A stretch of DNA of 64,000 nucleotides from Methylopila sp. 73B (GTDB lineage: Bacteria > Pseudomonadota > Alphaproteobacteria > Rhizobiales > Methylopilaceae), in the NCBI RefSeq assembly GCF_000526315.1, contig NZ_JAFV01000001.1, positions 2,046,001 through 2,110,000 of the forward strand, in the 5' to 3' direction. The notes under the pieces are model-generated. The model worked only from the letters and a program-made list of their open reading frames with translations. It was not told the origin of the DNA and did no database searches. This document shows, in pieces, positions 1-64,000 of the stretch. Position 1 is the stretch's first letter. Each line of letters begins with the position of its first letter. The position numbers were made by a program, and so were the translations under genes.

Positions 1-876
1 CGTCTCCCCCGGCTCGTCGACTGCGAAGCCTGGACCGTCCGTCGCGATCTCGAACAGCACGCCGCCGGGCTCGCGGAAGTAGAGCGAGCGGAAGTAGTAG
101 CGCTCGACCTCCCCGCTGGAGCGCAGGCCCGCCTCCGTCACCCGCTCGGTCCAGGCGGTGAGGCCCGCGCGGTCCGGCGTGCGGAAGGCGACGTGGTGCG
201 CGCCGCCGGCGCCTTGCCCCGCGAAGCCGAGGCCCGGCTGCACCGCGACATGCAGCTCCGTTTCCGGGCCGCCGCCCTCGCCCATGGCGAAGACATGGAC
301 ACGCCCGACGCCGTCAGGATCGGCCTGCTCGGCCACATGACGCATGTTCATCACCTCGGTCAGCACCCGCGCGGTGCGCTCGAGCTTCGGCGCGCTGATG
401 GTGATCGGCCCGAGCCCGCGGATCTGGCGCTCGGCCGGCACCGAACTCGCCTCCCACGAGTGCGCCTCGCCGGCGCCGCCGTCGGCCACGAGCCGGAGCC
501 GTTGGCCTTCCCCGTCCTCGAGATCCAGCGACGGTCGGCCGGCGCGTTCGGCGATGTCCGAGACCGTGACGCCCTGCGCCGTGAGCCGCTCGCGCCACCA
601 CGCCAGCGCCGCCTCGTCGGCGACGCGCAGGCCGGTGCGCACGATGCTGTTCGAGCCCCGGCGCTCGCGCGGCGCGGGCCAGTCGAAGAAGGTCAGGTCC
701 GTGCCCGGCGAGGCCTGCCCGTCGGCGTAAAACAGATGGTAGGCGCTGACGTCGTCCTGGTTCACGGTCTTCTTCACCAGACGTAGGCCCATAGTCTCGA
801 CGTAGAAGCGACGGTTCGCGGCGGCGTCGGCCGTGATCGCGGTGAGGTGGTGGACGCCGGTGAGCGCGAGCGACAT
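1..876 (-). CDS. VOC-family ring-cleaving dioxygenase, 3' end outside window
   Basis: This is a glyoxalase/bleomycin-resistance (VOC) superfamily protein of the two-module type used by ring-cleaving dioxygenases such as MhqO-like hydroquinone dioxygenases. The start at 876 follows a clean AGGAGG ribosome site. The N-terminus reads MSLALTGVHHLTAVT, with a His typical of VOC metal ligands, and a second module carries GGAHHVAFRTPD near residue 245. All 292 codons to the window edge are open; relatives are about 310-320 residues, so only the tail is missing. It probably opens an aromatic ring with Fe(II) or Mn(II) in the cytosol, but the substrate cannot be read from the sequence. Confidence 0.85.
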   Translation of the reverse strand, partial: MSLALTGVHHLTAITADAAANRRFYVETMGLRLVKKTVNQDDVSAYHLFYADGQASPGTDLTFFDWPAPRERRGSNSIVRTGLRVADEAALAWWRERLTAQGVTVSDIAERAGRPSLDLEDGEGQRLRLVADGGAGEAHSWEASSVPAERQIRGLGPITISAPKLERTARVLTEVMNMRHVAEQADPDGVGRVHVFAMGEGGGPETELHVAVQPGLGFAGQGAGGAHHVAFRTPDRAGLTAWTERVTEAGLRSSGEVERYYFRSLYFREPGGVLFEIATDGPGFAVDEPGET

Positions 877-1001
877 GGGGAACGACCTCCTGGCTGACGG
901 GGCTTGGCTTTCCATATCGGCGTGCGCGCCCGCAACGTTAAGAGCAGGCTGTATGCGTAGGCGCCCGCCGCTTATGCCGCCGACGCAACCAGGAGCGGGC
1001 G

Positions 1002-1322
1002 ATGACCGAGTTCGTGATCGTGACGACCACGGTGGACGACGCCGACGCAGCCGAGGCCATCGCTCGGGCGGCTGTGGAGCGTCGGCTTGCGGCCTGCGCC
1101 GGGATCGTGGCGCGGCGGAGCGTCTACCGGTGGAAGGGCGCGGTGGAGACGGCGGAGGAACTCGCGGTGGAGCTCAAGACGCTTGCCTCTTTGGTTCCCG
1201 CGCTGCAGGCGGCGATCCTCGAATGGCATCCTTACGAGCTGCCCGAGATCGTAGTCACGCCGATCGTCGGAGGCTCGGCGGCCTATCTAGGGTGGGTGCG
1301 AGAGGGCGTAGACGTGGGGTGA
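1002..1322 (+). CDS. cutA: Divalent-cation tolerance protein CutA
   Basis: The 106-residue product matches the CutA1 family along its whole length. It begins with the beta-strand FVIVTTTVDD, has ERRLAACAGI with the family Cys, the RWKGAVE strand, and the C-terminal block HPYELPEIVVTPI, all family signatures. CutA forms very stable trimers resembling PII proteins and has been linked to copper tolerance, although its biochemical role is unsettled. The gene stands alone between the divergent VOC gene and the convergent tdm gene, with a hairpin just after its stop codon. Confidence 0.93.
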   Translation: MTEFVIVTTTVDDADAAEAIARAAVERRLAACAGIVARRSVYRWKGAVETAEELAVELKTLASLVPALQAAILEWHPYELPEIVVTPIVGGSAAYLGWVREGVDVG

Positions 1323-1330
1323 CGACCTCT

Positions 1331-1380
1331 ACCAGCCCGTCATCCGCACGCGTGCATGCGGGGCGTGACGGGCTGGTTGG
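1331..1380. terminator. Bidirectional hairpin between cutA and tdm
   Basis: A 12-bp perfect arm (1331-1342, ACCAGCCCGTCA) pairs with 1366-1377, and the loop contains a further CCGCA/TGCGG pairing. It lies between the convergent cutA and tdm genes and ends in TTGGTT. Only short T runs are present, so it is best read as a shared terminator-like hairpin rather than a classical one. Confidence 0.6.
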
Positions 1381-1397
1381 TTAGGCGCCGTAAGCTC

Positions 1398-3722
1398 TCA
1401 CGCCCGCTCGGCCGCCCCACGGGGATCGAGCGACAGCGTCGGATCGATCGCGGGCGCCGTCTTGGGCTCGGCCTCGGCGCGCACCCGCGACTTCGTCGGG
1501 TCGTAGTGCGGGAAGGCGACCACCGTCGCCGGGATGCGCTTCTGCTGGCCGTCGAGCTTGCCGATCTCCACCGCCGTGCCGAGCTCGGCGTAGGTCACGT
1601 CAAGCCTCGCGAGCGCGATGGTCTTGCCGAGGATCGGCGAGCGGGTCGCGCTGGTGACGACGCCGATCTGCGCGCGGCCCACATGCACGCAGTCGCCGTG
1701 GCCGATGTGCTCGGCGCCGGTGACGTCCAGGCCGACCAGCTTCTTCGACGGCGTCTCGCGGCGGCGCTTGAGCGCCTCCGCGCCGACGTAAGGGTCGGTC
1801 TTCTCCTTCGGCACAGCGAAGCCGATGCCGGCCTCGAACGGGTCGGTCTGGTCGCAGAACTCATAGCCGGCGAAGGCGAGCCCCGCCTCGATGCGCAGCA
1901 TGTCGAGCGCCTTGAGGCCGAGCGGCTTCATCCCGCGCGGCTCGCCGGCCGCCATGATCGCGTCCCACACCTCCGGGGCCTTGTCCGGGTGGCAGAACAC
2001 CTCGTAGCCAAGCTCGCCGGTGTAGCCGGTGCGCGAGACCACGACCGGAATCCCGGCGATCTTGCCGACGGTGAAGCGGAACCACTTCAGCTCGGTCACC
2101 GTCGGCTGATGCGCCGGCGTGACGACGAGGGTCTCGAGGATCTCGCGCGACAGCGGGCCCTGGACGCCGACGTTGTGGAGCTGGTCGGTGGAGGTCTTCA
2201 CCCAGGCCTTGAGGCCGTGCTTCGCCGCAAGCTCCCGCAGGTGGACGCCGCAGTAGTCCTCGCCGCAGATCCAGCGGAAGTTGTCCTGGCCGAGCCGGAA
2301 CACCGTGCCGTCGTCGATCATGCCGCCGTGGTCGTAGCACATGGCGGTGTAGACGACCTGGCCCACCGCCAGCTTCTTCATGTTGCGGGTGACGGCGAGC
2401 TGCATCAGCGCCTCGGCGTCAGGCCCCAGCACCTCGAACTTCCGCAGCGGCGAGAGGTCCATGATCGCGGCGCGTTCCCGGCAGGCCCAGTATTCGGCGA
2501 TCGGGCCCTCGTCGGAGTAGCAGTCCGCCAGCCAGAAGCCGCGGTACTCTACGAACTTGCGGGTGAGCGCTGCGGTGCGCGGGTGGAACCCGCTTTCGCG
2601 CGTCAGGCGCGGCTCGGCGTCGGGCGTCATGCGGTGGGCGATGCCTTTGGAGAAGTTTTCGGCGGCGTCGTAGACGCGCACATGGATGTCGGTGGGCTCC
2701 CAGGCGTTCGCGACATCGATGTCGTCCGCGCAGGAGGAGGAGGAGCAGACGAGGTCCGTCAGCGCCCGCAGCAGCACGTAGTCGCCGGGCCGGGACCACG
2801 GCTCGTCCATGGTGATGCCGTCGTCGGCGCCGACGACCGTGTTGAAGAAGAAGTTGATCGCCGGCCACCCCGCCCGCGGCTCGATCCCGTAGGGCCGCAG
2901 CGCGCGGTTGAAATTGTCGGTGCAGTTGTCGTGGCCGGGATAGCCCATGTCCTCGTAGTACTTCGATGAGCACGCGAGCAGGAAGGCGTCGTGCCGGCCG
3001 ACCGTGTCGCGCACGATCTCGACCAGCGGCGTCATGCGCGCGTCGAAGTACTTCGAGTGTAGGCCGGGGCCGGGATTGGCTGTGCCCATGAGGGTGCGGG
3101 TGACGGTCGGGTCGAGGCCGAACTCTTTCCCGCGCTCAAGCGCCGCGGCGTCGAAGGCCAGAAAGTCAGAGCACTGCTTGCCGTCGACGTCGATGATCTG
3201 GATGTAGTCGCCGGCCTTGACGCGGTAGGCCTCGGCGGTGGCCGCCCTCACGCGCAGGTCGAGCTTGGGCTCGGCCAGCGGCGGCGGCGCGACGCCGCGG
3301 TTCGGGGCGTTGCTCGCGATCTCGAGCTTGAGGTCGGTGGGCGGCGTCTGCTCGTCCGGCGCCATGGCGCGACCGATCGGCGCCAATGCCACGATCGCAT
3401 CCGCCGAGGCCTGGAAGGCCGCGACCGCGCCGGGCGCCGTGTCGGTCGAGAGCAGGCGGAAGCCGGCGAAGCGCGACACGTCGACCCCGCGCGCAGCGAG
3501 CGCGGCCTTGGCGGCGGCGGCGGCCTCCGCGTCTTCGTCCGAAACTTCGACGAAATCGCCAGAGAGAGCGCCCTCGGTCGCGAACAGCAGGCCGGGCTGA
3601 CGCCCCTCTGGGTCCACGACGCGGCAGCGGTCGCCGGCCGCGAGGTCGAACACCAGCGCCTCTCCCCCACGGGCGACGAGAGTGGTGAGGCGGAGCGGAG
3701 CGGAGTCGGTCATGGCGTCCAT
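1398..3722 (-). CDS. tdm: Trimethylamine N-oxide demethylase (DUF1989 + GcvT fusion)
   Basis: The 774-residue protein joins an N-terminal DUF1989 module (about 1-370) to a C-terminal GcvT/aminomethyltransferase-like folate module (about 380-745). This is the architecture of TMAO demethylase, which splits TMAO into dimethylamine and formaldehyde; the folate module is thought to channel the formaldehyde to tetrahydrofolate. Candidate zinc ligands are Asp186, Cys251, Cys267 and Cys331. Their spacing matches, with a constant offset of 12, the Asp198/Cys263/Cys279/Cys343 site I recall for the Methylocella silvestris enzyme. It lies downstream of tmm on the same strand, which supplies its substrate. 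A second ATG nine bases downstream is an alternative start. Without the neighbour one might only call it a DUF1989/GcvT protein. Confidence 0.9.
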   Translation of the reverse strand: MDAMTDSAPLRLTTLVARGGEALVFDLAAGDRCRVVDPEGRQPGLLFATEGALSGDFVEVSDEDAEAAAAAKAALAARGVDVSRFAGFRLLSTDTAPGAVAAFQASADAIVALAPIGRAMAPDEQTPPTDLKLEIASNAPNRGVAPPPLAEPKLDLRVRAATAEAYRVKAGDYIQIIDVDGKQCSDFLAFDAAALERGKEFGLDPTVTRTLMGTANPGPGLHSKYFDARMTPLVEIVRDTVGRHDAFLLACSSKYYEDMGYPGHDNCTDNFNRALRPYGIEPRAGWPAINFFFNTVVGADDGITMDEPWSRPGDYVLLRALTDLVCSSSSCADDIDVANAWEPTDIHVRVYDAAENFSKGIAHRMTPDAEPRLTRESGFHPRTAALTRKFVEYRGFWLADCYSDEGPIAEYWACRERAAIMDLSPLRKFEVLGPDAEALMQLAVTRNMKKLAVGQVVYTAMCYDHGGMIDDGTVFRLGQDNFRWICGEDYCGVHLRELAAKHGLKAWVKTSTDQLHNVGVQGPLSREILETLVVTPAHQPTVTELKWFRFTVGKIAGIPVVVSRTGYTGELGYEVFCHPDKAPEVWDAIMAAGEPRGMKPLGLKALDMLRIEAGLAFAGYEFCDQTDPFEAGIGFAVPKEKTDPYVGAEALKRRRETPSKKLVGLDVTGAEHIGHGDCVHVGRAQIGVVTSATRSPILGKTIALARLDVTYAELGTAVEIGKLDGQQKRIPATVVAFPHYDPTKSRVRAEAEPKTAPAIDPTLSLDPRGAAERA

Positions 3723-3789
3723 GGACGTGGTCTTTCAAAAGAGCGGGACTCAAGCCGGCGCACGCCGCGCTGCCGCGACGTCGCAGCCT

Positions 3790-3916
3790 CCCTCTCCCCT
3801 TGCGGGAAAGGGTAAGGGTGAGGGGTCGTCCGGGACGCCCTCCGGCGGCGTTGAAGATGTCCCGAACGACCCCTCATCCGGCGCTGCGCGCCACCTTCTC
3901 CCGCAAGGGAGAAGGG
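3790..3916. repeat. REP-like palindromic intergenic repeat
   Basis: Outer arms CCCTCTCCCCTTGCGGG and CTCCCGCAAGGGAGAAGGG are near-complementary, and inner segments around GAGGGGTCGTCCGGGA and TCCCGAACGACCCCTC pair as well. The 127-bp structure fills most of the gap between tmm and tdm. It could form a large hairpin in the joint transcript and change the ratio of the two products; that effect is inferred. Confidence 0.75.
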
Positions 3917-3948
3917 AAGCAGCGCGCGCAGCTGTGCGACGGTCCCCG

Positions 3949-5337
3949 TTACTCCGCCGCCTGGCTCGCCGGCTGGTTCAGGAACGCCTCGAGCGAGTCG
4001 TCCATCGCCTTCATCCAGGTGGTGTGGTGCACCGGCGCGACGTTGCCGGTGATGACCGAGGGGTAGGCGCGGTCGCGGTAGGTGAGGATGCCCTCGACCT
4101 TGTGGTGCTCCCACTCCTTGAACAGCTTCGCCACGGTGTCGACGTCGAGATGCGGGTAGTCGGTCGGCTCCAGCAGCTCGCGCACGTAGTCGGTCTGGAA
4201 GTCGATCATCTGCTCGGCGGTTTCGAGCGTCCCGAGCCGCGCCACCCAGGCTTCGCTGTCTGCGTGCATCGTCGCGTAATCCGGCAGCGCGATGCGGTCG
4301 AGCACCACGTCGCGGGCGTACCACGCCTGCGCGTCGAACATGTTGAAGGTGTAGAACTGGTCCTGCGCGCCGATGTGCATCAGCTTCGGGTTCTGCTCCC
4401 AGAAGATGCCCTTGTAGAGGTTCGCCGGGTACAGGCTGGTGCGGGTCTCGAGCCGGAGATCGTCCGGCAGGAACGGGTAGTGGTTGAGATAGCCCGTGCA
4501 GAAGATGATCGCGTCGACGTCTTCCGCGGTCGAGCCGTCCTTGAAGTGGCAGGTCTTGCCGACGACCTTGGTCAGCAGCGGCTTCTCCGAGAAGCTCGCG
4601 GGCCAATCGAAGCCCATCGGGCGGGTGCGGTAGCTGAAGGTGATCTGCTTCGCGCCGTACTTGTGGCACTGGGTCGCGATGTCTTCGGCGGAGTAGCTCG
4701 AGCCGATCAGCAGCACGTGCTTGCCGGCGAATTCGTCAGCGCAGCGGAAGTCATGCGCGTGCAGCACGCGGCCGAGGAACTTCTCGACGCCCTCGAAGCT
4801 CGGCACGTTCGGCGTGGAGAAGTGGCCGTTGCAGACGAAGACGTAGTCGAACTCCTCCGACACCCGCTTCTTGGCGACGAGATCGGAGACCGTGACGGTG
4901 AACTTCTGGGTCGCCTCGTCCCACTCAACGTCGCGCACGGCGTGGTTGAACTTGCAGTATTTGCGGACGCCGCTGCGCTCGACGCGGCCGGCGATGTAGT
5001 CGTGAAGCACCGCGCGCGGTGGGTAGGACGGGATGGGCCGGCCGAAGTGCTCTTCGAAGGAGTAGTCCGCGAACTCTAGACACTCCTTCGGGCCGTTCGA
5101 CCACAGGTAGCGGTACATGGAGCCATGAACCGGTTCGCCGAACTCGTCGAGCCCGGTGCGCCACGTGTAGTTCCAGAGCCCGCCCCAGTTGGACTGCTTC
5201 TCGTAGCAGACCATTTCCGGGACCTCGACGCCCGCGGCCTTCGCGGACTCGAAGGCGCGGAGCACGGCAAGCCCGCTGGGCCCGGCTCCGATAACGGCGA
5301 CACGCTTGGGCAATGACCCCTCCTCGAACTCGTTCAT
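3949..5337 (-). CDS. tmm: Trimethylamine monooxygenase (bacterial flavin monooxygenase)
   Basis: The 462-residue protein is a class B flavin monooxygenase. It shows the FAD fingerprint GAGPSG (residues 17-22), the FMO signature F-x-G-x3-H-x3-F (FLGRVLHAHDF, 187-197) and the NADPH-binding motif GSSYSAED (212-219). Length and motifs fit Tmm, which oxidises trimethylamine to TMAO with NADPH and O2 in the cytosol. The assignment to trimethylamine rather than another soft nucleophile rests mainly on the adjacent TMAO demethylase gene. The stop codon is 226 bp from tdm, with a palindromic repeat between them, and hisZ diverges 235 bp upstream. Confidence 0.9.
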   Translation of the reverse strand: MNEFEEGSLPKRVAVIGAGPSGLAVLRAFESAKAAGVEVPEMVCYEKQSNWGGLWNYTWRTGLDEFGEPVHGSMYRYLWSNGPKECLEFADYSFEEHFGRPIPSYPPRAVLHDYIAGRVERSGVRKYCKFNHAVRDVEWDEATQKFTVTVSDLVAKKRVSEEFDYVFVCNGHFSTPNVPSFEGVEKFLGRVLHAHDFRCADEFAGKHVLLIGSSYSAEDIATQCHKYGAKQITFSYRTRPMGFDWPASFSEKPLLTKVVGKTCHFKDGSTAEDVDAIIFCTGYLNHYPFLPDDLRLETRTSLYPANLYKGIFWEQNPKLMHIGAQDQFYTFNMFDAQAWYARDVVLDRIALPDYATMHADSEAWVARLGTLETAEQMIDFQTDYVRELLEPTDYPHLDVDTVAKLFKEWEHHKVEGILTYRDRAYPSVITGNVAPVHHTTWMKAMDDSLEAFLNQPASQAAE

Positions 5338-5572
5338 GAGCGTCGTTCGCGGCCGGTCACGTCGTGCGCGCCGGCTTGTTCCCCTGCAATTCGACGGCCG
5401 AAACGATCCTTCATGTTTTCGTGAGTGTCAACGTTTTTGCTTTTGAGGAATTAGCGTCAGCCAAAGCCACAAACCTGCGAGAGCCTGTCGACGTCGAAAA
5501 AAGTCGCCTTCGGGTCTCGCCCCTGCTAGAGGCGCGGGCGACCCCGCAACATGCCCGGCGACGCCAGACCCG

Positions 5573-6664
5573 ATGTCCCCGCTCGCGCCCCTTCCGCCGA
5601 CCCTGCTCCGCCGCTTCGAAGCCGCCGGCTTCGCGCGCGCCGAGCCCCAGATTCTACAGCCGGCGGAGCCGTTCCTCCACGTCATGGGCGAGGAGTTGCG
5701 CACCCGCATGTTCCTCACCGCCGACGCGGACGGCCGCGATCTCTGCCTTCGGCCTGACTTTACCATTCCCGTCGCGCTTCAGCACATCGCCGGCGGCGAC
5801 GCCGGCCGCGCGCAGTCCTATTTCTACGCCGGCCCGATCTTCCGCCAGACGCGCTCGGGGCCGAGCGAGATCGCCCAGGCCGGCGTCGAAAGCTTCGGCC
5901 GCCCGGATGGGCTCGTGGCCGAGACCGAGATCCTCGCGCTGGCGCTCGAGGCCGCCGCGGCGCTTGGCGTGCCCGAGCCGTCTATCCAGCTCGGCGACCT
6001 CGCCCTGCTCGACGCCGCGGTCGAGGCGCTTGAGGCGCCGTCCGCGCTGCGCCGCCGCCTGAAGCGCGAGATCGCCTATGGCGAGACGCTGGACGCCCTC
6101 AACGCGCCGCCGCCGGCCCGCGCCGCGCACGCGGGCCTCTTCGGCGCGCTCGACGCCGCCGGCCCCGACGCCGCCCGCACGGTGGTGGAGGATCTGCTCT
6201 CGCTCGCCGGCATCGCGACCGTCGGCGGACGCACGCCGGGCGAGATCGCCGAGCGCTTCATCGAGCAGAACGCCGCCCGCTCCGCCGCGCGCCTTCCGGC
6301 CGCCCAGCGCAAGGCGCTGCAGGACTTCCTCGCGGTGGACGACCTCGCCCGCGCGGCCGAAACGCGCCTCGGCGCCCTCGCCCGCGAGGGTCTCGCCATC
6401 GGGCCCGCCCTCGAAACGCTGGGCCGGCGGCTCGACGCCTTCGCCGGCGCGGGGCTGCCCGTCGACCGCATGCGGTTCTCGACCCGCTTCGGCCGCAGGC
6501 TGGACTACTACACCGGTCTCGTGTTCGAGCTCGGCCGCCCCGGCGCGCCCGGCCCGCTCGCGGGCGGCGGTCGCTACGACGGCCTCCTGACGGCGCTCGG
6601 CGCCACGCGCCCTGCCCCCGGCGTCGGCTTCGCCCTGTGGCTCGACCGCTTCCCCGGAGCCTGA
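5573..6664 (+). CDS. hisZ: ATP phosphoribosyltransferase regulatory subunit HisZ
   Basis: A class II aminoacyl-tRNA-synthetase-like protein of 363 residues resembling HisRS but without tRNA-binding parts. Motif 2-like [14 protein letters not shown], the QAGVESFG segment, and a C-terminal [13 protein letters not shown] and GGGRYDGL block are diagnostic of HisZ. It assembles with HisG to catalyse and feedback-regulate the first step of histidine synthesis, ATP plus PRPP to phosphoribosyl-ATP. hisG follows after only 5 bp, so the two form an operon. hisS, a frequent partner in this order, is not upstream here. Confidence 0.94.
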
Positions 6665-6669
6665 CGCCC

Positions 6670-7674
6670 ATGTCCGGACCGCTGATCCTCGCCGTTCCCT
6701 CCAAGGGCCGCCTGCAGGAGAACGCGCACGCCTTCTTCGCACGCGCCGGCCTCAACTTCGTGCAGCCCGGCGGGGCGCGCGACTACCGCGGCGCGATCGC
6801 GGACGTGCCGAACGTCGAGATCGCCTATCTCTCCGCCTCCGACATCGCCGGCCAGCTCGCGAGCGGCGCCGTCCATCTCGGCGTCACCGGCGAGGACCTC
6901 GTCCGCGAGGAGATCCCGGACGCCGCGACGCGCGTGAAGCTGCTGCAGCCGCTCGGCTTCGGCTACGCCAACGTGGTGGTGGCCGTGCCGAAGGCCTGGA
7001 TCGACGTCGCCACCATGGCCGACCTCGACGACGTCGCGGCGGACATGCAGCGCCGCCACGGCCGGCGGCTGCGGGTCGCGACCAAGTACGTGAACCTGGT
7101 GCGCAACTTCTTCGCCTGGACAGAGCCCGGCGACCGGCGGGGCGCGCGCACCAGCGTCTCGAACTACCGGATCGTGGAAAGCCTCGGCGCGACCGAGGGC
7201 GCGCCGGCGGCCGGCGTCGCCGACATCGTGGTCGACATCACCACCACCGGCGCCACGTTGGAGGCCAACGCGCTCAAGGTGCTGGAGGACGGCGTCATGC
7301 TTCGGAGCCAGGCGCAGCTGGTCGCGAGCCTCGGCGCGGATTGGCACGACGGCGCGCGCGCCGCGGTGCGCACCATCCTTACGCGGATCGCGGCGGAGGT
7401 GCGCGCCCGCGAGGTCCGCGAAATCCGGTGCCGCTTCGACGAGGGCGTGGGCCGGACGCTGGTCGATCTCGCCGCCCGCTACGACGCCCGCGCGCCGTTC
7501 GGCCCGCCGCCGCCGGGAACGCCATTGGTGCTGCATGCCCCGAAGAAGGCGGTGTTCTCGCTCGTCGAGGCGCTCGCGACCGCCGGCGCCGGCACGATCA
7601 CCGTCGCGACGCTTGAAGACGTGTTCGAACCCAACCCGCGACTGGTCGCGGATCTGTTCGGCGCATTGGGCTGA
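6670..7674 (+). CDS. hisG: ATP phosphoribosyltransferase HisG
   Basis: The start ATG at 6670 is chosen because the family N-terminus ([15 protein letters not shown]) begins right after it; an upstream in-frame ATG would overlap hisZ. The catalytic fold is visible in PSKGRL, the GVTGEDL segment and the PRPP-loop region [16 protein letters not shown]. At 334 residues it is longer than the minimal short-form HisG (about 200-230 residues) yet is paired with HisZ, a combination also known from related alphaproteobacteria. It makes phosphoribosyl-ATP in the cytosol. A strong intrinsic terminator follows the stop codon. Confidence 0.94.
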
Positions 7675-7681
7675 AAATAGG

Positions 7682-7720
7682 AAGGGCGGAACCGCTTCGG
7701 GGGTAGCGGTTCCGCCCTTT
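7682..7720 (+). terminator. Intrinsic terminator of hisZG
   Basis: A perfect 15-bp stem (7682-7696 AAGGGCGGAACCGCT with 7705-7719) closes an 8-base loop and ends in TTT, a few bases after the hisG stop codon. Confidence 0.85.
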
Positions 7721-7903
7721 AACGGCCTGCCGGTCGGGGGAGCCAGCGGCCAGTCGAAAAGCTCGGGGGAGCTTTCGGGGACATAACGTGGAGCCCCACG
7801 GCTGGTTCCACGTTTCCGCGAATTTTTTGATTTGTTGGATCGCCGGCCCTCAAAACATCATATCGCGTTCGTCCGCCGAGATGCGCCCAAATGCGCCGTG
7901 TCT

Positions 7904-8791
7904 TCAGGTCGGCGGAACGGCCGCGCCGAGGTGGCTTTCGAGAAAAGCGATCGTACGGTCCCACGCGAGGTTGGCGGCCTTCCGCTCGTAACGCGCGGGG
8001 TTGGCGTCGTTGTTGAACGCGTGGTTCGCGCCCTCGTACATGTAGAGTTCGAATTCCTTTTCGTTCGCCTGCAGCGCCTTCTGGAACGCCGGCACGCCGG
8101 CGTTGATGCGCTCGTCGAGCCCGGCGTAGTGCAGCTGCAACGCGGCTTTGATCTGTGGCACCCGGTCGTCGGCCAGCGGCTGCCCGTAGTAGGCGACGGC
8201 GGCCTTGAGGTCGGGCGCCGCGGCGGCGAGGCGGTTCGCCATGCCCCCGCCCCAGCAGAAGCCGAGCGCGCCCACCGCGCCGTTCGAGTCCGGCCGCGCC
8301 GCAAGGACCGGGATAGCCGCGGCCAGGGTCGAGGCCGTCGCGTCGAGGTCGAGCTTGCCGATCATCTCGCGCGCCGCGTCCTCGTCCGCGGGCGTGCCGC
8401 CCAGCGGCGACAGGAGGTCGACGCCGTAGACCAGGAAACCCGACACCGCGAGCCGTCGCGTGACGTCCTGGATGTGCGGGTTGAGGCCGCGGTTCTCATG
8501 GATGACAATCACCGTCGGACGCTTGGCCTCGCGCCGTCCCTTGGCGAGGAGGCCGGTGACCGGGCCGTCCGGGCCGGGAAAGGACAGGGTCTCCGTCACG
8601 ATCCGCTTGTCGTCCGGCGCGACGATCTGGGCCTGGGCGTAGTCGTTCGACAAGGCGCCGAGGAGCGCCTGGGCCGCCGCGGTCGAGCCCGCGAGCAGCG
8701 CCAGCCTCTCCATGAAGCCGCGGCGGTCGAGGTCGCCATGGGTGTAGCGGTCGTAGAGGGCGATGGCCTTCTGATCGGGGCGCGGGGGCAT
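7904..8791 (-). CDS. Dienelactone hydrolase-family protein with Tat-type leader
   Basis: An alpha/beta hydrolase of 295 residues. The start at 8791 (MPPRPDQKAIALYDRY) is chosen because the RRGFMERLALLAGSTAAA twin-arginine-like leader then lies near residues 18-35, as in relatives; an upstream ATG would add 29 unconserved residues. The nucleophile is Cys in GFCWGGGMAN, as in dienelactone hydrolase, with a candidate catalytic His in GANHAFNND. It is probably exported or membrane-bound and hydrolyses a lactone or ester, substrate unknown. A short gap separates it from the secreted protein gene just to its right, which is read in the same direction. Confidence 0.85.
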   Translation of the reverse strand: MPPRPDQKAIALYDRYTHGDLDRRGFMERLALLAGSTAAAQALLGALSNDYAQAQIVAPDDKRIVTETLSFPGPDGPVTGLLAKGRREAKRPTVIVIHENRGLNPHIQDVTRRLAVSGFLVYGVDLLSPLGGTPADEDAAREMIGKLDLDATASTLAAAIPVLAARPDSNGAVGALGFCWGGGMANRLAAAAPDLKAAVAYYGQPLADDRVPQIKAALQLHYAGLDERINAGVPAFQKALQANEKEFELYMYEGANHAFNNDANPARYERKAANLAWDRTIAFLESHLGAAVPPT

Positions 8792-8885
8792 GGCGTCGCT
8801 CTCGGCTTGGGCCGCGAAGGGCGCGGCGGACGAATCCTGCAGGACTTTAGACGAGAACCGGCGCGGTTCGCGTCTCACGTCGCCG

Positions 8886-9428
8886 TCACCGCGGCGGCTG
8901 GACCGAGCGCGCGACCGCCTCGAACTCGGCGCGGCGCGCGTCGAACGCCGCCTTTTCGGCGACGCAGACCACCGTGGTGCGGCCTTTCGGCGTGTCGACC
9001 AGCACGAAATAGGAGCGCGCGTCCGGCGCAGGCTGCCCGTCCGCCGCCTTGACGTCGCCGACGACCGCCGAGCCGGCGAGCCCCGCGTGTTCGAAAGGCG
9101 CCACGCTGACGACGTCGTAATACAGCGCGAGCGTCGCCTTGATCAGAGCGCTCCACTCCGACTTCGCGGTGAAGGCGTTGATCTCCGCCTGCGACAGGCC
9201 GGCGTTCTGCGGAGCGGCCTGGAAGCCGACACGGCAGCCGGGCTCGGCGCCGTCGCCCTTCCGGATCGCGAACGAGGCGGCGTAGCGCGCGCCGCCGTCG
9301 ATCTTTTCCGCGACATAGCCCGCCGGCGCGTCGATCGCGAGGCCCGTGGCCTCGTCGCGCACGGGATCCGCCGCAGCCGCGGTCGCCATGAGCAGGCCCG
9401 AGATCGCGATGGCCGTTCCGAGCTTCAT
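8886..9428 (-). CDS. Secreted protein of unknown function
   Basis: The chosen ATG at 9428 has a GAGGAAG ribosome site 7 bases upstream and opens directly into a signal peptide (MKLGTAIAISGLLMATAAAADP). The mature part of about 155 residues contains two Cys (PGCRVGF and TVVCVAEK) that may form a disulfide, and no motif I recognise. It is probably periplasmic. A longer in-frame start would add a basic segment without a signal and is disfavoured. It lies head-to-head with the L,D-transpeptidase gene and upstream of the hydrolase gene, a context that does not reveal its job. Confidence 0.75.
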   Translation of the reverse strand: MKLGTAIAISGLLMATAAAADPVRDEATGLAIDAPAGYVAEKIDGGARYAASFAIRKGDGAEPGCRVGFQAAPQNAGLSQAEINAFTAKSEWSALIKATLALYYDVVSVAPFEHAGLAGSAVVGDVKAADGQPAPDARSYFVLVDTPKGRTTVVCVAEKAAFDARRAEFEAVARSVQPPR

Positions 9429-9586
9429 GACAGGCTTCCTCAGACGCATCCCCTGCACATAGCGCGCGCGGCGACGGGTGAGGAGGAAACGTTCGTTTGA
9501 ACGCGAGGAAACACGCTTTTTGACGCGATGGAGCGATGCGACGGCTCGCGCGTTGTCGCTTCGCGTCGTCAGCGAAAGTCGGTTCC

Positions 9587-10714
9587 ATGAGCGTGGTTTC
9601 AAAATGCGCGGCCGTCGCGCTCGGTCTTCTCGTGTCGTGGAGCGCCGCGGCGGCGGAGCCGCGGCCCGCGCCGCCTCCCCCCACGGAGTTGACGAGCCAG
9701 GCGGTCGACTCCGCCGATTTCGACGGCTGGCGGGCGCGCTCGGACGCGCGCGCCAAGGCGGACGCCGAACGCAAGACCGCGGTGGAGGCCGTCGCCAAGG
9801 CGCGCAAGAAGAAGGACAAGGCGGCCGCGCGCGATCGCCTCGCCAAGCTGCCGAAGCCGGACGACGGCGCAGATCCGTTCCTCGTCCGCGCCCAGGTGCT
9901 GCTGGACCGCGTTCATGCCTCCCCCGGCGTCATCGACGGGCGCGACGGCGACAACTTCAAGAAGGCGGTGCGGGCGTTCCGCGAGATGCGCGGGATGCCG
10001 ATCGAAGGCGGGCTCGACCCGGAGGTCTGGACCGCCCTGGCCGCCGACAAGGCCCCGGCGCTGAAGCCCTACGTCATCTATTCCGAGGACGTGAACGGCC
10101 GCTACGAGGACAAGCTGCCTGCCGACTACGCCAAGCTCGCGAAGCTCAAATGGCTGGGATATCGCGATGCGGTCGAAATGCTGTCGGAACGCTTCCACAT
10201 GGATCCGCCGCTGCTCCGCGCCCTCAATCCCGGCGTCGACTTCAAGACCGCCGGCGTCGCGATCCAGGTGGCGGACGTCGGCGGCTTCGCCGAGGGGACG
10301 GTGCGCCGCGTCACCGTCGACAAGAAGCTGGGAGAACTCCGCGCCTACGACGACGCCGACAAGATCGTGATGATCGCGCCGGCGACGATCGGCTCGCCCG
10401 ACACGCCGTCGCCGGAGGGCAAGATGACGATCAACGGCGCGTTCCCGGACCCGCACTACATCTACGACCCAAAGAAGAACTTCCAGCAGGGCAAGAACCG
10501 CAGCAAGCTGACGCTGCCGCCCGGACCCAACGGCCCGGTGGGCTCGATGTGGATCGACCTGTCAAAGCCGACCTACGGCATCCACGGCACGCCCGAGCCG
10601 TCGCAGATCAGCAAGACCGCGAGCCATGGCTGCGTCCGGCTAACCAACTGGGACGCGGCGGAACTCGCGCGGATGATCAAACCCAAGGTGACGGAGGTGG
10701 AGTTTTCGGAGTGA
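9587..10714 (+). CDS. L,D-transpeptidase (YkuD domain), periplasmic
   Basis: The 375-residue protein starts with a signal peptide (MSVVSKCAAVALGLLVSWSAAAAEP). A charged, Lys/Ala-rich stretch (about 45-95) and a peptidoglycan-binding-like region precede a C-terminal YkuD domain with YGIHGTPEPSQ and the active-site block SHGCVRLTNWD; the Cys is the nucleophile. Such enzymes make 3-3 cross-links in peptidoglycan or attach lipoproteins to it. The stop codon overlaps the GTG start of the following diguanylate cyclase, suggesting coupled translation. Confidence 0.9.
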   Translation: MSVVSKCAAVALGLLVSWSAAAAEPRPAPPPPTELTSQAVDSADFDGWRARSDARAKADAERKTAVEAVAKARKKKDKAAARDRLAKLPKPDDGADPFLVRAQVLLDRVHASPGVIDGRDGDNFKKAVRAFREMRGMPIEGGLDPEVWTALAADKAPALKPYVIYSEDVNGRYEDKLPADYAKLAKLKWLGYRDAVEMLSERFHMDPPLLRALNPGVDFKTAGVAIQVADVGGFAEGTVRRVTVDKKLGELRAYDDADKIVMIAPATIGSPDTPSPEGKMTINGAFPDPHYIYDPKKNFQQGKNRSKLTLPPGPNGPVGSMWIDLSKPTYGIHGTPEPSQISKTASHGCVRLTNWDAAELARMIKPKVTEVEFSE

Positions 10715-12069
10715 GACGAAGCGCCGACCAGACCGGAGCCGCGTTCGCGCGCAACGTCGTCGCGCCGGTGAGCGCCCTCGTCGGCGCGATGATCCTCGCG
10801 AGCATCGCGGCCGCGATCTGGATCGCCCATCACCAGACCGCCGATCTGAGGGCGCGCGAGCGCAGCCTGGTGGGCAGCGCGATCGCCGCGCGGTCCGCCT
10901 CGCTCGAGAAGACCACCAACGACTACGCCCTGTGGGACGACACCTTCGAGCGCGTCGTGCGCCGCAGGGACGAGGGGTGGTTCGAAGCCAATATCGCGCG
11001 CCCCGCCGCCGACGAGTACGATTTTGCGCTCGTCGCTGTCGCCGACCCGACCGGAAACGCCCTGTTCGGAACGCGCGGCGGCGCGCGTTTTTCCGGGCCT
11101 CTGGATCAGATCCTGGTCGGCGGCTTCCGCGCCCTCATCGACCGCATGGCGGCCACCGGCGCCGACGCCACCGAGTCGGGGCTGTTGCTGCTGGACGGCG
11201 AGCCAACCCTGGTCGCGGTCTCCCGCATCCGGCCCTACACGGCCACGGCCGCCGCCGGCGCGGACCTGGGATCCCTGATCCTCGTGCTGGCCGACCAGGT
11301 GGGCCCGTCGCAGATGGATGCGCTGGCGAAGGCCTATCTGCTTCCGGACCTGCGGGTCGTCCCTGTCGCCGAGGACGACGCCACGCTTCCGCTCAACACC
11401 CTCGACGGCCGCCGTCGCCTCGTCCTCGCCTGGCGTGGCGGGGATCCCGGCGGCGCGCTGCTCCGCGATCTCCTGCCGCTTATGATCGTCCTGCTGTTCG
11501 CGTTCGCCGGGATGACGGCCTATGTGCTGCGCCAAGGCAAGGCGGCGACGATCCGGCTCGGCGAGAGCGAGCGCCGCGCCCTGCTCGATCCACTGACCGG
11601 GCTGCCAAATCGTCTGGCGCTGTACGCCCGGGTGGAGGGTCTCGTCGGCGCGGCCCCGCCGGCGAGCTTCGCCCTCGCCTATCTCGATCTCGACGGCTTC
11701 AAGCAGGTCAACGACGAGCACGGCCACGAGCTCGGCGACGAGGTGCTGCGGCAGGCCGCGCGCCGCATAGCCTCCGCGGTCCGCGAGATCGATCTCCTGG
11801 TGCGGCTCGGCGGCGACGAGTTCGCCATCCTGTTGCCCGGCCTGTCCGACGCCGCGACGCTGCGGCAGTTGGCCGAACGCGTGATCGCGACCGTCAGCGA
11901 ACCGATCGACGCCGGCGGCGTCACGGTGCGGGTCGGGGCGACGATCGGCGTCGCGGTCTCGCCCGCGGACGGGCGGGAGACGCTCGAACTGATCAAGGTC
12001 GCCGACGCCGCGCTTTACCGGGGCAAGCGCAGCCGCAAGGGCACCGTGCAGTTCAGCCTGACGGCGTGA
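10711..12069 (+). CDS. Membrane diguanylate cyclase with CHASE4-like sensor
   Basis: A GTG start at 10711 is preceded by GGAGGTGGAG and overlaps the preceding TGA (GTGA). The 452-residue product has a transmembrane segment near 15-40, an extracytoplasmic region with NDYALWDDTFE as in CHASE4 domains, a second transmembrane segment near 250-275, and a GGDEF domain with intact catalytic motif RLGGDEF. It should make cyclic di-GMP in response to an unknown periplasmic signal. Coupling to a cell-wall transpeptidase is unusual and suggests, without proving, that it senses the envelope. No EAL domain is present. Confidence 0.9.
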   Translation: MRRSADQTGAAFARNVVAPVSALVGAMILASIAAAIWIAHHQTADLRARERSLVGSAIAARSASLEKTTNDYALWDDTFERVVRRRDEGWFEANIARPAADEYDFALVAVADPTGNALFGTRGGARFSGPLDQILVGGFRALIDRMAATGADATESGLLLLDGEPTLVAVSRIRPYTATAAAGADLGSLILVLADQVGPSQMDALAKAYLLPDLRVVPVAEDDATLPLNTLDGRRRLVLAWRGGDPGGALLRDLLPLMIVLLFAFAGMTAYVLRQGKAATIRLGESERRALLDPLTGLPNRLALYARVEGLVGAAPPASFALAYLDLDGFKQVNDEHGHELGDEVLRQAARRIASAVREIDLLVRLGGDEFAILLPGLSDAATLRQLAERVIATVSEPIDAGGVTVRVGATIGVAVSPADGRETLELIKVADAALYRGKRSRKGTVQFSLTA

Positions 12070-12122
12070 CGCACAGCCGGCGGTAAGCCCGTCAAACGCC
12101 TCGGACAGCCACCTCGACGAAA

Positions 12123-12150
12123 AAGGCCCCGGATCGCTCCGGGGCCTTCG
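12123..12150. terminator. Intrinsic terminator between cyclase and groEL
   Basis: AAGGCCCCGG (12123-12132) pairs perfectly with CCGGGGCCTT (12139-12148) around a 6-base loop. A run of A on the left and TT on the right fit function in both directions for the convergent cyclase and groEL genes. Confidence 0.8.
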
Positions 12151-12175
12151 TCATTTCGCAGTGCGGGTCGGCTGG

Positions 12176-12218
12176 TCAGAAGTCCATGCCGGGCCAAGTC
12201 GGGCCTGCCGACTTGGCC
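12176..12218. repeat. Duplicated groEL tail plus hairpin
   Basis: The 16 bases TCAGAAGTCCATGCCG at 12176-12191 are an exact copy of 12253-12268, which holds the groEL stop codon and last codons. Immediately after, an 11-bp perfect inverted repeat GGCCAAGTCGG/CCGACTTGGCC (12192-12202, 12208-12218) forms a hairpin 35 bp beyond groEL. It looks like a scar of a small duplication or insertion at the gene end. Confidence 0.7.
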
Positions 12219-12252
12219 ATCCCCGGGAGATGGGCGGCTTTTATGGACGTCC

Positions 12253-13926
<1,674 letters not shown>

Positions 13927-13999
13927 TCAGAACAACCCGGCTCGCCGCGACGCGCGGACGCGCGTCAGGCCTCGCCGGGGATAGAAAAGCCGGTCAGTC

Positions 14000-14287
14000 T
14001 CAGGCGATCACGCCGAGAATGTCCGACTCTTTCATGATGAGCAGGTCTTCGCCGTCGATCTTGACTTCGGTGCCCGACCACTTGCCGAACAGGATCTTAT
14101 CGCCGGACTTCACGTCCAGCGTAACGACCTTGCCGGCCTCGTCACGGGCGCCGGGGCCCACGGCGACGACTTCGCCTTCCTGCGGCTTTTCCTTGGCGGT
14201 ATCCGGGATGATGATGCCGCCCTTGCTCTTCTCTTCGGCGGTCAGGCGGCGGACGACCACGCGGTCGTGCAGCGGACGAAATGCCAT
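14000..14287 (-). CDS. groES: 10-kDa co-chaperonin GroES
   Basis: The 95-residue protein begins [15 protein letters not shown], has the mobile-loop region with [18 protein letters not shown], and ends [10 protein letters not shown], as expected for GroES. The start at 14287 is fixed by this conserved N-terminus; longer readings run into the promoter. It caps GroEL and is the first gene of the operon. Confidence 0.98.
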
Positions 14288-14367
14288 GGGTGAATATCCT
14301 CTCGAGCGCGTGCGTTGACGCTTCGCGATCCATAAAAGACGACACGGGAAACCGTGAGGCCCCGTTG

Positions 14368-14394
14368 TTAGCACTCTTAAACGGAGAGTGCCAA
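14368..14394. promoter_or_regulatory. CIRCE operator (HrcA site) of groESL
   Basis: TTAGCACTC (14368-14376), nine bases, then GAGTGCCAA (14386-14394) matches the CIRCE consensus TTAGCACTC-N9-GAGTGCTAA with one change. It sits just downstream of the predicted -10, where bound HrcA repressor would block groESL transcription until heat shock. hrcA itself is not in the window. Confidence 0.95.
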
Positions 14395-14403
14395 CGCGAC
14401 GGC

Positions 14404-14432
14404 GAGATACGAACGAGCTCACGGAGTGTCAA
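14404..14432 (-). promoter_or_regulatory. Vegetative-type promoter of groESL
   Basis: Read leftward, TTGACA (14432-14427) and TATCTC (14409-14404) are separated by exactly 17 bases. Transcription would begin just before the CIRCE operator. Confidence 0.8.
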
Positions 14433-14608
14433 GGCCGCGACGCACGGCGGCCATGCAAAAAATCAGACCCGCCTCCCTGAGCGCCGGGCCGCGCGACGCT
14501 CAAGCCGTTGAGGCGAGGCCGACGACGGGTGGCGAGAGCGACCGGAGATCCCCGCCGTCAGCGCTCTGGACGCTTGATTCCCAAGGGCTTTCGGACGATC
14601 CTCGCGGC

Positions 14609-15046
14609 ATGGCGACACGCGAACAGATCCTGGACATCCACAATCTCTGCGCCTGTTCGCACACGCGCATGGCCGCGCGGGCGGTGACGCGGTTCTACGA
14701 CGACGCCCTGCGCCCCGCCGGCCTGAAGGGCACCCAGTTCGTGCTGCTCGCCGCGATCGAGGCCGACGAGGCCGGATCGATCACCGATCTCGCCGACCGC
14801 CTCGAAATCGAGCGCACCACGCTCGTGCGGAACCTGCAGCTGCTGCGCAAGGACGGCTTCGTCGCGCCCCTGAAGGGCGCGAACGGCCGTCGCAAGCCGA
14901 CGCTGACGCCGCAGGGCCGCGCGGCGCTCGACTCCGCGCTTCCGCTCTGGCGCGCCGCCCAGGACCAGATGGAGTCCCGCCTCGGCTTCGGCTCCTGGCA
15001 GGTCACGCGAAGACGCCTTGGCGAACTCCGCCGCGCGGTGAGCTGA
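14609..15046 (+). CDS. MarR-family transcriptional regulator
   Basis: The 145-residue product is a winged-helix MarR regulator: a dimerisation helix at the N-terminus (HTRMAARAVTRFYDDALRP), the recognition helix region SITDLADRLEIERTTLVRNLQLLRKDG and the wing GRRKPTLTPQGRAAL. Three Cys-like positions are reduced to CACSHTR near residue 13, which could make it redox-responsive; that is speculative. The start at 14609 is where homology begins. It stands alone, so its targets are unknown. Confidence 0.88.
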   Translation: MATREQILDIHNLCACSHTRMAARAVTRFYDDALRPAGLKGTQFVLLAAIEADEAGSITDLADRLEIERTTLVRNLQLLRKDGFVAPLKGANGRRKPTLTPQGRAALDSALPLWRAAQDQMESRLGFGSWQVTRRRLGELRRAVS

Positions 15047-15060
15047 CCGCGGGCGCCCGT

Positions 15061-15549
15061 TCAAACCTCGGCCACGTCCCGCGCATAGTGATGCTGAAGC
15101 GTGCCGTTCGCGTCGTGAAGCGCGCGCACGCCCGGAAGCCGCAGGAAGCCGTGGCGCTCGCAGAACGCGCGGCCTTCCTCGAAGCGCGAGTCCATCCACA
15201 GCGACAGCCGTCCCCCGCCGGACGCCGCGGCGAAGGCCTCCGCGCCAGCGAGCAGGGCGGCAGCGAAGCCCTGGCCGCGCGTTTCTCGTGCGAAATACAG
15301 CTTGTCGATCTCAAACTCGTTCGGGCGGTGGTGCGCCTCGAGCGCGAGAGCGCCGAGGATCACCTCCCCCGACGCCATGACCCACATCCGGCCGCCGCGC
15401 TCGGCGTAGTGGCTCGCCGGCCGGTCGAGCCCGGGTATCGCCTCGGCGTCGAAGGCCTTGCCCTCGAGTTCGGCGAAGACGCTCGCGATCAAATCGCCGA
15501 GCGCCGGCCCGTCGGCGTCAGTCGCCTCGCGGATCAGCACGTCCGTCAT
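15061..15549 (-). CDS. GNAT-family N-acetyltransferase
   Basis: The 162-residue protein has the GNAT fold, with the acetyl-CoA loop in KLYFARETRGQGFAAALLAGAEAFA (R-x-x-G-x-A type motif) and the final strand CERHGFLRLPG. The substrate, a small-molecule or protein amine, cannot be inferred. It is convergent with the MarR gene, 14 bp apart. Confidence 0.85.
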   Translation of the reverse strand: MTDVLIREATDADGPALGDLIASVFAELEGKAFDAEAIPGLDRPASHYAERGGRMWVMASGEVILGALALEAHHRPNEFEIDKLYFARETRGQGFAAALLAGAEAFAAASGGGRLSLWMDSRFEEGRAFCERHGFLRLPGVRALHDANGTLQHHYARDVAEV

Positions 15550-15832
15550 AGGCCCTCGTCGTTCCCTGCGTTCGGCCGCGGATCGGCCCGCGGCCGTTCT
15601 GTCATGGGGCGATGGCGCTCACAAGGCGAGCCGGCCCAACGAAAACCTCTGGCGCGCGGCGGTCTCGGCCGCGCAAATTCCTGCGAGGAGCGGCGCCATG
15701 GACTGTTTCGCCTTGGTTCGGCCCGAAGTCTCACGGACTCGTTCACGTCGCGTAAGGCGGTTTGTGCGTGTAATGACCGTCGAAGGCGGGCCGGCAGAAG
15801 GCCGCCGCCATCTTTCGAGGAGTAGAAGTCCC

Positions 15833-16783
15833 GTGTTCTCCCGCACAGCAGCGTCGCTCGCCGTCGCTTTCGGGGTGCTCGGCGTGGCTCCCGCCGCCCC
15901 GGCCCTCGCGCAGTCCCGCGTGATCGAAGCCCCGGACTACGTTCCCCGCAGCGAACGCCGCGTGGTCGAGCGCCGCTACTACGACGAGGAAGCCCCGCGC
16001 TACGTCCGTCCGATGGAGTCGCGCCGCAACCTCGGCGGCGGCTTCATCGAGGAGATCTTCGGCGACGACGACGCGCCGTCCTACCGTGTCCGCCGGGTTC
16101 CGACGCAGCGCGAGCGGCAGGCGGAAACCCGCCGCGGCCGGATGGCGCTCGACGGCGGCTACGACCGCTACGGCGAACGCCGGGCCGTCCGCGCGCCGAC
16201 GTACCAGCGCTACGAGTACCTCGACGACGACTTCAACGACCCCTACGCGCAGGACAATCCGCGCTACGTGGCTCCGCGCCAGCGGCTCGCAGGGCCGCCC
16301 TCGGCCGCCGGCGCCGGAAGCTCGGTTCGCCGCAGCGTCGACCCGAAGTTCGCCCGCGCGACGGTGCCGTTCAACGGGCCCGAACCGGCCGGCTCCATCC
16401 TGATCGACACCAAGACCCGCTACCTCTACTTCGTGCAGGCCGACGGCACCGCGATCCGCTACGGCGTCGGCGTGGGCAAGGAAGGCTTCGGCTGGAAGGG
16501 CACAGAGACGATCTCGCAGAAGAAGGAATGGCCGGACTGGCGTCCGCCTGCGGAGATGCGCCAGCGTCGGCCGGAGCTCCCGGTGTTCATGGCCGGCGGC
16601 CCGAACAACCCGCTGGGCGCCCGCGCGCTGTACCTCGGCTCGACGCTCTACCGGATCCACGGCTCGAACGAGCCCTGGACGATCGGCCACGCCGTTTCCT
16701 CGGGCTGCATCCGGATGACCAACGAAGACGTGACGGATCTCTATGAACGGGTGGGTGTCGGGACCACCGTCAAGGTGATCTGA
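15833..16783 (+). CDS. L,D-transpeptidase (YkuD domain) with Arg/Tyr-rich linker
   Basis: A GTG start at 15833 has an AGGAG site 10 bases upstream and leads straight into a signal peptide ending APALAQ. Residues about 30-165 are rich in Arg, Tyr and Asp and look disordered. The C-terminal YkuD domain begins near VPFNGPEPAGSILIDTKTRYLYF and carries the catalytic block SSGCIRMTNEDV with the Cys nucleophile and an upstream RIHGSNEP. Probable role: peptidoglycan cross-linking or anchoring in the periplasm. It is a different subtype from the one at 9587-10714, which has another N-terminal part. Confidence 0.9.
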   Translation: MFSRTAASLAVAFGVLGVAPAAPALAQSRVIEAPDYVPRSERRVVERRYYDEEAPRYVRPMESRRNLGGGFIEEIFGDDDAPSYRVRRVPTQRERQAETRRGRMALDGGYDRYGERRAVRAPTYQRYEYLDDDFNDPYAQDNPRYVAPRQRLAGPPSAAGAGSSVRRSVDPKFARATVPFNGPEPAGSILIDTKTRYLYFVQADGTAIRYGVGVGKEGFGWKGTETISQKKEWPDWRPPAEMRQRRPELPVFMAGGPNNPLGARALYLGSTLYRIHGSNEPWTIGHAVSSGCIRMTNEDVTDLYERVGVGTTVKVI

Positions 16784-16816
16784 CGGCGCTTAAAACCTTT
16801 AAGAAACATTAAGTTG

Positions 16817-16850
16817 CGGCCGGCGTCGAAAAAAGCGACGTCGGCCGTTT
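16817..16850 (+). terminator. Intrinsic terminator after L,D-transpeptidase
   Basis: CGGCCGGCGTCG (16817-16828) pairs with CGACGTCGGCCG (16836-16847) with one G-T wobble, followed by TTT. Confidence 0.75.
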
Positions 16851-16926
16851 ACGTTCGGTCGACCATGAAACCGATTGGCCCGTCGCGCGTTGGGTGCTCG
16901 AGTTTTGTACCGCCGGAGTACCTGTC

Positions 16927-17289
16927 ATGGCGCCCTTTCGTGTTCTCATCCTTGAAGACGACGCTATCCTGGCCCTCGATCTCGAGACGATCGTGTGCTG
17001 CTGGACCGACGCCGAAGTGACGGCCTGCCGCTCGATCGCGCAGGCCCGCAAGGCGATGACCGACGGCTTCGACCTCGCGCTGCTCGACATCGACGTGGTG
17101 GACGGCAAGTCCTACGAGTTCGCGGAGAGCCTCCGCAGCAGCAAGCTGCCGTTCGCCTTCGTCTCGGGCGCCATGCAGGACGACTGCCCGGAGACGCTGC
17201 GCGACGCGGCGTTCATCCCCAAGCCTTACACCCAGCGCGCGATCGAAAGCGTCGTCGCCTCGGCCGCGGGCGCCCGCCGCCACCCCTGA
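16927..17289 (+). CDS. Stand-alone response regulator receiver protein
   Basis: The 120-residue protein is a single REC domain: acidic pocket LEDDAILALD near the start, phospho-acceptor Asp in LALLDIDVVDG, the conserved Ser in AFVSGAM, and Lys in FIPKPYT. No output domain follows, so it works by protein contact, for example as a phosphate sink or in a relay like other alphaproteobacterial single-domain receivers. The start at 16927 removes 11 unconserved residues. No kinase gene is nearby. Confidence 0.9.
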   Translation: MAPFRVLILEDDAILALDLETIVCCWTDAEVTACRSIAQARKAMTDGFDLALLDIDVVDGKSYEFAESLRSSKLPFAFVSGAMQDDCPETLRDAAFIPKPYTQRAIESVVASAAGARRHP

Positions 17290-17313
17290 GGGGCGCGCTC
17301 GCCCGCCGCATTG

Positions 17314-17347
17314 AAAAACCCCGCACGGTTCGCCGTGCGGGGTTTTT
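17314..17347 (+). terminator. Strong intrinsic terminator
   Basis: A perfect 15-bp stem AAAAACCCCGCACGG (17314-17328) closes a TTCG tetraloop and ends in five T. The A run on the other arm also lets it serve the convergent small gene at 17385-17573. Confidence 0.92.
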
Positions 17348-17384
17348 GTATTGTCTCCAGCCGTCGTCCGCGCGGCGGAGACGG

Positions 17385-17573
17385 TCAGCGGCGCCCCGGC
17401 GCCGGCGGCACGAACCGATCGAGGAACGAGCCGGTCCCGGAATCCTCCACCTCGGTTTCGCCGTCGTCGAGATCGCTCTCCGGCGAGGCCGAAACGGCGC
17501 GGGCCTCGTCGGCCGCGTCGAGGTGGGACGGGCGGATGATGGTCAAGGTGTCGAAATCACGTTCAGCGGCCAT
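17385..17573 (-). CDS. Small acidic protein, unknown
   Basis: A 62-residue product with a good ribosome site (AGGAG, 8 bases before the ATG). The middle is very acidic (SPESDLDDGETEVEDSG) and the end is FLDRFVPPAPGRR. There is no signal peptide or membrane segment, and I do not recognise a family. It is followed downstream by the strong terminator at 17314-17347 and precedes no gene in its own direction, so it is probably a monocistronic unit or the tail of the DUF2076 transcript. Confidence 0.65.
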   Translation of the reverse strand: MAAERDFDTLTIIRPSHLDAADEARAVSASPESDLDDGETEVEDSGTGSFLDRFVPPAPGRR

Positions 17574-17644
17574 GGCTGAACTCCTGTAACGGCGACCGGC
17601 GGCGCCGGTCGCGGGTGATGCCCCTCAGAAAAAATCGGTCCTTG

Positions 17645-18367
17645 TCAGGCCCAGTCGTCGTCGGACAGATCGTCGCCGCCGCCGGCGTCCTCCGCGCCGG
17701 TCAAGCCGGAGAACCAGCCTCCGCCGTCGGCGTTCGAGGCGTGGTCGTCGGCCGCGCCGTCCGAGGCCGGCGTCTCCGCGATCTTGGCGGGCTCGGCGGC
17801 GGAGGCCTGCGCCTCATGGCCGCCGAACATCGACTGGATGCCAGAGAACAGCAGCGCGCCGCCCGCGACGCCGGCCGCCGTCTGCAGCGCGCCGCTCAGG
17901 AACCCGCCGCCGCGCGACGGCTGCGGCTGCTGCTGGCCGGGGACCTGCTGCGCATAGGGGTCGCGGCCATAGCCCGGCTGGGCGTAGGGCTGGCGATCGT
18001 AGGCCGGGCGCTGGCCATAGGCGAGCGGCTCCGGCTCGCGGGAGCGCTCCCCGCCGCCGAACAGGCCGCCGAGAAAGCCGCCGCCGGTGGCGGCCGCCGC
18101 GCGCGGTCCCCAAGGCGACGGCTGGGCGCGCTCGGGCGCCGGCCGCGCCGCCTCCAGCTCGCGCTCCAGCGCCTCGATCCTGCGTTGGGCGGCTTCGAGC
18201 CCCTGGTTCTGCATCACGATGGTCTGCGCCATCGCATAGGGCGCGTGCGGCTGACGCTCGACCTGCTCGGCGATGAAGGCCTCGGCCTCCGGATCGCGAT
18301 AGGCCGTCTCGGCGCCGCGCACCCGGTCGAACAGGTCGGCGATCAGCTTGCGTTCTTCGGCGTTCAT
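17645..18367 (-). CDS. DUF2076 domain protein
   Basis: The 240-residue product matches DUF2076: N-terminal helical block NAEERKLIADLFDRVRGAET, a coiled-coil-like QGLEAAQRRIEALERELEAA, a Gly-rich GGGFLGGLFGGG, a Pro/Tyr/Gln linker, then GGFLSGALQTAAGVAGGALLFSGIQSMFGG and an acidic end DDLSDDDWA. The family is common in proteobacteria and has been described as periplasmic ligand-binding sensor-like, but function is not established. Start 18367 is where the conserved block begins. Confidence 0.85.
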   Translation of the reverse strand: MNAEERKLIADLFDRVRGAETAYRDPEAEAFIAEQVERQPHAPYAMAQTIVMQNQGLEAAQRRIEALERELEAARPAPERAQPSPWGPRAAAATGGGFLGGLFGGGERSREPEPLAYGQRPAYDRQPYAQPGYGRDPYAQQVPGQQQPQPSRGGGFLSGALQTAAGVAGGALLFSGIQSMFGGHEAQASAAEPAKIAETPASDGAADDHASNADGGGWFSGLTGAEDAGGGDDLSDDDWA

Positions 18368-18497
18368 GGCGGAACCCTCCCGAGATCCCAAACCTCAACA
18401 ACGCCGAAGCTGGTGATTGGTTGTGGCGGGTTCCAGTTTTCGCCGTGTCGATTGTTTGACGAAGCGTCGATACTGGGCGGCGGCTTGTCGCAGGCCC

Positions 18498-19835
18498 TTA
18501 CGCCGCCGCCTCCGGCCGCCGCTCAAACCCCCTGCCCTGCAGGGGAGCCGGCAGCGGACCGCCGGTCGCCCAGTCCGCCAGCTCCACCGTGTGGACGCAC
18601 GGCGTCGGGAGGCCGGAGCGGATCTGGGTGAGGCAGCCGATGTTGCCGGCGGCGACCACATCCGCCCCGGTCTTCGCGAGGTTCGCGGCCTTCCGGTCGC
18701 GGAGCCGCGTCGCGATCTCGGGCTGGAGGATGTTGTAGGTGCCGGCCGAGCCGCAGCAGAGGTGCCCCTCGGCCGGCTCCTTCACCGTGAAGCCCAGAGC
18801 GCGGAGCACGTCCTTCGGCTCCTCTTTGATCTGCTGGCCGTGCTGGATCGAGCAGGCCGCATGGTAGGCGACCGTCTGGCCCGTCTCCCGCGTCGGCCGC
18901 AACGGCAGCGTGGCGAGGACCTCCGAGATGTCTTTGGCCAGCGCCGACACCCGCGCGGCCTTCTCGGCGTAGGCCGGGTCCTCGCGCAGCATGAAGCCGT
19001 AGTCCTTGATGGTGGTGCCGCAGCCCGAGGTCGTCACCACGATCGCATCGAGCCCGCCGGCCTCGATCGCCTTCGTCCAGGCGTCGACGTTGCGCCGGGC
19101 GCTCACGAGGCTCTCCTCCTCCCGGCCCATGTGATGCACCAGCGAGCCGCAGCACCCCTCGCCTTCGGCGTGCACCACCTCGACGCCGAAGCGGGTGAGC
19201 AGGCGGATCGTGGCGTCGTTGATCGAGGGCTCCAGCACCTGCTGGGCGCAGCCCTGCAGCAGAGCCACGCGCGCCGTACGCTCCCCCTTCGCCGGGAAAA
19301 CGCCGGGGCCCTCGTGCGCCGACCGCGGCTCGGACTTCGCCGGCGCCAGCGCCAGCATCGCGCTGACGCTTTTCAGGCCGGGGACCCGCCCGAACAGGGC
19401 CGCGAAGGGCTTGGCGAAGACGGCGCCCGCAAGCGCCAGCCGGAACCGGCCGGGATAAGGCAGCACGGCCGCCAGCACCGCGCGCAGGACGCGGTCGGGC
19501 AAGGGGCGCCGGTAGGTCTTCTCGATATGCGCACGGGCGTGGTCGACGAGGTGCATGTAGTTCACGCCGGAGGGGCACGTCGTCATGCAGGAGAGGCAGG
19601 AAAGACAGCGGTCGACGTGGCGGACGACCTCCTCGGTCGCCGGCTTGTCCGCCTCTAGCATCTCCTTGATCAGGTAGATCCGGCCGCGCGGGGAATCGAG
19701 CTCATCGCCCAAAAGCACGTAGGTGGGGCAGGTCGCGGTGCAGAACCCGCAATGCACGCAGGTGCGCAGGATCTTTTCGGACGAGGCGAGCTGCGGGTCC
19801 GCGGCCAGGCGCTCGGGAGCGAAGGAGGTTTGCAT
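18498..19835 (-). CDS. glcF: Glycolate oxidase iron-sulfur subunit GlcF
   Basis: The 445-residue protein carries two 4Fe-4S ferredoxin motifs (CVHCGFCTATCP near 26-37 and CLSCLSCMTTCP near 78-89) and two CCG domains (EGCCGSLVHH and HLCCGSAGTYN), the layout of GlcF. With GlcD and GlcE it oxidises glycolate to glyoxylate and passes electrons to the membrane quinone pool. The ATG at 19835 has GAAGGAGG upstream. It is the last gene of the minus-strand glc run, 11 bp after the DUF2585 gene. Confidence 0.95.
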   Translation of the reverse strand: MQTSFAPERLAADPQLASSEKILRTCVHCGFCTATCPTYVLLGDELDSPRGRIYLIKEMLEADKPATEEVVRHVDRCLSCLSCMTTCPSGVNYMHLVDHARAHIEKTYRRPLPDRVLRAVLAAVLPYPGRFRLALAGAVFAKPFAALFGRVPGLKSVSAMLALAPAKSEPRSAHEGPGVFPAKGERTARVALLQGCAQQVLEPSINDATIRLLTRFGVEVVHAEGEGCCGSLVHHMGREEESLVSARRNVDAWTKAIEAGGLDAIVVTTSGCGTTIKDYGFMLREDPAYAEKAARVSALAKDISEVLATLPLRPTRETGQTVAYHAACSIQHGQQIKEEPKDVLRALGFTVKEPAEGHLCCGSAGTYNILQPEIATRLRDRKAANLAKTGADVVAAGNIGCLTQIRSGLPTPCVHTVELADWATGGPLPAPLQGRGFERRPEAAA

Positions 19836-19846
19836 GCGTGTGGGCC

Positions 19847-20455
19847 TTAACCGCGCATCGCCTGCCAGTCCCGGATCGCGTCGAGCGGGTGCAGGATCAT
19901 GATGACGTTCAGAGTGAGGTTGTCGCGGATCACATAGAGCGCGATCAGCTCCATCGCGATGGCGGCGACGACGATCGTCCAGGTCGGCGCGAGCCGCGCG
20001 ATGGTGAAGCCGAGCGCCATGAAGCCGATGTCGGCGACCGAGTTCAGCACGCTGTCGCCCGCGAAGGCGTCGGAGACGGTGCCCTCGCGGTAGCGCTCGA
20101 TGATGATCGGCGAGTTCTCCAGCAGCTCCCAAAACCCTTCGATCGCGACGGCCGCGACCAGCGCCGTCACGAGCGCGAGAGGTCTTCCCCGCAAACGCCC
20201 GACGAGAACGGCCAGTCCGTAGAACAGGAAGCCGTGGATCACGTGGCTGAGCGAGTACCAGTCCGCGACGTGCTGGGAGGTGCCGGCGTCGTTCGCGGCG
20301 CCGTGCCAGAGCTCGACCGTCCCGCAGGGACAGATCGCGGGCCGGCCCATGGCGAGCAGCGTCGCCGCGAAGCCCGCGACAAGCGCGAGCGCGACGCCGG
20401 CCCGCACGGCGCTGAAGCCTACCGGGCGCGAGGACAGGCTGGCCTCAGCGGACAT
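19847..20455 (-). CDS. DUF2585 (UPF0314) membrane protein
   Basis: A 202-residue integral membrane protein with about five hydrophobic helices and the conserved blocks ICPCGTVELWHG, SHVIHGFLFYG, EGFWELLENSPIIIERYR and DSVLNSVADIGFM that define the family. Conserved His, Glu and Asp in membrane-adjacent loops hint at metal or lipid chemistry, but the function is unknown. It overlaps glcE by 11 bp and precedes glcF by 11 bp, so it is co-translated with glycolate oxidase, which suggests either a membrane anchor role or simple hitch-hiking. Confidence 0.9.
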   Translation of the reverse strand: MSAEASLSSRPVGFSAVRAGVALALVAGFAATLLAMGRPAICPCGTVELWHGAANDAGTSQHVADWYSLSHVIHGFLFYGLAVLVGRLRGRPLALVTALVAAVAIEGFWELLENSPIIIERYREGTVSDAFAGDSVLNSVADIGFMALGFTIARLAPTWTIVVAAIAMELIALYVIRDNLTLNVIMILHPLDAIRDWQAMRG

Positions 20456-21641
20456 GCATCCGCCCTGGGTTCAGCACGCCGGCGGGATCGAAGCTCGCCC
20501 GGAGGCCGGCGGTGAGGCGCGCGAGCGCCGGCGCCTCCGGCTCGAACACGTCGACGGCGGCGCGCACTGCGTCCGGCGCCCGCATCAGCGTCGCGTGACC
20601 GCGCGCCTCGCGCACGATCGGACGCAGCGTCGACGCGCCGGCGTCGCCCTCGGCCGAGGTCGCGACCCAGATCAACCCGCCGCTCCAGTCGTAGAGATGC
20701 GCCTCCGCGAGCGGCCCCAGCCGCGCGACCACACCCGGCCCCCGCGTCGGCGCGACGGAGATGCGCCATACCGCCCGCTCGGGCGCTCCCAGCAGCGAGG
20801 CCGCCGCGCCGATCTCGCGCCAGAGCGTCCGGGAGGCCTCAGCGTCCAGCCGCGACGCGGTTCCAAAACCCTTGAGCCGGGCGGCGAGCTGGACGGCGCG
20901 GTAGGCGACCTGGCTCTCGAAGTTCTCGAGCCTGAGGCAGGTGCGCGACGGCGCGCCGTTCCGCCCCGGCAGATGCGCCGCGCCGGACACCTCGAACGGC
21001 GTCCCCATGGCGGCGCAGAGCGCGGCGACGCCATGGGCGTCGTCGAGCCCTTCGAGCACCAGCGTCGCCTCGGTTTCGGCGATCGGCAGCGTCTTGAAGG
21101 TCGCCTCGGTGACGACGCCCAGGACGCCGTGCGAGCCGCAGGCGAACTTCACGAGGTCGTAGCCCGTGACGTTCTTCATCACCCGGCCGCCGGAGCGGAT
21201 GGTCTCGGCGCGCCCCGTCGTCAGCCGGACGCCGATCAGCGCGTCGCGGGCCGCGCCGGCGATGACGCGCCGCGGGCCGGACGCGTTGGTCGCGACCAGG
21301 CCGCCGATGGTGGGGTCCGCCGTCGTTCCATAGAGCGCGCGATGGTCGAGAGGCTCGAACGCCAGCCGCTGCCCGACGCGGGCGAGCTCCGCCTCGACCT
21401 CCGCCACCGGCGTGCCGGCCTTGGCCGAGACCACCAGCTCGGACGGCTCCAGCAGCGTGACGCCGGTCAGGCGCGCGGTCGACAAGGTGAGCGCCGCCTG
21501 GACGGGCCGCCCAAACCCCGAACGGCTGCCGGCGCCGCGGACAAGAATGGGCGTCTTTGCGTCAGCGGCCTCGCGGATGGTCGCCTCGATGCCGGCTTCG
21601 TCGAAGGGAGAGACGGTCTCCATGGGGTTCTCGTGGGTCAT
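20445..21641 (-). CDS. glcE: Glycolate oxidase FAD-binding subunit GlcE
   Basis: The protein (398 residues from the ATG at 21641) has the PCMH-type FAD-binding fold: TPILVRGAGSRSGFG, GTTADPTIGGLVATNASGPRR and NVTGYDLVKFACGSHGVLGVVTEATFK. It is the second flavin-type subunit of glycolate oxidase. The ATG at 21641 overlaps the DUF559 stop codon as ATGA; a second ATG at 21623 (METVSPF) is possible, and neither has a strong ribosome site, so translation probably depends on coupling. An in-frame extension upstream is repeat-derived and not believed. Confidence 0.94.
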   Translation of the reverse strand: MTHENPMETVSPFDEAGIEATIREAADAKTPILVRGAGSRSGFGRPVQAALTLSTARLTGVTLLEPSELVVSAKAGTPVAEVEAELARVGQRLAFEPLDHRALYGTTADPTIGGLVATNASGPRRVIAGAARDALIGVRLTTGRAETIRSGGRVMKNVTGYDLVKFACGSHGVLGVVTEATFKTLPIAETEATLVLEGLDDAHGVAALCAAMGTPFEVSGAAHLPGRNGAPSRTCLRLENFESQVAYRAVQLAARLKGFGTASRLDAEASRTLWREIGAAASLLGAPERAVWRISVAPTRGPGVVARLGPLAEAHLYDWSGGLIWVATSAEGDAGASTLRPIVREARGHATLMRAPDAVRAAVDVFEPEAPALARLTAGLRASFDPAGVLNPGRMHVR

Positions 21642-21779
21642 GCGGAACCACCCCCACCCCGAACCCCTCCCCGCAAGGGGGAAGGGGGACACTGACGCTT
21701 CAGATGGATCTCATCGTTCGAGCCAAGCGCGACCGATCCCCCTCCCCCTTGCGGGGAGGGGCCAGGGGTGGGGGTGGCG
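21635..21779. repeat. REP-type palindrome, copy 1, inside the glc operon
   Basis: The unit starts GGGTCATGCGGAACC, includes CCCCACCCCGAACCCCTCC and CCGCAAGGGGG on one side and CCCCCTTGCGGGGAGGGG and AGGGGTGGGGGTGGCGC on the other, so the ends can fold on each other. It is a direct repeat of 22168-22314 at roughly 80% identity. It encodes the last ~45 residues of the DUF559 protein, and its edge supplies the ATGA that joins DUF559 to glcE. Confidence 0.88.
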
Positions 21780-22174
21780 CAGGATGGAGCGCCGACCTCA
21801 GAGACAATCGCCTCCATCACGCCTTCGATGTTCCGCAACACGTCGTTGTTCCAAAATCTGAGCACCCGCCAGCCCTCCCCCTCGATCGTGGCCGTGCGAG
21901 CGTCGTCGCGGGCGCTTTCGGCGTGCTGGCCGCCATCAACTTCGATCACGAGGCGAAGGGGCCGGCAGGCGAAGTCCGCGATGTAGGGGCCGATCGGGAC
22001 CTGTCGTCGGAAATGCGTGGCGCCCAAATCGAGCTGTTTCAGACGGCGCCAGAGCTTCCGCTCGGCGTCGGTAGGATTGGGCCGGTTGGCGCGGGCGAAA
22101 TCGTCCAGGCGGGCACCCGACACTGCGCGGTCGGTAGCGGCCCAGGGGCGGCTGTCGTTACTGTCGCGGGTCAT
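21638..22174 (-). CDS. DUF559 nuclease-like protein with repeat-encoded tail
   Basis: The 178-residue protein has a DUF559 core (about 25-125), related to very-short-patch-repair endonucleases: FRRQVPIGPYIADFAC, LVIEVDGGQH with acidic residues typical of PD-(D/E)xK folds, and GWRVLRFWNNDVL. Residues from about 129 onward (CATPTPGPSPQGGGG to RGGVRGGGGSA) are translated from the palindromic repeat. The start codon lies in the second repeat copy and the stop overlaps glcE. It splits glcD from glcE and looks like a passenger. Role unknown; a nuclease acting in DNA repair or repeat mobility is a guess. Confidence 0.85.
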   Translation of the reverse strand: MTRDSNDSRPWAATDRAVSGARLDDFARANRPNPTDAERKLWRRLKQLDLGATHFRRQVPIGPYIADFACRPLRLVIEVDGGQHAESARDDARTATIEGEGWRVLRFWNNDVLRNIEGVMEAIVSEVGAPSCATPTPGPSPQGGGGSVALGSNDEIHLKRQCPPSPLRGGVRGGGGSA

Positions 22175-22314
22175 GCGAAACCACCCCCACCCCGCATCCC
22201 TCCCCGCAAGGGGGAGGTGGGACCCTGACGCTGCAGATAATTCTCATCCGCTGAGCCAAGCTCCATCGGTCCCCCTCCCCCCTGCGGGGAGGGGTTAGGG
22301 GTGGGGGTGGCGCC
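22168..22314. repeat. REP-type palindrome, copy 2, inside the glc operon
   Basis: Same orientation and layout as 21635-21779, beginning GGGTCATGCGAAACC and ending AGGGGTGGGGGTGGCGC. It lies between glcD and the DUF559 gene. Its left edge contains the DUF559 start codon and the stop codon of the 60-residue repeat-encoded reading frame. Confidence 0.88.
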
Positions 22315-22353
22315 GGATAAGGCGCCGCAGGCCGGAACCGCCATCTCCCTCAC
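22171..22353 (-). CDS. Repeat-encoded 60-residue reading frame linking glcD to DUF559
   Basis: A GTG at 22353 overlaps the glcD stop codon (GTGA), and the frame ends in a TGA overlapping the DUF559 ATG (ATGA). The product (MREMAVPACG to MRGGMRGGGGFA-like end) is about 37/51 identical to the DUF559 tail because both come from the repeat. It may exist only to keep ribosomes moving across the insertion; a functional peptide is not claimed. Confidence 0.4.
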   Translation of the reverse strand: MREMAVPACGALSGATPTPNPSPQGGGGPMELGSADENYLQRQGPTSPLRGGMRGGGGFA

Positions 22354-23795
22354 GCCGCGGCCTTCGCGATGCGGTTCTCCAGCGGGAACACCTTGGCGGG
22401 GTTCAGCAGCCAGGCGGGATCGAACACCGACTTCACGCGCATCTGCTGCATGAGTTCGATGCGGGTGAACTGGGCCGTCATCAGGTCGCGCTTCTCGATG
22501 CCGACGCCATGCTCGCCGGTGAGGCAGCCGCCGGCCTCCACGCAGGCGAGGAGGATGTCCTCCCCGGCTTTTTCAGCCTTCGCGAGCGAGACGGGGTCGT
22601 TCATGTCGTAGAGCACCAGCGGGTGCAGGTTGCCGTCGCCGGCGTGGAAGATATTGGCGACCTTCAGCCCCTGGGCCTCGCAGATCTCGCCGATGCGGGT
22701 GAGCACCTCGGGCAGCTTCCCCGTCGGAATGGTGCCGTCCATGCAGATGTAGTCCGACACGCGGCCCATGGCGCCGAAGGCGGACTTCCGGCCCTTCCAG
22801 ATCGCGGCGGCTTCGGCCGGCGTCTTGGCCTGCCGCGCGTAGGTCGCGCCATGCGCCTCGGCGATCGCGCCGATGCGGGCGAGCTGCTCGTCGATCTCGG
22901 CGGCGGAGCCCTCAACCTCGACGATCAGCATGGCGCCCACGTCGCGGGGGTAGCCGGCCTTGGCGAAGTCCTCGCAGATGTCGATCGCGAGCTTGTCCAT
23001 GTACTCGATCGCGACCGGCACGATGCCGGCGCCCAGCACCGCCGCGACGCAGGCGCCGGCGGCTTCGGGCGAGGGAAAGCCGAACAGGATGGGCCGCGCG
23101 CCCTCGGCCAGCGGCAGGATGCGGAGCGTGGCCTCGGTGACGACGCCGAACTGGCCCTCGGAGCCGCAGATCAGGCCGAGCATGTCGAGGCCGGGCGCGT
23201 CGAGCGCGTCGCCGCCGATCTCGACGATCTCGCCTTGAAGCGTGACGAAGGTGACGCCGAGGAGGTTGTTGGTGGTCACGCCGTACTTCAGGCAGTGCGC
23301 GCCGCCGGAGTTCATCGCGACGTTGCCGGCTATGGTGCAGGCGAGCTGCGAGGACGGGTCCGGGGCGTAGAAGAAGCCCTCATGCGCGATGGCGGCGGAG
23401 ACGCCGAGGTTGGTGACGCCGGTCTGCACGCGCACGGTGCGGTTGGCGAGATCGACGTCGAGCACCTTCGACATCTTGGCGACGCCGAGCACGACGGCGT
23501 CCTCCTGCGGCAGCGCGCCGCCGGCGAGCGAGGTTCCGGCGCCGCGCGGGATCACCGGCACGCCCTCGCGGCTGCAGAAGGCCAGCACCTCCGCCACCTG
23601 TTTCGTGGTCGACGGCAGCACGACCACCATGGGCACGCGGCGGTAGGCGGTAAGCGCGTCGCTTTCGAAGGCCCGACGCTCGTCCTCGGAGACGATGACG
23701 CCCTCGCCCGGCACGATCGCCCGCAGCCCCGCGACGATGGCGTCGCGCCGGGCCAGGATCGCGGGATCGGGGGCGAGCAATGCGATGCCGCTCAT
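22350..23795 (-). CDS. glcD: Glycolate oxidase subunit GlcD
   Basis: The 481-residue flavoprotein has an FAD_binding_4 domain (VPVIPRGAGTSLAGGALP, LACTIAGNVAMNSGGAHCLKYG, DMLGLICGSEGQFGVVTEATLRILP) and a C-terminal FAD-oxidase domain with NIFHAGDGNLHPLVLYD and GGCLTGEHGVGIEKRD. It is the catalytic dehydrogenase subunit of glycolate oxidase. Start 23795 (MSGIALLAPDP) is preferred over longer readings that enter the promoter region. It is the first gene of the operon and diverges from lutA across 218 bp that should hold both promoters. Confidence 0.95.
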   Translation of the reverse strand: MSGIALLAPDPAILARRDAIVAGLRAIVPGEGVIVSEDERRAFESDALTAYRRVPMVVVLPSTTKQVAEVLAFCSREGVPVIPRGAGTSLAGGALPQEDAVVLGVAKMSKVLDVDLANRTVRVQTGVTNLGVSAAIAHEGFFYAPDPSSQLACTIAGNVAMNSGGAHCLKYGVTTNNLLGVTFVTLQGEIVEIGGDALDAPGLDMLGLICGSEGQFGVVTEATLRILPLAEGARPILFGFPSPEAAGACVAAVLGAGIVPVAIEYMDKLAIDICEDFAKAGYPRDVGAMLIVEVEGSAAEIDEQLARIGAIAEAHGATYARQAKTPAEAAAIWKGRKSAFGAMGRVSDYICMDGTIPTGKLPEVLTRIGEICEAQGLKVANIFHAGDGNLHPLVLYDMNDPVSLAKAEKAGEDILLACVEAGGCLTGEHGVGIEKRDLMTAQFTRIELMQQMRVKSVFDPAWLLNPAKVFPLENRIAKAAA

Positions 23796-24013
23796 GGACG
23801 TTCGTCTCCCTCGCCGCTGTTCCCGTCGTGCGCGCCGGCCGCGGCCGCGGAACGCGCTGTCTTCATATGCGCCCAGAAGGCGGATTGGGTCGTTCGACTT
23901 TCGGAGGCGTGTCGTACGCCCTTGCGCCAGCCGCCGCCGATGGCCCATGGTCGCCATCCGGTTCGTCTGCTTTACATTTGTTCGCGTCCCTGGAGTCGTT
24001 TCAAGTGGCGACG

Positions 24014-24784
24014 ATGATTGATACGAAGCCCCGCGTCGGCCTGTTCGCGACCTGTCTGGTGGATCTCATCCGCCCCTCTGTGGGCTTCGCGGCGGCGAAG
24101 CTGATCGAGGACGCCGGGTGCGAGGTGGTCGTGCCGTCGCAGACCTGCTGCGGCCAGCCGGCCTTCAACTCCGGCGACCGGGCGACCTCGCGGGCGATCG
24201 CGCTTCAGGTGATGGACGCGTTCCAGGGCGTCGACTACGTGGTCGCGCCCTCCGGCTCCTGCGCGGGCATGCTGAAGAAGCATGTGCCCGAGCTGTTCGA
24301 GGGCGAACCCGACCTCGCCCGCCGCGCCGCGGCGTTCTCCGCGAAGGTCCACGAGCTGGTGTCGTTCCTGGTGGACGTGCGCGGCGTGACCTCGGTCGAG
24401 GCGCGGTTCGACGGCTCCGTCACCTACCACGACAGCTGCTCCGGCCTGCGCGAGCTCGGGGTGAAGACCCAGCCGCGCAAGCTGCTGGAGAGCGTCGACG
24501 GCCTGTCCATGTCCGAGATGCGCGATCCCGACGTGTGTTGCGGTTTCGGCGGCACCTTCGCGGTGAAGTACGGCGAGATCTCCGACGCGATCGTGGCCAA
24601 GAAGGCCGAGAACGTCTGGGCCTCCGAGGCCGGCACCCTGCTCGCGGGCGACCTCGGCTGCCTGATGAACATGGCCGGCAAGCTCCAGCGCCAGGGCCGC
24701 GACGTGAAGGCCCGCCATGTCGCCGAGGTGCTGGCGGGGATGACGGACGACCCCGCGATCGGCGAGCCGGCGGAGAAGGTGTGA
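24014..24784 (+). CDS. lutA: Lactate utilisation protein LutA (CCG-domain Fe-S protein)
   Basis: The 256-residue protein contains two CCG heterodisulfide-reductase-like domains: SQTCCGQPAFNSGD near 36-49 and DVCCGFGGTFAVKYG near 175-190, each with a second Cys upstream (FATCLVDL, HDSCSGLRE). It matches LutA/YkgE, part of the LutABC L-lactate oxidation complex that feeds electrons from lactate to the respiratory chain. GTG at 24005 is an alternative start. lutB follows after 4 bp. Confidence 0.92.
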   Translation: MIDTKPRVGLFATCLVDLIRPSVGFAAAKLIEDAGCEVVVPSQTCCGQPAFNSGDRATSRAIALQVMDAFQGVDYVVAPSGSCAGMLKKHVPELFEGEPDLARRAAAFSAKVHELVSFLVDVRGVTSVEARFDGSVTYHDSCSGLRELGVKTQPRKLLESVDGLSMSEMRDPDVCCGFGGTFAVKYGEISDAIVAKKAENVWASEAGTLLAGDLGCLMNMAGKLQRQGRDVKARHVAEVLAGMTDDPAIGEPAEKV

Positions 24785-24788
24785 TCCG

Positions 24789-26219
24789 ATGACCCTCCAC
24801 GTCACCTCCCCCGCCTTCAAGGCCAACGCCCACGAGGCGCTCTCCGACGAGGCGCTGCAGCGCGCGCTGACCAACGTCGAGAAGGGCTTCATCGGCAAGC
24901 GCAAGAAGGTCGCCGACAAGCTGCCGGAGTTCGAGGCGCTGCGGGATTCCGCGCGCGACATCAAGAACCACACGCTGGCCCACCTCGATCTCTACCTCGA
25001 GGCCTACGAGGCGAAGGTCGCCGCGGCCGGCGGCCACGTGCACTTCGCGCCCACCGCCGCGGACGCCTCGAAGATCGTGCTCGACATCTGCCGCCGGGTC
25101 GGCGCGAAGGTCGTCACCAAGGGCAAGTCGATGATCTCCGAGGAGATCGACCTCAACACCCACATCGAGGCGGCGGGGATGGCCGCGGTCGAGACCGACC
25201 TCGGCGAGTACATCATCCAGCTCCGCGGCGAGACGCCGAGCCACATCATCGCGCCCGCCGTCCATCTCAACCGCGACCAGGTCGAGGCCGACTTCCGCCG
25301 CGTCCACACCGACCTGCCGGACGATCGCGACCTCCAGGCGCCGGAGTCGCTGCTGGCCGAGGCGCGCGGCGTGCTGCGCAAGCGCTTCCTCGCGGCCGAC
25401 GTCGGCATCACCGGGGCGAACTTCCTGGTGGCGGAGACCGGCACCTCGATCATCGTGACCAACGAAGGCAACGGCGACCTGACGCAGACCCTGCCGAAGG
25501 TCCACATCGTGCTGGCCTCGCTCGAAAAGCTGGTGCCGACCCTCGACGACGTCAGCCAGATGCTGCGGGTGCTGGCGCGCTCCGCCACGGGCCAGGAGAT
25601 GTCGGTCTACACCACCTTCTCCACCGGCCCGCGCCGGCCGGGCGACGTCGACGGACCGGAGGAGTACCACGTGGTGCTGCTGGACAACGGCCGCTCGTCG
25701 ATGCTCGGCGGCGAGTTCCAGGAGATGCTCCGCTGCATCCGCTGCGGCGCCTGCATGAACCACTGCCCGGTCTACCATGCGGTCGGCGGCCACGCGTATG
25801 GCTGGGTCTATCCCGGCCCCATGGGGGCCGTGCTGTCGCCCTCGCTGATCGGCGTGGACAAGGCGGGCCACCTCCCCAACGCCTCCACCTTCTGCGGCCG
25901 CTGCGAGAGCGTGTGTCCGGTCCGCATTCCGCTGCCGAAGCTGATGCGGCACTGGCGGGAGCGCGAGTTCGAGCGGAACCTGTCCCCCGCCCCGGTGCGC
26001 TATGGCCTGAAGGCCTGGGGCTTCTTCGCGCGGCGGCCGGCGCTCTACCGGCTCGCGACCCGCGCGGCGATGGGGACGCTGTCGCTGCTCGGCCGCAACA
26101 AGGGCCGCTTCGCCAAGCTGCCGCTGGCCGGAGGCTGGACCGCCTACCGCGACTTCCCCGCGCCGGAGGGCAAGACCTTCCAGGCCCGCTGGAAGGCGCA
26201 GCAGGACAAGCGCGCATGA
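24789..26219 (+). CDS. lutB: Lactate utilisation iron-sulfur protein LutB
   Basis: The 476-residue protein has an N-terminal LUD domain (about 60-290, with LRDSARDIKNHTLAHLDLYLE and ETGTSIIVTNEGNGDL) and a ferredoxin-like block with CIRCGACMNHCPVYH and CGRCESVCPV for two 4Fe-4S clusters. It is the central electron-transfer subunit of LutABC. Its stop codon overlaps the lutC start (ATGA). Confidence 0.95.
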   Translation: MTLHVTSPAFKANAHEALSDEALQRALTNVEKGFIGKRKKVADKLPEFEALRDSARDIKNHTLAHLDLYLEAYEAKVAAAGGHVHFAPTAADASKIVLDICRRVGAKVVTKGKSMISEEIDLNTHIEAAGMAAVETDLGEYIIQLRGETPSHIIAPAVHLNRDQVEADFRRVHTDLPDDRDLQAPESLLAEARGVLRKRFLAADVGITGANFLVAETGTSIIVTNEGNGDLTQTLPKVHIVLASLEKLVPTLDDVSQMLRVLARSATGQEMSVYTTFSTGPRRPGDVDGPEEYHVVLLDNGRSSMLGGEFQEMLRCIRCGACMNHCPVYHAVGGHAYGWVYPGPMGAVLSPSLIGVDKAGHLPNASTFCGRCESVCPVRIPLPKLMRHWREREFERNLSPAPVRYGLKAWGFFARRPALYRLATRAAMGTLSLLGRNKGRFAKLPLAGGWTAYRDFPAPEGKTFQARWKAQQDKRA

Positions 26220-27175
26220 CCGAGACCCCGACCTTGAGCGCCCGCGACCAAGTGCTGGGCACCATCCGCCGCTCGCTCGGCGTCACCGGTCAGGAGGCGC
26301 CGCGGCGCTTCGCGGTGGCCGAGCGGTTGAAGGCCCATCCCTCCGGCGTGCTGCCCGCGCGGGCGACGTCGAAGTCGCCGGCCGAGCGCGTCCGGCTGTT
26401 CGTGGAGATGGCGGAGGCCTCTGCCGCCACGGTTTCGACAGTCTCCTCGACCGCCGAGGCGCCGGCCGCGATCGCGGCCTTCCTGCGCGCCCACAACCTC
26501 GCGCCGGAGGTCCGGCGCGGCGCGGATCCCCGCCTCGCGGACCTGCCTTGGGGCCAGACCACGCTGACGGTGACGGAAGGCCGCTCCTTCGGCGACGACG
26601 CCGCCGGCGTGAGCGCCGCCTTCGCCGGCGTCGCGGAAACCGGCACGCTGATCATGGCGTCCGGTCCCGACAACCCGACCACGCTGAACTTCCTGCCGGA
26701 CAACCACATCGTGGTGCTCGACGCCAGCGACGTGGCCGCGACCTACGAGGACGTCTGGAGACAGGTGCGCCAGCGCTACGGCGCGGGCGTCATGCCCCGC
26801 ACCGTGAACTGGATCACGGGTCCGTCCCGCTCGGCCGACATCGAGCAGATTCTGCTCATGGGCGCACATGGGCCGCGCCGGCTGCACATCGTGCTCATCG
26901 ACCCGGCCCATGCCGCCGACGACGCCAAGCTCGCCGGGGAGCCCGTCCCGGCCGGCTCGACCCCCGCCGAGCCCCGCGTCGGCGACACGCTCGCGCTCGA
27001 TCCCGAAGCTCCGGAGAGCGGCGCGCCGACGCCGCCGGCGGACGGGCCTGAGCCTGCGACGTTGAAGCGGGCGCACGAGCCGAAGCACACGCCGGCGGAA
27101 GAGGACGCCAAGCTCGACGAAGCGCTGGACGAGAGTTTTCCGGCCAGCGACCCGCCCTCGCAGACGCAGCCTTGA
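26216..27175 (+). CDS. lutC: LutC-type LUD protein with acidic C-terminal extension
   Basis: The start ATG overlaps the lutB stop codon. Residues about 1-225 are a LUD domain (GVAETGTLIMASGPDNPTT, FLPDNHIVVLDASDV, ADIEQILLMGAHGPRRLHIVLID). Typical LutC ends near there, but this protein continues for about 85 residues of Pro/Glu/Ala-rich sequence ending DEALDESFPASDPPSQTQP. The DESFPASDPP motif occurs in other short alphaproteobacterial proteins, function unknown. The LUD part acts in lactate oxidation; the tail may be a docking or stability tag. Confidence 0.9.
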   Translation: MTETPTLSARDQVLGTIRRSLGVTGQEAPRRFAVAERLKAHPSGVLPARATSKSPAERVRLFVEMAEASAATVSTVSSTAEAPAAIAAFLRAHNLAPEVRRGADPRLADLPWGQTTLTVTEGRSFGDDAAGVSAAFAGVAETGTLIMASGPDNPTTLNFLPDNHIVVLDASDVAATYEDVWRQVRQRYGAGVMPRTVNWITGPSRSADIEQILLMGAHGPRRLHIVLIDPAHAADDAKLAGEPVPAGSTPAEPRVGDTLALDPEAPESGAPTPPADGPEPATLKRAHEPKHTPAEEDAKLDEALDESFPASDPPSQTQP

Positions 27176-27197
27176 GGGTCGACGCTCTCCGCTGACC

Positions 27198-27344
27198 TGC
27201 GTGCTTCGAGACGCGCCTTTGGCGCTCCTCAGCATGAGGAGGTGGGAGGTCGACGAGGAGACGGGGGTGAGGGCCTTGAGACGGACCAAGAGACCTCCTC
27301 ATGCTGAGGAGCCTCGCGAACGCGAGGCGTCTCGAAGCACGCAT
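27198..27344. repeat. Palindromic intergenic repeat, family A copy 1
   Basis: TGCGTGCTTCGAGACGCG at the left is matched by CGTCTCGAAGCACGCA at the right, with inner CTCCTCAGCATGAGGAGGT and ACCTCCTCATGCTGAGGAG arms. It fills the gap between lutC and the acyl-CoA synthetase fusion gene and recurs at 30333-30443. The lutC transcript could terminate here. Confidence 0.88.
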
Positions 27345-27429
27345 TTCGCCTGAGCCGCATCGCGCTCTTTAACGAGCGCAGCCTATCGCGCTTGCGGACG
27401 GCGCCGGATCGGGCTTCAACCGGAGCGTC

Positions 27430-30150
27430 ATGTCGACCCGCAACCTCGACGCCGTGTTCGCGCCCCGCTCCGTCGTCCTCGTCGGCGGCAGCCCGCGGCC
27501 GGGCAGCGTCGGGCGGGCGGTGCTGCAGAACCTGCGGAACGGCGGCTTCAAGGGCCCGCTCCGGCTGGTCAATCCGGACTACCCCGACCTCGACGGCGTT
27601 CCCGCCTCTCCCGATTTCGCAAGCCTGCCCGAACCGCCGGACCTGATCGTCGTCACCACCCCGCCCCACACCATCGCGGGCGTGATCGACGCCGCGGGCG
27701 CCGCCGGGGCGCGGGCGGCGGCCGTGATCACCAAGGGCCTCGGCCGAGGACCGGGCTCGCTCAGGGACCACGCCGAACAGGCGGCGCGCAAGCACGGCAT
27801 GCGGCTGATCGGGCCGGGGTGCCTCGGCGTGCTCAGCCCACACGTGAAGCTAAACGCAAGCTTCGCGCCGCAGGCGCTCGCCGGCGACCTCGCGCTGCTC
27901 TCCCAGTCCGGGGGCTTCGTCTCCTCCACCATCGAGTGGGCGACCGCCCGCGAGATCGGCTTCTCGGGGATCGTGTCGTTCGGCGACATGGCGGACGTCG
28001 ACGTCGACGACCTGCTCGACCATTTCGCGATCGATCGCCGCACGCGGGCGATCGTGATGTACCTGAACGCGGTGTCGGATGCGCCGCGTTTCCTCTCGGC
28101 CGCCCGCGCCGCCGCCCGCGCCAAGCCAGTCGTCGTCATCAAGGGCGGCCGGCACGCGGCCGGCGCCCGCGCCGCGGCCACCCACAGCGGGGCGCTTGCG
28201 ACCTCCGACGCGGTCTACGACGCCGCCTTCCGCCGCGCCGGCCTGCTGCGCGTCGCCGACCTCGCGGACCTGTTCGCGGCGATCGAAACCCTCGCGCATG
28301 TCGCGCCGACCTCAGGCAAGAGGATCGCGATCGTCACCAACGGCGGCGGCCTCGGCGTGCTCGCGGTCGACCGGCTGATCGATCTCGGCGGCCGCCCGGC
28401 GCAACTGTCCGACGCGACCATCGACGCCCTCGACGCGGCGCTGCCGCCCGACTGGTCGCGCGCGAACCCGATCGACATCGCGGGCGACGCCACGCCCGAG
28501 CGCTACGAGGCCGCGGTGGCGGCGGCGCTGGCCGACGCCCAGGTCGACGCGGTGGTCGCCATCCACGCGCCGACGATGCTGTCGGAGGCCGCTCCTTGCG
28601 CCCACGCCATCGCCGCGGCCTCAGGCCGCGCGCGGGGGCGCACCTACCCGCCGAAGCCGGTGTTCGCCGCCTTCATGGGCTCGGAGACCGCGCCGCGGCG
28701 GATCCTGGAAGCGGCGCACGTGCCGTTTTTCCGCACCCCGGAAAGCGCGCTGGCGGGGCTGATGCACCTCGTCCGCCACGTCGAGGCGCAGGCCGCGCTG
28801 GTCGAGACGCCGCCCTCCGCGCCCGAGAGCTTCACGCCGGACCCGGCCCGCGCCCGCGCCGCCATGGACGACGCGCTGAACAACGCGCGGGAGTGGCTGT
28901 CGCCGACCGACGTCGCGGAGGTGCTGCGGGCCTACGAGATCCCCGTGCTACCGCACGCGGTGGTGGACACGCCCGAGGCCGCGGCTGAGGTGGCGCGCGG
29001 CTTCATCCGCTCGGGAAGCGCCGCGGTGATCAAGATCGTCTCGCCAGACCTTTCGCACAAATCGGCTGTGGGCGGCGTCAGGCTCGCGCTCGACACGGCG
29101 GAGGCGGTCGAGAAGGCCGCGGGGGCCATGCTCGCCCGCGTCGCCGCGCGGGCGCCGCAGGCGCGCATCGAGGGGCTACTGGTGCAGCCCCATGTGCGGC
29201 CCGACGACGGCGTCGAGACCTTCGCCGGCCTGTTCGACGACCCGACCTTCGGCCCCGTCGTGGCTTTCGGCGCGGGCGGCGGGGCGGTGGAGATCGTGCG
29301 TGACGTCGCTCTCGCCCTGCCCCCGCTGCACCATGGGCTCGCCCGCGAACTCATCGGCCGCACCCGGGTCGGGACGGTGCTCGCCGGCTACGACGGAGCC
29401 CCGGCCGCGAACGTCGACGCCGTGGCGCAGACGCTGGTGAAGCTCGCGCAGCTCGCCGCCGACATGCCGGAGATCGCCGAGCTCGACGTCAACCCGCTGA
29501 TGGTGACGCCGCAGGGCGCGGTCGCGCTCGACGCCCGCATCCGCGTCCGCCTCGCGCCGCGCAACCGGCGCGCGGGGCCGGCCAACCTCCGGCTCGCCAT
29601 CCGGCCCTATCCGAAGGAGTTCGAGACCGGCCTCACCCTCGCCGACGGCTCGGAGGTGCTGGTGCGCCCGGTGCGGCCGGAAGACGAGCCCCAGGTCGCG
29701 GCCTTCTTCCGAGCTGTCGCGCCGGACGACCTCCGCCAGCGCTTCTTCACGCCGGTGAAGGAGGTGCCGCGGCCCTTCATCGCCCGCCTGACGCAGATCG
29801 ACTACGCGCGGACCATGGTGCTGCTCGCGATCGACCAGCGGCAGCGCATCCTCGGCCTCGCCCAGATCCACGCGGACGCCGACGGCGTCGAGGGCGAGTA
29901 CGCGATCCTGCTGCGCTCCGACCTCAAGGGCCGCGGCCTCGGCTGGCGGCTGATGCGCACGCTGATCCGCCTTGCGGAGACCGAGCGGCTGCGGCGGATC
30001 ACCGGGCAGGTGCTCGCCGAGAATTCGACCATGCTGTCGATGTGCCGCGCGCTCGGATTTGCGGTGAAGGTCGACCCCGACGACGTCGGCGTGCGGCTGG
30101 TGACGCTGGAGCTGGAACGCGGAGAGGGCGCGCGGGCGGTGGCGGAGTGA
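27430..30150 (+). CDS. NDP-forming acyl-CoA synthetase/GNAT acetyltransferase fusion
   Basis: The 906-residue protein has a CoA-binding domain (about 5-130), succinyl-CoA-synthetase-like domains (about 150-460), an ATP-grasp region (about 480-700) and a C-terminal GNAT domain (about 715-895, LKGRGLGWRLM acetyl-CoA loop). This is the layout of Pat/PatZ-type protein lysine acetyltransferases. Unlike PatZ-like forms in which the synthetase part is thought inactive, His252 in the THSGALA motif, the expected phospho-His, is present, so acyl-CoA formation may still occur. It may adjust acetyl-CoA synthetase or other metabolic enzymes. It stands alone between palindromic repeats. Confidence 0.9.
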   Translation: MSTRNLDAVFAPRSVVLVGGSPRPGSVGRAVLQNLRNGGFKGPLRLVNPDYPDLDGVPASPDFASLPEPPDLIVVTTPPHTIAGVIDAAGAAGARAAAVITKGLGRGPGSLRDHAEQAARKHGMRLIGPGCLGVLSPHVKLNASFAPQALAGDLALLSQSGGFVSSTIEWATAREIGFSGIVSFGDMADVDVDDLLDHFAIDRRTRAIVMYLNAVSDAPRFLSAARAAARAKPVVVIKGGRHAAGARAAATHSGALATSDAVYDAAFRRAGLLRVADLADLFAAIETLAHVAPTSGKRIAIVTNGGGLGVLAVDRLIDLGGRPAQLSDATIDALDAALPPDWSRANPIDIAGDATPERYEAAVAAALADAQVDAVVAIHAPTMLSEAAPCAHAIAAASGRARGRTYPPKPVFAAFMGSETAPRRILEAAHVPFFRTPESALAGLMHLVRHVEAQAALVETPPSAPESFTPDPARARAAMDDALNNAREWLSPTDVAEVLRAYEIPVLPHAVVDTPEAAAEVARGFIRSGSAAVIKIVSPDLSHKSAVGGVRLALDTAEAVEKAAGAMLARVAARAPQARIEGLLVQPHVRPDDGVETFAGLFDDPTFGPVVAFGAGGGAVEIVRDVALALPPLHHGLARELIGRTRVGTVLAGYDGAPAANVDAVAQTLVKLAQLAADMPEIAELDVNPLMVTPQGAVALDARIRVRLAPRNRRAGPANLRLAIRPYPKEFETGLTLADGSEVLVRPVRPEDEPQVAAFFRAVAPDDLRQRFFTPVKEVPRPFIARLTQIDYARTMVLLAIDQRQRILGLAQIHADADGVEGEYAILLRSDLKGRGLGWRLMRTLIRLAETERLRRITGQVLAENSTMLSMCRALGFAVKVDPDDVGVRLVTLELERGEGARAVAE

Positions 30151-30193
30151 GGCGGGCGAGCGCATCGAGCGCGGACGTTTCCTACCGCTTCGC

Positions 30194-30282
30194 CGTCATG
30201 CCCGGCGAAGCCGGGTATCCACGACTGGGGCGTCGGGCTCTACGCCGAAGTCGTGGATACCCGCGAAAGCGCGGGCATGACG
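30194..30282. repeat. Palindromic intergenic repeat, family B copy 1
   Basis: CGTCATGCCCGGCGAAGCC and GGGTATCCACGAC on the left pair with GTCGTGGATACCCGC and GCGGGCATGACG on the right. The same element recurs at 41142-41234. It lies just after the acyl-CoA synthetase fusion gene. Confidence 0.88.
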
Positions 30283-30332
30283 CAGTGGGTCGTAACCCAG
30301 TCAAGCTCTAACCGCACCGCGCCCAACCCGAG

Positions 30333-30443
30333 TGCGTGCTTCGAGACGCCTCGCTGGCGCGAGGCTCCTCAGCATGAGGGGCTTTGAGCCTCCACCAACC
30401 TCCTCATGCTGAGGAGCGCCAAAAGCGCGTCTCGAAGCACGCA
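30333..30443. repeat. Palindromic intergenic repeat, family A copy 2
   Basis: Same ends as 27198-27344 (TGCGTGCTTCGAGACGC and GCGTCTCGAAGCACGCA) with the CTCCTCAGCATGAGG/CCTCATGCTGAGGAG core, but a shorter centre. The 30151-30480 stretch holds this and the family B copy and no gene. Confidence 0.88.
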
Positions 30444-30480
30444 CCCGGTTGAAGCGCCCCCTCTCCAAGGAAAACAGCGC

Positions 30481-30717
30481 TCAAAACGCCTTGAACGTGA
30501 TCAGCGTGTGGGTGTCGCGCACGCCCGGCGCGGTCTGCACGTGGGCGCCGACGAAGTGGCCGACGTCGACGCCGTCGTCGACGTGGTACTTCACGATCAG
30601 GTCGTAGTCGCCCGCGGTCGAATAGATCTCGGAGTGCAGCTCGAGGTCGGCCAAGTGCTCCGCCGTCTCGTAGGTGCGGCCGAGCTCGCATTTGATCTGC
30701 ACGTAGAAGGTCTGCAT
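30481..30717 (-). CDS. Stand-alone Lrp/AsnC ligand-binding (RAM) domain protein
   Basis: The 78-residue protein is a single RAM domain: MQTFYVQIKCELG, then YSTAGDYDLIVKYHVDD and GVRDTHTLITFKAF, which match the C-terminal half of Lrp/AsnC regulators. No helix-turn-helix is present, so it is expected to bind amino acids or related ligands and act by oligomerising, as described for stand-alone RAM proteins. The ATG at 30717 is the start of homology. It diverges from the kinase gene. Confidence 0.88.
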   Translation of the reverse strand: MQTFYVQIKCELGRTYETAEHLADLELHSEIYSTAGDYDLIVKYHVDDGVDVGHFVGAHVQTAPGVRDTHTLITFKAF

Positions 30718-30848
30718 CCGCCTCACGCTCCGTCGCCGCCGGGGGCCGGACCATACGGCGCGAGCGGTCGGCTCGGCAACGGATGGCGCGCCCCGCCCTT
30801 CGCTTGCTATGACGGCGGACCCTGATCGCCTCGACCCGAGGTCCGCGC

Positions 30849-31790
30849 ATGCCCGCTCTCGACATCCTCTGCCTCGGCGAACCCCTGGCGGAACTGAACG
30901 AAACCGAGGTCGGCCGCTTCACTCTCGGCTGCGGGGGCGACGTCTCGAACGTCGCGATCGCCGCCGCCCGGCTCGGCGCGCGCTCCGGCGTTCTCGGCGC
31001 GATCGGCGACGACGCCTTCGGCGAGGCGCTGACCGCGCTGTGGGACGCCGAGGGCGTAGACCGCACCCACATGAGCCGCGACCGCGACGCGCCGACCGGG
31101 CTCTATTTCGTGACGCATGGTCCCGACGGCCACCGCTTCAGCTACCGCCGCGCGGGCTCGGCGGCGAGCCTCGTCGGGCCGGACCGCATCCCGGCGGAGG
31201 CGATCGCCGCGACCCGGGTCCTGCACGCTTCCGGCATCAGCCAGGCGATCTCGACCACCGCCGCCGACGGCGTGTTCGCGGCCCTGGCGAAGGCGCGCGA
31301 CGCCGGCGTCCTCGTCTCCTACGACACCAACCTCCGGCTCAAGCTCTGGCCGCTCGCCCGCGCCCGCGCGACGATCCGCGAGGCGCTGACGCTGACGGAT
31401 GTCGCGCTGCCGGGCCTCGACGACGCGGCGCTGCTGTTCGGCGTCGAGGATCCGGACGCGATCTGCGACGCCATCCTCGCGCTCGGCCCCAAGGTGGTGG
31501 CGCTGACGCTCGGCGCCCACGGATGCCTCGTCGCGACGCCGGAGCGGCGGGAGCGGATCGCGGCGCACCCGGTGCGAGCGGTGGACGCGACCGGCGCCGG
31601 CGACGCCTTCGACGGCGCGTTCCTGACGAGCTACCTCAATGGGCGAGACCCTTTCGCGGCGGCGCGGCGCGCCAACGTCTCCGCCGCGCTGTCCACCCGC
31701 GGTTACGGCGCGATCCCCCCGCTGCCGCGGCGAGCGGAACTGGACGCCGAGATAACGCGCGAGACAGCCTTGGGGTTAACCGCCGATTAA
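30849..31790 (+). CDS. PfkB-family sugar kinase, probably 2-keto-3-deoxygluconate kinase
   Basis: The 313-residue kinase has the two PfkB signatures: GGDVSNVAIAAARLGA near 31 and the C-terminal anion-hole/catalytic block VDATGAGDAFDGAFL with the catalytic Asp. The N-terminal CLGEPLAELNE and the YRRAGSAAS segment resemble KdgK. KDG kinase makes 2-keto-3-deoxy-6-phosphogluconate for the Entner-Doudoroff pathway. No pathway partner is next to it, so another sugar substrate remains possible. Its last codons and stop lie inside a long hairpin. Confidence 0.82.
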   Translation: MPALDILCLGEPLAELNETEVGRFTLGCGGDVSNVAIAAARLGARSGVLGAIGDDAFGEALTALWDAEGVDRTHMSRDRDAPTGLYFVTHGPDGHRFSYRRAGSAASLVGPDRIPAEAIAATRVLHASGISQAISTTAADGVFAALAKARDAGVLVSYDTNLRLKLWPLARARATIREALTLTDVALPGLDDAALLFGVEDPDAICDAILALGPKVVALTLGAHGCLVATPERRERIAAHPVRAVDATGAGDAFDGAFLTSYLNGRDPFAAARRANVSAALSTRGYGAIPPLPRRAELDAEITRETALGLTAD

Positions 31791-31808
31791 CTCCAAGGCT
31801 GTCTCGCG
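31758..31808. terminator. Long hairpin spanning the kinase stop codon
   Basis: A perfect 16-bp arm CGCGAGACAGCCTTGG (31758-31773) pairs with 31793-31808, and AGTTAA/TTAACT-like inner bases extend the pairing. The kinase stop codon (31788-31790) is in the loop region. It lies between convergent genes and probably ends both transcripts, although no T run follows. Confidence 0.7.
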
Positions 31809-31825
31809 GGACGTTGATCGTCGTT

Positions 31826-32932
31826 TCAGGCCGTGGCCGACGACGCCGAACCCCACGCCCGTTCGGGGCGGGCAAGCGCTGGAGCTGACGCGCGCGCGGC
31901 GAGCGGCGCGTATTCGATGACGCCGAACCACCCCATCCCGCGGTAGGTCTCGTACCCCGGCGTCTTGTGAAAGGCGATCAGACGCCCGGACGCGTCCGCG
32001 TAGAGGCCGAAGTCGCGTCCGCCGGTCGCGAGCGGAAACGCCTCTCCGAGGGCTGACCCGCGGCTGCCGGCGATCACGCGATGGCCGGCGTCGAGCAGCA
32101 ACACGCGGCTCTGCGCCGCCTCTTCGGCGGTGAGCCTTACGCCTTCCACGATGGAGCGCGCTTGCGGCTCCCAGTCGAAGTGGATCGCGAGGAAGCCCAG
32201 AGGCTTGCCGTGCGGCGCGCCGCCTTCGCGCACCGAGGCGACGTAGGTCGCGACCTGCGCGCCTCCGAGCTCCGCGCAGCGGTCGATCTCGGCGACCGCG
32301 AAATCGTCGCCCGAGGCGAGGCTCTTCGCCTTGGCGAACCAACGCGTCCGGCTCGCGTCCGCGCCGCGGGCCGCGAAGCGCTGCGGCCGACCGTTTGCGA
32401 CGACCCGGCCGTTCAAGTCGCAGAGCCAGAGGTCCAGATAGACCGTGTAAGCCGACAGGATCACCCCGAGCCGGCGCTCGGCGTGCGCGACGGCCTCCGC
32501 CCGCGGCGCCGCGGCGCAGTCCACCACGGCGCTGTCGGTGGCCCACCAGCGCACGTCGCAGGTGCGCTCGTAGAGATTGCGATCGATGATTTCCACCGCA
32601 TTCAAAGCGAGGTCGACGAAGCGGTCGCCCCGCGCGGCTGAGGCGAGACCTGAAACCGCGTCGCGAAGATCGTCGACGCGGGCGCCAACGTCGCCGCCGA
32701 GGCTCGCCGCAAGCGTCTCGATCTCCCGCGCGACCCCTTTCACTTCCTCCGCAACCACCGCGAATCCGGTCTGGCCGGCATGGGCCGCCTCGATCTGGGC
32801 GTTCAGCGCCAGCAGCCGCATCCGCCGGGTGATGTTCTGGATCGCCGCGATGTTGGAGCGGGCGGCCTCCTTCAGGCTTTCCGCCGCCTGATCCACCACG
32901 ATTCCCAAGGATTGCCCCGCCTGCGTAGCCAT
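31826..32932 (-). CDS. Soluble MCP-like protein with C-terminal cache/PAS-type sensor
   Basis: The 368-residue protein has the chemoreceptor hairpin-tip sequence near its N-terminus (LLALNAQIEAAHAGQTGFAVVAEEVKGVARE, about 40-72) and a sensor-like region near 130-350 (LWLCDLNGRVVANG, RTRWFAKAKSL, FLAIHFDWEPQA, RVLLLDAGHRVI, WFGVIEYAPL). There is no membrane segment, so the sensor is cytoplasmic. The order, signalling tip first and sensor last, is inverted relative to classical MCPs, and the hairpin arms are short. It may report to a CheA elsewhere; no che gene is nearby. Confidence 0.8.
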   Translation of the reverse strand: MATQAGQSLGIVVDQAAESLKEAARSNIAAIQNITRRMRLLALNAQIEAAHAGQTGFAVVAEEVKGVAREIETLAASLGGDVGARVDDLRDAVSGLASAARGDRFVDLALNAVEIIDRNLYERTCDVRWWATDSAVVDCAAAPRAEAVAHAERRLGVILSAYTVYLDLWLCDLNGRVVANGRPQRFAARGADASRTRWFAKAKSLASGDDFAVAEIDRCAELGGAQVATYVASVREGGAPHGKPLGFLAIHFDWEPQARSIVEGVRLTAEEAAQSRVLLLDAGHRVIAGSRGSALGEAFPLATGGRDFGLYADASGRLIAFHKTPGYETYRGMGWFGVIEYAPLAARASAPALARPERAWGSASSATA

Positions 32933-33127
32933 AGCGCCAAGGTTCCCCGACTAAGTACAATCACTGAGCCGAGTGAAGGATCGCCGGGTTAGTCAGAGGT
33001 TAATCGCGTCGGAGCCTTCCGCCGCGACGGCTGCGGCAAAAACGACCCTGCATCGATAATAGGCAAGGATGCGCGTCCTGACCCGACGCGAGAGCGTCGT
33101 TCCGACCGACCTGGGCCGCCCCGTTCG

Positions 33128-34057
33128 CTACCCCGTGAACCAGTAGCGGGTGAGGTGGAAGAACATCGGCGCGGCGAAGATGATCGAATCCACGCGGTCC
33201 AGCACGCCGCCATGGCCCGCGATGACGTAGCCCCAGTCCTTGGCGCCGAGGTCGCGCTTCACGGCCGAGAGCACGAAGCCGCCGAAGAAGCCGGCGACGA
33301 CGATGACGAGGCTCATCCCCGCGGCCTGCAGCGGCGAGAACGGGGTGAGCCCATGGAGCGCAACCCCGATCAGGACCGCCGTCGCCCAGCCGCCGAGCAG
33401 GCCCTCGACCGTCTTCGACGGGCTGACGTTGGGGGAGAACCGCGTGCGGCCGATCAGCTTGCCGAAGACGTACTGGGCGACGTCGGAGAGCTGGGCCACC
33501 ACCACGAGATAGAGCACCAGCATCGCCGGGTCGGTCCCGGTGTCGAGCATCATCAGCGCGGGAGCGTGGCTGAGCATGTAGACGGTGAGCATCAGCCCCC
33601 ACTGCACCTTGGCCTGGCGCGCGAGGAAGTCGGTGACGTCGCCCGCAAGCGTCGAGATCGCGGGCAGGATCAGGAAGGCGTAGACCGGGATGAACACGGC
33701 GAAGAGGCCGTACCAGCCGGTGCCGAGCAGCAGGTAGTGGATCGGCAGCGCCACGAAGAACGACAGGAACAGCGCCCGATGGTCGCCGGCGCGCGAGGGC
33801 GCGAGCGACCAGAACTCCCGCAGCGCCATGAAGGACAGGCCGGCGAACAGCAGCGTGGTCGCGACGGGCCCAAGCGCCAGCGCGCCGCCGAAGACGATCG
33901 CCATCACCCACCACGAGCGGGTGCGGGCGTTGAGGTTCTGGATGGTGGCGCGGCCCTCCGGCGTCGTCGCGCGGCGCTCCAGCGCGCGGCCGACGATGGT
34001 GGCGGCCGCGAGGATCGCGATCACGCCGACGAGCACCCAGCCGAAGGCCGCGCTCAC
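33128..34057 (-). CDS. CdsA-like phosphatidate cytidylyltransferase
   Basis: A GTG start at 34057 has AGGGAG upstream and overlaps the preceding stop codon (GTGA). The 309-residue product has eight or so hydrophobic segments and the CdsA signature near its end: GRTRFSPNVSPSKTVEG and LGAKDWGYVIAGHGGVLDRVDS (S-x3-K-R-x4-K-D-x4-GHGG-x2-DR-x-D). It would make CDP-diacylglycerol from CTP and phosphatidate in the inner membrane. Because the housekeeping cdsA normally lies near frr/dxr, this is a second, YnbB-like paralogue working with the two upstream genes. Confidence 0.88.
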   Translation of the reverse strand: MSAAFGWVLVGVIAILAAATIVGRALERRATTPEGRATIQNLNARTRSWWVMAIVFGGALALGPVATTLLFAGLSFMALREFWSLAPSRAGDHRALFLSFFVALPIHYLLLGTGWYGLFAVFIPVYAFLILPAISTLAGDVTDFLARQAKVQWGLMLTVYMLSHAPALMMLDTGTDPAMLVLYLVVVAQLSDVAQYVFGKLIGRTRFSPNVSPSKTVEGLLGGWATAVLIGVALHGLTPFSPLQAAGMSLVIVVAGFFGGFVLSAVKRDLGAKDWGYVIAGHGGVLDRVDSIIFAAPMFFHLTRYWFTG

Positions 34058-34686
34058 GTGGAGGCTCCCTTGCGGCGCGGCGCGAGGCTTTCGACCGCCG
34101 CGCGGGCGCGGGCGAGAAACTCCGCCTTGGGCTCGCCGGGCACTGTCGTCAGCGGCGCGCCGAACCGGGCGGTGCAGGTGAGCGGCACGATCAGAAACGA
34201 GCCCTTCGGCATGACGCGGGCCAGATTGTCGAGATGCACGGGGATCAGCTCGGCCTCCGGATGCCGCTCGGCCAGGCGATGCAGCCCGCTCTTGAAGGCC
34301 GCGACCTCCTCGCCGGCGCCGCGCGTGCCCTCCGGGAAAATCAGCACCGACTCCCGCCGGGCGAGCGCCTCGTCCACCGGGGCGAGCGGGTCGCCCTCCC
34401 CGCGGCCGTCGCGATCGATCAGCACGGCGCGCAGGCACTTCTCAGAGACGAAGCGCTTGAGCGCCGAGCCGCCCCAGTAGTCGCGCGCTGCGACCGGGCG
34501 GGTCCGCCGGCGCAGCTCCGGCGGCAGCGCCGAGATCACCGCGAGCGTGTCGAAGTGGCTGGTGTGGTTGGCGAAATAGATCCTCGAGCGGGTCTCGGGC
34601 GTCGAACCCACCCATTCGCCGCGTGCGCCCACGAGGACGCGCACGAGCACGATCAGGATCTGCCGGGCGAGAGCGGTGGCGCTCAT
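34054..34686 (-). CDS. 1-acyl-sn-glycerol-3-phosphate acyltransferase (PlsC-like)
   Basis: The 210-residue protein has the acyltransferase motifs H-x4-D (NHTSHFDT near 41), GSALKRF and FPEGTRG (near 119), and a single N-terminal membrane helix. It would acylate lysophosphatidate to phosphatidate, the substrate of the CdsA-like protein downstream. The ATG at 34686 overlaps the end of the phosphatidyltransferase gene (ATGA), so all three genes are translationally coupled. Confidence 0.9.
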   Translation of the reverse strand: MSATALARQILIVLVRVLVGARGEWVGSTPETRSRIYFANHTSHFDTLAVISALPPELRRRTRPVAARDYWGGSALKRFVSEKCLRAVLIDRDGRGEGDPLAPVDEALARRESVLIFPEGTRGAGEEVAAFKSGLHRLAERHPEAELIPVHLDNLARVMPKGSFLIVPLTCTARFGAPLTTVPGEPKAEFLARARAAVESLAPRRKGAST

Positions 34687-35327
34687 GTCGCGCGGAGCTT
34701 CGTCGCGATGGCGGCGGTGCGCGTCACGCATGTGACGAGGCTGCCCGCGGGGATGAGCGCCACGGCGACCAGCAGCGACCAGCGCGTGTCGCTGAACGTC
34801 CACTCCACGCTCTGCGCGACCAGCGCCGCGGTCAGCGCCGCCATGCGCCGCTGCTTCGCCATGACGCCGGAGAAATCCTGCGGCAGTCCCAGCGAGCCGC
34901 CGAAGACGCGGACATAGGCGGTGAGCGCCGCAGCCAGCGCCGCCGCCCAGCCGAGCCAAGGAACGCCCGCGGCGTAGCCCAGCGGCGCGAGCAAAAGCGT
35001 GTCGGCGATCCGGTCGGGAAACTCGTTGTAGATCGCGCCGACCGCCGACTTCTTGCCGCCCTCGACCGCGACCATGCCGTCGAGCAGGTTGCAGACCAGC
35101 CGGAGCTGGACGCAGCCCGCAGCCGCGAGCCAGGCTAGCGGCGTGTGGCCGGCGGCGATCAGCGCGCAACCGAGGCCCGCGAACAGGACGGAGGCGACGG
35201 AGATCTGGTTGGGCGTGACGTTGGTGCGGGCGAGGCCGCCGGCCAACCGTATCGCCCAGCCCGACGAGCGGCTCGCGATCGGTCGGCGCGCCGGCCCCTC
35301 GCTTGTGTCTAACGCCCCGGGTTGCAC
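34683..35327 (-). CDS. CDP-alcohol phosphatidyltransferase-like protein, variant active site
   Basis: The 214-residue membrane protein is in the CDP-alcohol phosphatidyltransferase superfamily. The canonical motif D-x2-DG-x2-AR-x8-G-x3-D-x3-D appears here as NLLDGMVA, then GAIYNEFPD and RIAD. The first and third metal-binding Asp positions are Asn and the AR pair is altered. I recall the same NLLDGMVAVEGG and YNEFPDRIAD pattern in other bacteria, suggesting a conserved subfamily rather than decay. It is grouped with an acyltransferase and a CdsA paralogue, recalling E. coli ynbAB. The alcohol acceptor is unknown. Confidence 0.82.
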   Translation of the reverse strand: MQPGALDTSEGPARRPIASRSSGWAIRLAGGLARTNVTPNQISVASVLFAGLGCALIAAGHTPLAWLAAAGCVQLRLVCNLLDGMVAVEGGKKSAVGAIYNEFPDRIADTLLLAPLGYAAGVPWLGWAAALAAALTAYVRVFGGSLGLPQDFSGVMAKQRRMAALTAALVAQSVEWTFSDTRWSLLVAVALIPAGSLVTCVTRTAAIATKLRAT

Positions 35328-35500
35328 CCGATCGTCCCCCGTCCGAAAAGCCGGCCTCCCCGCGAGGCCTCGGTGCGAGTTACATCAAATCGGGCGGGGG
35401 CTGTCGACCTTTCGCCGAAACGGCCTCCCGCGGCGGCCCGAAACAGGTCTAACGCTCGCGTCCGCCTGACTCGCGACACGGGAGCGGATAGAGTGGCTCG

Positions 35501-36316
35501 ATGGATCCCCGCCCTTCCCTCACCGCCCACGACGCCCAGGCGCTGCTCGACTGGTACGTCGCCATGGGCGTCGACGCCGCGCTCGAGGATGTCGGGCAGG
35601 ATCGGTTTGCGGAGAGCGCCACGAGACTAAGGCCGCCGCCGGCTGCTGAGCCCCTGCCCGCGCAGCCCGCGGCGCGGGCGCCCGCTTCAGCGGCGGCGCT
35701 GGCGGCGGCGCCCGACGAGACCGCCGCCGCGGCGCGGCAGGCGGCGGCCAGCGCCGCGACGCTCGACGACCTGCGCGCGATTCTGGAGCGCTTCGACGGC
35801 TGCGCGCTGAAGGCGACCGCGAGCCGCACCGTCTTCGCCGACGGCGCGCCGGGCGCCCGGCTGATGCTGGTGGGCGAGGCCCCGGGCCGCGAGGAGGACC
35901 TGTCGGGCCTTCCCTTCGTCGGCCGGTCCGGCCAGTTGCTGGACCGCATGCTGGCCGCGATCGGGCTGGAACGCTCGGAGGTCTACATCGCGAACGTCAT
36001 TCCGTGGCGGCCGCCCGGCAACCGCACGCCGACGCCGCAGGAGACGGAGACCTGCCTGCCCTTCATCCGGCGGCAGATCGAACTGGCGCAGCCCGACGTG
36101 CTCGTCGCCCTCGGCGGATCCGCGGCGCAGAGCCTGTTCCGCGCCAAGGACGGCATCCTGAAGCTGCGCGGCAAATGGCTGGACTATGACGCTGGGGGCC
36201 GCTCGATCCGCGCCATGGCGACGCTGCATCCGGCCTATCTGCTGCGCAGCCCGGGCCAGAAGAAGTTCGCCTGGCGCGACCTGAAGGCGATCCGCCGCGT
36301 GCTCGACGGCGCCTGA
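35501..36316 (+). CDS. Uracil-DNA glycosylase, family 4-like, two cluster cysteines missing
   Basis: The 271-residue protein has an Ala-rich N-terminal extension (about 1-90) and a family 4 uracil-DNA glycosylase domain: GEAPGREEDLSGLPFVGRSGQLLD (motif 1), NVIPWRPPGNR and HPAYLLR. Family 4 enzymes hold a 4Fe-4S cluster with four Cys; here Cys101 and Cys185 are kept but the other two positions are Phe98 and Trp169. A normal cluster is therefore unlikely. It should still remove uracil from deaminated DNA, but the metal content needs proof. Confidence 0.85.
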   Translation: MDPRPSLTAHDAQALLDWYVAMGVDAALEDVGQDRFAESATRLRPPPAAEPLPAQPAARAPASAAALAAAPDETAAAARQAAASAATLDDLRAILERFDGCALKATASRTVFADGAPGARLMLVGEAPGREEDLSGLPFVGRSGQLLDRMLAAIGLERSEVYIANVIPWRPPGNRTPTPQETETCLPFIRRQIELAQPDVLVALGGSAAQSLFRAKDGILKLRGKWLDYDAGGRSIRAMATLHPAYLLRSPGQKKFAWRDLKAIRRVLDGA

Positions 36317-36318
36317 GC

Positions 36319-36352
36319 CGACGCCCGCCGGCGCCCGGCGCCGCGGGCGTCG
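36319..36352. terminator. GC-rich hairpin between convergent genes
   Basis: CGACGCCCGC (36319-36328) pairs with GCGGGCGTCG (36343-36352), with an inner CGGCGCC/GGCGCCG pairing. It lies just after the glycosylase stop codon and faces the end of cydB. No T run follows, so termination is inferred from position. Confidence 0.55.
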
Positions 36353-36361
36353 CGCGATCGC

Positions 36362-37381
36362 TCAGTGGTACCCCTCGCCCTCACGGACCTTGCCGCGGAA
36401 CAGCCAGTACACGAACACGGTGTAGCCGATGATGATCGGGAACAGCACGATGGTGCCGGCGCCGAGGAAGATCTGCGAGGCCGGCGCTGCGGCCGCGTCC
36501 CAGAAGGTGATGGTCGGCGGCACCAGATAGGGCCAGGTCGAGATCGCGAGGCCGACGAAGCCGAGCAGGAACAGGGCGATCGAGCCGAGGAACGGCAGGA
36601 TCTCGCGGCCCGCGGCCAGCCCTCGCCACACGCCGAAAGCGACGAGCGCGGTCAGCACGGGCGCCGGCCACAGATAGAGGATGTTGGGAAACGAGAACCA
36701 GCGGTCCCAGATCCGGTCGATCGCGAGCGGCGTCCAGAGGCTGACGAGCGCCATCGCCGCCAGCATCGCGAGCAGAAGGCCGGGCGCCTGCGCGCGGGAG
36801 CGGCGGGCGACCTCACCGTCGGTCTTCATGTTAAGCCAGGTCGCGCCGAGCAGCGCGTAGCCCAGCACCACGCCGACGCCGCAGACCAGCGCGAACGGCG
36901 TGAGCCAATCGAGCGGCCCGCCGGCGAATTGCAGCCCGTTCGTCGCAGTGGGCCGCACGTCGATCCCCTGCAGCAGGCCGCCGAGGATCAGGCCCTGGCA
37001 GAAGGCGGCGACGATCGAGCCGCCGGCGAAGGCGACGTTCCAGACGCCCTTGTTGGGCTTCGCCACCCAGCGGAACTCGAACGACACGCCACGGAAGATC
37101 AGCGCCAGCAGCATGACGATGACCGGCAGGTAGAGCGCCGGCATGATGACCGCGTAGGCCTTGGGAAAAGCCACCCACAGGCCGCCGCCGCCGAGCACCA
37201 GCCAGGTCTCGTTGCCGTCCCAGAACGGCGCGACCGTGTTCATCATCTGGTCGCGTTCGTGTTCGGTCTTCGTGAACGGAAACAGGATCCCGATCCCGAG
37301 GTCGAAGCCGTCGAGCACCACGTACATCGCGACGGCGCCGCCGATGATCAGCCCCCAGGCGAGCGGCAGATACCATTCCAT
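36362..37381 (-). CDS. cydB: Cytochrome bd-type quinol oxidase subunit II
   Basis: The 339-residue membrane protein matches CydB/CioB: YVVLDGFDLGIGILFPF near 20, PFWDGNETWLVLGGGGLWVAFPKAYA, and IFRGVSFEFR. It pairs with subunit I to reduce O2 with quinol. The start is 48 bp after the small gene that separates it from cydA. Confidence 0.94.
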   Translation of the reverse strand: MEWYLPLAWGLIIGGAVAMYVVLDGFDLGIGILFPFTKTEHERDQMMNTVAPFWDGNETWLVLGGGGLWVAFPKAYAVIMPALYLPVIVMLLALIFRGVSFEFRWVAKPNKGVWNVAFAGGSIVAAFCQGLILGGLLQGIDVRPTATNGLQFAGGPLDWLTPFALVCGVGVVLGYALLGATWLNMKTDGEVARRSRAQAPGLLLAMLAAMALVSLWTPLAIDRIWDRWFSFPNILYLWPAPVLTALVAFGVWRGLAAGREILPFLGSIALFLLGFVGLAISTWPYLVPPTITFWDAAAAPASQIFLGAGTIVLFPIIIGYTVFVYWLFRGKVREGEGYH

Positions 37382-37428
37382 GGACGTGACGCTCCCTCAG
37401 CTTTTCGCACGCCAGCGGCGCTGGCGGA

Positions 37429-37782
37429 TCATGGAAACGACTGGACGACCGCGATTTCGCCGACGATCGCCGCGTTGAACGCCAGCAGTTCGTCCGCTGG
37501 TATCCAGTACTCAAGATGGTCGCGGCCGCCGGCCTCCTGCGGCGCATAGGCCTGGAGAAAATCCTCGCGAACCTCGAAACGCGTGACGTAGCCCGCTCCG
37601 CTCGCTGGCACGTTCCAGTCCCGTGCGATCTTCGCCGCGTATTCCTGCGTCAGCACCGGGTAGAAGATCGGCTGATCCGGCAGCCGGGGCGGAAAGGCGC
37701 GGGACCCGGCCTCGCGTATGAGGGCGAGTTCCTGCGGTCCAACGGGTCGCCACAATGTCACCGTGCGCGGCGCGTCGCTCAT
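37429..37782 (-). CDS. Small soluble protein annotated in relatives as ADP-ribosylation/crystallin J1
   Basis: The 117-residue protein begins SDAPRTVTLWRPVGPQELALIREAGSRAFP-like and continues with PPRLPDQPIFYPVLTQEYAAKIARDWN, VTRFEVREDFL and DHLEYWIPADEL. I recognise it as the family usually labelled ADP-ribosylation/crystallin J1, whose function is not established and whose label is probably a misnomer. Its ATG overlaps the cydA stop codon and cydB follows, so it is co-translated with the oxidase. No signal peptide or membrane segment is present. Confidence 0.75.
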   Translation of the reverse strand: MSDAPRTVTLWRPVGPQELALIREAGSRAFPPRLPDQPIFYPVLTQEYAAKIARDWNVPASGAGYVTRFEVREDFLQAYAPQEAGGRDHLEYWIPADELLAFNAAIVGEIAVVQSFP

Positions 37783-39194
37783 CGCGCGGGCTCCATTGCG
37801 CCGTCGTGGACGACCTCTCCCACCGCCTCGCCCGCGCCCGACAGGGGGCGGCTGGGCTGGCCGTGGCGCGGCGGGGCGGTGACGGTCGCGTCGGGGCCGC
37901 GGTTGATGAGGCGGTTCACGTAGTAGACGCCCATCGAGAACACGACGCAGTAGACCAGCACGAACAGCGCGAGCGAGGTCCAGAGCGCGGCGGCCGCCAC
38001 CGGCGAGGCGGCGTCGGCGGTGCGCAGCACCCCATGCACCACCCAGGGCTGGCGGCCGGTCTCGGTGGTGATCCACCCCGACAGGATCGCGATGAAGCCG
38101 AGCGGCCACATGCAGGAGGCCGGCCACTGGAACCAGGTCGCCTCCCACAGCGTCCCCCGCCGCCACAGCCAGGCGCCGATGAGGCCGGTCGCGATGAACA
38201 GCATCCCGATCGCGACCATCAGCCGGAAGCCGAAGTAAGTGGTGATAAGCGGCGGCCGCTCGTTGGCCGGAAAGTCCTTCAGCCCCTTGATGCGCCCGTC
38301 CCAGCTGTGGGTGAGGATCAGGCTGGAGAGGTTCGGGATCGCGAGCTCGAAGTCGGTGCGCTCGGCTTCGGCGTTCGGCCAGCCGAACAGCGACAGCGCG
38401 ACCGGCTTGGAGCCGTCCCAGTGCGCCTCCATGGCGGCGATCTTCGCGGGCTGATGCTCCAGCGTATTGAGCCCGTGCGCGTCGCCGACGAAGAGCTGGA
38501 GCGGGGCGACGATCGCGATCATGCCGACCGCCATGCGCACCATGGTGCGCGCGTCCTCGCCGAAGCGCTTCTGCAGGAGATAGCGGCACCCGACCGCCAG
38601 CACGACCACCGCCGTGGTGAGGTAGGCCGCGATCATCATGTGGGCGAAGCGGTAGGGGAACGACGGGTTGAAGATGATCTTCACCCAGTCGGTCGGATAG
38701 GCGATCCCGTCCTTCATCTCAAAGCCGGCCGGGGTGTGCATCCAGCTGTTGGCGGACAGGATCCAGAAGCCGGAGATCGCGGTGCCGAAGGCGACCACGC
38801 AGGCCGAGAGCACGTGCAGCCACGGCGGCACCCGCGTCCAACCGAACAGCATGATCCCGAGGAAGGTCGCCTCCAGGAAGAAGGCGGTCAGCACCTCGTA
38901 GCCGATCAGCGGGCCGATGACGTTGCCGACGACCTCGGAGAACCGGCTCCAGTTGGTGCCGAACTGGTAGCTCAGCACGATGCCGGACACGACGCCCATG
39001 GCGAAGGAGACCGCGAAGATCTTGGTCCAAAACCGGGCGAGCCGGTGGTAGCGCTCCGCGCCGGTCTTCGACCACAGCAGCAGCAGCGTCGCGATGTAGG
39101 CCGAGGTCCCGATCGAGAACGCCGGAAAGACGATGTGGAAGGAGACCGTGAAGGCGAACTGCAGCCGCGCGAGGAAGGTGGGGTCGAAGTCCAT
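37779..39194 (-). CDS. cydA: Cytochrome bd-type quinol oxidase subunit I, CIO-like
   Basis: The 471-residue protein has the CydA features: heme ligands His20 (FTVSFHIVFP) and His185 (PYRFAHMM), GIVLSYQFGTNWSRF and GRQPWVVHGVLRT. The Q-loop is short (WDGRIKGLKDFPANERPP), as in cyanide-insensitive CioA-type oxidases rather than the long-loop E. coli enzyme. It gives a high-affinity or cyanide-resistant terminal oxidase. The chosen ATG at 39194 begins the conserved MDFDPTFLARLQFAF; earlier readings are basic, unconserved sequence. Confidence 0.94.
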   Translation of the reverse strand: MDFDPTFLARLQFAFTVSFHIVFPAFSIGTSAYIATLLLLWSKTGAERYHRLARFWTKIFAVSFAMGVVSGIVLSYQFGTNWSRFSEVVGNVIGPLIGYEVLTAFFLEATFLGIMLFGWTRVPPWLHVLSACVVAFGTAISGFWILSANSWMHTPAGFEMKDGIAYPTDWVKIIFNPSFPYRFAHMMIAAYLTTAVVVLAVGCRYLLQKRFGEDARTMVRMAVGMIAIVAPLQLFVGDAHGLNTLEHQPAKIAAMEAHWDGSKPVALSLFGWPNAEAERTDFELAIPNLSSLILTHSWDGRIKGLKDFPANERPPLITTYFGFRLMVAIGMLFIATGLIGAWLWRRGTLWEATWFQWPASCMWPLGFIAILSGWITTETGRQPWVVHGVLRTADAASPVAAAALWTSLALFVLVYCVVFSMGVYYVNRLINRGPDATVTAPPRHGQPSRPLSGAGEAVGEVVHDGAMEPAR

Positions 39195-39388
39195 CCGGCG
39201 TCTCCCGTCCAGGCGCCGGATGCGTCGCGTCGCCGGCGTCCGCTTGGTCGGCCGACCATAGGCGCCGCGGCCCGGCTTGCACAGACCGTCTTTTGAACGG
39301 TTCGAAGCGATCACGATCGCGCGTACCAAGCGGCGAAAAGGGCGCTAGATACGCGCTCTGACGGGCGATGATTTGCAGGGGAACGGCC

Positions 39389-40291
39389 ATGCGCTGGGAG
39401 GATTTCCGCCGGAGCGAGAACGTCGACGACGAGCGTGGCGGCGGGGGCGGCGGCGGCTTCCGCTTTCCCGGCGGCGGCGGCGGCGTCGGCATCGGCGGCC
39501 TGATCGTGGTGGGGCTCGTCTCGTGGGCGCTGGGCGTCGACCCCCGGGTCATCCTGGCGGGCCTCGAGACCGTCCAGGGCGGCGGCTCGGGCTATTCGCA
39601 GCAGGAGCGGCCGAAGGGCGACCCGGGCCAGCTCTCCGAGGACGAGAAGAAGCAAGGCGAGTTCGTGCGCGCCGTGCTGGCCCAGACCGAGGACGTCTGG
39701 ACGCCGTTGTTCAAGGACAGCGGCAAGGCCTACGACAAGCCGCGGCTGACGCTGTTCTCCGGCCGCACCAGCACCGCCTGCGGCATGGGCGCCTCCGCAA
39801 TGGGGCCCTTCTACTGCCCCGGCGACCAGCGCGTGTATCTCGACACCGAGTTCTTCGACGAGCTCGCCCGCAAGTTCAAATCGCCCGGCGAGTTCGCGCG
39901 CGCCTACGTGATCGCGCACGAGGTCGGCCACCACGTGCAGAACGAGCTCGGCATCATGCGCTGGGCGAACCAGCAGCGCGAGCGGGCGCGCTCCGAGGAG
40001 CAGGCGAACGCCATTTCGGTGCGGATCGAGCTGCAGGCGGACTGTTTCGCCGGCGTCTGGGGCTATTGGGCCAACAAGCGCTTCAACATCCTCGAGGACG
40101 GCGACGTCGAGTCCGCGCTGACCGCCGCCACCCAGATCGGCGACGACACGCTGCAGAAGCGCTCCGGCGGCGAGGTGGTGCCGGACAGCTTCACCCACGG
40201 CTCCTCCGCGCAGCGGGTGAAGTGGTTCCGCACCGGGCTGGCCTCAGGCGATCCGAAGACCTGCGACACCTTCAACCAGCGCCAGCTCTGA
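39389..40291 (+). CDS. Neutral zinc metallopeptidase, YpfJ-like
   Basis: The 300-residue protein starts MRWEDFRRSENVDDERG, has a Gly-rich stretch (about 18-35) and one membrane helix (about 36-55), then a zinc peptidase domain with HEVGHHVQNELG (HExxH) and ELQADCFAGVWG, whose Asp/Glu residues are typical third ligands. This is the YpfJ/KPN_02809 family, a predicted membrane-bound peptidase of unknown substrate. The ATG at 39389 is where homology starts. Confidence 0.9.
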   Translation: MRWEDFRRSENVDDERGGGGGGGFRFPGGGGGVGIGGLIVVGLVSWALGVDPRVILAGLETVQGGGSGYSQQERPKGDPGQLSEDEKKQGEFVRAVLAQTEDVWTPLFKDSGKAYDKPRLTLFSGRTSTACGMGASAMGPFYCPGDQRVYLDTEFFDELARKFKSPGEFARAYVIAHEVGHHVQNELGIMRWANQQRERARSEEQANAISVRIELQADCFAGVWGYWANKRFNILEDGDVESALTAATQIGDDTLQKRSGGEVVPDSFTHGSSAQRVKWFRTGLASGDPKTCDTFNQRQL

Positions 40292-40602
40292 CGCGCGGCG
40301 CGACCGAGGGACGCGACCAAGGGACGCGCCGAAGCGCGCTCCCCCCGGTCGCGCCCCGAACGTCGGGCGTCCGGCGCAGGATCGGCGGCCGCGCCCAACG
40401 TTACGCGGCGGCGACGCTTTCGCGCGTCGCTTCGGCTCGTTCAAAGCTGATCACGCCGCCCGCGCGGTGGACAGTGTCGAATTAGACTACTTCCTAAGTA
40501 ATGCGCCGCCCTAGAAAGCTCTTTCCGAGCGGGAGGTCCTTCCACTACTTATCGCGCCGCCGAGCGGACACCGCCGGCGACGCGATATCAGGGAGATGGA
40601 CG
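40292..40602 (+). other. Intergenic region before pseudoazurin
   Basis: This 311-bp stretch holds no reading frame I believe. It contains short near-repeats of GGGACGCG(A)CC just after the metallopeptidase gene and a relatively AT-rich patch (about 40470-40500, GAATTAGACTACTTCC) that probably contains the pseudoazurin promoter. No convincing FNR-type box was seen. Confidence 0.4.
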
Positions 40603-41061
40603 ATGTGGAGAGGCTTTGTGCTGGCCGCGGCCGCGTTGATGACGATGGTCGCCGGCGCGGAGGCCGCTGAAGTCGAAGTCAAGATGCTTAACCAGGGCGC
40701 CGAAGGGCGCATGGTGTTCGAGCCGAGCTTCGTGCGGATCAACCCGGGCGACACCGTGAAGTTCGTGGCGACCGACAAGAGCCACAACGCCGAAACGATT
40801 CCCGGCATGCTCCCGGACGGAGCCCAGCCCTTCAAGGGCGAGTTCAACACGGACGTGTCCGTGACCTTCGACAAGGACGGCGTCTACGGCGTGAAGTGCC
40901 TGCCGCACGCCGGCATGGGCATGGTGGCGCTGGTCGCCGTCGGCGCGAGCTACCCCAACCTCGACGCAGCCAAGGGCGTCAAGCAGACCGGCGTCGCCAA
41001 GAAGAAGTTCGAGGCGCTGTTCAAGAAGCTGGACGAGACCAAGGGCGCCGCCGCGCAGTGA
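40603..41061 (+). CDS. Pseudoazurin (type 1 copper protein)
   Basis: The 152-residue precursor has a GGGAGA ribosome site, a signal peptide (MWRGFVLAAAALMTMVAGAEAA) and a cupredoxin fold. The copper ligands are the His in KSHNAET and Cys, His and Met in YGVKCLPHAGMGM. Pseudoazurin is a periplasmic electron carrier that donates to nitrite or nitrous oxide reductase, and in some bacteria to other oxidases. None of those genes is in the window. A palindromic repeat follows. Confidence 0.92.
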   Translation: MWRGFVLAAAALMTMVAGAEAAEVEVKMLNQGAEGRMVFEPSFVRINPGDTVKFVATDKSHNAETIPGMLPDGAQPFKGEFNTDVSVTFDKDGVYGVKCLPHAGMGMVALVAVGASYPNLDAAKGVKQTGVAKKKFEALFKKLDETKGAAAQ

Positions 41062-41141
41062 CGGCTCAGGCTGGCGCGAACGTCGTCGATCTGAGCGTCG
41101 CGTCGTAAAGCAAACCTGCGATCCGTCGATCCCGCCACAGC

Positions 41142-41234
41142 CGTCATGCCCGGCGGAGCCGGGTATCCGCGACTTTCCGGGACCGTCGATCTCGACGCCC
41201 AGGTCGTGGATACCCGCAAGACGCGGGCATGACC
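41142..41234. repeat. Palindromic intergenic repeat, family B copy 2
   Basis: CGTCATGCCCGGCGGAGCC and GGGTATCCGCGAC on the left pair with GTCGTGGATACCCGC and GCGGGCATGACCG on the right. It resembles 30194-30282 with a different centre and lies between the convergent pseudoazurin and cmk genes. Confidence 0.88.
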
Positions 41235-41273
41235 GCGTGGATAAGTCGTCGACGCGCCGAAGCGCCTCAGGCT

Positions 41274-43276
<2,003 letters not shown>

Positions 43277-43425
43277 TCAGGCTTTCGAAGGGGCTTGAGG
43301 GAACTTTCACGGCGGGGCGGCGCTTGGTGCGTCGGGATGGGCCGCGGCGGCGCATTGGCTCTTGACAGCCCGGTCCCGCCACGTCAATCCACCGCCTCGT
43401 TTCTCGACAGCAGGGATCCATCCCC

Positions 43426-43872
43426 TTGGCTAAGCCCGAACTCGGCGTCAAACGGACCTGCCAGGCCTGCGGCGCAAAATATTACGACCTGGCGCGCGAT
43501 CCGATCCTCTGCCCGAAATGCGGGACGCAGTACGTTGCGACCGTTCTCGTCTCCAGCGCGGCCGCGGTGCGCGCCGCCAAGGCCGAATCGGCCCGGGCGA
43601 AGGCCACGGCGGCGGCGGCCGACGAGGACGAGGTCGAGACCGACGAAGAGGCCGACGTCGAGGCGATCTCGCTGGAGGACGCCGACGAGGAGGCGACGCC
43701 CGCGAAGAAGGTCGCGGGCGCTGACGACGACGACGTCGATGTGGACATCGACGAGGTCGAGGCGGACGACGACGATGACGCGGACGACGAAACTTTCCTT
43801 GAGCCTGATGAGGATTCCGACGACGACATGACGGAAATCATCGGCGACCGGGAAAAAGACGAAGAGACTTGA
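43426..43872 (+). CDS. TIGR02300 (FYDLN-acid) zinc-ribbon protein
   Basis: The 148-residue protein starts at a TTG (AKPELGVKR is the conserved beginning). CQACGAKYYDLARDPILCPKCG forms a four-Cys zinc ribbon containing the YYDL variant of the FYDLN motif. The rest is extremely rich in Asp and Glu (about residues 60-148). The family is restricted to alphaproteobacteria and its function is unknown; the acidic tail suggests binding to a basic partner. Confidence 0.88.
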   Translation: MAKPELGVKRTCQACGAKYYDLARDPILCPKCGTQYVATVLVSSAAAVRAAKAESARAKATAAAADEDEVETDEEADVEAISLEDADEEATPAKKVAGADDDDVDVDIDEVEADDDDDADDETFLEPDEDSDDDMTEIIGDREKDEET

Positions 43873-44042
43873 ACCGGTCTCCGAAACATGGTTTGAGATG
43901 CGCCGCTTCGGGTCGCCGAGGCGGCGGCGCCAGCCGGGGGTGACCCGGACGGCGGCCTCCCCGGACGGGGCGGCGAGCCAGAACTGCCCGGTCCGGCGGA
44001 TAGCGTTTCCCAACGCCGCCAACCAAGGACCGACAGCCCGGT

Positions 44043-44118
<76 letters not shown>

Positions 44119-44333
44119 ATCACTCCCTGAAAACTCCTCGTTTTGACGCCTGCGGCAATGTCTGCGGACTGTCCGCGACTTAGCTCGGCCCGCCCGGCCT
44201 GAGCGCGTCTCTGTCCCGCGTGATTCGCGCTTCCTGGCCCTTTTGGGGCGCCCGTCTCTGCTCCCGTCGCGCCATGTCGTACCGGACGGTTGATGGCGCC
44301 ATCGCCAAAGCTTCTCAGCGGACAAGCAGACGC

Positions 44334-44364
44334 AAAAAAGCCGCCGGCATCGTCGACCGGCGGC
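44334..44364 (-). terminator. Intrinsic terminator of the recombinase transcript
   Basis: Read leftward, GCCGCCGG (44364-44357) pairs with CCGGCGGC (44347-44340) and is followed by six T (44339-44334). It ends the leftward recombinase operon 32 bp after its stop codon. The rest of 44119-44395 shows no gene. Confidence 0.9.
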
Positions 44365-44395
44365 GTATTGATTCGGAGTTTGAGGATCGCGGGCG

Positions 44396-45940
44396 CTATC
44401 GCTCGGGCTGCTCGAGTCCGATCGCCCGCCACTGCTCGGCCCAGACCATAGGCGCATCCGCGAGCACGCTTGCGGTGACGCCGCGGGGCAAACGACCTTC
44501 CGCGATGGCTGTGACGATGTCAGGCGCGAGGAAAGCGTAGCCGATCATCCGCTCCACATGCCGCTTCGTGCAGCTATGGCGCAGCGCCACCTGATCGAGG
44601 TCGAGCGCGGAGGTGCGGCTGAGCTCCCCGATCCACTTTCGACCGAGCGCGATCCAGCGCAGCAGAACCGCGCGCGCCTCCGCCTTCATCGGGCGGGCGG
44701 TCGCATCGGAGGTCACGAGAATCTGCCGGCCGCTGGTCCGGCGCGTTGAAGGCAAACGAATCACGTCGCCGTCCGCGAGCGTGAGCTCGATCGCATCCGT
44801 TAAGAGCATCGCGCGGCGCAGATGCTCCGCGACCAGCGCCTTGTCGTCGAGGCCCGCGACGTCCCTTAGCCGCAGCGCGGCGAGGATCGCCTGCTCGATC
44901 TGCGGCGCGGAGATGCGCTTCACCGATCCCGCCTCGGCTCCCCTGCCCTGCGCGATTACCGACGAGACGTAGTAGCGGTAGACCACGCCCTTCCGGTTCG
45001 TCGCGCTCGGCGTCATCGGATGCCCCCGATCGTCGAACAGCCTTCCGAGCAGCAGCGCGCCCGAAGCCGCCCGGTTCGCCTTCCGGCCGCTGCGGTTGGC
45101 GGCGATTCTCGTCTGCACCGCTTCAAAGAGCCCCGCGTCCACGATCGCCGGATGCTCGCCGGGATAGCTGCGGCCCTTGTGGTTGATATCGCCGAGGTAG
45201 ACCCGGTTCGCCAGCAGATGCGCGAGAGGTCCGTTCGTCAGCGGGACACCGCCGGCCGTGGCGCCGGATGCGAGAGTGCGGATGCGCGTGACTATCCCCC
45301 GCTCCCTCAGCTCTCTCTGCAGGGACGAGAGCGACCCGAGCGCCAGGTAGCGCTCGAAGATCAACCGGACGGTCGCCGCCTCCTTCTCATCGATCTGGAG
45401 CTTCTTCGCCTCGACGCGGTAGCCGAGCGGCACGACGCCGCCGACCCAGATCCCGCGCTTCTTCGACGCCGCGATCTTGTCGCGGATGCGCTCGCCCGTG
45501 ACCTCGCGCTCGAACTGCGCAAACGACAGCAGCATGTTGAGCGTCAGCCGCCCCATGCTCGTTGTCGTGTTGAAAGATTGGGTCACTGACACGAACGACA
45601 CGCCGCTGGCGTCGAACAGCTCGACCAGCTTGGCGAAGTCCGCGAGCGACCGCGTCAGGCGGTCGACCTTGTAGACGACGATGACGTCTACACCGCGCAT
45701 CCGCACCAGTTCCAGCAGCCGCTGCAGCGCCGGACGCTCCATCGAGCCGCCGGAAAAGCCTCCGTCCGAGAACACGCCGCTTTTGACGAGCTTCCACCCC
45801 TCCCCCGCCTGGCTGCGGACGTAAGCCTCCGCCGCTTCCCGCTGGGCGTCGAGCGAGTTGAAGTCCTGCTCCAGCCGATGGTCGGTCGAAACGCGGGTGT
45901 AGACCGCGCAGCGTCGGATCGTCGGGATAGGCCGGCTCAC
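44396..45940 (-). CDS. Large serine recombinase (resolvase + recombinase domains)
   Basis: A GTG at 45940 overlaps the DUF2924 stop codon. The 514-residue protein has a resolvase catalytic domain (about 8-150; Ser18 in YTRVSTD, YKVDRLTRSLADF), a recombinase domain (about 155-265, WVGGVVPLGYR, LIFERYLALGSL) and a C-terminal region. The zinc-ribbon area (LLLGRLFDDRGHPMTP and YRYYVSS) lacks the usual Cys pairs. It should cut and rejoin DNA site-specifically. It travels with DUF2924 and DUF3489 genes, a grouping I have seen repeatedly in alphaproteobacteria. Confidence 0.9.
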   Translation of the reverse strand: MSRPIPTIRRCAVYTRVSTDHRLEQDFNSLDAQREAAEAYVRSQAGEGWKLVKSGVFSDGGFSGGSMERPALQRLLELVRMRGVDVIVVYKVDRLTRSLADFAKLVELFDASGVSFVSVTQSFNTTTSMGRLTLNMLLSFAQFEREVTGERIRDKIAASKKRGIWVGGVVPLGYRVEAKKLQIDEKEAATVRLIFERYLALGSLSSLQRELRERGIVTRIRTLASGATAGGVPLTNGPLAHLLANRVYLGDINHKGRSYPGEHPAIVDAGLFEAVQTRIAANRSGRKANRAASGALLLGRLFDDRGHPMTPSATNRKGVVYRYYVSSVIAQGRGAEAGSVKRISAPQIEQAILAALRLRDVAGLDDKALVAEHLRRAMLLTDAIELTLADGDVIRLPSTRRTSGRQILVTSDATARPMKAEARAVLLRWIALGRKWIGELSRTSALDLDQVALRHSCTKRHVERMIGYAFLAPDIVTAIAEGRLPRGVTASVLADAPMVWAEQWRAIGLEQPER

Positions 45941-46389
45941 GACGCCCTTACCTTGTCGCGCAGTCCGAAGAAGCGTGGGCCGTTCCAGCGCACGCCAGTG
46001 ATGGCGCGCGCCACCTCCGACAGGCTGCGATAGGTCCCTCCGTTCCAGGCGAAGCCATCCTTCAACGCCATCACGCGGTGGGTGACGCCCTCCCACTCCC
46101 GCACCAGAATGCCTCCGCCGCCGATCCGCTCGCGGTCCGGCAGCGGGACGGCCGCCGTGGTCGGGCTCAACGCAATGCGATCCAGGAAGCGGGCCGTGTC
46201 GGCGTCGAGATCGCCCAGCGCGTCGGCCTGCAGGCGATACGCCAGCATCCGCAGCAGCAGGCCCTTCGACACGGCGGCCGGCGCCGCCTTCCCCGTCACG
46301 CTTCGCCATCGCGCTTGAAGAACGGCGAGGTCGAGGTCGCCCAGCCGGGCGACCTCGACCTCGATGCGAGCCATCGCCTGAGGCGCCAT
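45937..46389 (-). CDS. DUF2924 protein
   Basis: The 150-residue product matches DUF2924: an N-terminal helical block with LDLAVLQARWRSVTGKAAPAAVSKGLLLRMLAYRLQ and a C-terminal RIGGGGILVREWEGVTHRVMALKDGFAWNGGTYRSLSEVARAITGVRWNGPRFF-like region. The second half resembles a compact DNA- or protein-binding fold. It is coupled to its neighbours by TGATG and GTGA overlaps, so it very likely works with the recombinase, possibly as an accessory or directionality factor; this is inferred. Confidence 0.85.
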   Translation of the reverse strand: MAPQAMARIEVEVARLGDLDLAVLQARWRSVTGKAAPAAVSKGLLLRMLAYRLQADALGDLDADTARFLDRIALSPTTAAVPLPDRERIGGGGILVREWEGVTHRVMALKDGFAWNGGTYRSLSEVARAITGVRWNGPRFFGLRDKVRAS

Positions 46390-46919
46390 CAGGCGGCCGC
46401 CTGGGCGATGCGGTAGGACCGCTCGCCGGATGCCATGGTTGACGAGGCGACCGCGTAGCCCCGTCGCCGGAGGCCGGTCAACGCCGCCCGCGTAGTGTGC
46501 GGAAGCCAGCCCATCGCCGCGGCGACCTCGCGCAAGGTCGCTCCCTGCTCTCGGGCGAGCAGCTCCACCACCGCCGCCTGCTTGGTGCCGGCCCGCACCT
46601 CGACGGTGCTTCTCAGAGGGCCGCTTGGTGGCGTCTGCACGACCGCAGGCGGCTCCTTATCGAGCCCGAGCGCGGCGAAGCCGGCTTTCGTGATCTGCAA
46701 GCCAACGGGGCCATTGGCGTCCTCTCGCCAGGACGGCTGCCGGCGAGCGACCGGGACCTCGGCCAGCAGACCACGTCGGATCAGGGCAGCCACCGTCCGC
46801 GAGGCGGCCGTTGGCTCCGACAGGACGACCAGAGCGTCTTTTCGTTGCGAGGCCGCGGACAGCATCACGAGCTGCGCGTCGCTCAGGCGGACAGCGTTCG
46901 AGGAAGCTACGTTCGACAT
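46389..46919 (-). CDS. DUF3489 protein
   Basis: The 176-residue product has two winged-helix-like segments: residues about 10-80 (LSDAQLVMLSAASQR, TVAALIRRGLLAEVP) and the C-terminal DUF3489 part (GTKQAAVVELLAREQGATLREVAAAMGWLPHTTRAAL). It probably binds DNA and may regulate the cassette. The start at 46919 has GGAAGG upstream; its stop overlaps the DUF2924 start as TGATG. It is the first gene of the tightly overlapping trio. Confidence 0.85.
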   Translation of the reverse strand: MSNVASSNAVRLSDAQLVMLSAASQRKDALVVLSEPTAASRTVAALIRRGLLAEVPVARRQPSWREDANGPVGLQITKAGFAALGLDKEPPAVVQTPPSGPLRSTVEVRAGTKQAAVVELLAREQGATLREVAAAMGWLPHTTRAALTGLRRRGYAVASSTMASGERSYRIAQAAA

Positions 46920-47035
46920 GGGAGAGACCTTCCGCGTTCGATAGGACGGCCTGTCGCCGCCACCGACACGACCCCGCACTCGCGGGGCGAAGGTCTCCTT
47001 CAGCTCTGCCTCGACTCAGACGCCGCGGCGGGGTG

Positions 47036-47248
47036 CTAGCCCTCCTTGCCCTCGCGCCTGAGCAGGCTCGCGCTCTGCATGAGGTGGTTCGCCTCGTAGA
47101 GCAGCGGCTCGATCTCATAGGCGATGTTCATCGCCTCATCGACGCGTCCGAGCGCCAGAAGCTTTCTCGCCGCGCGCGCCTGATCCCCGCACTCGGCCAC
47201 ACGCTCGAACATCGACCTCAGGCAGGCCTTCGCTAGCTTCCGCGACAT
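47036..47248 (-). CDS. Small helical protein upstream of the recombinase cassette
   Basis: A 70-residue, all-helix product (SRKLAKACLRSMFERVAECGDQ, KLLALGRVDEAMNIAYEIEPLL) with GAGGG upstream of its ATG. I do not recognise a family. It reads in the same direction as the recombinase trio and 116 bp separate them, so it may be the first gene of the mobile unit. Confidence 0.6.
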   Translation of the reverse strand: MSRKLAKACLRSMFERVAECGDQARAARKLLALGRVDEAMNIAYEIEPLLYEANHLMQSASLLRREGKEG

Positions 47249-47369
47249 CGTTTACGCCCTCGTTCGCCACGACGACACCAACGCTCTGGTGGCGAAGGAA
47301 GTGAAGTCCTTTCTGAGTGTGAGGCGCCCCTAAAGGCGGTCCGGCTGAGTGGCCACAGCCGCTACTGAC

Positions 47370-48910
47370 CGATTCCGTTGAAAAACTCCGTCGTTGAAGC
47401 GAGGCGCCGCCGCTGATTCACTCAGCTCGATGAGCGGAGGGCAACGGCGATGATGGGCGAGCGGCAGGTCGACCAGGCGGCGCTGTTCTATGAGTTCTCT
47501 ATCGAGCGGCATGTGCCGCAAGACCACCTGCTGAGGGCGATCGACCGGTTCGTCGACCTGTCAGAGGTGCGGCGGGATCTGGCTCCCTTCTATAGCTCGA
47601 CCGGTCGTCCTTCGATCGACCCGGAGTTGCTGATCCGGATGCTGCTGGTCGGCTACTGCTTCGGCGTCCGGTCTGAGCGGCGACTGTGCGAGGAGGTTCA
47701 TCTGAACCTCGCCTATCGCTGGTTCTGCCGGCTCGGCCTCGACGGCGACGTGCCGGACCACTCGACCTTCTCGAAGAACCGCCATGGCCGCTTCCGCGAC
47801 AGCGACCTGCTGCGCAAGCTGTTCGAGACGGTCGTCCGGCGCTGCATGGCTGAGGGGCTTGTGGGCGGCGACGGCTTCGCGGTCGACGCCAGCCTGATCC
47901 GGGCCGACGCCAACCGTCAGCGCTCGGCGGACGGCACGGACGAGGTCGACTGGGAAGAGTTGGCCGCGACGCGGCGCTCAGTCCGCGAGTACCTCGACAC
48001 GCTTGACGATGCGGCCTGGGGCGCGGCGAGCGAGACCCGGCCGAAGTTCGTGTCGCGGTCGGATCCGGCCGCGCAGTGGACCGGCGCACACAAGGGCCAC
48101 GCCTTCTTCGCCTACGCGACCAACTACCTGATCGACCTCGACCACGCGGTGATCGTCGACGTCGAGCCCAGCCGCGCGATCCGGCAGGCCGAGGTCGGCG
48201 CCGCGCGAACGATGGTTGAGCGGGCCCAGGACCGCTTCGGGCTCTGGCCCGAGCGGCTCGCCGCCGACAGCGCCTATGGCTCGGCCGAGATGCTCGCCTG
48301 GCTGGTCCATGATCGCGGGATCGAGCCGCACATTCCCGTGTTCGACAAGAGCGCCCGGACCGATGGCACGTTCAGTCGCTCCGACTTCCCTTATGATCAT
48401 GACCGCGATCTTTACACCTGCCCGGCCGGGAACGAACTGAGACCTCGCCAGAGGGTCTACCGAACCTCGGCTCCGCTCGTCGACGACGACGGCATGATGC
48501 GCTACCGCGCGAGCAAGTTCGACTGCGACGCCTGCTCCCTGAAACCGCAGTGCTGCCCAAACGCGCCGGCCCGGAAGATCCCTCGCTCGATCCACGAGGG
48601 CGCTCGCGACATGGCGAGGGACATTGCGAAGACCGACGCCTACACGGCCTCCCGGCGTGAGCGGAAGAAGGTCGAGATGCTGTTCGCGCACCTGAAGCGC
48701 ATCCTGCGGCTCGACAGGCTAAGCCTTCGAGGGCCATGCGGAGCCCGCGACGAGTTCCTGCTCGCCGCCACTGCCCAAAACCTCAGGAAGCTCGCAAAGA
48801 TGGTCCCAGCGCCGAGCCCGATCCCGGCCTGAAAAGAGGAAAGGCCGCTCGTCTTCCGGCCGTCAGCTCGGATGCCCCGCCAAGCAACCGACTTCTTCAA
48901 CGCAATCGAC
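47370..48910. mobile_element. IS1182-type insertion sequence, intact
   Basis: The transposase gene is bounded by imperfect inverted repeats: CCGATTCCGTTGAAAAACTCC near 47370-47390 and, reversed, TCGATTGCGTTGAAGAAGTCGG near 48909-48888. A second, truncated copy lies at 50835-51374. No clear target duplication was found. Exact ends are approximate. Confidence 0.75.
47450..48832 (+). CDS. IS1182-family transposase
   Basis: The 460-residue DDE transposase is full length: N-terminal YEFSIERHVPQDHLLRAIDRFVDLS, the GRPSIDPELLIRMLLVGYCFGVRSERRL block, VPDHSTFSKNR, DGFAVDASLIRADAN and a C-terminal CDACSLKPQCCPN zinc-like motif plus EMLFAHLKRILRLDRL. No frameshift is visible, so the element could be active. 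Confidence 0.9.
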   Translation: MMGERQVDQAALFYEFSIERHVPQDHLLRAIDRFVDLSEVRRDLAPFYSSTGRPSIDPELLIRMLLVGYCFGVRSERRLCEEVHLNLAYRWFCRLGLDGDVPDHSTFSKNRHGRFRDSDLLRKLFETVVRRCMAEGLVGGDGFAVDASLIRADANRQRSADGTDEVDWEELAATRRSVREYLDTLDDAAWGAASETRPKFVSRSDPAAQWTGAHKGHAFFAYATNYLIDLDHAVIVDVEPSRAIRQAEVGAARTMVERAQDRFGLWPERLAADSAYGSAEMLAWLVHDRGIEPHIPVFDKSARTDGTFSRSDFPYDHDRDLYTCPAGNELRPRQRVYRTSAPLVDDDGMMRYRASKFDCDACSLKPQCCPNAPARKIPRSIHEGARDMARDIAKTDAYTASRRERKKVEMLFAHLKRILRLDRLSLRGPCGARDEFLLAATAQNLRKLAKMVPAPSPIPA

Positions 48911-48979
48911 CCAATGCGGCCTTTCTAACGCGCCCTTGCGGAAGGCCGCTTTGCGAGCGATCTCGGACGTTCAAGCACC

Positions 48980-50464
48980 TTAGCGCTCACCACCAACCCG
49001 AACATCGACGCGGCGCGCCGCGAGCGCAGTCTCGGCCGCACCGGAGGAAACGGCACGGTCGCGAACGATGCCTCGCGTGAACGGGGCGAGCGGGCTGGGC
49101 GATGCGTCCGCGATCCAGGGATCGAGTTCCTGGCTGGCGTCGCGCCGGACCATCGCGTGGAAGCGTTCGAGCAAGACGCGCGCCTTGGCGAGGTCAGGCG
49201 CCGCGGCTTCGATCGAAGCGACGAGGATCGCGTCACCCTTGGTGAGCCGATCACGCTCGGTCGTCATCGCTTTGGCGATCGTCTCCGCGGATGGCGCCCG
49301 CTGGATCTGGCGAAGCTCTGTCGCCTCGGCACGTCGCCGCCTGGTCGCCCAATCCGCCACGACGCGAAGCGAGCCCTGGAAGCCCTGCCGCCGCAGGCGC
49401 CTCCAAAGCTCAGCGCCATTCGTGCAGCCTTCAACCCACCAAGCGTCGAGGATCGGCAGCCAGGCCTCGAGCGAGCTCTGCCGCGTCCGGAAGACATCGG
49501 CATGCTCGCCGCGCAGGATCCGGCGCACCGTGCCGCGTGCGAGCGCGGTCTGCCGGACGATCGCCTTGATTGTCAGCCGTTCACAAGCCATGCCGAGAAC
49601 GGCGTCATCGGCTCTCGCGCGGCGCTGATAGCCCTCGTACTGCAGCCGCTCCGCGGCTGTCAGTAGCTTTGGATCGATGCGGGTCGCGCCGAGCGCCCGG
49701 CGGATCGGCTGCATTGCGCCGCGCACGGCATCGAGGAAGGCGGCGCTTGCATTCTCCATCAAGTGCCAGCGGTCCGCGACCTGAACGGCGCGAGGCAAGG
49801 CACGTGTAGTCGCCTCGCCGTAGCCTGCGCCACGATCGCGGGCGACGACCGCGATCCCGGGATGCCGACCGAGCCATGCGGCCACGGTGGCGATCTCACG
49901 ATCCGGCAGCAGGGCGACCGGGCGCCGTCGCTCGAGGTCGACCACGATCGAGCCATAGCGGCGGTTGCGTCGGAACGCCCAATCGTCGACGCCGACGACG
50001 TGAAGCGGCGCGTCCGGCCTCATCGTCCGTCTCCTCACGACCCGCAGCAAGGTGTCGTTGCTGACCGGCAGCATGAGGCGTCGGGCAAGGCCTGCTCCCG
50101 GCCGCCCGCCCAGCACGAGGCCGAGATGATGGACGATGATCTCCAGCCGTTCGGCCCGCCGAGCTCTATGGCCCAGGAGGCCGGCGAAGGTCTCGCCGAA
50201 GATCCGGCGCGGACAACGCGCGTGCTCGCACACGAACCGTCTCGCCGTCAGGCGTAGCCGAACGGGTCGGCCCCCGAAGGGCAGGTCAGCGACCCGGCGG
50301 ACATAGCGGCTGTGGATGCGCCGCGCCGGCGAAGAGCAGAGCGGACACCGGGCGTCCGCCGCCTTCGACCGAGCGAAGACCTCGATGCCGTTCGCCTCGA
50401 CCTTCACCCGATCCACGATGAGCCCAGCGGGCGTCAACGCATTCGCTTGGAAGCAGGCGGTCAT
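48980..50464 (-). pseudogene. ISL3-family transposase, C-terminally truncated
   Basis: Residues 1 to about 460 match ISL3 transposases: zinc-binding RCPLCSSPARRIHSRYVRRVADLPFGGRPV, CEHARCPRRIF, VVGVDDWAFRRNRRYGSIVVDLERR and VADRWHLMENA. The usual ending, with a W-S-x-GQ-x-EGQINRLK-type motif after PFxRGI, is missing: after PFTRGIVRD the sequence turns into unrelated residues and stops. The 3' end abuts the IS1182 element, whose arrival probably removed the last 50-60 codons. Likely inactive. Confidence 0.82.
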
Positions 50465-50542
50465 GGCGGCTCTCCTCGTCCTCAAATCAGAGGCGAAGGC
50501 CACCAGCAAACTTCATCGAGAGTGAGTCAGAGCCAAAGTTCA

Positions 50543-50834
50543 GCGCCGATTGACAGCCCAGACGTCGTTCGGCTCCGTGATATCCGGGCGTCCGATCCGG
50601 TAGCGCCAGCCCGCTTGCGTCGGGGCAGCTTTGTGCGGATCGACAGCCCTTCTTCGCTGTAGAGCCTGTAGACACGCTTGTGGTTCACCGCCCAGCCCTC
50701 CCGGCGTAGCAGGACGTGAAGGCGGCGATAGCCGTAGCGGACTCGAACCGCGGCCAGGTCCTTCAACCGGATCCGCAGGGCTGTCTGAGGATCACGCTTC
50801 GACCGGTAGCGTTGCGACGACCGTTCGAAGCCGG
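50543..50834 (-). pseudogene. IS3-family orfB fragment
   Basis: The segment encodes part of an IS3-type (IS51/IS407 group) OrfB: RDPQTALRIRLKDLAAVRVRYGYRRLHVLLRREGW, KRVYRLYSEEGLSIRTKLPRRKRA, then, after a one-base frameshift near 50605, WRYRIGRPDITEPNDVWA. It is cut on the left by the ISL3 end and on the right by the truncated IS1182 copy. Confidence 0.8.
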
Positions 50835-51374
50835 TGGCTGGTCCATGATCGCGGGATCGAGCCGCACATCCCGGTGTTCGACAAGAGCGCCCGGACCGAT
50901 GGCACGTTCAGTCGCTCCGACTTCCCTTATGATCATGACCGGGATCTCTACGCCTGCCCGGCCGGGAAGGAGCTCAGACCCTGCCAGAGGGTCTACCGGA
51001 GCTCGGCTCCGCTCGTCGACGACGACGGCATGATCCGCTACCGCGCCAGCAAGTTCGACTGCGACGCCTGCTCGCTGAAACCGCAGTGCTGCCCCAACAC
51101 GCCGGCCTCGAAGATCCCGCGCTCGATCCACGAAGGCGCTCGCGATATGGCGAGGGGCATAGCCAAGACCGACGCCTATGTCGTCTCGCGGCGTGAGCGA
51201 AGGAAGGTCGAGATACGGTTCGCGCACTTGAAACGCATCCTGCGGCTCGACCGCCTACGACTTCGAGGACCCTCTGGCTCCCGCGACGAGTTTCTGCTCG
51301 CCGCCACCGTCCAGACCCTCAGAAAATTGACGAAGCTGGTCCCTACGCCGAGCCCAATCCCCAACTGTGAATAG
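50835..51374 (+). pseudogene. Truncated IS1182 transposase, 3' part only
   Basis: About 179 residues starting at WLVHDRGIEPHIPVFDKSA are close to residues 285-460 of the intact copy at 47450-48832, with scattered substitutions (for example MIRYRASKF for MMRYRASKF). The first two thirds of the gene are missing. Homology to the intact copy ends shortly after the stop codon. Confidence 0.88.
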
Positions 51375-51454
51375 CCGAATGGCCGCTCGCCTTAGAGGCC
51401 TGCGGCTTTCGCGGTCCGAGGACCACGGACTCCGGCGGCTTCGAGGTGAGCTGA

Positions 51455-52306
51455 TCATCGCGCATTAAACCGGACCGGCGCCGTGATCGTCCTGTTGGCG
51501 CCGGAAGGCGGCGCAGGGACCGGCGAGGCCCGGCGGACGAGCGACAGCGCCTCGCCGTCGAGCGCCGGATGACCCGACGAGCCGGCGAGCGAGGCGGAAA
51601 GGACCTTGCCGGCGGCGTCGATCGAGAAGCGCACGTAGGCCACCCCGCGTTCGCCCCGCGCGCCGGCGGGATAACGCTTGCCCTTCTCCAGATGCGCCAT
51701 GAGGCGCGAGCGCCAGGTCGTGGGCGAGACGGATGCCGAAGACAGGCTCGACGAGGTCTGCTGCGCCGCCGTGCGGTTCGACGCCGGCGCTTGGACCTGC
51801 GCCGCCGCAGCCGCGCGCGAGGCGGCCTGGGGCTCCTGCCGTCGTTCAGGCCTGGTCTCGCGCTTTGACTCGACGCGAGGCTTTTGCGGCCGAGGCCGCT
51901 CCAGCGGAGGCAGCGGGAGCTCCACTTTCTCGACGGCCGGAACGACCTCGTCCCGGGTTGGTTCGGGCGCCGCGGTCTCCGGCTCGGCCTCCGCGACGGT
52001 CTCGACCGGCGTCTCGGGCGTGTCCTGCGGAGCCTCCAGCGCTTCGGCGGCCTCGCTCTGTTCGGAGACCTCCCGATCGGGAGAGATTTCGGTCTCCTCG
52101 GTCGCTACCGCTTCCGGCTCCGGCGCAAGGTCGATCATGATCGTTGGCGGCGGGGCGGCCGGAGGCGCCCGTGGCGCCTCGTGCATGAACCAGACAGACA
52201 CGCCGACGTGCGCGGCGAGCGCGACGATCCCGGCCCCCGCCCACAGCGCGACGTTGGCGGGTCGGCCGTTGAAGCCGACGACGGGAAGCGCGGGGTCGGC
52301 CTGCAT
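51455..52306 (-). CDS. tonB: Energy transducer TonB
   Basis: The 283-residue protein has one N-terminal membrane helix (ANVALWAGAGIVALAAHVGVSVWF, about 19-42), a long periplasmic Pro/Glu-rich spacer (about 50-180, PLPPLERPRPQKPR) and a C-terminal TonB domain (LMAHLEKGKRYPAGARGERGVAYVRFSID and SLVRRASPVPAPP). It couples the proton-motive force to outer-membrane receptors. It closes the heme-uptake run, so it probably serves the receptor encoded upstream. ExbB/ExbD are not here. Confidence 0.92.
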   Translation of the reverse strand: MQADPALPVVGFNGRPANVALWAGAGIVALAAHVGVSVWFMHEAPRAPPAAPPPTIMIDLAPEPEAVATEETEISPDREVSEQSEAAEALEAPQDTPETPVETVAEAEPETAAPEPTRDEVVPAVEKVELPLPPLERPRPQKPRVESKRETRPERRQEPQAASRAAAAAQVQAPASNRTAAQQTSSSLSSASVSPTTWRSRLMAHLEKGKRYPAGARGERGVAYVRFSIDAAGKVLSASLAGSSGHPALDGEALSLVRRASPVPAPPSGANRTITAPVRFNAR

Positions 52307-52358
52307 CAGGCGCCCTTGGCCGTCCGCCGTCCTGGCCGGACTGCGAGCGACGGCTCGG

Positions 52359-52961
52359 TCACGCAAACGTCGTTTTGACCAGCACGCGAACTCTCTCGAA
52401 CGCCGCCGCCGCGCCCTCGGTCGCCCGGCGGCCCTCGTCTTCCGACAGGTGAACGTCGTCGAGCGCCGCCGCGAAGGTCCGCCAGTGCAGCCCCCGGCCC
52501 TCGGCGGCGGGCGCCAGGTGGCGGGCCCCGAAAGTGTCCGACAGGCCGAGCTTGGCCGCTTCCTTGAGCAGGAAGGCCGCCCCCAGGTTCGAGCCCTCCG
52601 CCACATAGAGCCAGCCGAGCGAGGCGGCGAGGTCGTGGGGCTGGCCTTCCCGGAAGACGGGCTCGCCTGCGGGCTCCGGGCCGCTCGGTCCGAGATCGGC
52701 GCGGTCCTGGACGACGAGCGGCAGCCGCCGGAGCGTCGCCAGTCCGGGCAACAGCCGGCCGAGCGCGGGATCGACGTAGAGCGCGTCCACGTCCCGGTGA
52801 AAGGCGTGCTGGACGGCCAGAAACCGCCCGTAGCGCTCGCGGTCCGCAAACGGCCGCTTGGCCATGATCGCGGCGTCGAGCCCGCCGTGCGCCTCGTGCG
52901 TCTGGCCCTTGAGGCGCGCCGTAAGCCCGGGGCGGGAGTGCGAGAGGTCGAGCGTCGTCAT
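52359..52961 (-). CDS. Biliverdin-producing heme oxygenase
   Basis: The 200-residue protein matches bacterial HmuO/PigA-type heme oxygenases. KGQTHEAH near 19-25 includes the likely heme-ligand His25, and LGWLYVAEGSNLGAAFLLKEAAKL is the distal helix with its flexible Gly residues. It opens heme to biliverdin, CO and free iron after uptake. It lies between the receptor and tonB genes in one orientation with short gaps, so it is part of the heme-use operon. Confidence 0.92.
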   Translation of the reverse strand: MTTLDLSHSRPGLTARLKGQTHEAHGGLDAAIMAKRPFADRERYGRFLAVQHAFHRDVDALYVDPALGRLLPGLATLRRLPLVVQDRADLGPSGPEPAGEPVFREGQPHDLAASLGWLYVAEGSNLGAAFLLKEAAKLGLSDTFGARHLAPAAEGRGLHWRTFAAALDDVHLSEDEGRRATEGAAAAFERVRVLVKTTFA

Positions 52962-53022
52962 GAATGCTCCTTGGGCGAGGCGCGCGCTCCGTGGCGAACG
53001 TGCGCGTCCGCGACCCTAAAAA

Positions 53023-55632
53023 TCAGAACCGATATGTGACCGAGCCGCGCGCCGTCCGGCCGGGCGAGGCGATGCCGACCGACGACAGACCGCCGAAATA
53101 GTACCGGTCGGTCACGTTCTCTATCCCAAGGTCGATGACCAGATCATCCTTGTACTTGTACGACGCAAACAGGTCGAACACCTGGTAGGACGGCCAAGTG
53201 AACTGATACCCGACCTGGCCAGGCACGTTCTTCGCGTCCTTCCACTTGTCGCCGAAGCGCTCCGACGCAAAGTGCAAGCGGCCTCCGAGCGTCAGCGCCT
53301 GGTCGAACAGGCGCACGCCCGCCGTCACGCTGCCGGAATACTCCGGCGGCACGTAATTCGCGGCGGCTCCGAGCGACGGATCCGGCGAGAAAAAGTTGAT
53401 CGAGGGCAGGCTGCATCCCTTGCCGCCGTCGCAGTACTTGATGTCGACGTATTTTGTGACGGCGGCCTCGACGAAGAAGACGCCGGCGTCGTATCCGCCT
53501 GAAAGCTCGACGCCCTCGAAGTCCGCCCTGTCGATGTTGTTGAAGGAATAGAGACCGAAAGGCTGGAGAGGATCGGTCGGCGAGCGCACGACATAGTTCT
53601 TGTAGCGGTTGAAGAAGTAGGCGGCCTTGAACCGCGCCTTGTCGCCGTCCCGAAGCACGTCGTTCCGCAGCACGTTAAGGCCGATCTCGTGGGTCTGCGA
53701 CAGTTCCGGCTTGACGTCGGGATTGGGCGTCACGGTCGTGCCGTAGCGCCAGTAGCTTTCGCGCAGCGTCGGCGGGCGGTAGCCCTCCTTATACTGCGCG
53801 TAGAGCTGCACGCCCTCGAGCGGCGTGACCGTGACGTTGGCGTTCGGGCTGAAGCGGGAGCCGCTGCGCTCGCGGAACTCCGCCGCGTAACCTTCGCCGC
53901 GGGAGTCATAGCCGTCGAGACGCCCGCCACCGCCGACCGACAGCCAGTCCGTCAGCGCGAGATTGCCGCTCGCGAAGCCCGAATACATGTTCCGTCGGCC
54001 GGGCACGTTCCAGCTTTGCCGCCCGTTGAAATCGAAACCTCCTCCGGGGAGCGCGATCGCCCCCTGGAATTCCACGGCGTCGCTGTTCTCACGCACGAAC
54101 TCGGCGCCGCCGTCGATCGTGAGCGCGCCGAGGCTGGTGTCGAGCACCGCCGTGTTGCCGATGTCGCCGCCGACCGTCCTCATGCTGTGGTCGCGGTTGC
54201 CGTTCAGCCCTGGCCCGCGCCCGAGCCCATGCTCGACGTCGAGGTTGGAGTACCAGAGGTTTGTGCGGACGTTCAGCAGTGGGTTGTCGTCAGGATTGTA
54301 GCGGTACTTCGCGGTGTAGGTGTCGACCTTGGTGTGCGACAGCGGATTCTGGGCGGACGCGAGCCACGGCGCGAACTGCAGCTCGCTGATCTCGCCATGT
54401 CTGTTGTCGTAGCGCATGTAGCCGAGTTCGAGCGACTGGCCGTCGCCCCACTTGGCCTTGCCCTTGAGCAGCACCGACTCGACGTCCTGCGAGGTGTTCG
54501 GCGCCTCGGACTTCGGCCCGACGATCGTGTTGGCGGCGCCGTCCGGCCCCGCCGTGAAGCGGATCCCGTCCTTGGCGTGCTCGCCCGTGAAGTAGTTGCC
54601 CTGGCGCCGCCGGGAGTAGGCCGCGATCGCCTCGAAGGTCTCGGTCCGGCCTGCGACCGCGACGCTGCCCGACCGCCCGTCCCCGTCGAAGAGGCCCGGA
54701 CGGTCGCCGTTCGGGGGACGGACTCCTTCCTCACCCTCGCCGGAGGCGTTCCCGCTCAGGCTCGCCTTGATCCTGCCGCCCCAGCTCTCGCCGTCCTTGA
54801 TCAGGTCCTCCGGCGACAGGGTCCGGAAGTTGATCGTTCCGCCGACGCCGCCGACGCCGGCGCCCGTGCTCGGCCCCTTGCTGATGTCGATCCCGCCGAT
54901 CATGTCCGGGTCGACATAAGTCTCATCGCGGCTGCCCACATAGCCGCGATACGAGCTCGAGGTCTGGCGGGCGCCGTCGACCGTGGTGTTCACCCGCCCG
55001 TTGCCCTGCAGGCCGCGGATGTTCGGGTCGATCGAGGCTCCGACCCGGTTGCCGGCGGCGATGACGCCCGGCGTGGAGACGAACACGTCGCCCGTCGAGT
55101 TGCCGGGCGCGCGGTCGAGTTGCTCCCGCGAGATGTGGGAGACGGAGCCCGGCGTCGCGTACGGCGCGTCGGCCGCCGCGGCGGCCGTGCCGCCCCGGCC
55201 GGTGACGTCGATCGGATCAAGCACTAGCGAGCCGTCCGCCGCCGGGGCGCCCTCAGGCGCACCACCGTCCGCTGCGGCGTCGCGGATCGACACTGTGCTG
55301 GCGTTTGTGAAGGCGTAGGTCAGGCCGGTGCCCCGCAGGATCTGCGCAAGCGCCCGCTGCGGCGTCGCGGTTCCGGTGAAGCCGGCCGAGGTCTTCCCGG
55401 CGCCGAGCGCCGTCAGATAGGTGACCTGCAGGCCCGCCTGTCGCCCGAACGTCGCGAGCGTCCGGGACAGCGGGCCGGCGGGCGCCGAGAAGGTCGTCTG
55501 CGCGGCGCTTTGCGCCCAGGCCGCGGACGGAGCCGCCGTCGCCCCGACGAACGCCGAGGCCGACGCCGTCAGCGCCGCGATGAGCGCCCCGGTTCGGCCG
55601 CGCCGTCCATACCGATCGTCCCCGCACCCCAT
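53023..55632 (-). CDS. TonB-dependent heme/hemoprotein receptor with STN signalling domain
   Basis: The 869-residue protein has a signal region (about 1-41), a short N-terminal STN domain (about 48-120, FSAPAGPLSRTLATFGRQAGLQVTYL and ALAQILRGTGLTYAF), a plug domain (about 160-275, GVGGTINFRTL) and a 22-strand barrel ending in VTYRF. EGYRPPTLRESYW and TPNPDVKPE correspond to the FRAP and NPNL boxes of heme receptors. The STN domain fits signalling through the FecR/FecI pair encoded upstream, as in Bordetella HurIR-BhuR. It should import heme across the outer membrane. Confidence 0.9.
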   Translation of the reverse strand: MGCGDDRYGRRGRTGALIAALTASASAFVGATAAPSAAWAQSAAQTTFSAPAGPLSRTLATFGRQAGLQVTYLTALGAGKTSAGFTGTATPQRALAQILRGTGLTYAFTNASTVSIRDAAADGGAPEGAPAADGSLVLDPIDVTGRGGTAAAAADAPYATPGSVSHISREQLDRAPGNSTGDVFVSTPGVIAAGNRVGASIDPNIRGLQGNGRVNTTVDGARQTSSSYRGYVGSRDETYVDPDMIGGIDISKGPSTGAGVGGVGGTINFRTLSPEDLIKDGESWGGRIKASLSGNASGEGEEGVRPPNGDRPGLFDGDGRSGSVAVAGRTETFEAIAAYSRRRQGNYFTGEHAKDGIRFTAGPDGAANTIVGPKSEAPNTSQDVESVLLKGKAKWGDGQSLELGYMRYDNRHGEISELQFAPWLASAQNPLSHTKVDTYTAKYRYNPDDNPLLNVRTNLWYSNLDVEHGLGRGPGLNGNRDHSMRTVGGDIGNTAVLDTSLGALTIDGGAEFVRENSDAVEFQGAIALPGGGFDFNGRQSWNVPGRRNMYSGFASGNLALTDWLSVGGGGRLDGYDSRGEGYAAEFRERSGSRFSPNANVTVTPLEGVQLYAQYKEGYRPPTLRESYWRYGTTVTPNPDVKPELSQTHEIGLNVLRNDVLRDGDKARFKAAYFFNRYKNYVVRSPTDPLQPFGLYSFNNIDRADFEGVELSGGYDAGVFFVEAAVTKYVDIKYCDGGKGCSLPSINFFSPDPSLGAAANYVPPEYSGSVTAGVRLFDQALTLGGRLHFASERFGDKWKDAKNVPGQVGYQFTWPSYQVFDLFASYKYKDDLVIDLGIENVTDRYYFGGLSSVGIASPGRTARGSVTYRF

Positions 55633-55752
55633 GTCCGCCTACGCTCCCGCCCGTTACGCCCGAAGGAGGCGGCGGCGGCATCAGGCCCCGAGCGCATCCC
55701 TCATGCTGATACAAACGGGGAGCGGATTTTTTCTCCGGCGCGGCGGGCTTTT

Positions 55753-56709
55753 TCAGACCGGCGACACGACCGTCAGAAACGATGAGATGCGGCGCAACCG
55801 GCCACCCGCCGGATACACGACCGCCTCGAGGGCGCGCTGCGGATGTCCGAGGTCGAACACGCCGCTGACGCGGAGGTTGGCGATGAAGGGATCGGCCATC
55901 ACGATCCGGCCCGGAACCCAGCGGCCGATGCGGGCGACGAGGGCCGCCACGGTCTCCTTCTCGGCGACGACGACCTTGTCGCGCCAGGTCGCGATCTGAT
56001 CGGGCTCCCGAACGCCGGAATCGAAGCCGCCGGAGGCGGGATCGACGATCAGCCACCCGCCCGCCCGCAGCGTCCTACCAGTGGGGACGCCGTCGGAGCG
56101 CGCCTCCACCGCCCCGCGCGCCACCGATGCGGACAGGATGCCGGCGTCGTTCGAGACGTCGAATGCGGCGGAGAGCGTCGTCTGCGCCGTCAGCGAGGCG
56201 GTCCGGACCGAGAACGGCGCGTCGCCGGCCGGCGCGTCGAAGTAGGACATGCCTGCGAGCAGTTCGATCCGCCGGGCCGCTTGGCCGTAGTCGACCACCA
56301 TAGCGGTCTCGGGGCCGAGCGTTGCAGCGCCGCCGTCCGGCAGCGTGACGTTCCGAACTTCGGCCTTGCCCGTCATGTGATCGGCCCGCGCCTTCAGCGC
56401 CAGCTCCGGCGCTACGCCGTAACCGATCCCACCGGCTCCTATCGCGAGTCCGGCGCCGACCATCAGGTTGCGACGGCTGAGCCCCAGGCTGTCCCGCCGC
56501 TCCCGGCGTCGCTTTTCAGTGAGAATGCGGCCCGTGGCGTCGTGGACCTGCGCGACGCGCTCCCAGGCGGCGTGGTGCTCGGGCCCGCGCGCGCGCCAGG
56601 CGCGCGCCATGTCCTGCGCGACGGGATTGCCGGGATCGTTCTGGAGCCGGATGACCAGATCGATCGCTTCGTCGATAAGGCGGCTCGGATCGTGCTGCGT
56701 GTCGGTCAT
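55753..56709 (-). CDS. FecR-type anti-sigma regulator
   Basis: The 318-residue protein has an N-terminal cytoplasmic helical part (SRLIDEAIDLVIRLQND, HHAAWERVAQVHDATG), a single membrane segment (RRNLMVGAGLAIGAGGIGYG, about 80-100) and a periplasmic FecR domain (VTLPDGGAATLGPETAMVVDY, RRIELLAGMSYFDA, ASLTAQTTLSAAFDVSND). It relays receptor occupancy to the sigma factor. It lies between the sigma and receptor genes, as expected. Confidence 0.92.
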   Translation of the reverse strand: MTDTQHDPSRLIDEAIDLVIRLQNDPGNPVAQDMARAWRARGPEHHAAWERVAQVHDATGRILTEKRRRERRDSLGLSRRNLMVGAGLAIGAGGIGYGVAPELALKARADHMTGKAEVRNVTLPDGGAATLGPETAMVVDYGQAARRIELLAGMSYFDAPAGDAPFSVRTASLTAQTTLSAAFDVSNDAGILSASVARGAVEARSDGVPTGRTLRAGGWLIVDPASGGFDSGVREPDQIATWRDKVVVAEKETVAALVARIGRWVPGRIVMADPFIANLRVSGVFDLGHPQRALEAVVYPAGGRLRRISSFLTVVSPV

Positions 56710-56809
56710 GGGCGGCCCTGCCGGCGGGCCGCCGGGGAAGGCGCGCCGTGCCTGTCGCTTGCTACTACAAACGGGCGGCTCGGGTTTTCGCTCTTAAGTC
56801 CAAATAAAA

Positions 56810-57313
56810 TCAAGCCTCGCCGACCCGATCAACGAGGTGGCGGTAGGCGTCCCGGATCAAGGTCCAGGTTCGCGTGGTCGAAAGCCCGAGTTCGTCGGCG
56901 ATCTCCGCGATGGTCCGCTCGCCGAGGCGGTGCATCTCGAACGCGCGGCGCGTGCGTTCGGGAAGCTCCGCAAGCGCGCCGAACGTCAGGGCGAGGCGCT
57001 GCCGCGCGTGAAGCGACGCCTCCGGGGACGGCGCCGAATCCACAAGGTCGGGCGCGTCGTCCGCGTCCAGGGAGGTGGTTTCGAGCAGCCGCTCCCGGCG
57101 GCGGTGGTTGACGCCAAGATTGTGCGCGACGCGGTGCAGATAGGCCCGCGGATTGTGGGTCTCCGCCGTCTCCGCAGGCGGCGTCGCGAGCACGCGGACG
57201 AAGGTGTCCTGCGTGATGTCGGCGGCGCAGTCCTCCGTCAGTCCGCGGCGCCGGAGAGATCTCGCTATCTCCTGCGCATGACGGCGAAACAGCGCTTGGA
57301 CGTCCCACGTCAT
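56810..57313 (-). CDS. FecI-type ECF sigma factor
   Basis: The 167-residue protein has sigma region 2 (AADITQDTFVRVLA, NPRAYLHRVAHNLGVNHRRR) and region 4 (ELPERTRRAFEMHRLGERTIAEIADELGLSTTRTW). It is the first gene of the heme set and should direct transcription of the receptor operon on a signal from FecR. A Fur-like palindrome lies about 180 bp upstream. Confidence 0.93.
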   Translation of the reverse strand: MTWDVQALFRRHAQEIARSLRRRGLTEDCAADITQDTFVRVLATPPAETAETHNPRAYLHRVAHNLGVNHRRRERLLETTSLDADDAPDLVDSAPSPEASLHARQRLALTFGALAELPERTRRAFEMHRLGERTIAEIADELGLSTTRTWTLIRDAYRHLVDRVGEA

Positions 57314-57494
57314 GTTGCTTCATCCAGAGCGGCTTCCCCTCAGGCGTGCGCCGCCTCAAGCAAAACCCGCTCTAGCAGGATGCATGCTTATCCGAAAGCA
57401 TTATGATTTGGACGTATTCCAATACTATTTTTGGGTTGAGGCGACTTTATCCCGCAGATTCAGGGCAACCGATCTTAAAGTGCAAGCTCTTTCA

Positions 57495-57507
57495 AATAAT
57501 AATTATT
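57495..57507. promoter_or_regulatory. Candidate Fur/Mur-type operator upstream of fecI
   Basis: AATAAT-A-ATTATT is a perfect palindrome and carries the central ATAAT-n-ATTAT of the Fur 7-1-7 consensus. It lies about 180 bp upstream of the sigma-factor gene that controls heme uptake. Given the AT-rich setting, chance occurrence is quite possible. Confidence 0.35.
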
Positions 57508-57920
57508 CATTCTAGCTCATATGGAGATTGTCTCGTTTGACAAGTTCTGCATGTTTTCATTTCAAGGTATCTATAAAAATCCATCTACCTATGAATTTGG
57601 CGTCGTTATAGGTATTACGGCTTGTGTATGGTCGTATCGCATCGGATAGTAAATCTTAACTGAACGAACACTACCATATAAGAGGGATTAACATTTTGAT
57701 TTATCCCGATTTTTGACGATTACATTGATACAATAGGATCATAATCACTGTAATGTGACTGAAGTTCATGGATGTCATGGCCCTGGAAATTGTCGCTCTG
57801 GCTCCAGAATGCCCTAATCAGCCGGCCACAAATAGCATTTACAAACAACTTCGCGATCGTACATTTTGCGGCGGCGGCAACCTCATAGCCTTCATTGTCT
57901 TGCTGAAGCAGCGCGGCTAG

Positions 57921-57950
57921 TGCACCCGTTCGACCGTGCACCCGTTCGAC
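57921..57950. repeat. Short tandem repeat
   Basis: TGCACCCGTTCGAC occurs twice with a period of 16 bases (57921-57934 and 57937-57950), near the edge of the AT-rich island. Confidence 0.8.
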
Positions 57951-58236
57951 TGATGACGCTTTGTCGAAGATGATAGAGCTTGATCAGTGGCAATAAATGA
58001 TCTCTTTGCTTTCTCTGTCGGCTGACTAACCGGGTATATGGCCGGAGCGACCTCCTCTCAGCGTGATCTCCGCCAGGATCGATCTACAAATTTACACTTT
58101 GTCGTCAATCCGCCGGGGAAGCACCGGTAGAAAAGCGCACTGGAGCTGCCCCGAACTTTATAGCCGGTAGAAATCTCTATGTTGTTGGGGATAGCGTCCG
58201 TCCCCCGCCCGGAGGGGGAGAGTTGAGGACGCGGAA

Positions 58237-58983
58237 ATGGATCTGATGATCGGTATCTTGCTTTTCGCCGCCGGCGTCGCGGGCGGCGTGGCGAACGCCA
58301 TCGCCGGCGGGGCGACGCTCTTGACCTTCCCGGCCATGCTAGCGGCCGGCCTGCCGCCAATCGTCGCCAACGCGTCCAATGCCGTCGCCGTCACGCCCGG
58401 TCATCTGGTCGCGGCCATCGCCGACCGCCGAAAGCTTCCGCGCATGGACCGCCGTTTCGCACTCACGACCGCATCGGCGGTGATCGGCGGCGGTCTGGGC
58501 GCTGTCGCCCTGTTCGTCACCCCCGAGAAGCTGTTCACGCTGCTGGTGCCCGGCCTGATTGGCCTAGCTACTTTCGTCTTCGCTTGCGGCAAGCGCATCC
58601 AAGGCGCGTTGCCAAAGCTCGCGGACGGCGGCTCGCGCAGTCCGCTCCTTGCGGCAAGTTCGATCTATGGCGGCTATTTCGGCGCGGGGCTTGGCGTCAT
58701 GCTGCTCGCCATTCTTACCGTCACCGGGCCCGAAGACGCTCGGACGACCAATGCCATGAAGAACCTTCTCGCCTCAGCGGTTAGCGTCGTGACGGTCGCG
58801 ATCTTCTCCACCATCGGCCTAGTCAGTTGGGCAGCGACCGCGGTCATGCTGGCCGGAGCGGTCACAGGCGGCCTTCTTGGGGCAAAGCTGGTTGCGGTAT
58901 TACCGGAACACGTCGTGCGGACTGTCGTCGTTATCACCGGGATCTGCATGACGCTGATTTACGGTGCTCGGTACTGGCTTTGA
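58237..58983 (+). CDS. TauE/SafE-family sulfite/organosulfonate exporter
   Basis: The 248-residue protein has about eight membrane helices and family blocks at both repeats: GGVANAIAGGATLLTFPAMLAAGLPPIVANASNAVAVTPG and YGGYFGAGLGVMLLAILTVTG with NAMKNLLASAVSVV. The ATG at 58237 has GAGG upstream. It is predicted to move sulfite, sulfoacetate or similar anions out of the cell. No sulfur gene is adjacent. Confidence 0.9.
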   Translation: MDLMIGILLFAAGVAGGVANAIAGGATLLTFPAMLAAGLPPIVANASNAVAVTPGHLVAAIADRRKLPRMDRRFALTTASAVIGGGLGAVALFVTPEKLFTLLVPGLIGLATFVFACGKRIQGALPKLADGGSRSPLLAASSIYGGYFGAGLGVMLLAILTVTGPEDARTTNAMKNLLASAVSVVTVAIFSTIGLVSWAATAVMLAGAVTGGLLGAKLVAVLPEHVVRTVVVITGICMTLIYGARYWL

Positions 58984-59102
58984 CACCTGCCCGCTCAACC
59001 GAGGTCTTGATGTCGACGAACCCGCGCTTAAGGTGCGCCGCCTCGACGCAGGCGTGAGGGTCCCCCGGATTTGTATCCGGTCTGAATGTGAGGCTCCGGG
59101 CT

Positions 59103-59940
59103 TCATTGGCCGGGGTTAACCCCGGCCAATGAAGCAAATTCGTTGGGCGTCAGCCAGCCCAGGGACGTGTGAGGCCGGCTCTCGTTGTAGTCCCGCCGCC
59201 ACGCCTCGATCTTGGCTCGGGCGTCGTCCAGCGACAAGAACCAATGGGCGTCGAGGCGCTCCGCCCGGAACTTTCCGTTGAAGCTTTCGACGAAGGCGTT
59301 GTCGGTCGGCTTGCCCGGCCGCGAGAAGTCGAGCGTGACGTTGTTCTCGTAGGCCCAGCGGTCCAGCGCCTTCGAGACGAACTCCGGCCCATTGTCGAGC
59401 CGGATGGTCTTTGGCGTGCCGCGGATCGCCGTGATCTCGCCCATGGCGAACACGACCTGCTCGCCCTTGATCCCCTGGTCGATCTCGACCTCAGAGCCTC
59501 GCGGGTGTAGGCGTCGACGACGGTCAGCGCCCGCAGGCGCCGGCCGTCGAACAGGGCGTCGGATACGAAGTCCATCGACCAGAGATCGTTCGGCGCGCCG
59601 GCCGGTGGCCTGCCCTCCCGCGTCGCCGCCGTGACGTGGCGGCGCGGCCGCTTGAGCCGGAGGCTCAGGCCGTCCTCGCGATAGAGCCGATGCACCCGCT
59701 TGTGGTTCACGATCCAACCCTCCCGTCGCAGCAGGATGTAGATCCGGAAATAGCCGTACCGCACCCGGACCCGCGCGAGATCGCGGATGCGCATCAGAAG
59801 AGGCGTCTGATCGGCCTTGACCGAGCGGTAGCGCACCATCCGCCTGTGAGCGTTCAGCACGGCGCAGCTCCGCCGTTCGCTCACCCCATGGGCGGACTGC
59901 ACATACCGCACGATCTCGCGCCGCCGGGCAGGCCTCAGGC
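59103..59940 (-). pseudogene. IS3 orfB, internal frameshift
   Basis: OrfB homology begins in one frame ([69 protein letters not shown]) and continues in another ([60 protein letters not shown]). The switch is near 59489-59494 and needs one lost base. All DDE motifs exist across the two frames, but no full-length enzyme can be made. Confidence 0.88.
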
Positions 59941-60201
59941 TTTTTTTGCCAGGACATCCTGCAGGATGTGCTTATCCAGACTGAGGTCGGCCACGAGCTG
60001 CTTCAGCTTGCGGTTCTCGTCCTCGAGCTGCTTCAGCCGCCTCAGTTCGCCCACGCCCAGGCCGCCGTACTTGCTCTTCCAGCGGTAGAACGTCTGCTCC
60101 GAAATCCCCATCCGCCGGATCTCCTCGGCTACAGGCGTGCCCGTCTCAGCCTGCTTCAGCGCGTACGAGATCTGCTCTTCCGTAAACTTCGACTTCTTCA
60201 T
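59935..60201 (-). CDS. IS3 orfA (helix-turn-helix protein)
   Basis: The 88-residue OrfA starts [19 protein letters not shown], has the IS3 helix-turn-helix ([22 protein letters not shown]) and a leucine-zipper-like [34 protein letters not shown] run of seven A (59947-59941 on the minus strand) lies in its last codons and allows a -1 frameshift into OrfB, as usual for the family. Confidence 0.9.
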
Positions 60202-60250
60202 CGCCAGCTCCTTCCTCATCAGGGTCAGAAAGCCGGAAAACTCTCATTCA

Positions 60251-60582
60251 AAATGGAGAAGAATCTCGGGGGGAGGTCAGTCCCATCTAGATAGGTGCTC
60301 GCCACCACGCCCGGCGCGCCGTGGCCAGGACCCGCCACATAGAGCACGTCCACGTCGCGCTCGCGGATGACCCGGTTGAGGTGGAGGTAGATGAAGTTGA
60401 GGCTTGGCGTCGTGCCCCAGTGGCCAAGCAGCCGCGGCTTGACGTCCTCGCGTGTGAGCGGCCGACGGAGCAACGGGTTGTCGAGCAGGTAGATCTGGCC
60501 GACCGACAGAAAGTTCGCAGTTTGCCACCACGCGTTCATGGCGGGCGAGAGCCTTGGCGTCGAGCGTCTGTTTAACTGTCAT
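60251..60582 (-). pseudogene. Phosphoketolase, N-terminal fragment
   Basis: The segment codes for the start of xylulose-5-P/fructose-6-P phosphoketolase: [43 protein letters not shown] and [19 protein letters not shown]. The true start [14 protein letters not shown] (ATG at 60582) is one base out of frame with the rest, near 60540, and homology stops near 60287, about 90 residues into an enzyme of about 800. The IS3 element lies just beyond. The missing part is not seen on the other side of the element. Confidence 0.9.
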
Positions 60583-60679
60583 CGTTGAATCCTTTGATGA
60601 CTTCAGCGACCGACAAGTTTGCCGGCCGCGACGTGGAGCCATTGTCGGCGTAGACGGCTCACTCTGCCATCGGCGCCCA

Positions 60680-61708
60680 TCATGCGCTCGTCCGCACCAC
60701 GATCCGCCCGTCGATGGCGCCCTGCTCCATGCGGTCGAAGATGGTGTTGATGTTGTCGAGAGAGTCCCAGCTGAAATGCGCGGCCACCGCGCCGTCGCCG
60801 GCGAATTCGAGCGCCTCCTCCAGGTCCTGGCGGGTGCCGACGATCGAGCCGCGCACGGTGATGCGCTTGAGCACCGTGTCGAAGATGGGCATCGCGAACC
60901 GCCCGGGCGGCAGTCCCACCAGGGCCATGGTGCCGTGTGGGCGCAGCACGCCGAAGGCCTGTTCGAACGCGGCGGGCGAGACCGCCGTCACCAGCACGCC
61001 GTGGACGCCGCCGATGCGCTTCTGAAGTTCGGCGCCCGGATCGACCTCCTTGGCGTTCAGGGCGATGTCGGCGCCGAGCGAGGCGGCGAGGTCGAGCTTG
61101 TCCGGATGCACGTCGATGGCGGCGACGTGCATGCCCATCGCCTTGGCGTACTGCACGGCCATGTGGCCGAGGCCGCCGACGCCCGACACCGCCACCCATT
61201 CCCCGGGCTTCACCTCGGTCTCCTTGAGACCCTTGTAGACGGTGACGCCCGCGCACAGGATCGGCGCGGCCGGCCCCCAGTCCAGCCCGTCGGGAATGCG
61301 GCCGACATAGTTGGGATCGGCGAGGGCGTATTCCGCGAAGCTGCCGTTCACGGAATAGCCGGTGTTCCGCTGTTCGCCGCAGAGCGTCTCCCATCCCGTG
61401 CGGCAGTGCGGACAGTAGCCGCAGGCGGTGTGCAGCCATGGGATCCCGACCCGGTCGCCCTCCCGCACGCGCTTGACCGACCGCCCGACGCCGACGACCA
61501 CGCCGACGCCTTCATGGCCGGGGATGAACGGAACCGTGGGCTTCACGGGCCAGTCGCCCTTCACCGCGTGAAGGTCGGTGTGGCAGACGCCCGTGGCCTC
61601 GATCCGCACAAGGATCTGGTCCGGCGCGGGCTCCGGGACAGGAAGCTCCTCGATGACGAGAGGCTGTCCGAGAGCGCGCGCGACGGCGGCCTTCATCATG
61701 TTCGGCAT
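60680..61708 (-). CDS. adhP: Zinc alcohol dehydrogenase, AdhP type
   Basis: The 342-residue protein has the catalytic-zinc site ATGVCHTDLHAVKGDWP with GHEGVG, the structural-zinc cluster CGYCPHCRTGWETLC and the NAD fold VSGVGGLGHMAVQYAKAMG. This is the AdhP-type medium-chain dehydrogenase, which interconverts ethanol (or other alcohols) and aldehydes with NAD. The ATG at 61708 has AGGAGG upstream. It follows yhhJ by 26 bp and precedes the broken phosphoketolase, which suggests a former fermentation or acid-stress cluster. Confidence 0.93.
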   Translation of the reverse strand: MPNMMKAAVARALGQPLVIEELPVPEPAPDQILVRIEATGVCHTDLHAVKGDWPVKPTVPFIPGHEGVGVVVGVGRSVKRVREGDRVGIPWLHTACGYCPHCRTGWETLCGEQRNTGYSVNGSFAEYALADPNYVGRIPDGLDWGPAAPILCAGVTVYKGLKETEVKPGEWVAVSGVGGLGHMAVQYAKAMGMHVAAIDVHPDKLDLAASLGADIALNAKEVDPGAELQKRIGGVHGVLVTAVSPAAFEQAFGVLRPHGTMALVGLPPGRFAMPIFDTVLKRITVRGSIVGTRQDLEEALEFAGDGAVAAHFSWDSLDNINTIFDRMEQGAIDGRIVVRTSA

Positions 61709-61734
61709 GCATTGCCCTCCTCTTGGTTTCGCCT

Positions 61735-62847
61735 TCACCGCAGGAACGACCGGAAGCGCCGGAGCGACAGCGCGAACAGGACCGTTCCGATCAGAAGCAG
61801 CGCCGCGAAGTGCGGCCACACGACGCCGAGCCCGGCGCCGCGAAACAGAATCGCCTGCGCGAGCATGACGAAGTGGGTGTTGGGCGCCGCGACCATCAAA
61901 ATCTGGATGATCTCCGGCATGCTCTCGCGCGGCGTCATGCCGCCGGACAGCACCTGCAGCGGCAGAAGCACCAGCATCAGCAGCAGGCCGAACTGGGGCA
62001 TGGTTCCGGCCACGGTCGCCAGAAAGACGCCCAGGCACGTGGTGGCGAAGAGATGCAGCGCCGTCGCCGTCAGGAAGAGCGGGATCGAGCCCTCAATCGG
62101 GACGGCAAGTAGCCAGCGGACCACGAAGATCAGGGAGACGGCGGAGGCGACGAGCACTACGAGCCCCATCGACCAGATCTTGCTCAGCATAAGCTCGACC
62201 GCGGTCACCGGCATCACGAGCAGGTGCTCGATGGTGCCGTGCTCGCGCTCGCGGATGAGCGCGGCTCCGGTGAGCACGATCGACAGCATGGTGATCGACT
62301 GGATGACGTTGCTGATCGCGCCGAACCATCCCTTGTCGAGCTCCGGATTGAACCGCGCGCGCAAGGCCAGGTCGACCGGGGTCGTGGTCGCGGCCCGGTT
62401 GCGCGCGAGGAAGGCCGTCACCTCCCCCGAGACGATCGACTGGACGTAGCCGCCGCCGCTGAACGCCTGCGTCATGCGCGTGGCGTCGATGTTGAGCTGA
62501 ATCGTGGGCGATCGGCCCGCGAGCAGGTCGCGCTGGAAGTTCGGCGGGATGTCGAGCGCGAAGGTGTCGAGCCCGGCGTCCATCCGCGCGTCCATCTCCG
62601 GCTGGGAGATCAGCTTCGGGATCGTGAACAGCGGCGGATAGAACGCCGTCGCGATCTGTGCGGAGACCGGCGACTGGTCCTCGTCGACGATCGCGATCGC
62701 CGCCCGGTTCAGGGTCTCGGGCATCGCGCGGGAGGCGGTGTAGATCGAGAGCGTGAAGGCGTAGACGACGAGGAGCAGGAGCATCGGATCGCGCGCGAGG
62801 CCGCGCAACTCCTTCACGCCGAGCTCGAGGACGTTGGCGGCCCGCAT
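61735..62847 (-). CDS. yhhJ: ABC-2 type permease YhhJ-like
   Basis: The 370-residue protein closely follows E. coli YhhJ in layout: one N-terminal helix (LLLLVVYAFTLSIYTASRAMP), a large periplasmic loop with AIAIVDEDQSPVS, PPNFQRDLLAGRSPTIQLNIDATRM, and five C-terminal helices with IREREHGTIEHLLVMPVTAVELMLSKIWSMGLVV and PLQVLSGGMTPRESMP. It is one half of a membrane exporter whose other half is encoded 3 bp upstream. The cargo is unknown. Confidence 0.9.
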   Translation of the reverse strand: MRAANVLELGVKELRGLARDPMLLLLVVYAFTLSIYTASRAMPETLNRAAIAIVDEDQSPVSAQIATAFYPPLFTIPKLISQPEMDARMDAGLDTFALDIPPNFQRDLLAGRSPTIQLNIDATRMTQAFSGGGYVQSIVSGEVTAFLARNRAATTTPVDLALRARFNPELDKGWFGAISNVIQSITMLSIVLTGAALIREREHGTIEHLLVMPVTAVELMLSKIWSMGLVVLVASAVSLIFVVRWLLAVPIEGSIPLFLTATALHLFATTCLGVFLATVAGTMPQFGLLLMLVLLPLQVLSGGMTPRESMPEIIQILMVAAPNTHFVMLAQAILFRGAGLGVVWPHFAALLLIGTVLFALSLRRFRSFLR

Positions 62848-62850
62848 CCG

Positions 62851-64000
62851 TCAGCTCGCCTGTTTCCGGAGAAACGCCGCCGCCGCGCCGAGCACGACCG
62901 GAACGGCTATGGCGAGCGGCACGAAGGCCGACCACAGCTCCTCGAAGCCGAGAGCCTTCGAGAACGCGCCGCGGGAGATCGTGATGAAATAGGTCGTCGG
63001 GTAGATCTGCCCAATGAGCGCGCCCGCGCCCTGCAGCGACGAGACCGGATCGGTCATGCCGGAATACTGCACGGCGGGGATGAGCGTGATGAGGGCGGTG
63101 CCGAAGATCGCCGCGATCTGGCTGCTCATGAAGCTCGAGAGGAGCAGGCCGAGCCCGGTCGTCGTCGTTACGTAAAGCAGCGCGGCGGAGGCGAAGGCGA
63201 AGAGGCCGCCCGTGAGCGGGACGCCGAAGACGAACACCGCGGAGCCGAGCAGCAGCGCGAAGTTCAGCATGCCGAGCGCGATGTAGGGGAGCTGTTTGCC
63301 GAGCAGGAACTCGAACCGCGTGACCGGCGTCACGTAGAAATTGATGATCGAGCCCAGCTCCTTCTCCCGCACCACGCTCAGGACGGCGAGCATCGCGGGG
63401 ATCATGATCAGCAGCAGCGGGATCACCGCCGGGACCATGGCGACGATCGAGCGGACGTCGGGATTGTACCGGTAGCGGATCGCGATCTGGTGGTCGCCGA
63501 CGGTCGCCGCGGAGCCGTAGAGCTGGCGGGCTTTCTCGGCGAGCCAGCTCGCGTGCATGCCCTGCACGTAGCCGCGCACGGTTTCGGCGCGCGTGGGCAT
63601 CGCCCCGTCGATCCAGGCGCCGAGCTGGACGCTGCGGCCCCGCGTGACGTCGCGCGCGAAGTTCGCCGGAATCTCCAGCGCGAGGCTGAGCGCGCCCTCG
63701 CGCATGCGGCGGTCGAGGTCGTCGTAGTCGCGCAGGGGCTCCTGCTCGACGAAGTAGCGCGATCCTGCGATCTGCTGGACGTAATCCCGGCTGATCGTCG
63801 TGTCGTCGCGATCGAGCACGGCGAAGGTCAGGTTTTCGACGTCCAGGTTCACGCCGTAGCCGATGACGAACATCAGAAGCACGCTTCCGAGAATCGCGAG
63901 CGCCGCCCGAATGGGGTCGCGCCGAAGCTCGAGCGCCTCCCGTCGGCTGTAGGCGAACATGCGGCGAAGATCGAAGAGGTGGCGGACGGATGGGACGGGG
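62851..64000 (-). CDS. rbbA: RbbA-like ABC transporter, C-terminal permease part, 5' end outside window
   Basis: From the ATG at 63960 the 369 residues form an ABC-2 permease ([102 protein letters not shown]). The same frame stays open to the window edge ([12 protein letters not shown] before the Met), as expected if this is the C-terminal part of an RbbA fusion, which carries two ATPase domains ahead of such a permease. With yhhJ downstream this recalls E. coli yhiI-rbbA-yhhJ. If no ATPase lies upstream in frame, the Met at 63960 is the real start and the gene is a separate permease. Confidence 0.8.

Follow-up and report, generated by a model that had tools for sequence, protein, structure and literature searches.

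The glcD-glcE junction of Methylopila sp. 73B (genome G000) is a nested insertion within a translationally coupled operon, in which two copies of a palindromic REP dimer bracket a gene for a DUF559 (Vsr-like) nuclease. Across the genus, such dimers are read in coupling phase far above chance, and the peptide they encode is not conserved. Our main reading, to which we assign a probability of roughly 0.6, is a REP-nuclease element, mobile in a REPtron-like or homing-like manner and tolerated in coupled operons when it lies in phase. As bacterial repeats, REP palindromes are very common, and to our knowledge the GTAG type is the only one with a known partner enzyme.

Layout and states of the glcD-glcE junction

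Within the window, a stretch of 64,000 nt, glcD, a repeat-encoded frame, DUF559 and glcE follow one another on the minus strand as an unbroken GTGA/ATGA/ATGA chain (Table 1). This confirms what the earlier note had read from the letters: every boundary is a 4-nt overlap and every frame is open, including that of DUF559, which passes through repeat copy B. The longest glcD open reading frame extends to 23957, and the matches of its product to TIGR00387 and PRK11230 fall below cut-off. The note had placed the start codons of both downstream genes in the repeat edge, which held for DUF559 and not for glcE: its conserved start probably lies 18 nt downstream, at the ATG of codon 21621-21623 (METVSPF), since the alignment of relatives begins at residue 7 or 8. 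The glcE ATG in the repeat edge is a candidate added upstream start.

Table 1. Features of the glcD-glcE junction, in window coordinates.
Feature	Position	Strand	Basis or remark
glcD-type FAD-linked oxidase gene	22350..23795	-	PF02913/PF01565; start from codon score
GTGA overlap, glcD stop / repeat-frame start	22350..22353	-	sequence; site of the ancestral glcD-glcE GTGA overlap
Coding linker 1, 60-codon frame through repeat copy A	22171..22353	-	sequence
Repeat copy A, pair of inverted REP arms, cores inward, arms outward	22164..22327	n/a	
ATGA overlap, linker 1 stop / DUF559 start, within the REP edge	22171..22174	-	
DUF559 (Vsr-like) nuclease gene, C-terminal tail coded by repeat	21638..22174	-	PF04480 and fold matches
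DUF559 domain proper	21797..22108	-	profile positions 3-107 of 109
Nuclease motif region D67-F68 ... E78-x-D80-G-G-Q-H84	21923..21976	-	invariant columns, 26-sequence alignment
Repeat copy B, direct copy of A	21631..21794	n/a	84% identity
ATGA overlap, DUF559 stop / upstream in-frame ATG of glcE	21638..21641	-	
glcE gene	20445..21641	-	PRK11282 GlcE E=1e-78, under its equivalog cut-off

Copies A and B are direct copies of a 164-nt element, each composed of two inverted REP arms of 61-62 nt that are 77% complementary. Two direct copies bracketing DUF559 had been recognized before, with coordinates (21635-21779 and 22168-22314) a few bases short. The similarity of the peptides read from them also stood, with 34 of 47 residues shared by our count rather than 37 of 51. 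This likeness reflects only the DNA identity of the repeats, because the substitutions show no codon-position bias (10, 7 and 8 at positions 1, 2 and 3), and by the same count no purifying selection on the repeat peptide was seen.

Comparison with related species revealed three states of the junction. In G011 (GCGGCGTGAGCGAGACC) and G005 (GCGGCGTGACCGACACG) the site is empty and glcD and glcE overlap as GTGA; G009 carries a single uninterrupted repeat, lacking DUF559 and still arranged as GTGA-60 aa-ATGA; and G000 carries repeat-DUF559-repeat. The 60-codon linker frame of G009 differs from that of G000 at 25 of 183 nt, with neither indels nor a stop. Empty sites in sister genomes had been named beforehand as the thing to look for, and empty, one-repeat and filled states were all found. 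The junctions show that glcD originally ended in a GTGA overlap with the glcE start, into which a REP dimer came in the lineage that includes G000 and G009. The single repeat of G009 could equally have arisen by loss of DUF559 through recombination between A and B, which would look alike.

The same DUF559 subfamily, together with its repeats, occupies other positions in two sister genomes. At glyQ-glyS, considered as a second one-repeat/filled series and rejected, G002 and G012 are both filled and the one-repeat state is absent, other genus members having no repeat at the junction or a different gene order; the aligned loci show recurrence at one site. A descent of the linker left of copy A from the DUF559 3' end was also considered and discarded, as the similarity is limited to the repeat border and GTGA.

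REP dimers in coupling phase across the genus

The repeat of the glc locus recurs at about 40 places in G000 (13 convergent, 22 same-strand, 2 divergent and 3 intragenic), the majority being extragenic at convergent or same-strand gene ends. As an inverted REP dimer with a linker, present in many copies and mostly extragenic, it has the make-up of a REPIN/BIME. Its arm consensus (CCCCTCCCCCTTGCGGGGAGGGGTTAGGGGTGGGGGTGG) has no conserved GTAG, and its border consensus (TTCAGAATGAAGC) puts an ATG where the DUF559 start codon sits. Possible flanking duplications of 10, 17 and 19 bp were found at three sites, the other empty sites in G011 being too diverged.

We scored as a chain any open frame that crosses the repeat dimer between two same-strand genes and overlaps the stop of the first and the start of the second; downstream starts were predicted by a home-made codon-score caller. 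The control comprised nine phases, in which composition, the repeat and both ends were kept and phase alone was altered. Chains occur at 13 of the 45 independent repeat-bearing same-strand junctions in the genus, against 2.37 expected with phase randomised. The discovery set gave 9/33 (1.71 expected; none of 200,000 simulations as high), and a replication set from which orthologues had been removed gave 4/12 (0.67 expected, p=0.0012). Same-strand gaps that carry no repeat form a chain in 3/80. These counts and the three junction states support the earlier proposal that the repeat acts as a coding linker and leaves coupling intact; random frames, missing overlaps or missing empty sites, any of which the note had held against its own idea, were not what the genus showed. 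A previous control that inserted 1-2 nt in mid-repeat (9 chains versus 0 and 1) is biased, since a single frame can be open in each half of a repeat, and was replaced by the nine-phase control.

Could such chains arise from open frames alone? With GC-rich, stop-poor repeats that leave 48% of frames open, a border consensus containing ATGA (exact in only 16/92 arms) and many genes beginning with ATGA, chains might form with no selection at all. The eight alternative phases, however, average about one chain each, and the excess in the natural phase was replicated; we therefore regard this artefact as very unlikely. The position of most repeats at convergent or same-strand gene ends, as described for REPs (PMC3733652), would also suit a terminator, an mRNA stabiliser or an attenuator whose coding phase is a by-product of ribosome-covered mRNA, a reading we judge improbable in that it leaves unexplained both the exact 4-nt overlaps at the two ends and the bracketing of DUF559.

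Individual junctions display the same arrangement. Between thrC and an M16 gene, GTGA-69 aa-ATGA runs through a repeat with a flanking duplication of ~19 bp, and repeat-free G011 has a stop/start overlap; at site 1808559, TGATG-63 aa-overlap runs through the repeat and the repeat-free sister G011 again has a stop/start overlap. Junctions carrying repeats include ruvC-ruvA, queA-tgt, ileS-lspA and nuoN-birA (proA, ileS and nuoN were named solely from C-terminal sequence). Outside the genus, chains at 2 of 17 junctions did not differ significantly from the 0.9 expected (control 11/203). An open chain is also present in the repeat-free sister at 4/15 of the same junctions, so that coupling may belong to the junction by itself; the junction seems to be what is under selection, with the repeat tolerated rather than designed.

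A Vsr-like nuclease bracketed by its own repeat type

The DUF559 protein belongs to PF04480 (E=8.5e-35, 119.4 bits versus a cut-off of 20.6), and D67, E78 and D80 of its D...ExD motif are invariant in 26 aligned sequences. Its AF2 model (pLDDT 77, with values >88 over most of the core) matched 3hrl and 3r3p (I-Bth0305I) in Foldseek, the latter with E=1.2e-4 and TM 0.74 by target (HMM E=0.0097). The protein is thus predicted to have a PD-(D/E)XK/Vsr-like nuclease fold, like that of the homing endonuclease I-Bth0305I. Another DUF559 protein, VsrA of Caulobacter, is needed for a DNA-damage response and has a reported nuclease-like genotoxic effect (PMC12907096). For a part in anti-phage defence there were only weak, partial PADLOC matches, to nuclease domains of large proteins.

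REP-type palindromes bracket DUF559 at 43/74 loci, against 2/408 offset controls, and cores lie on both sides of the gene in 49/73 (background 0.063 per 750 bp). The DUF559 stop overlaps the next start in 20/58 cases versus 61/421 (p=5e-4). Bracketing spans many bacterial phyla with one repeat super-family (CCCTC-core), and repeat type tracks DUF559 subfamily rather than genome (Mantel p=0.0015): each subfamily has its own repeat type even inside one genome, and repeat pairs from the same genome resemble each other no more than pairs from different genomes do (34 vs 32). In a direct comparison, bracketing was found for DUF559 in 17/28, for glcE in 0/30 and for PIN, an accessory class of similar size, in 0/29. 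This pattern suggests an unrecognised repeat-nuclease partnership, and with the subfamily's occurrence elsewhere in sister genomes it lends support to the putative repeat-plus-nuclease unit that had been put forward. Stand-alone GIY-YIG nucleases are likewise bracketed, by CGTC-type REPs, which appear to have no dedicated enzyme (PMC3733652). Against the partnership, G009, G010 and G008 retain many repeats with no cognate DUF559, and G002 has that gene and few repeats.

These data bear on two further explanations. DUF559 might be a passenger, a Vsr-like nuclease of the usual repair or restriction kind lying between REPs and inert on them, the unit being moved or gene-converted by host recombination via REP homology. 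Such a view draws on the long direct repeats A and B, which are able to recombine, on the persistence of repeats where DUF559 is absent, and on VsrA of Caulobacter, which is tied to repair of deaminated 5mC and is read by its authors as a mismatch-repair rather than a mobility enzyme (PMC12907096). The single repeat type per subfamily, the single super-family in many phyla and the unbracketed PIN genes all speak against it, and we consider it rather unlikely. Alternatively, REPs that adjoin many gene ends could land beside DUF559 genes simply because these are dispensable, with no unit involved. Equally dispensable PIN genes are not bracketed, however, the same subfamily keeps its repeat type across genomes and sites, and in G000, G002 and G007 the DUF559 start codon sits at the border-consensus position, as in MITE-type shared ends; we hold such target choice to be highly improbable.

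A possible mechanism and its relation to known systems

Under the REP-nuclease reading, DUF559 would be the cognate endonuclease of its REPs and would cut at or near the palindromes. Repair from a REP-DUF559-REP copy could then place the gene within an unoccupied REP, as in homing, or the same repair might spread REP pairs as gene-less, MITE-like derivatives. An insertion would survive if it is open in the phase set by the stop upstream and finishes at the start codon downstream, ribosomes translating through the inserted DNA and then re-initiating. The repeat would meet this more easily than other DNA, because it has few stops in the coding direction and ATGA in its edge consensus.

The closest parallel is offered by REPtrons (RAYT/TnpAREP, Y1 HUH; PMC8266576, PMC3733652), in which an enzyme gene likewise adjoins its own repeat type, repeats far outnumber the gene, subfamily and repeat type co-vary and the repeats are inverted REP dimers. 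Unlike in REPtrons, the enzyme here is a Vsr-like DUF559 protein and not an HUH transposase, the repeat lacks the conserved GTAG, and the gene recurs within coupled operons with stop/start overlaps. RAYT (PF01797) had no match in G000 and one weak match in the genus sample, in G007; finding none in G000, we rejected RAYT as the enzyme behind the repeats. The Vsr-like (EDxHD) homing endonuclease I-Bth0305I (PDB 3r3p) has the same catalytic-domain fold but is intron-borne with a unique target, whereas DUF559 here stands alone as a domain, with multicopy REPs on either side. Other mobile palindromes read as protein are the Rickettsia palindromic elements and ERIC/RU with ORFs (PMC2759123; PMC3733652); those extend or interrupt one protein, whereas the repeat here forms a separate frame that has a start and a stop of its own, overlapping at both ends, and is not an in-frame intragenic insertion of the Rickettsia type. 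Prokaryotic MITEs (PMC10969869) share with it gene-less repeat pairs whose terminal sequence matches the gene-bearing form, but here the gene is a homing-type nuclease and no target duplication is defined (10-19 bp, three sites only).

A broader class, so far unnamed, is conceivable, and we propose it tentatively, at somewhat less than even odds: small stand-alone nucleases with homing-endonuclease folds that are bracketed by, co-vary with and drive the spread of their own REP super-family (DUF559/Vsr-like with CCCTC-core, GIY-YIG with CGTC-type), gene-less pairs serving as translated, ribosome-passing linkers in at least one alphaproteobacterial genus. The coupling rule for mobile DNA persisting in an operon would be to keep the right phase open and to end on the next start codon, and translated REPs would account for numerous odd hypothetical proteins and PTPNPSPQGGG-type protein tails. 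VsrA, PDB 3hrl and E. coli YcjD belong to the same family (PF04480) as the DUF559 protein described here, and in the literature on these and the family we found no report of a repeat association. A repeat of the CCCTC-core super-family lies ~170 nt from E. coli ycjD; with a candidate nuclease partner for CCCTC-core REPs, this copy in E. coli K-12 makes repeat spread testable.

Putatively translated repeats at the glc junction

In the window (G000:C1:2046001-2110000, from the 4.38-Mb source genome G000), glcD, a 60-codon frame, a DUF559 gene and glcE follow one another through successive overlaps of GTGA, ATGA and ATGA, the conserved glcE start probably lying 18 nt inside the predicted one. The two repeats at this junction are 164 nt each and 84% identical, and each is an inverted pair of REP arms. 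Every feature that an earlier note had described here was found again in the sequence; the likeness of the repeat-coded peptides also held, with the count of shared residues corrected from 37 of 51 to 34 of 47.

Features of the glc junction, positions in the window
Feature	Position	Strand	Placement
glcD	from 22350	minus	upstream gene of the chain
Repeat copy A	22164-22327		glcD side
60-codon frame	22171-22353	minus	between glcD and DUF559
DUF559 gene	21638-22174	minus	between the 60-codon frame and glcE
Repeat copy B	21631-21794		glcE side
glcE	from 20445	minus	last gene of the chain

Occupying about 40 places in G000 (127 BLAST matches; 13 convergent, 22 same-strand, 2 divergent and 3 intragenic), the repeat has the genomic distribution of ordinary REPs. 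Most copies form a dimer with palindrome cores outside and GGGTGGGGGTGG arms inside, an arrangement reversed in both glc copies and in a copy at 1761289. Among other genomes of the genus, matches ranged from 0 in G003, G005 and G011 to more than 140 in G007 and G012.

Open frames through inserted repeats

The earlier note had read the repeat as a coding linker. Genes at repeat-bearing loci of the genus were called by a codon-score model, and same-strand pairs were scored for a chain, meaning a start overlapping the upstream stop, an open frame through the repeat dimer, and a stop overlapping the downstream start; the null held repeat, ends and composition constant and let nothing but the flanking phases vary, over nine combinations. 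This revealed chains at 9 of 33 discovery sites vs 1.71 expected (a level reached in 0 of 200,000 simulations) and, with orthologues of discovery sites left out, at 4 of 12 replication sites vs 0.67 (p=0.0012), giving 13/45 vs 2.37 combined. Repeat-free same-strand gaps of 100-400 bp carried a chain in 3/80, and sites in other genera in 2/17, the excess being demonstrated within the genus. Chain junctions include ruvC-ruvA, proA-nadD, queA-tgt, ileS-lspA, nuoN-birA and thrC-M16 peptidase, named by Pfam (RuvC, RuvA, nadD-type cytidylyltransferase, QueA, TGT, SPase II, biotin ligase, threonine synthase, M16) or, for proA, ileS and nuoN, by C-terminal sequence only. At 4/15 of these junctions the G011 counterpart is likewise bridged by an open chain, there made of other spacer DNA; this suggests that selection acts on the junction.

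The glc junction exists in three states. In G011 and G005 it is empty, the glcD stop directly overlapping the glcE start (GTGA); G009 carries a single repeat at this overlap, with a 60-codon frame, GTGA start and ATGA end; and G000 adds the DUF559 gene and a second repeat copy. The linkers flanking the single G009 copy align with the outer flanks of copies A and B in G000, so both genomes carry the same insertion; G009 fits equally a stage preceding the arrival of DUF559 and a product of its loss through recombination between copies A and B. Copy A differs from the G009 copy at 25 of 183 nt, with 0 indels, 0 stops and no third-codon-position bias among the differences; if anything, it is the frame and not the peptide that is conserved in the linker.

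G011 has a stop/start overlap at three sites (glc, thrC-M16 and 1808559), and the G000 insert forms a chain at all three: GTGA-69 aa-ATGA at thrC-M16, with sides bearing CCGCCGCGTGAGCGCGCGC and CCGCCCAATGAGCGCGCGC, and TGATG-63 aa-overlap at 1808559. At the latter two, the insert has the bases surrounding the overlap on its left and right alike, which keeps a stop at the left and a start at the right. Such duplication would be a simple way of sparing coupling, and insertions in coupled operons may survive if they fall in phase. Three REP dimers (L010, L040, L046), compared with the repeat-free G011 loci (L282, L269, L288), have possible duplications at their flanks, some 19, 17 and 10 bp long. 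The glcD-glcE junction also holds unrelated repeat-like inserts, a CGTC-type REP in G003 (L065) and a partly N-masked CTCCCC-type repeat in G001 (L067), which makes it a recurrent landing site.

DUF559 genes bracketed by REPs

In order-mates, a CTCCC...GGGAG core lies within 400 bp on both sides of 17/33 DUF559 loci and of 0/30 glcE control loci. We then drew 80 named DUF559 loci from a GTDB genome scan (Alpha-, Beta- and Gammaproteobacteria, Desulfobacterota, Chloroflexota, Helicobacter and others) and compared their 350-bp flanks, upstream against downstream, by a motif-free score. Scores of at least 20 were reached at 43/74 loci vs 2/408 offset controls from the same loci. The flanks that match each other consist of REPs from a single super-family, CCCTCACCCTAACCCTCTCCC-n-GGGAGAGGG, with cores on both sides in 49/73 DUF559 loci and on at least one side in 64. 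PIN-domain genes, likewise small and accessory, were bracketed in 0/29. Among same-strand cases, 20/58 DUF559 genes have a stop that overlaps the start of the gene after it, vs 61/421 other pairs (p=5e-4), the downstream gene repeatedly being pheT or dnaG (named by N-terminal sequence; several dnaG cases come from related sphingomonads and are not independent). Such overlaps directly upstream of pheT or dnaG occur at L088, L093, L099 and L182, and at L140, L180, L189, L194, L195 and L197; at L099 the DUF559 frame continues into pheT.

Within the genus, DUF559 subfamilies differ in their repeat, and members of one subfamily share a repeat type across genomes and places (Mantel p=0.0015). Sharing a genome does not make flanks more alike (similarity 34, vs 32 for flanks from different genomes). 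Further members of the glc subfamily lie at the glyQ-glyS junction of G002 and elsewhere in G007, and in both the start codon falls within the repeat edge; in G012 a different DUF559 sits between matching outer repeats at glyQ-glyS. In G008 (L220) and G003 (L226) the junction that holds REP-DUF559-REP in G002 and G012 carries a ~660-nt insert resembling a VapBC-type pair, with a PIN gene. At L204 (G012:C1:194900-205800) two near-identical DUF559 genes stand in tandem; both carry the repeat unit GATCCTCCCCTGCGTCAGCGGGGGAGGGGGACCATGGCG, and the arrangement looks like a head-to-tail duplication of repeat-DUF559.

In E. coli MG1655, a repeat, CCCCTCTGGGGAGAGGGTTAGGGTGAGGGG, of the same super-family lies ~170 nt past the stop of the DUF559 gene ycjD, towards fabI (L360, 1346000-1356000); being on one side only, it is supporting, not decisive. 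It is probably the E. coli 'box C' repeat. Of 5426 E. coli genomes, 5366 contain it, typically at 18 places each (median). BoxC is catalogued with a length of 56 bp and 32 copies (PMC2267715).

A candidate nuclease-repeat system and a GIY-YIG companion

The AlphaFold2 domain model matches a gonococcal endonuclease-like protein (3hrl, E=1.2e-5) and the homing endonuclease I-Bth0305I catalytic domain (3r3p, E=1.2e-4), and a profile search agrees (1.4e-37 and 0.0097). In Caulobacter, a methyltransferase mutant depends on the DUF559 protein VsrA for its response to DNA damage (PMC12907096). The data establish the presence and absence states, the chains of open frames and their phase bias, the bracketing, a repeat type particular to each subfamily, and the fold. 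Beyond these, we infer that DUF559 may recognise and cut its own repeat, that repair would then copy the gene or the repeats, and that gene-less repeat pairs could be non-autonomous derivatives of a DUF559 element, in keeping with the mobile unit proposed in the earlier note. The main rival holds DUF559 to be an ordinary Vsr-like nuclease riding between REPs, moved by host recombination and not acting on them. The architecture matches that of REPtrons, with a different enzyme. Their two defining traits, an HUH transposase and GTAG, both fail here, and the Y1 family PF01797 has no match among G000 genes; the system would thus work like a REPtron but is no RAYT REPtron. The open full-text papers retrieved on DUF559 with repeats, COG2852 and REPs with translational coupling describe neither result.

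Stand-alone GIY-YIG nucleases, first taken as a control class for bracketing, were themselves bracketed in 20/26 order-mate loci (L391-L420) by the motif-free score, with the CTCCC core in 0/26 and CGTC-type motifs on both sides in 12/26. CGTC REPs are reported as seeming to have no dedicated enzyme (PMC3733652). In a class sample (L421-L450), 14/23 GIY-YIG loci scored at least 18 vs 2/49 outer windows, and the GIY-YIG repeats are paired and belong to a CGTC/GTCAT..ATGAC and TTCGA-type REP super-family.
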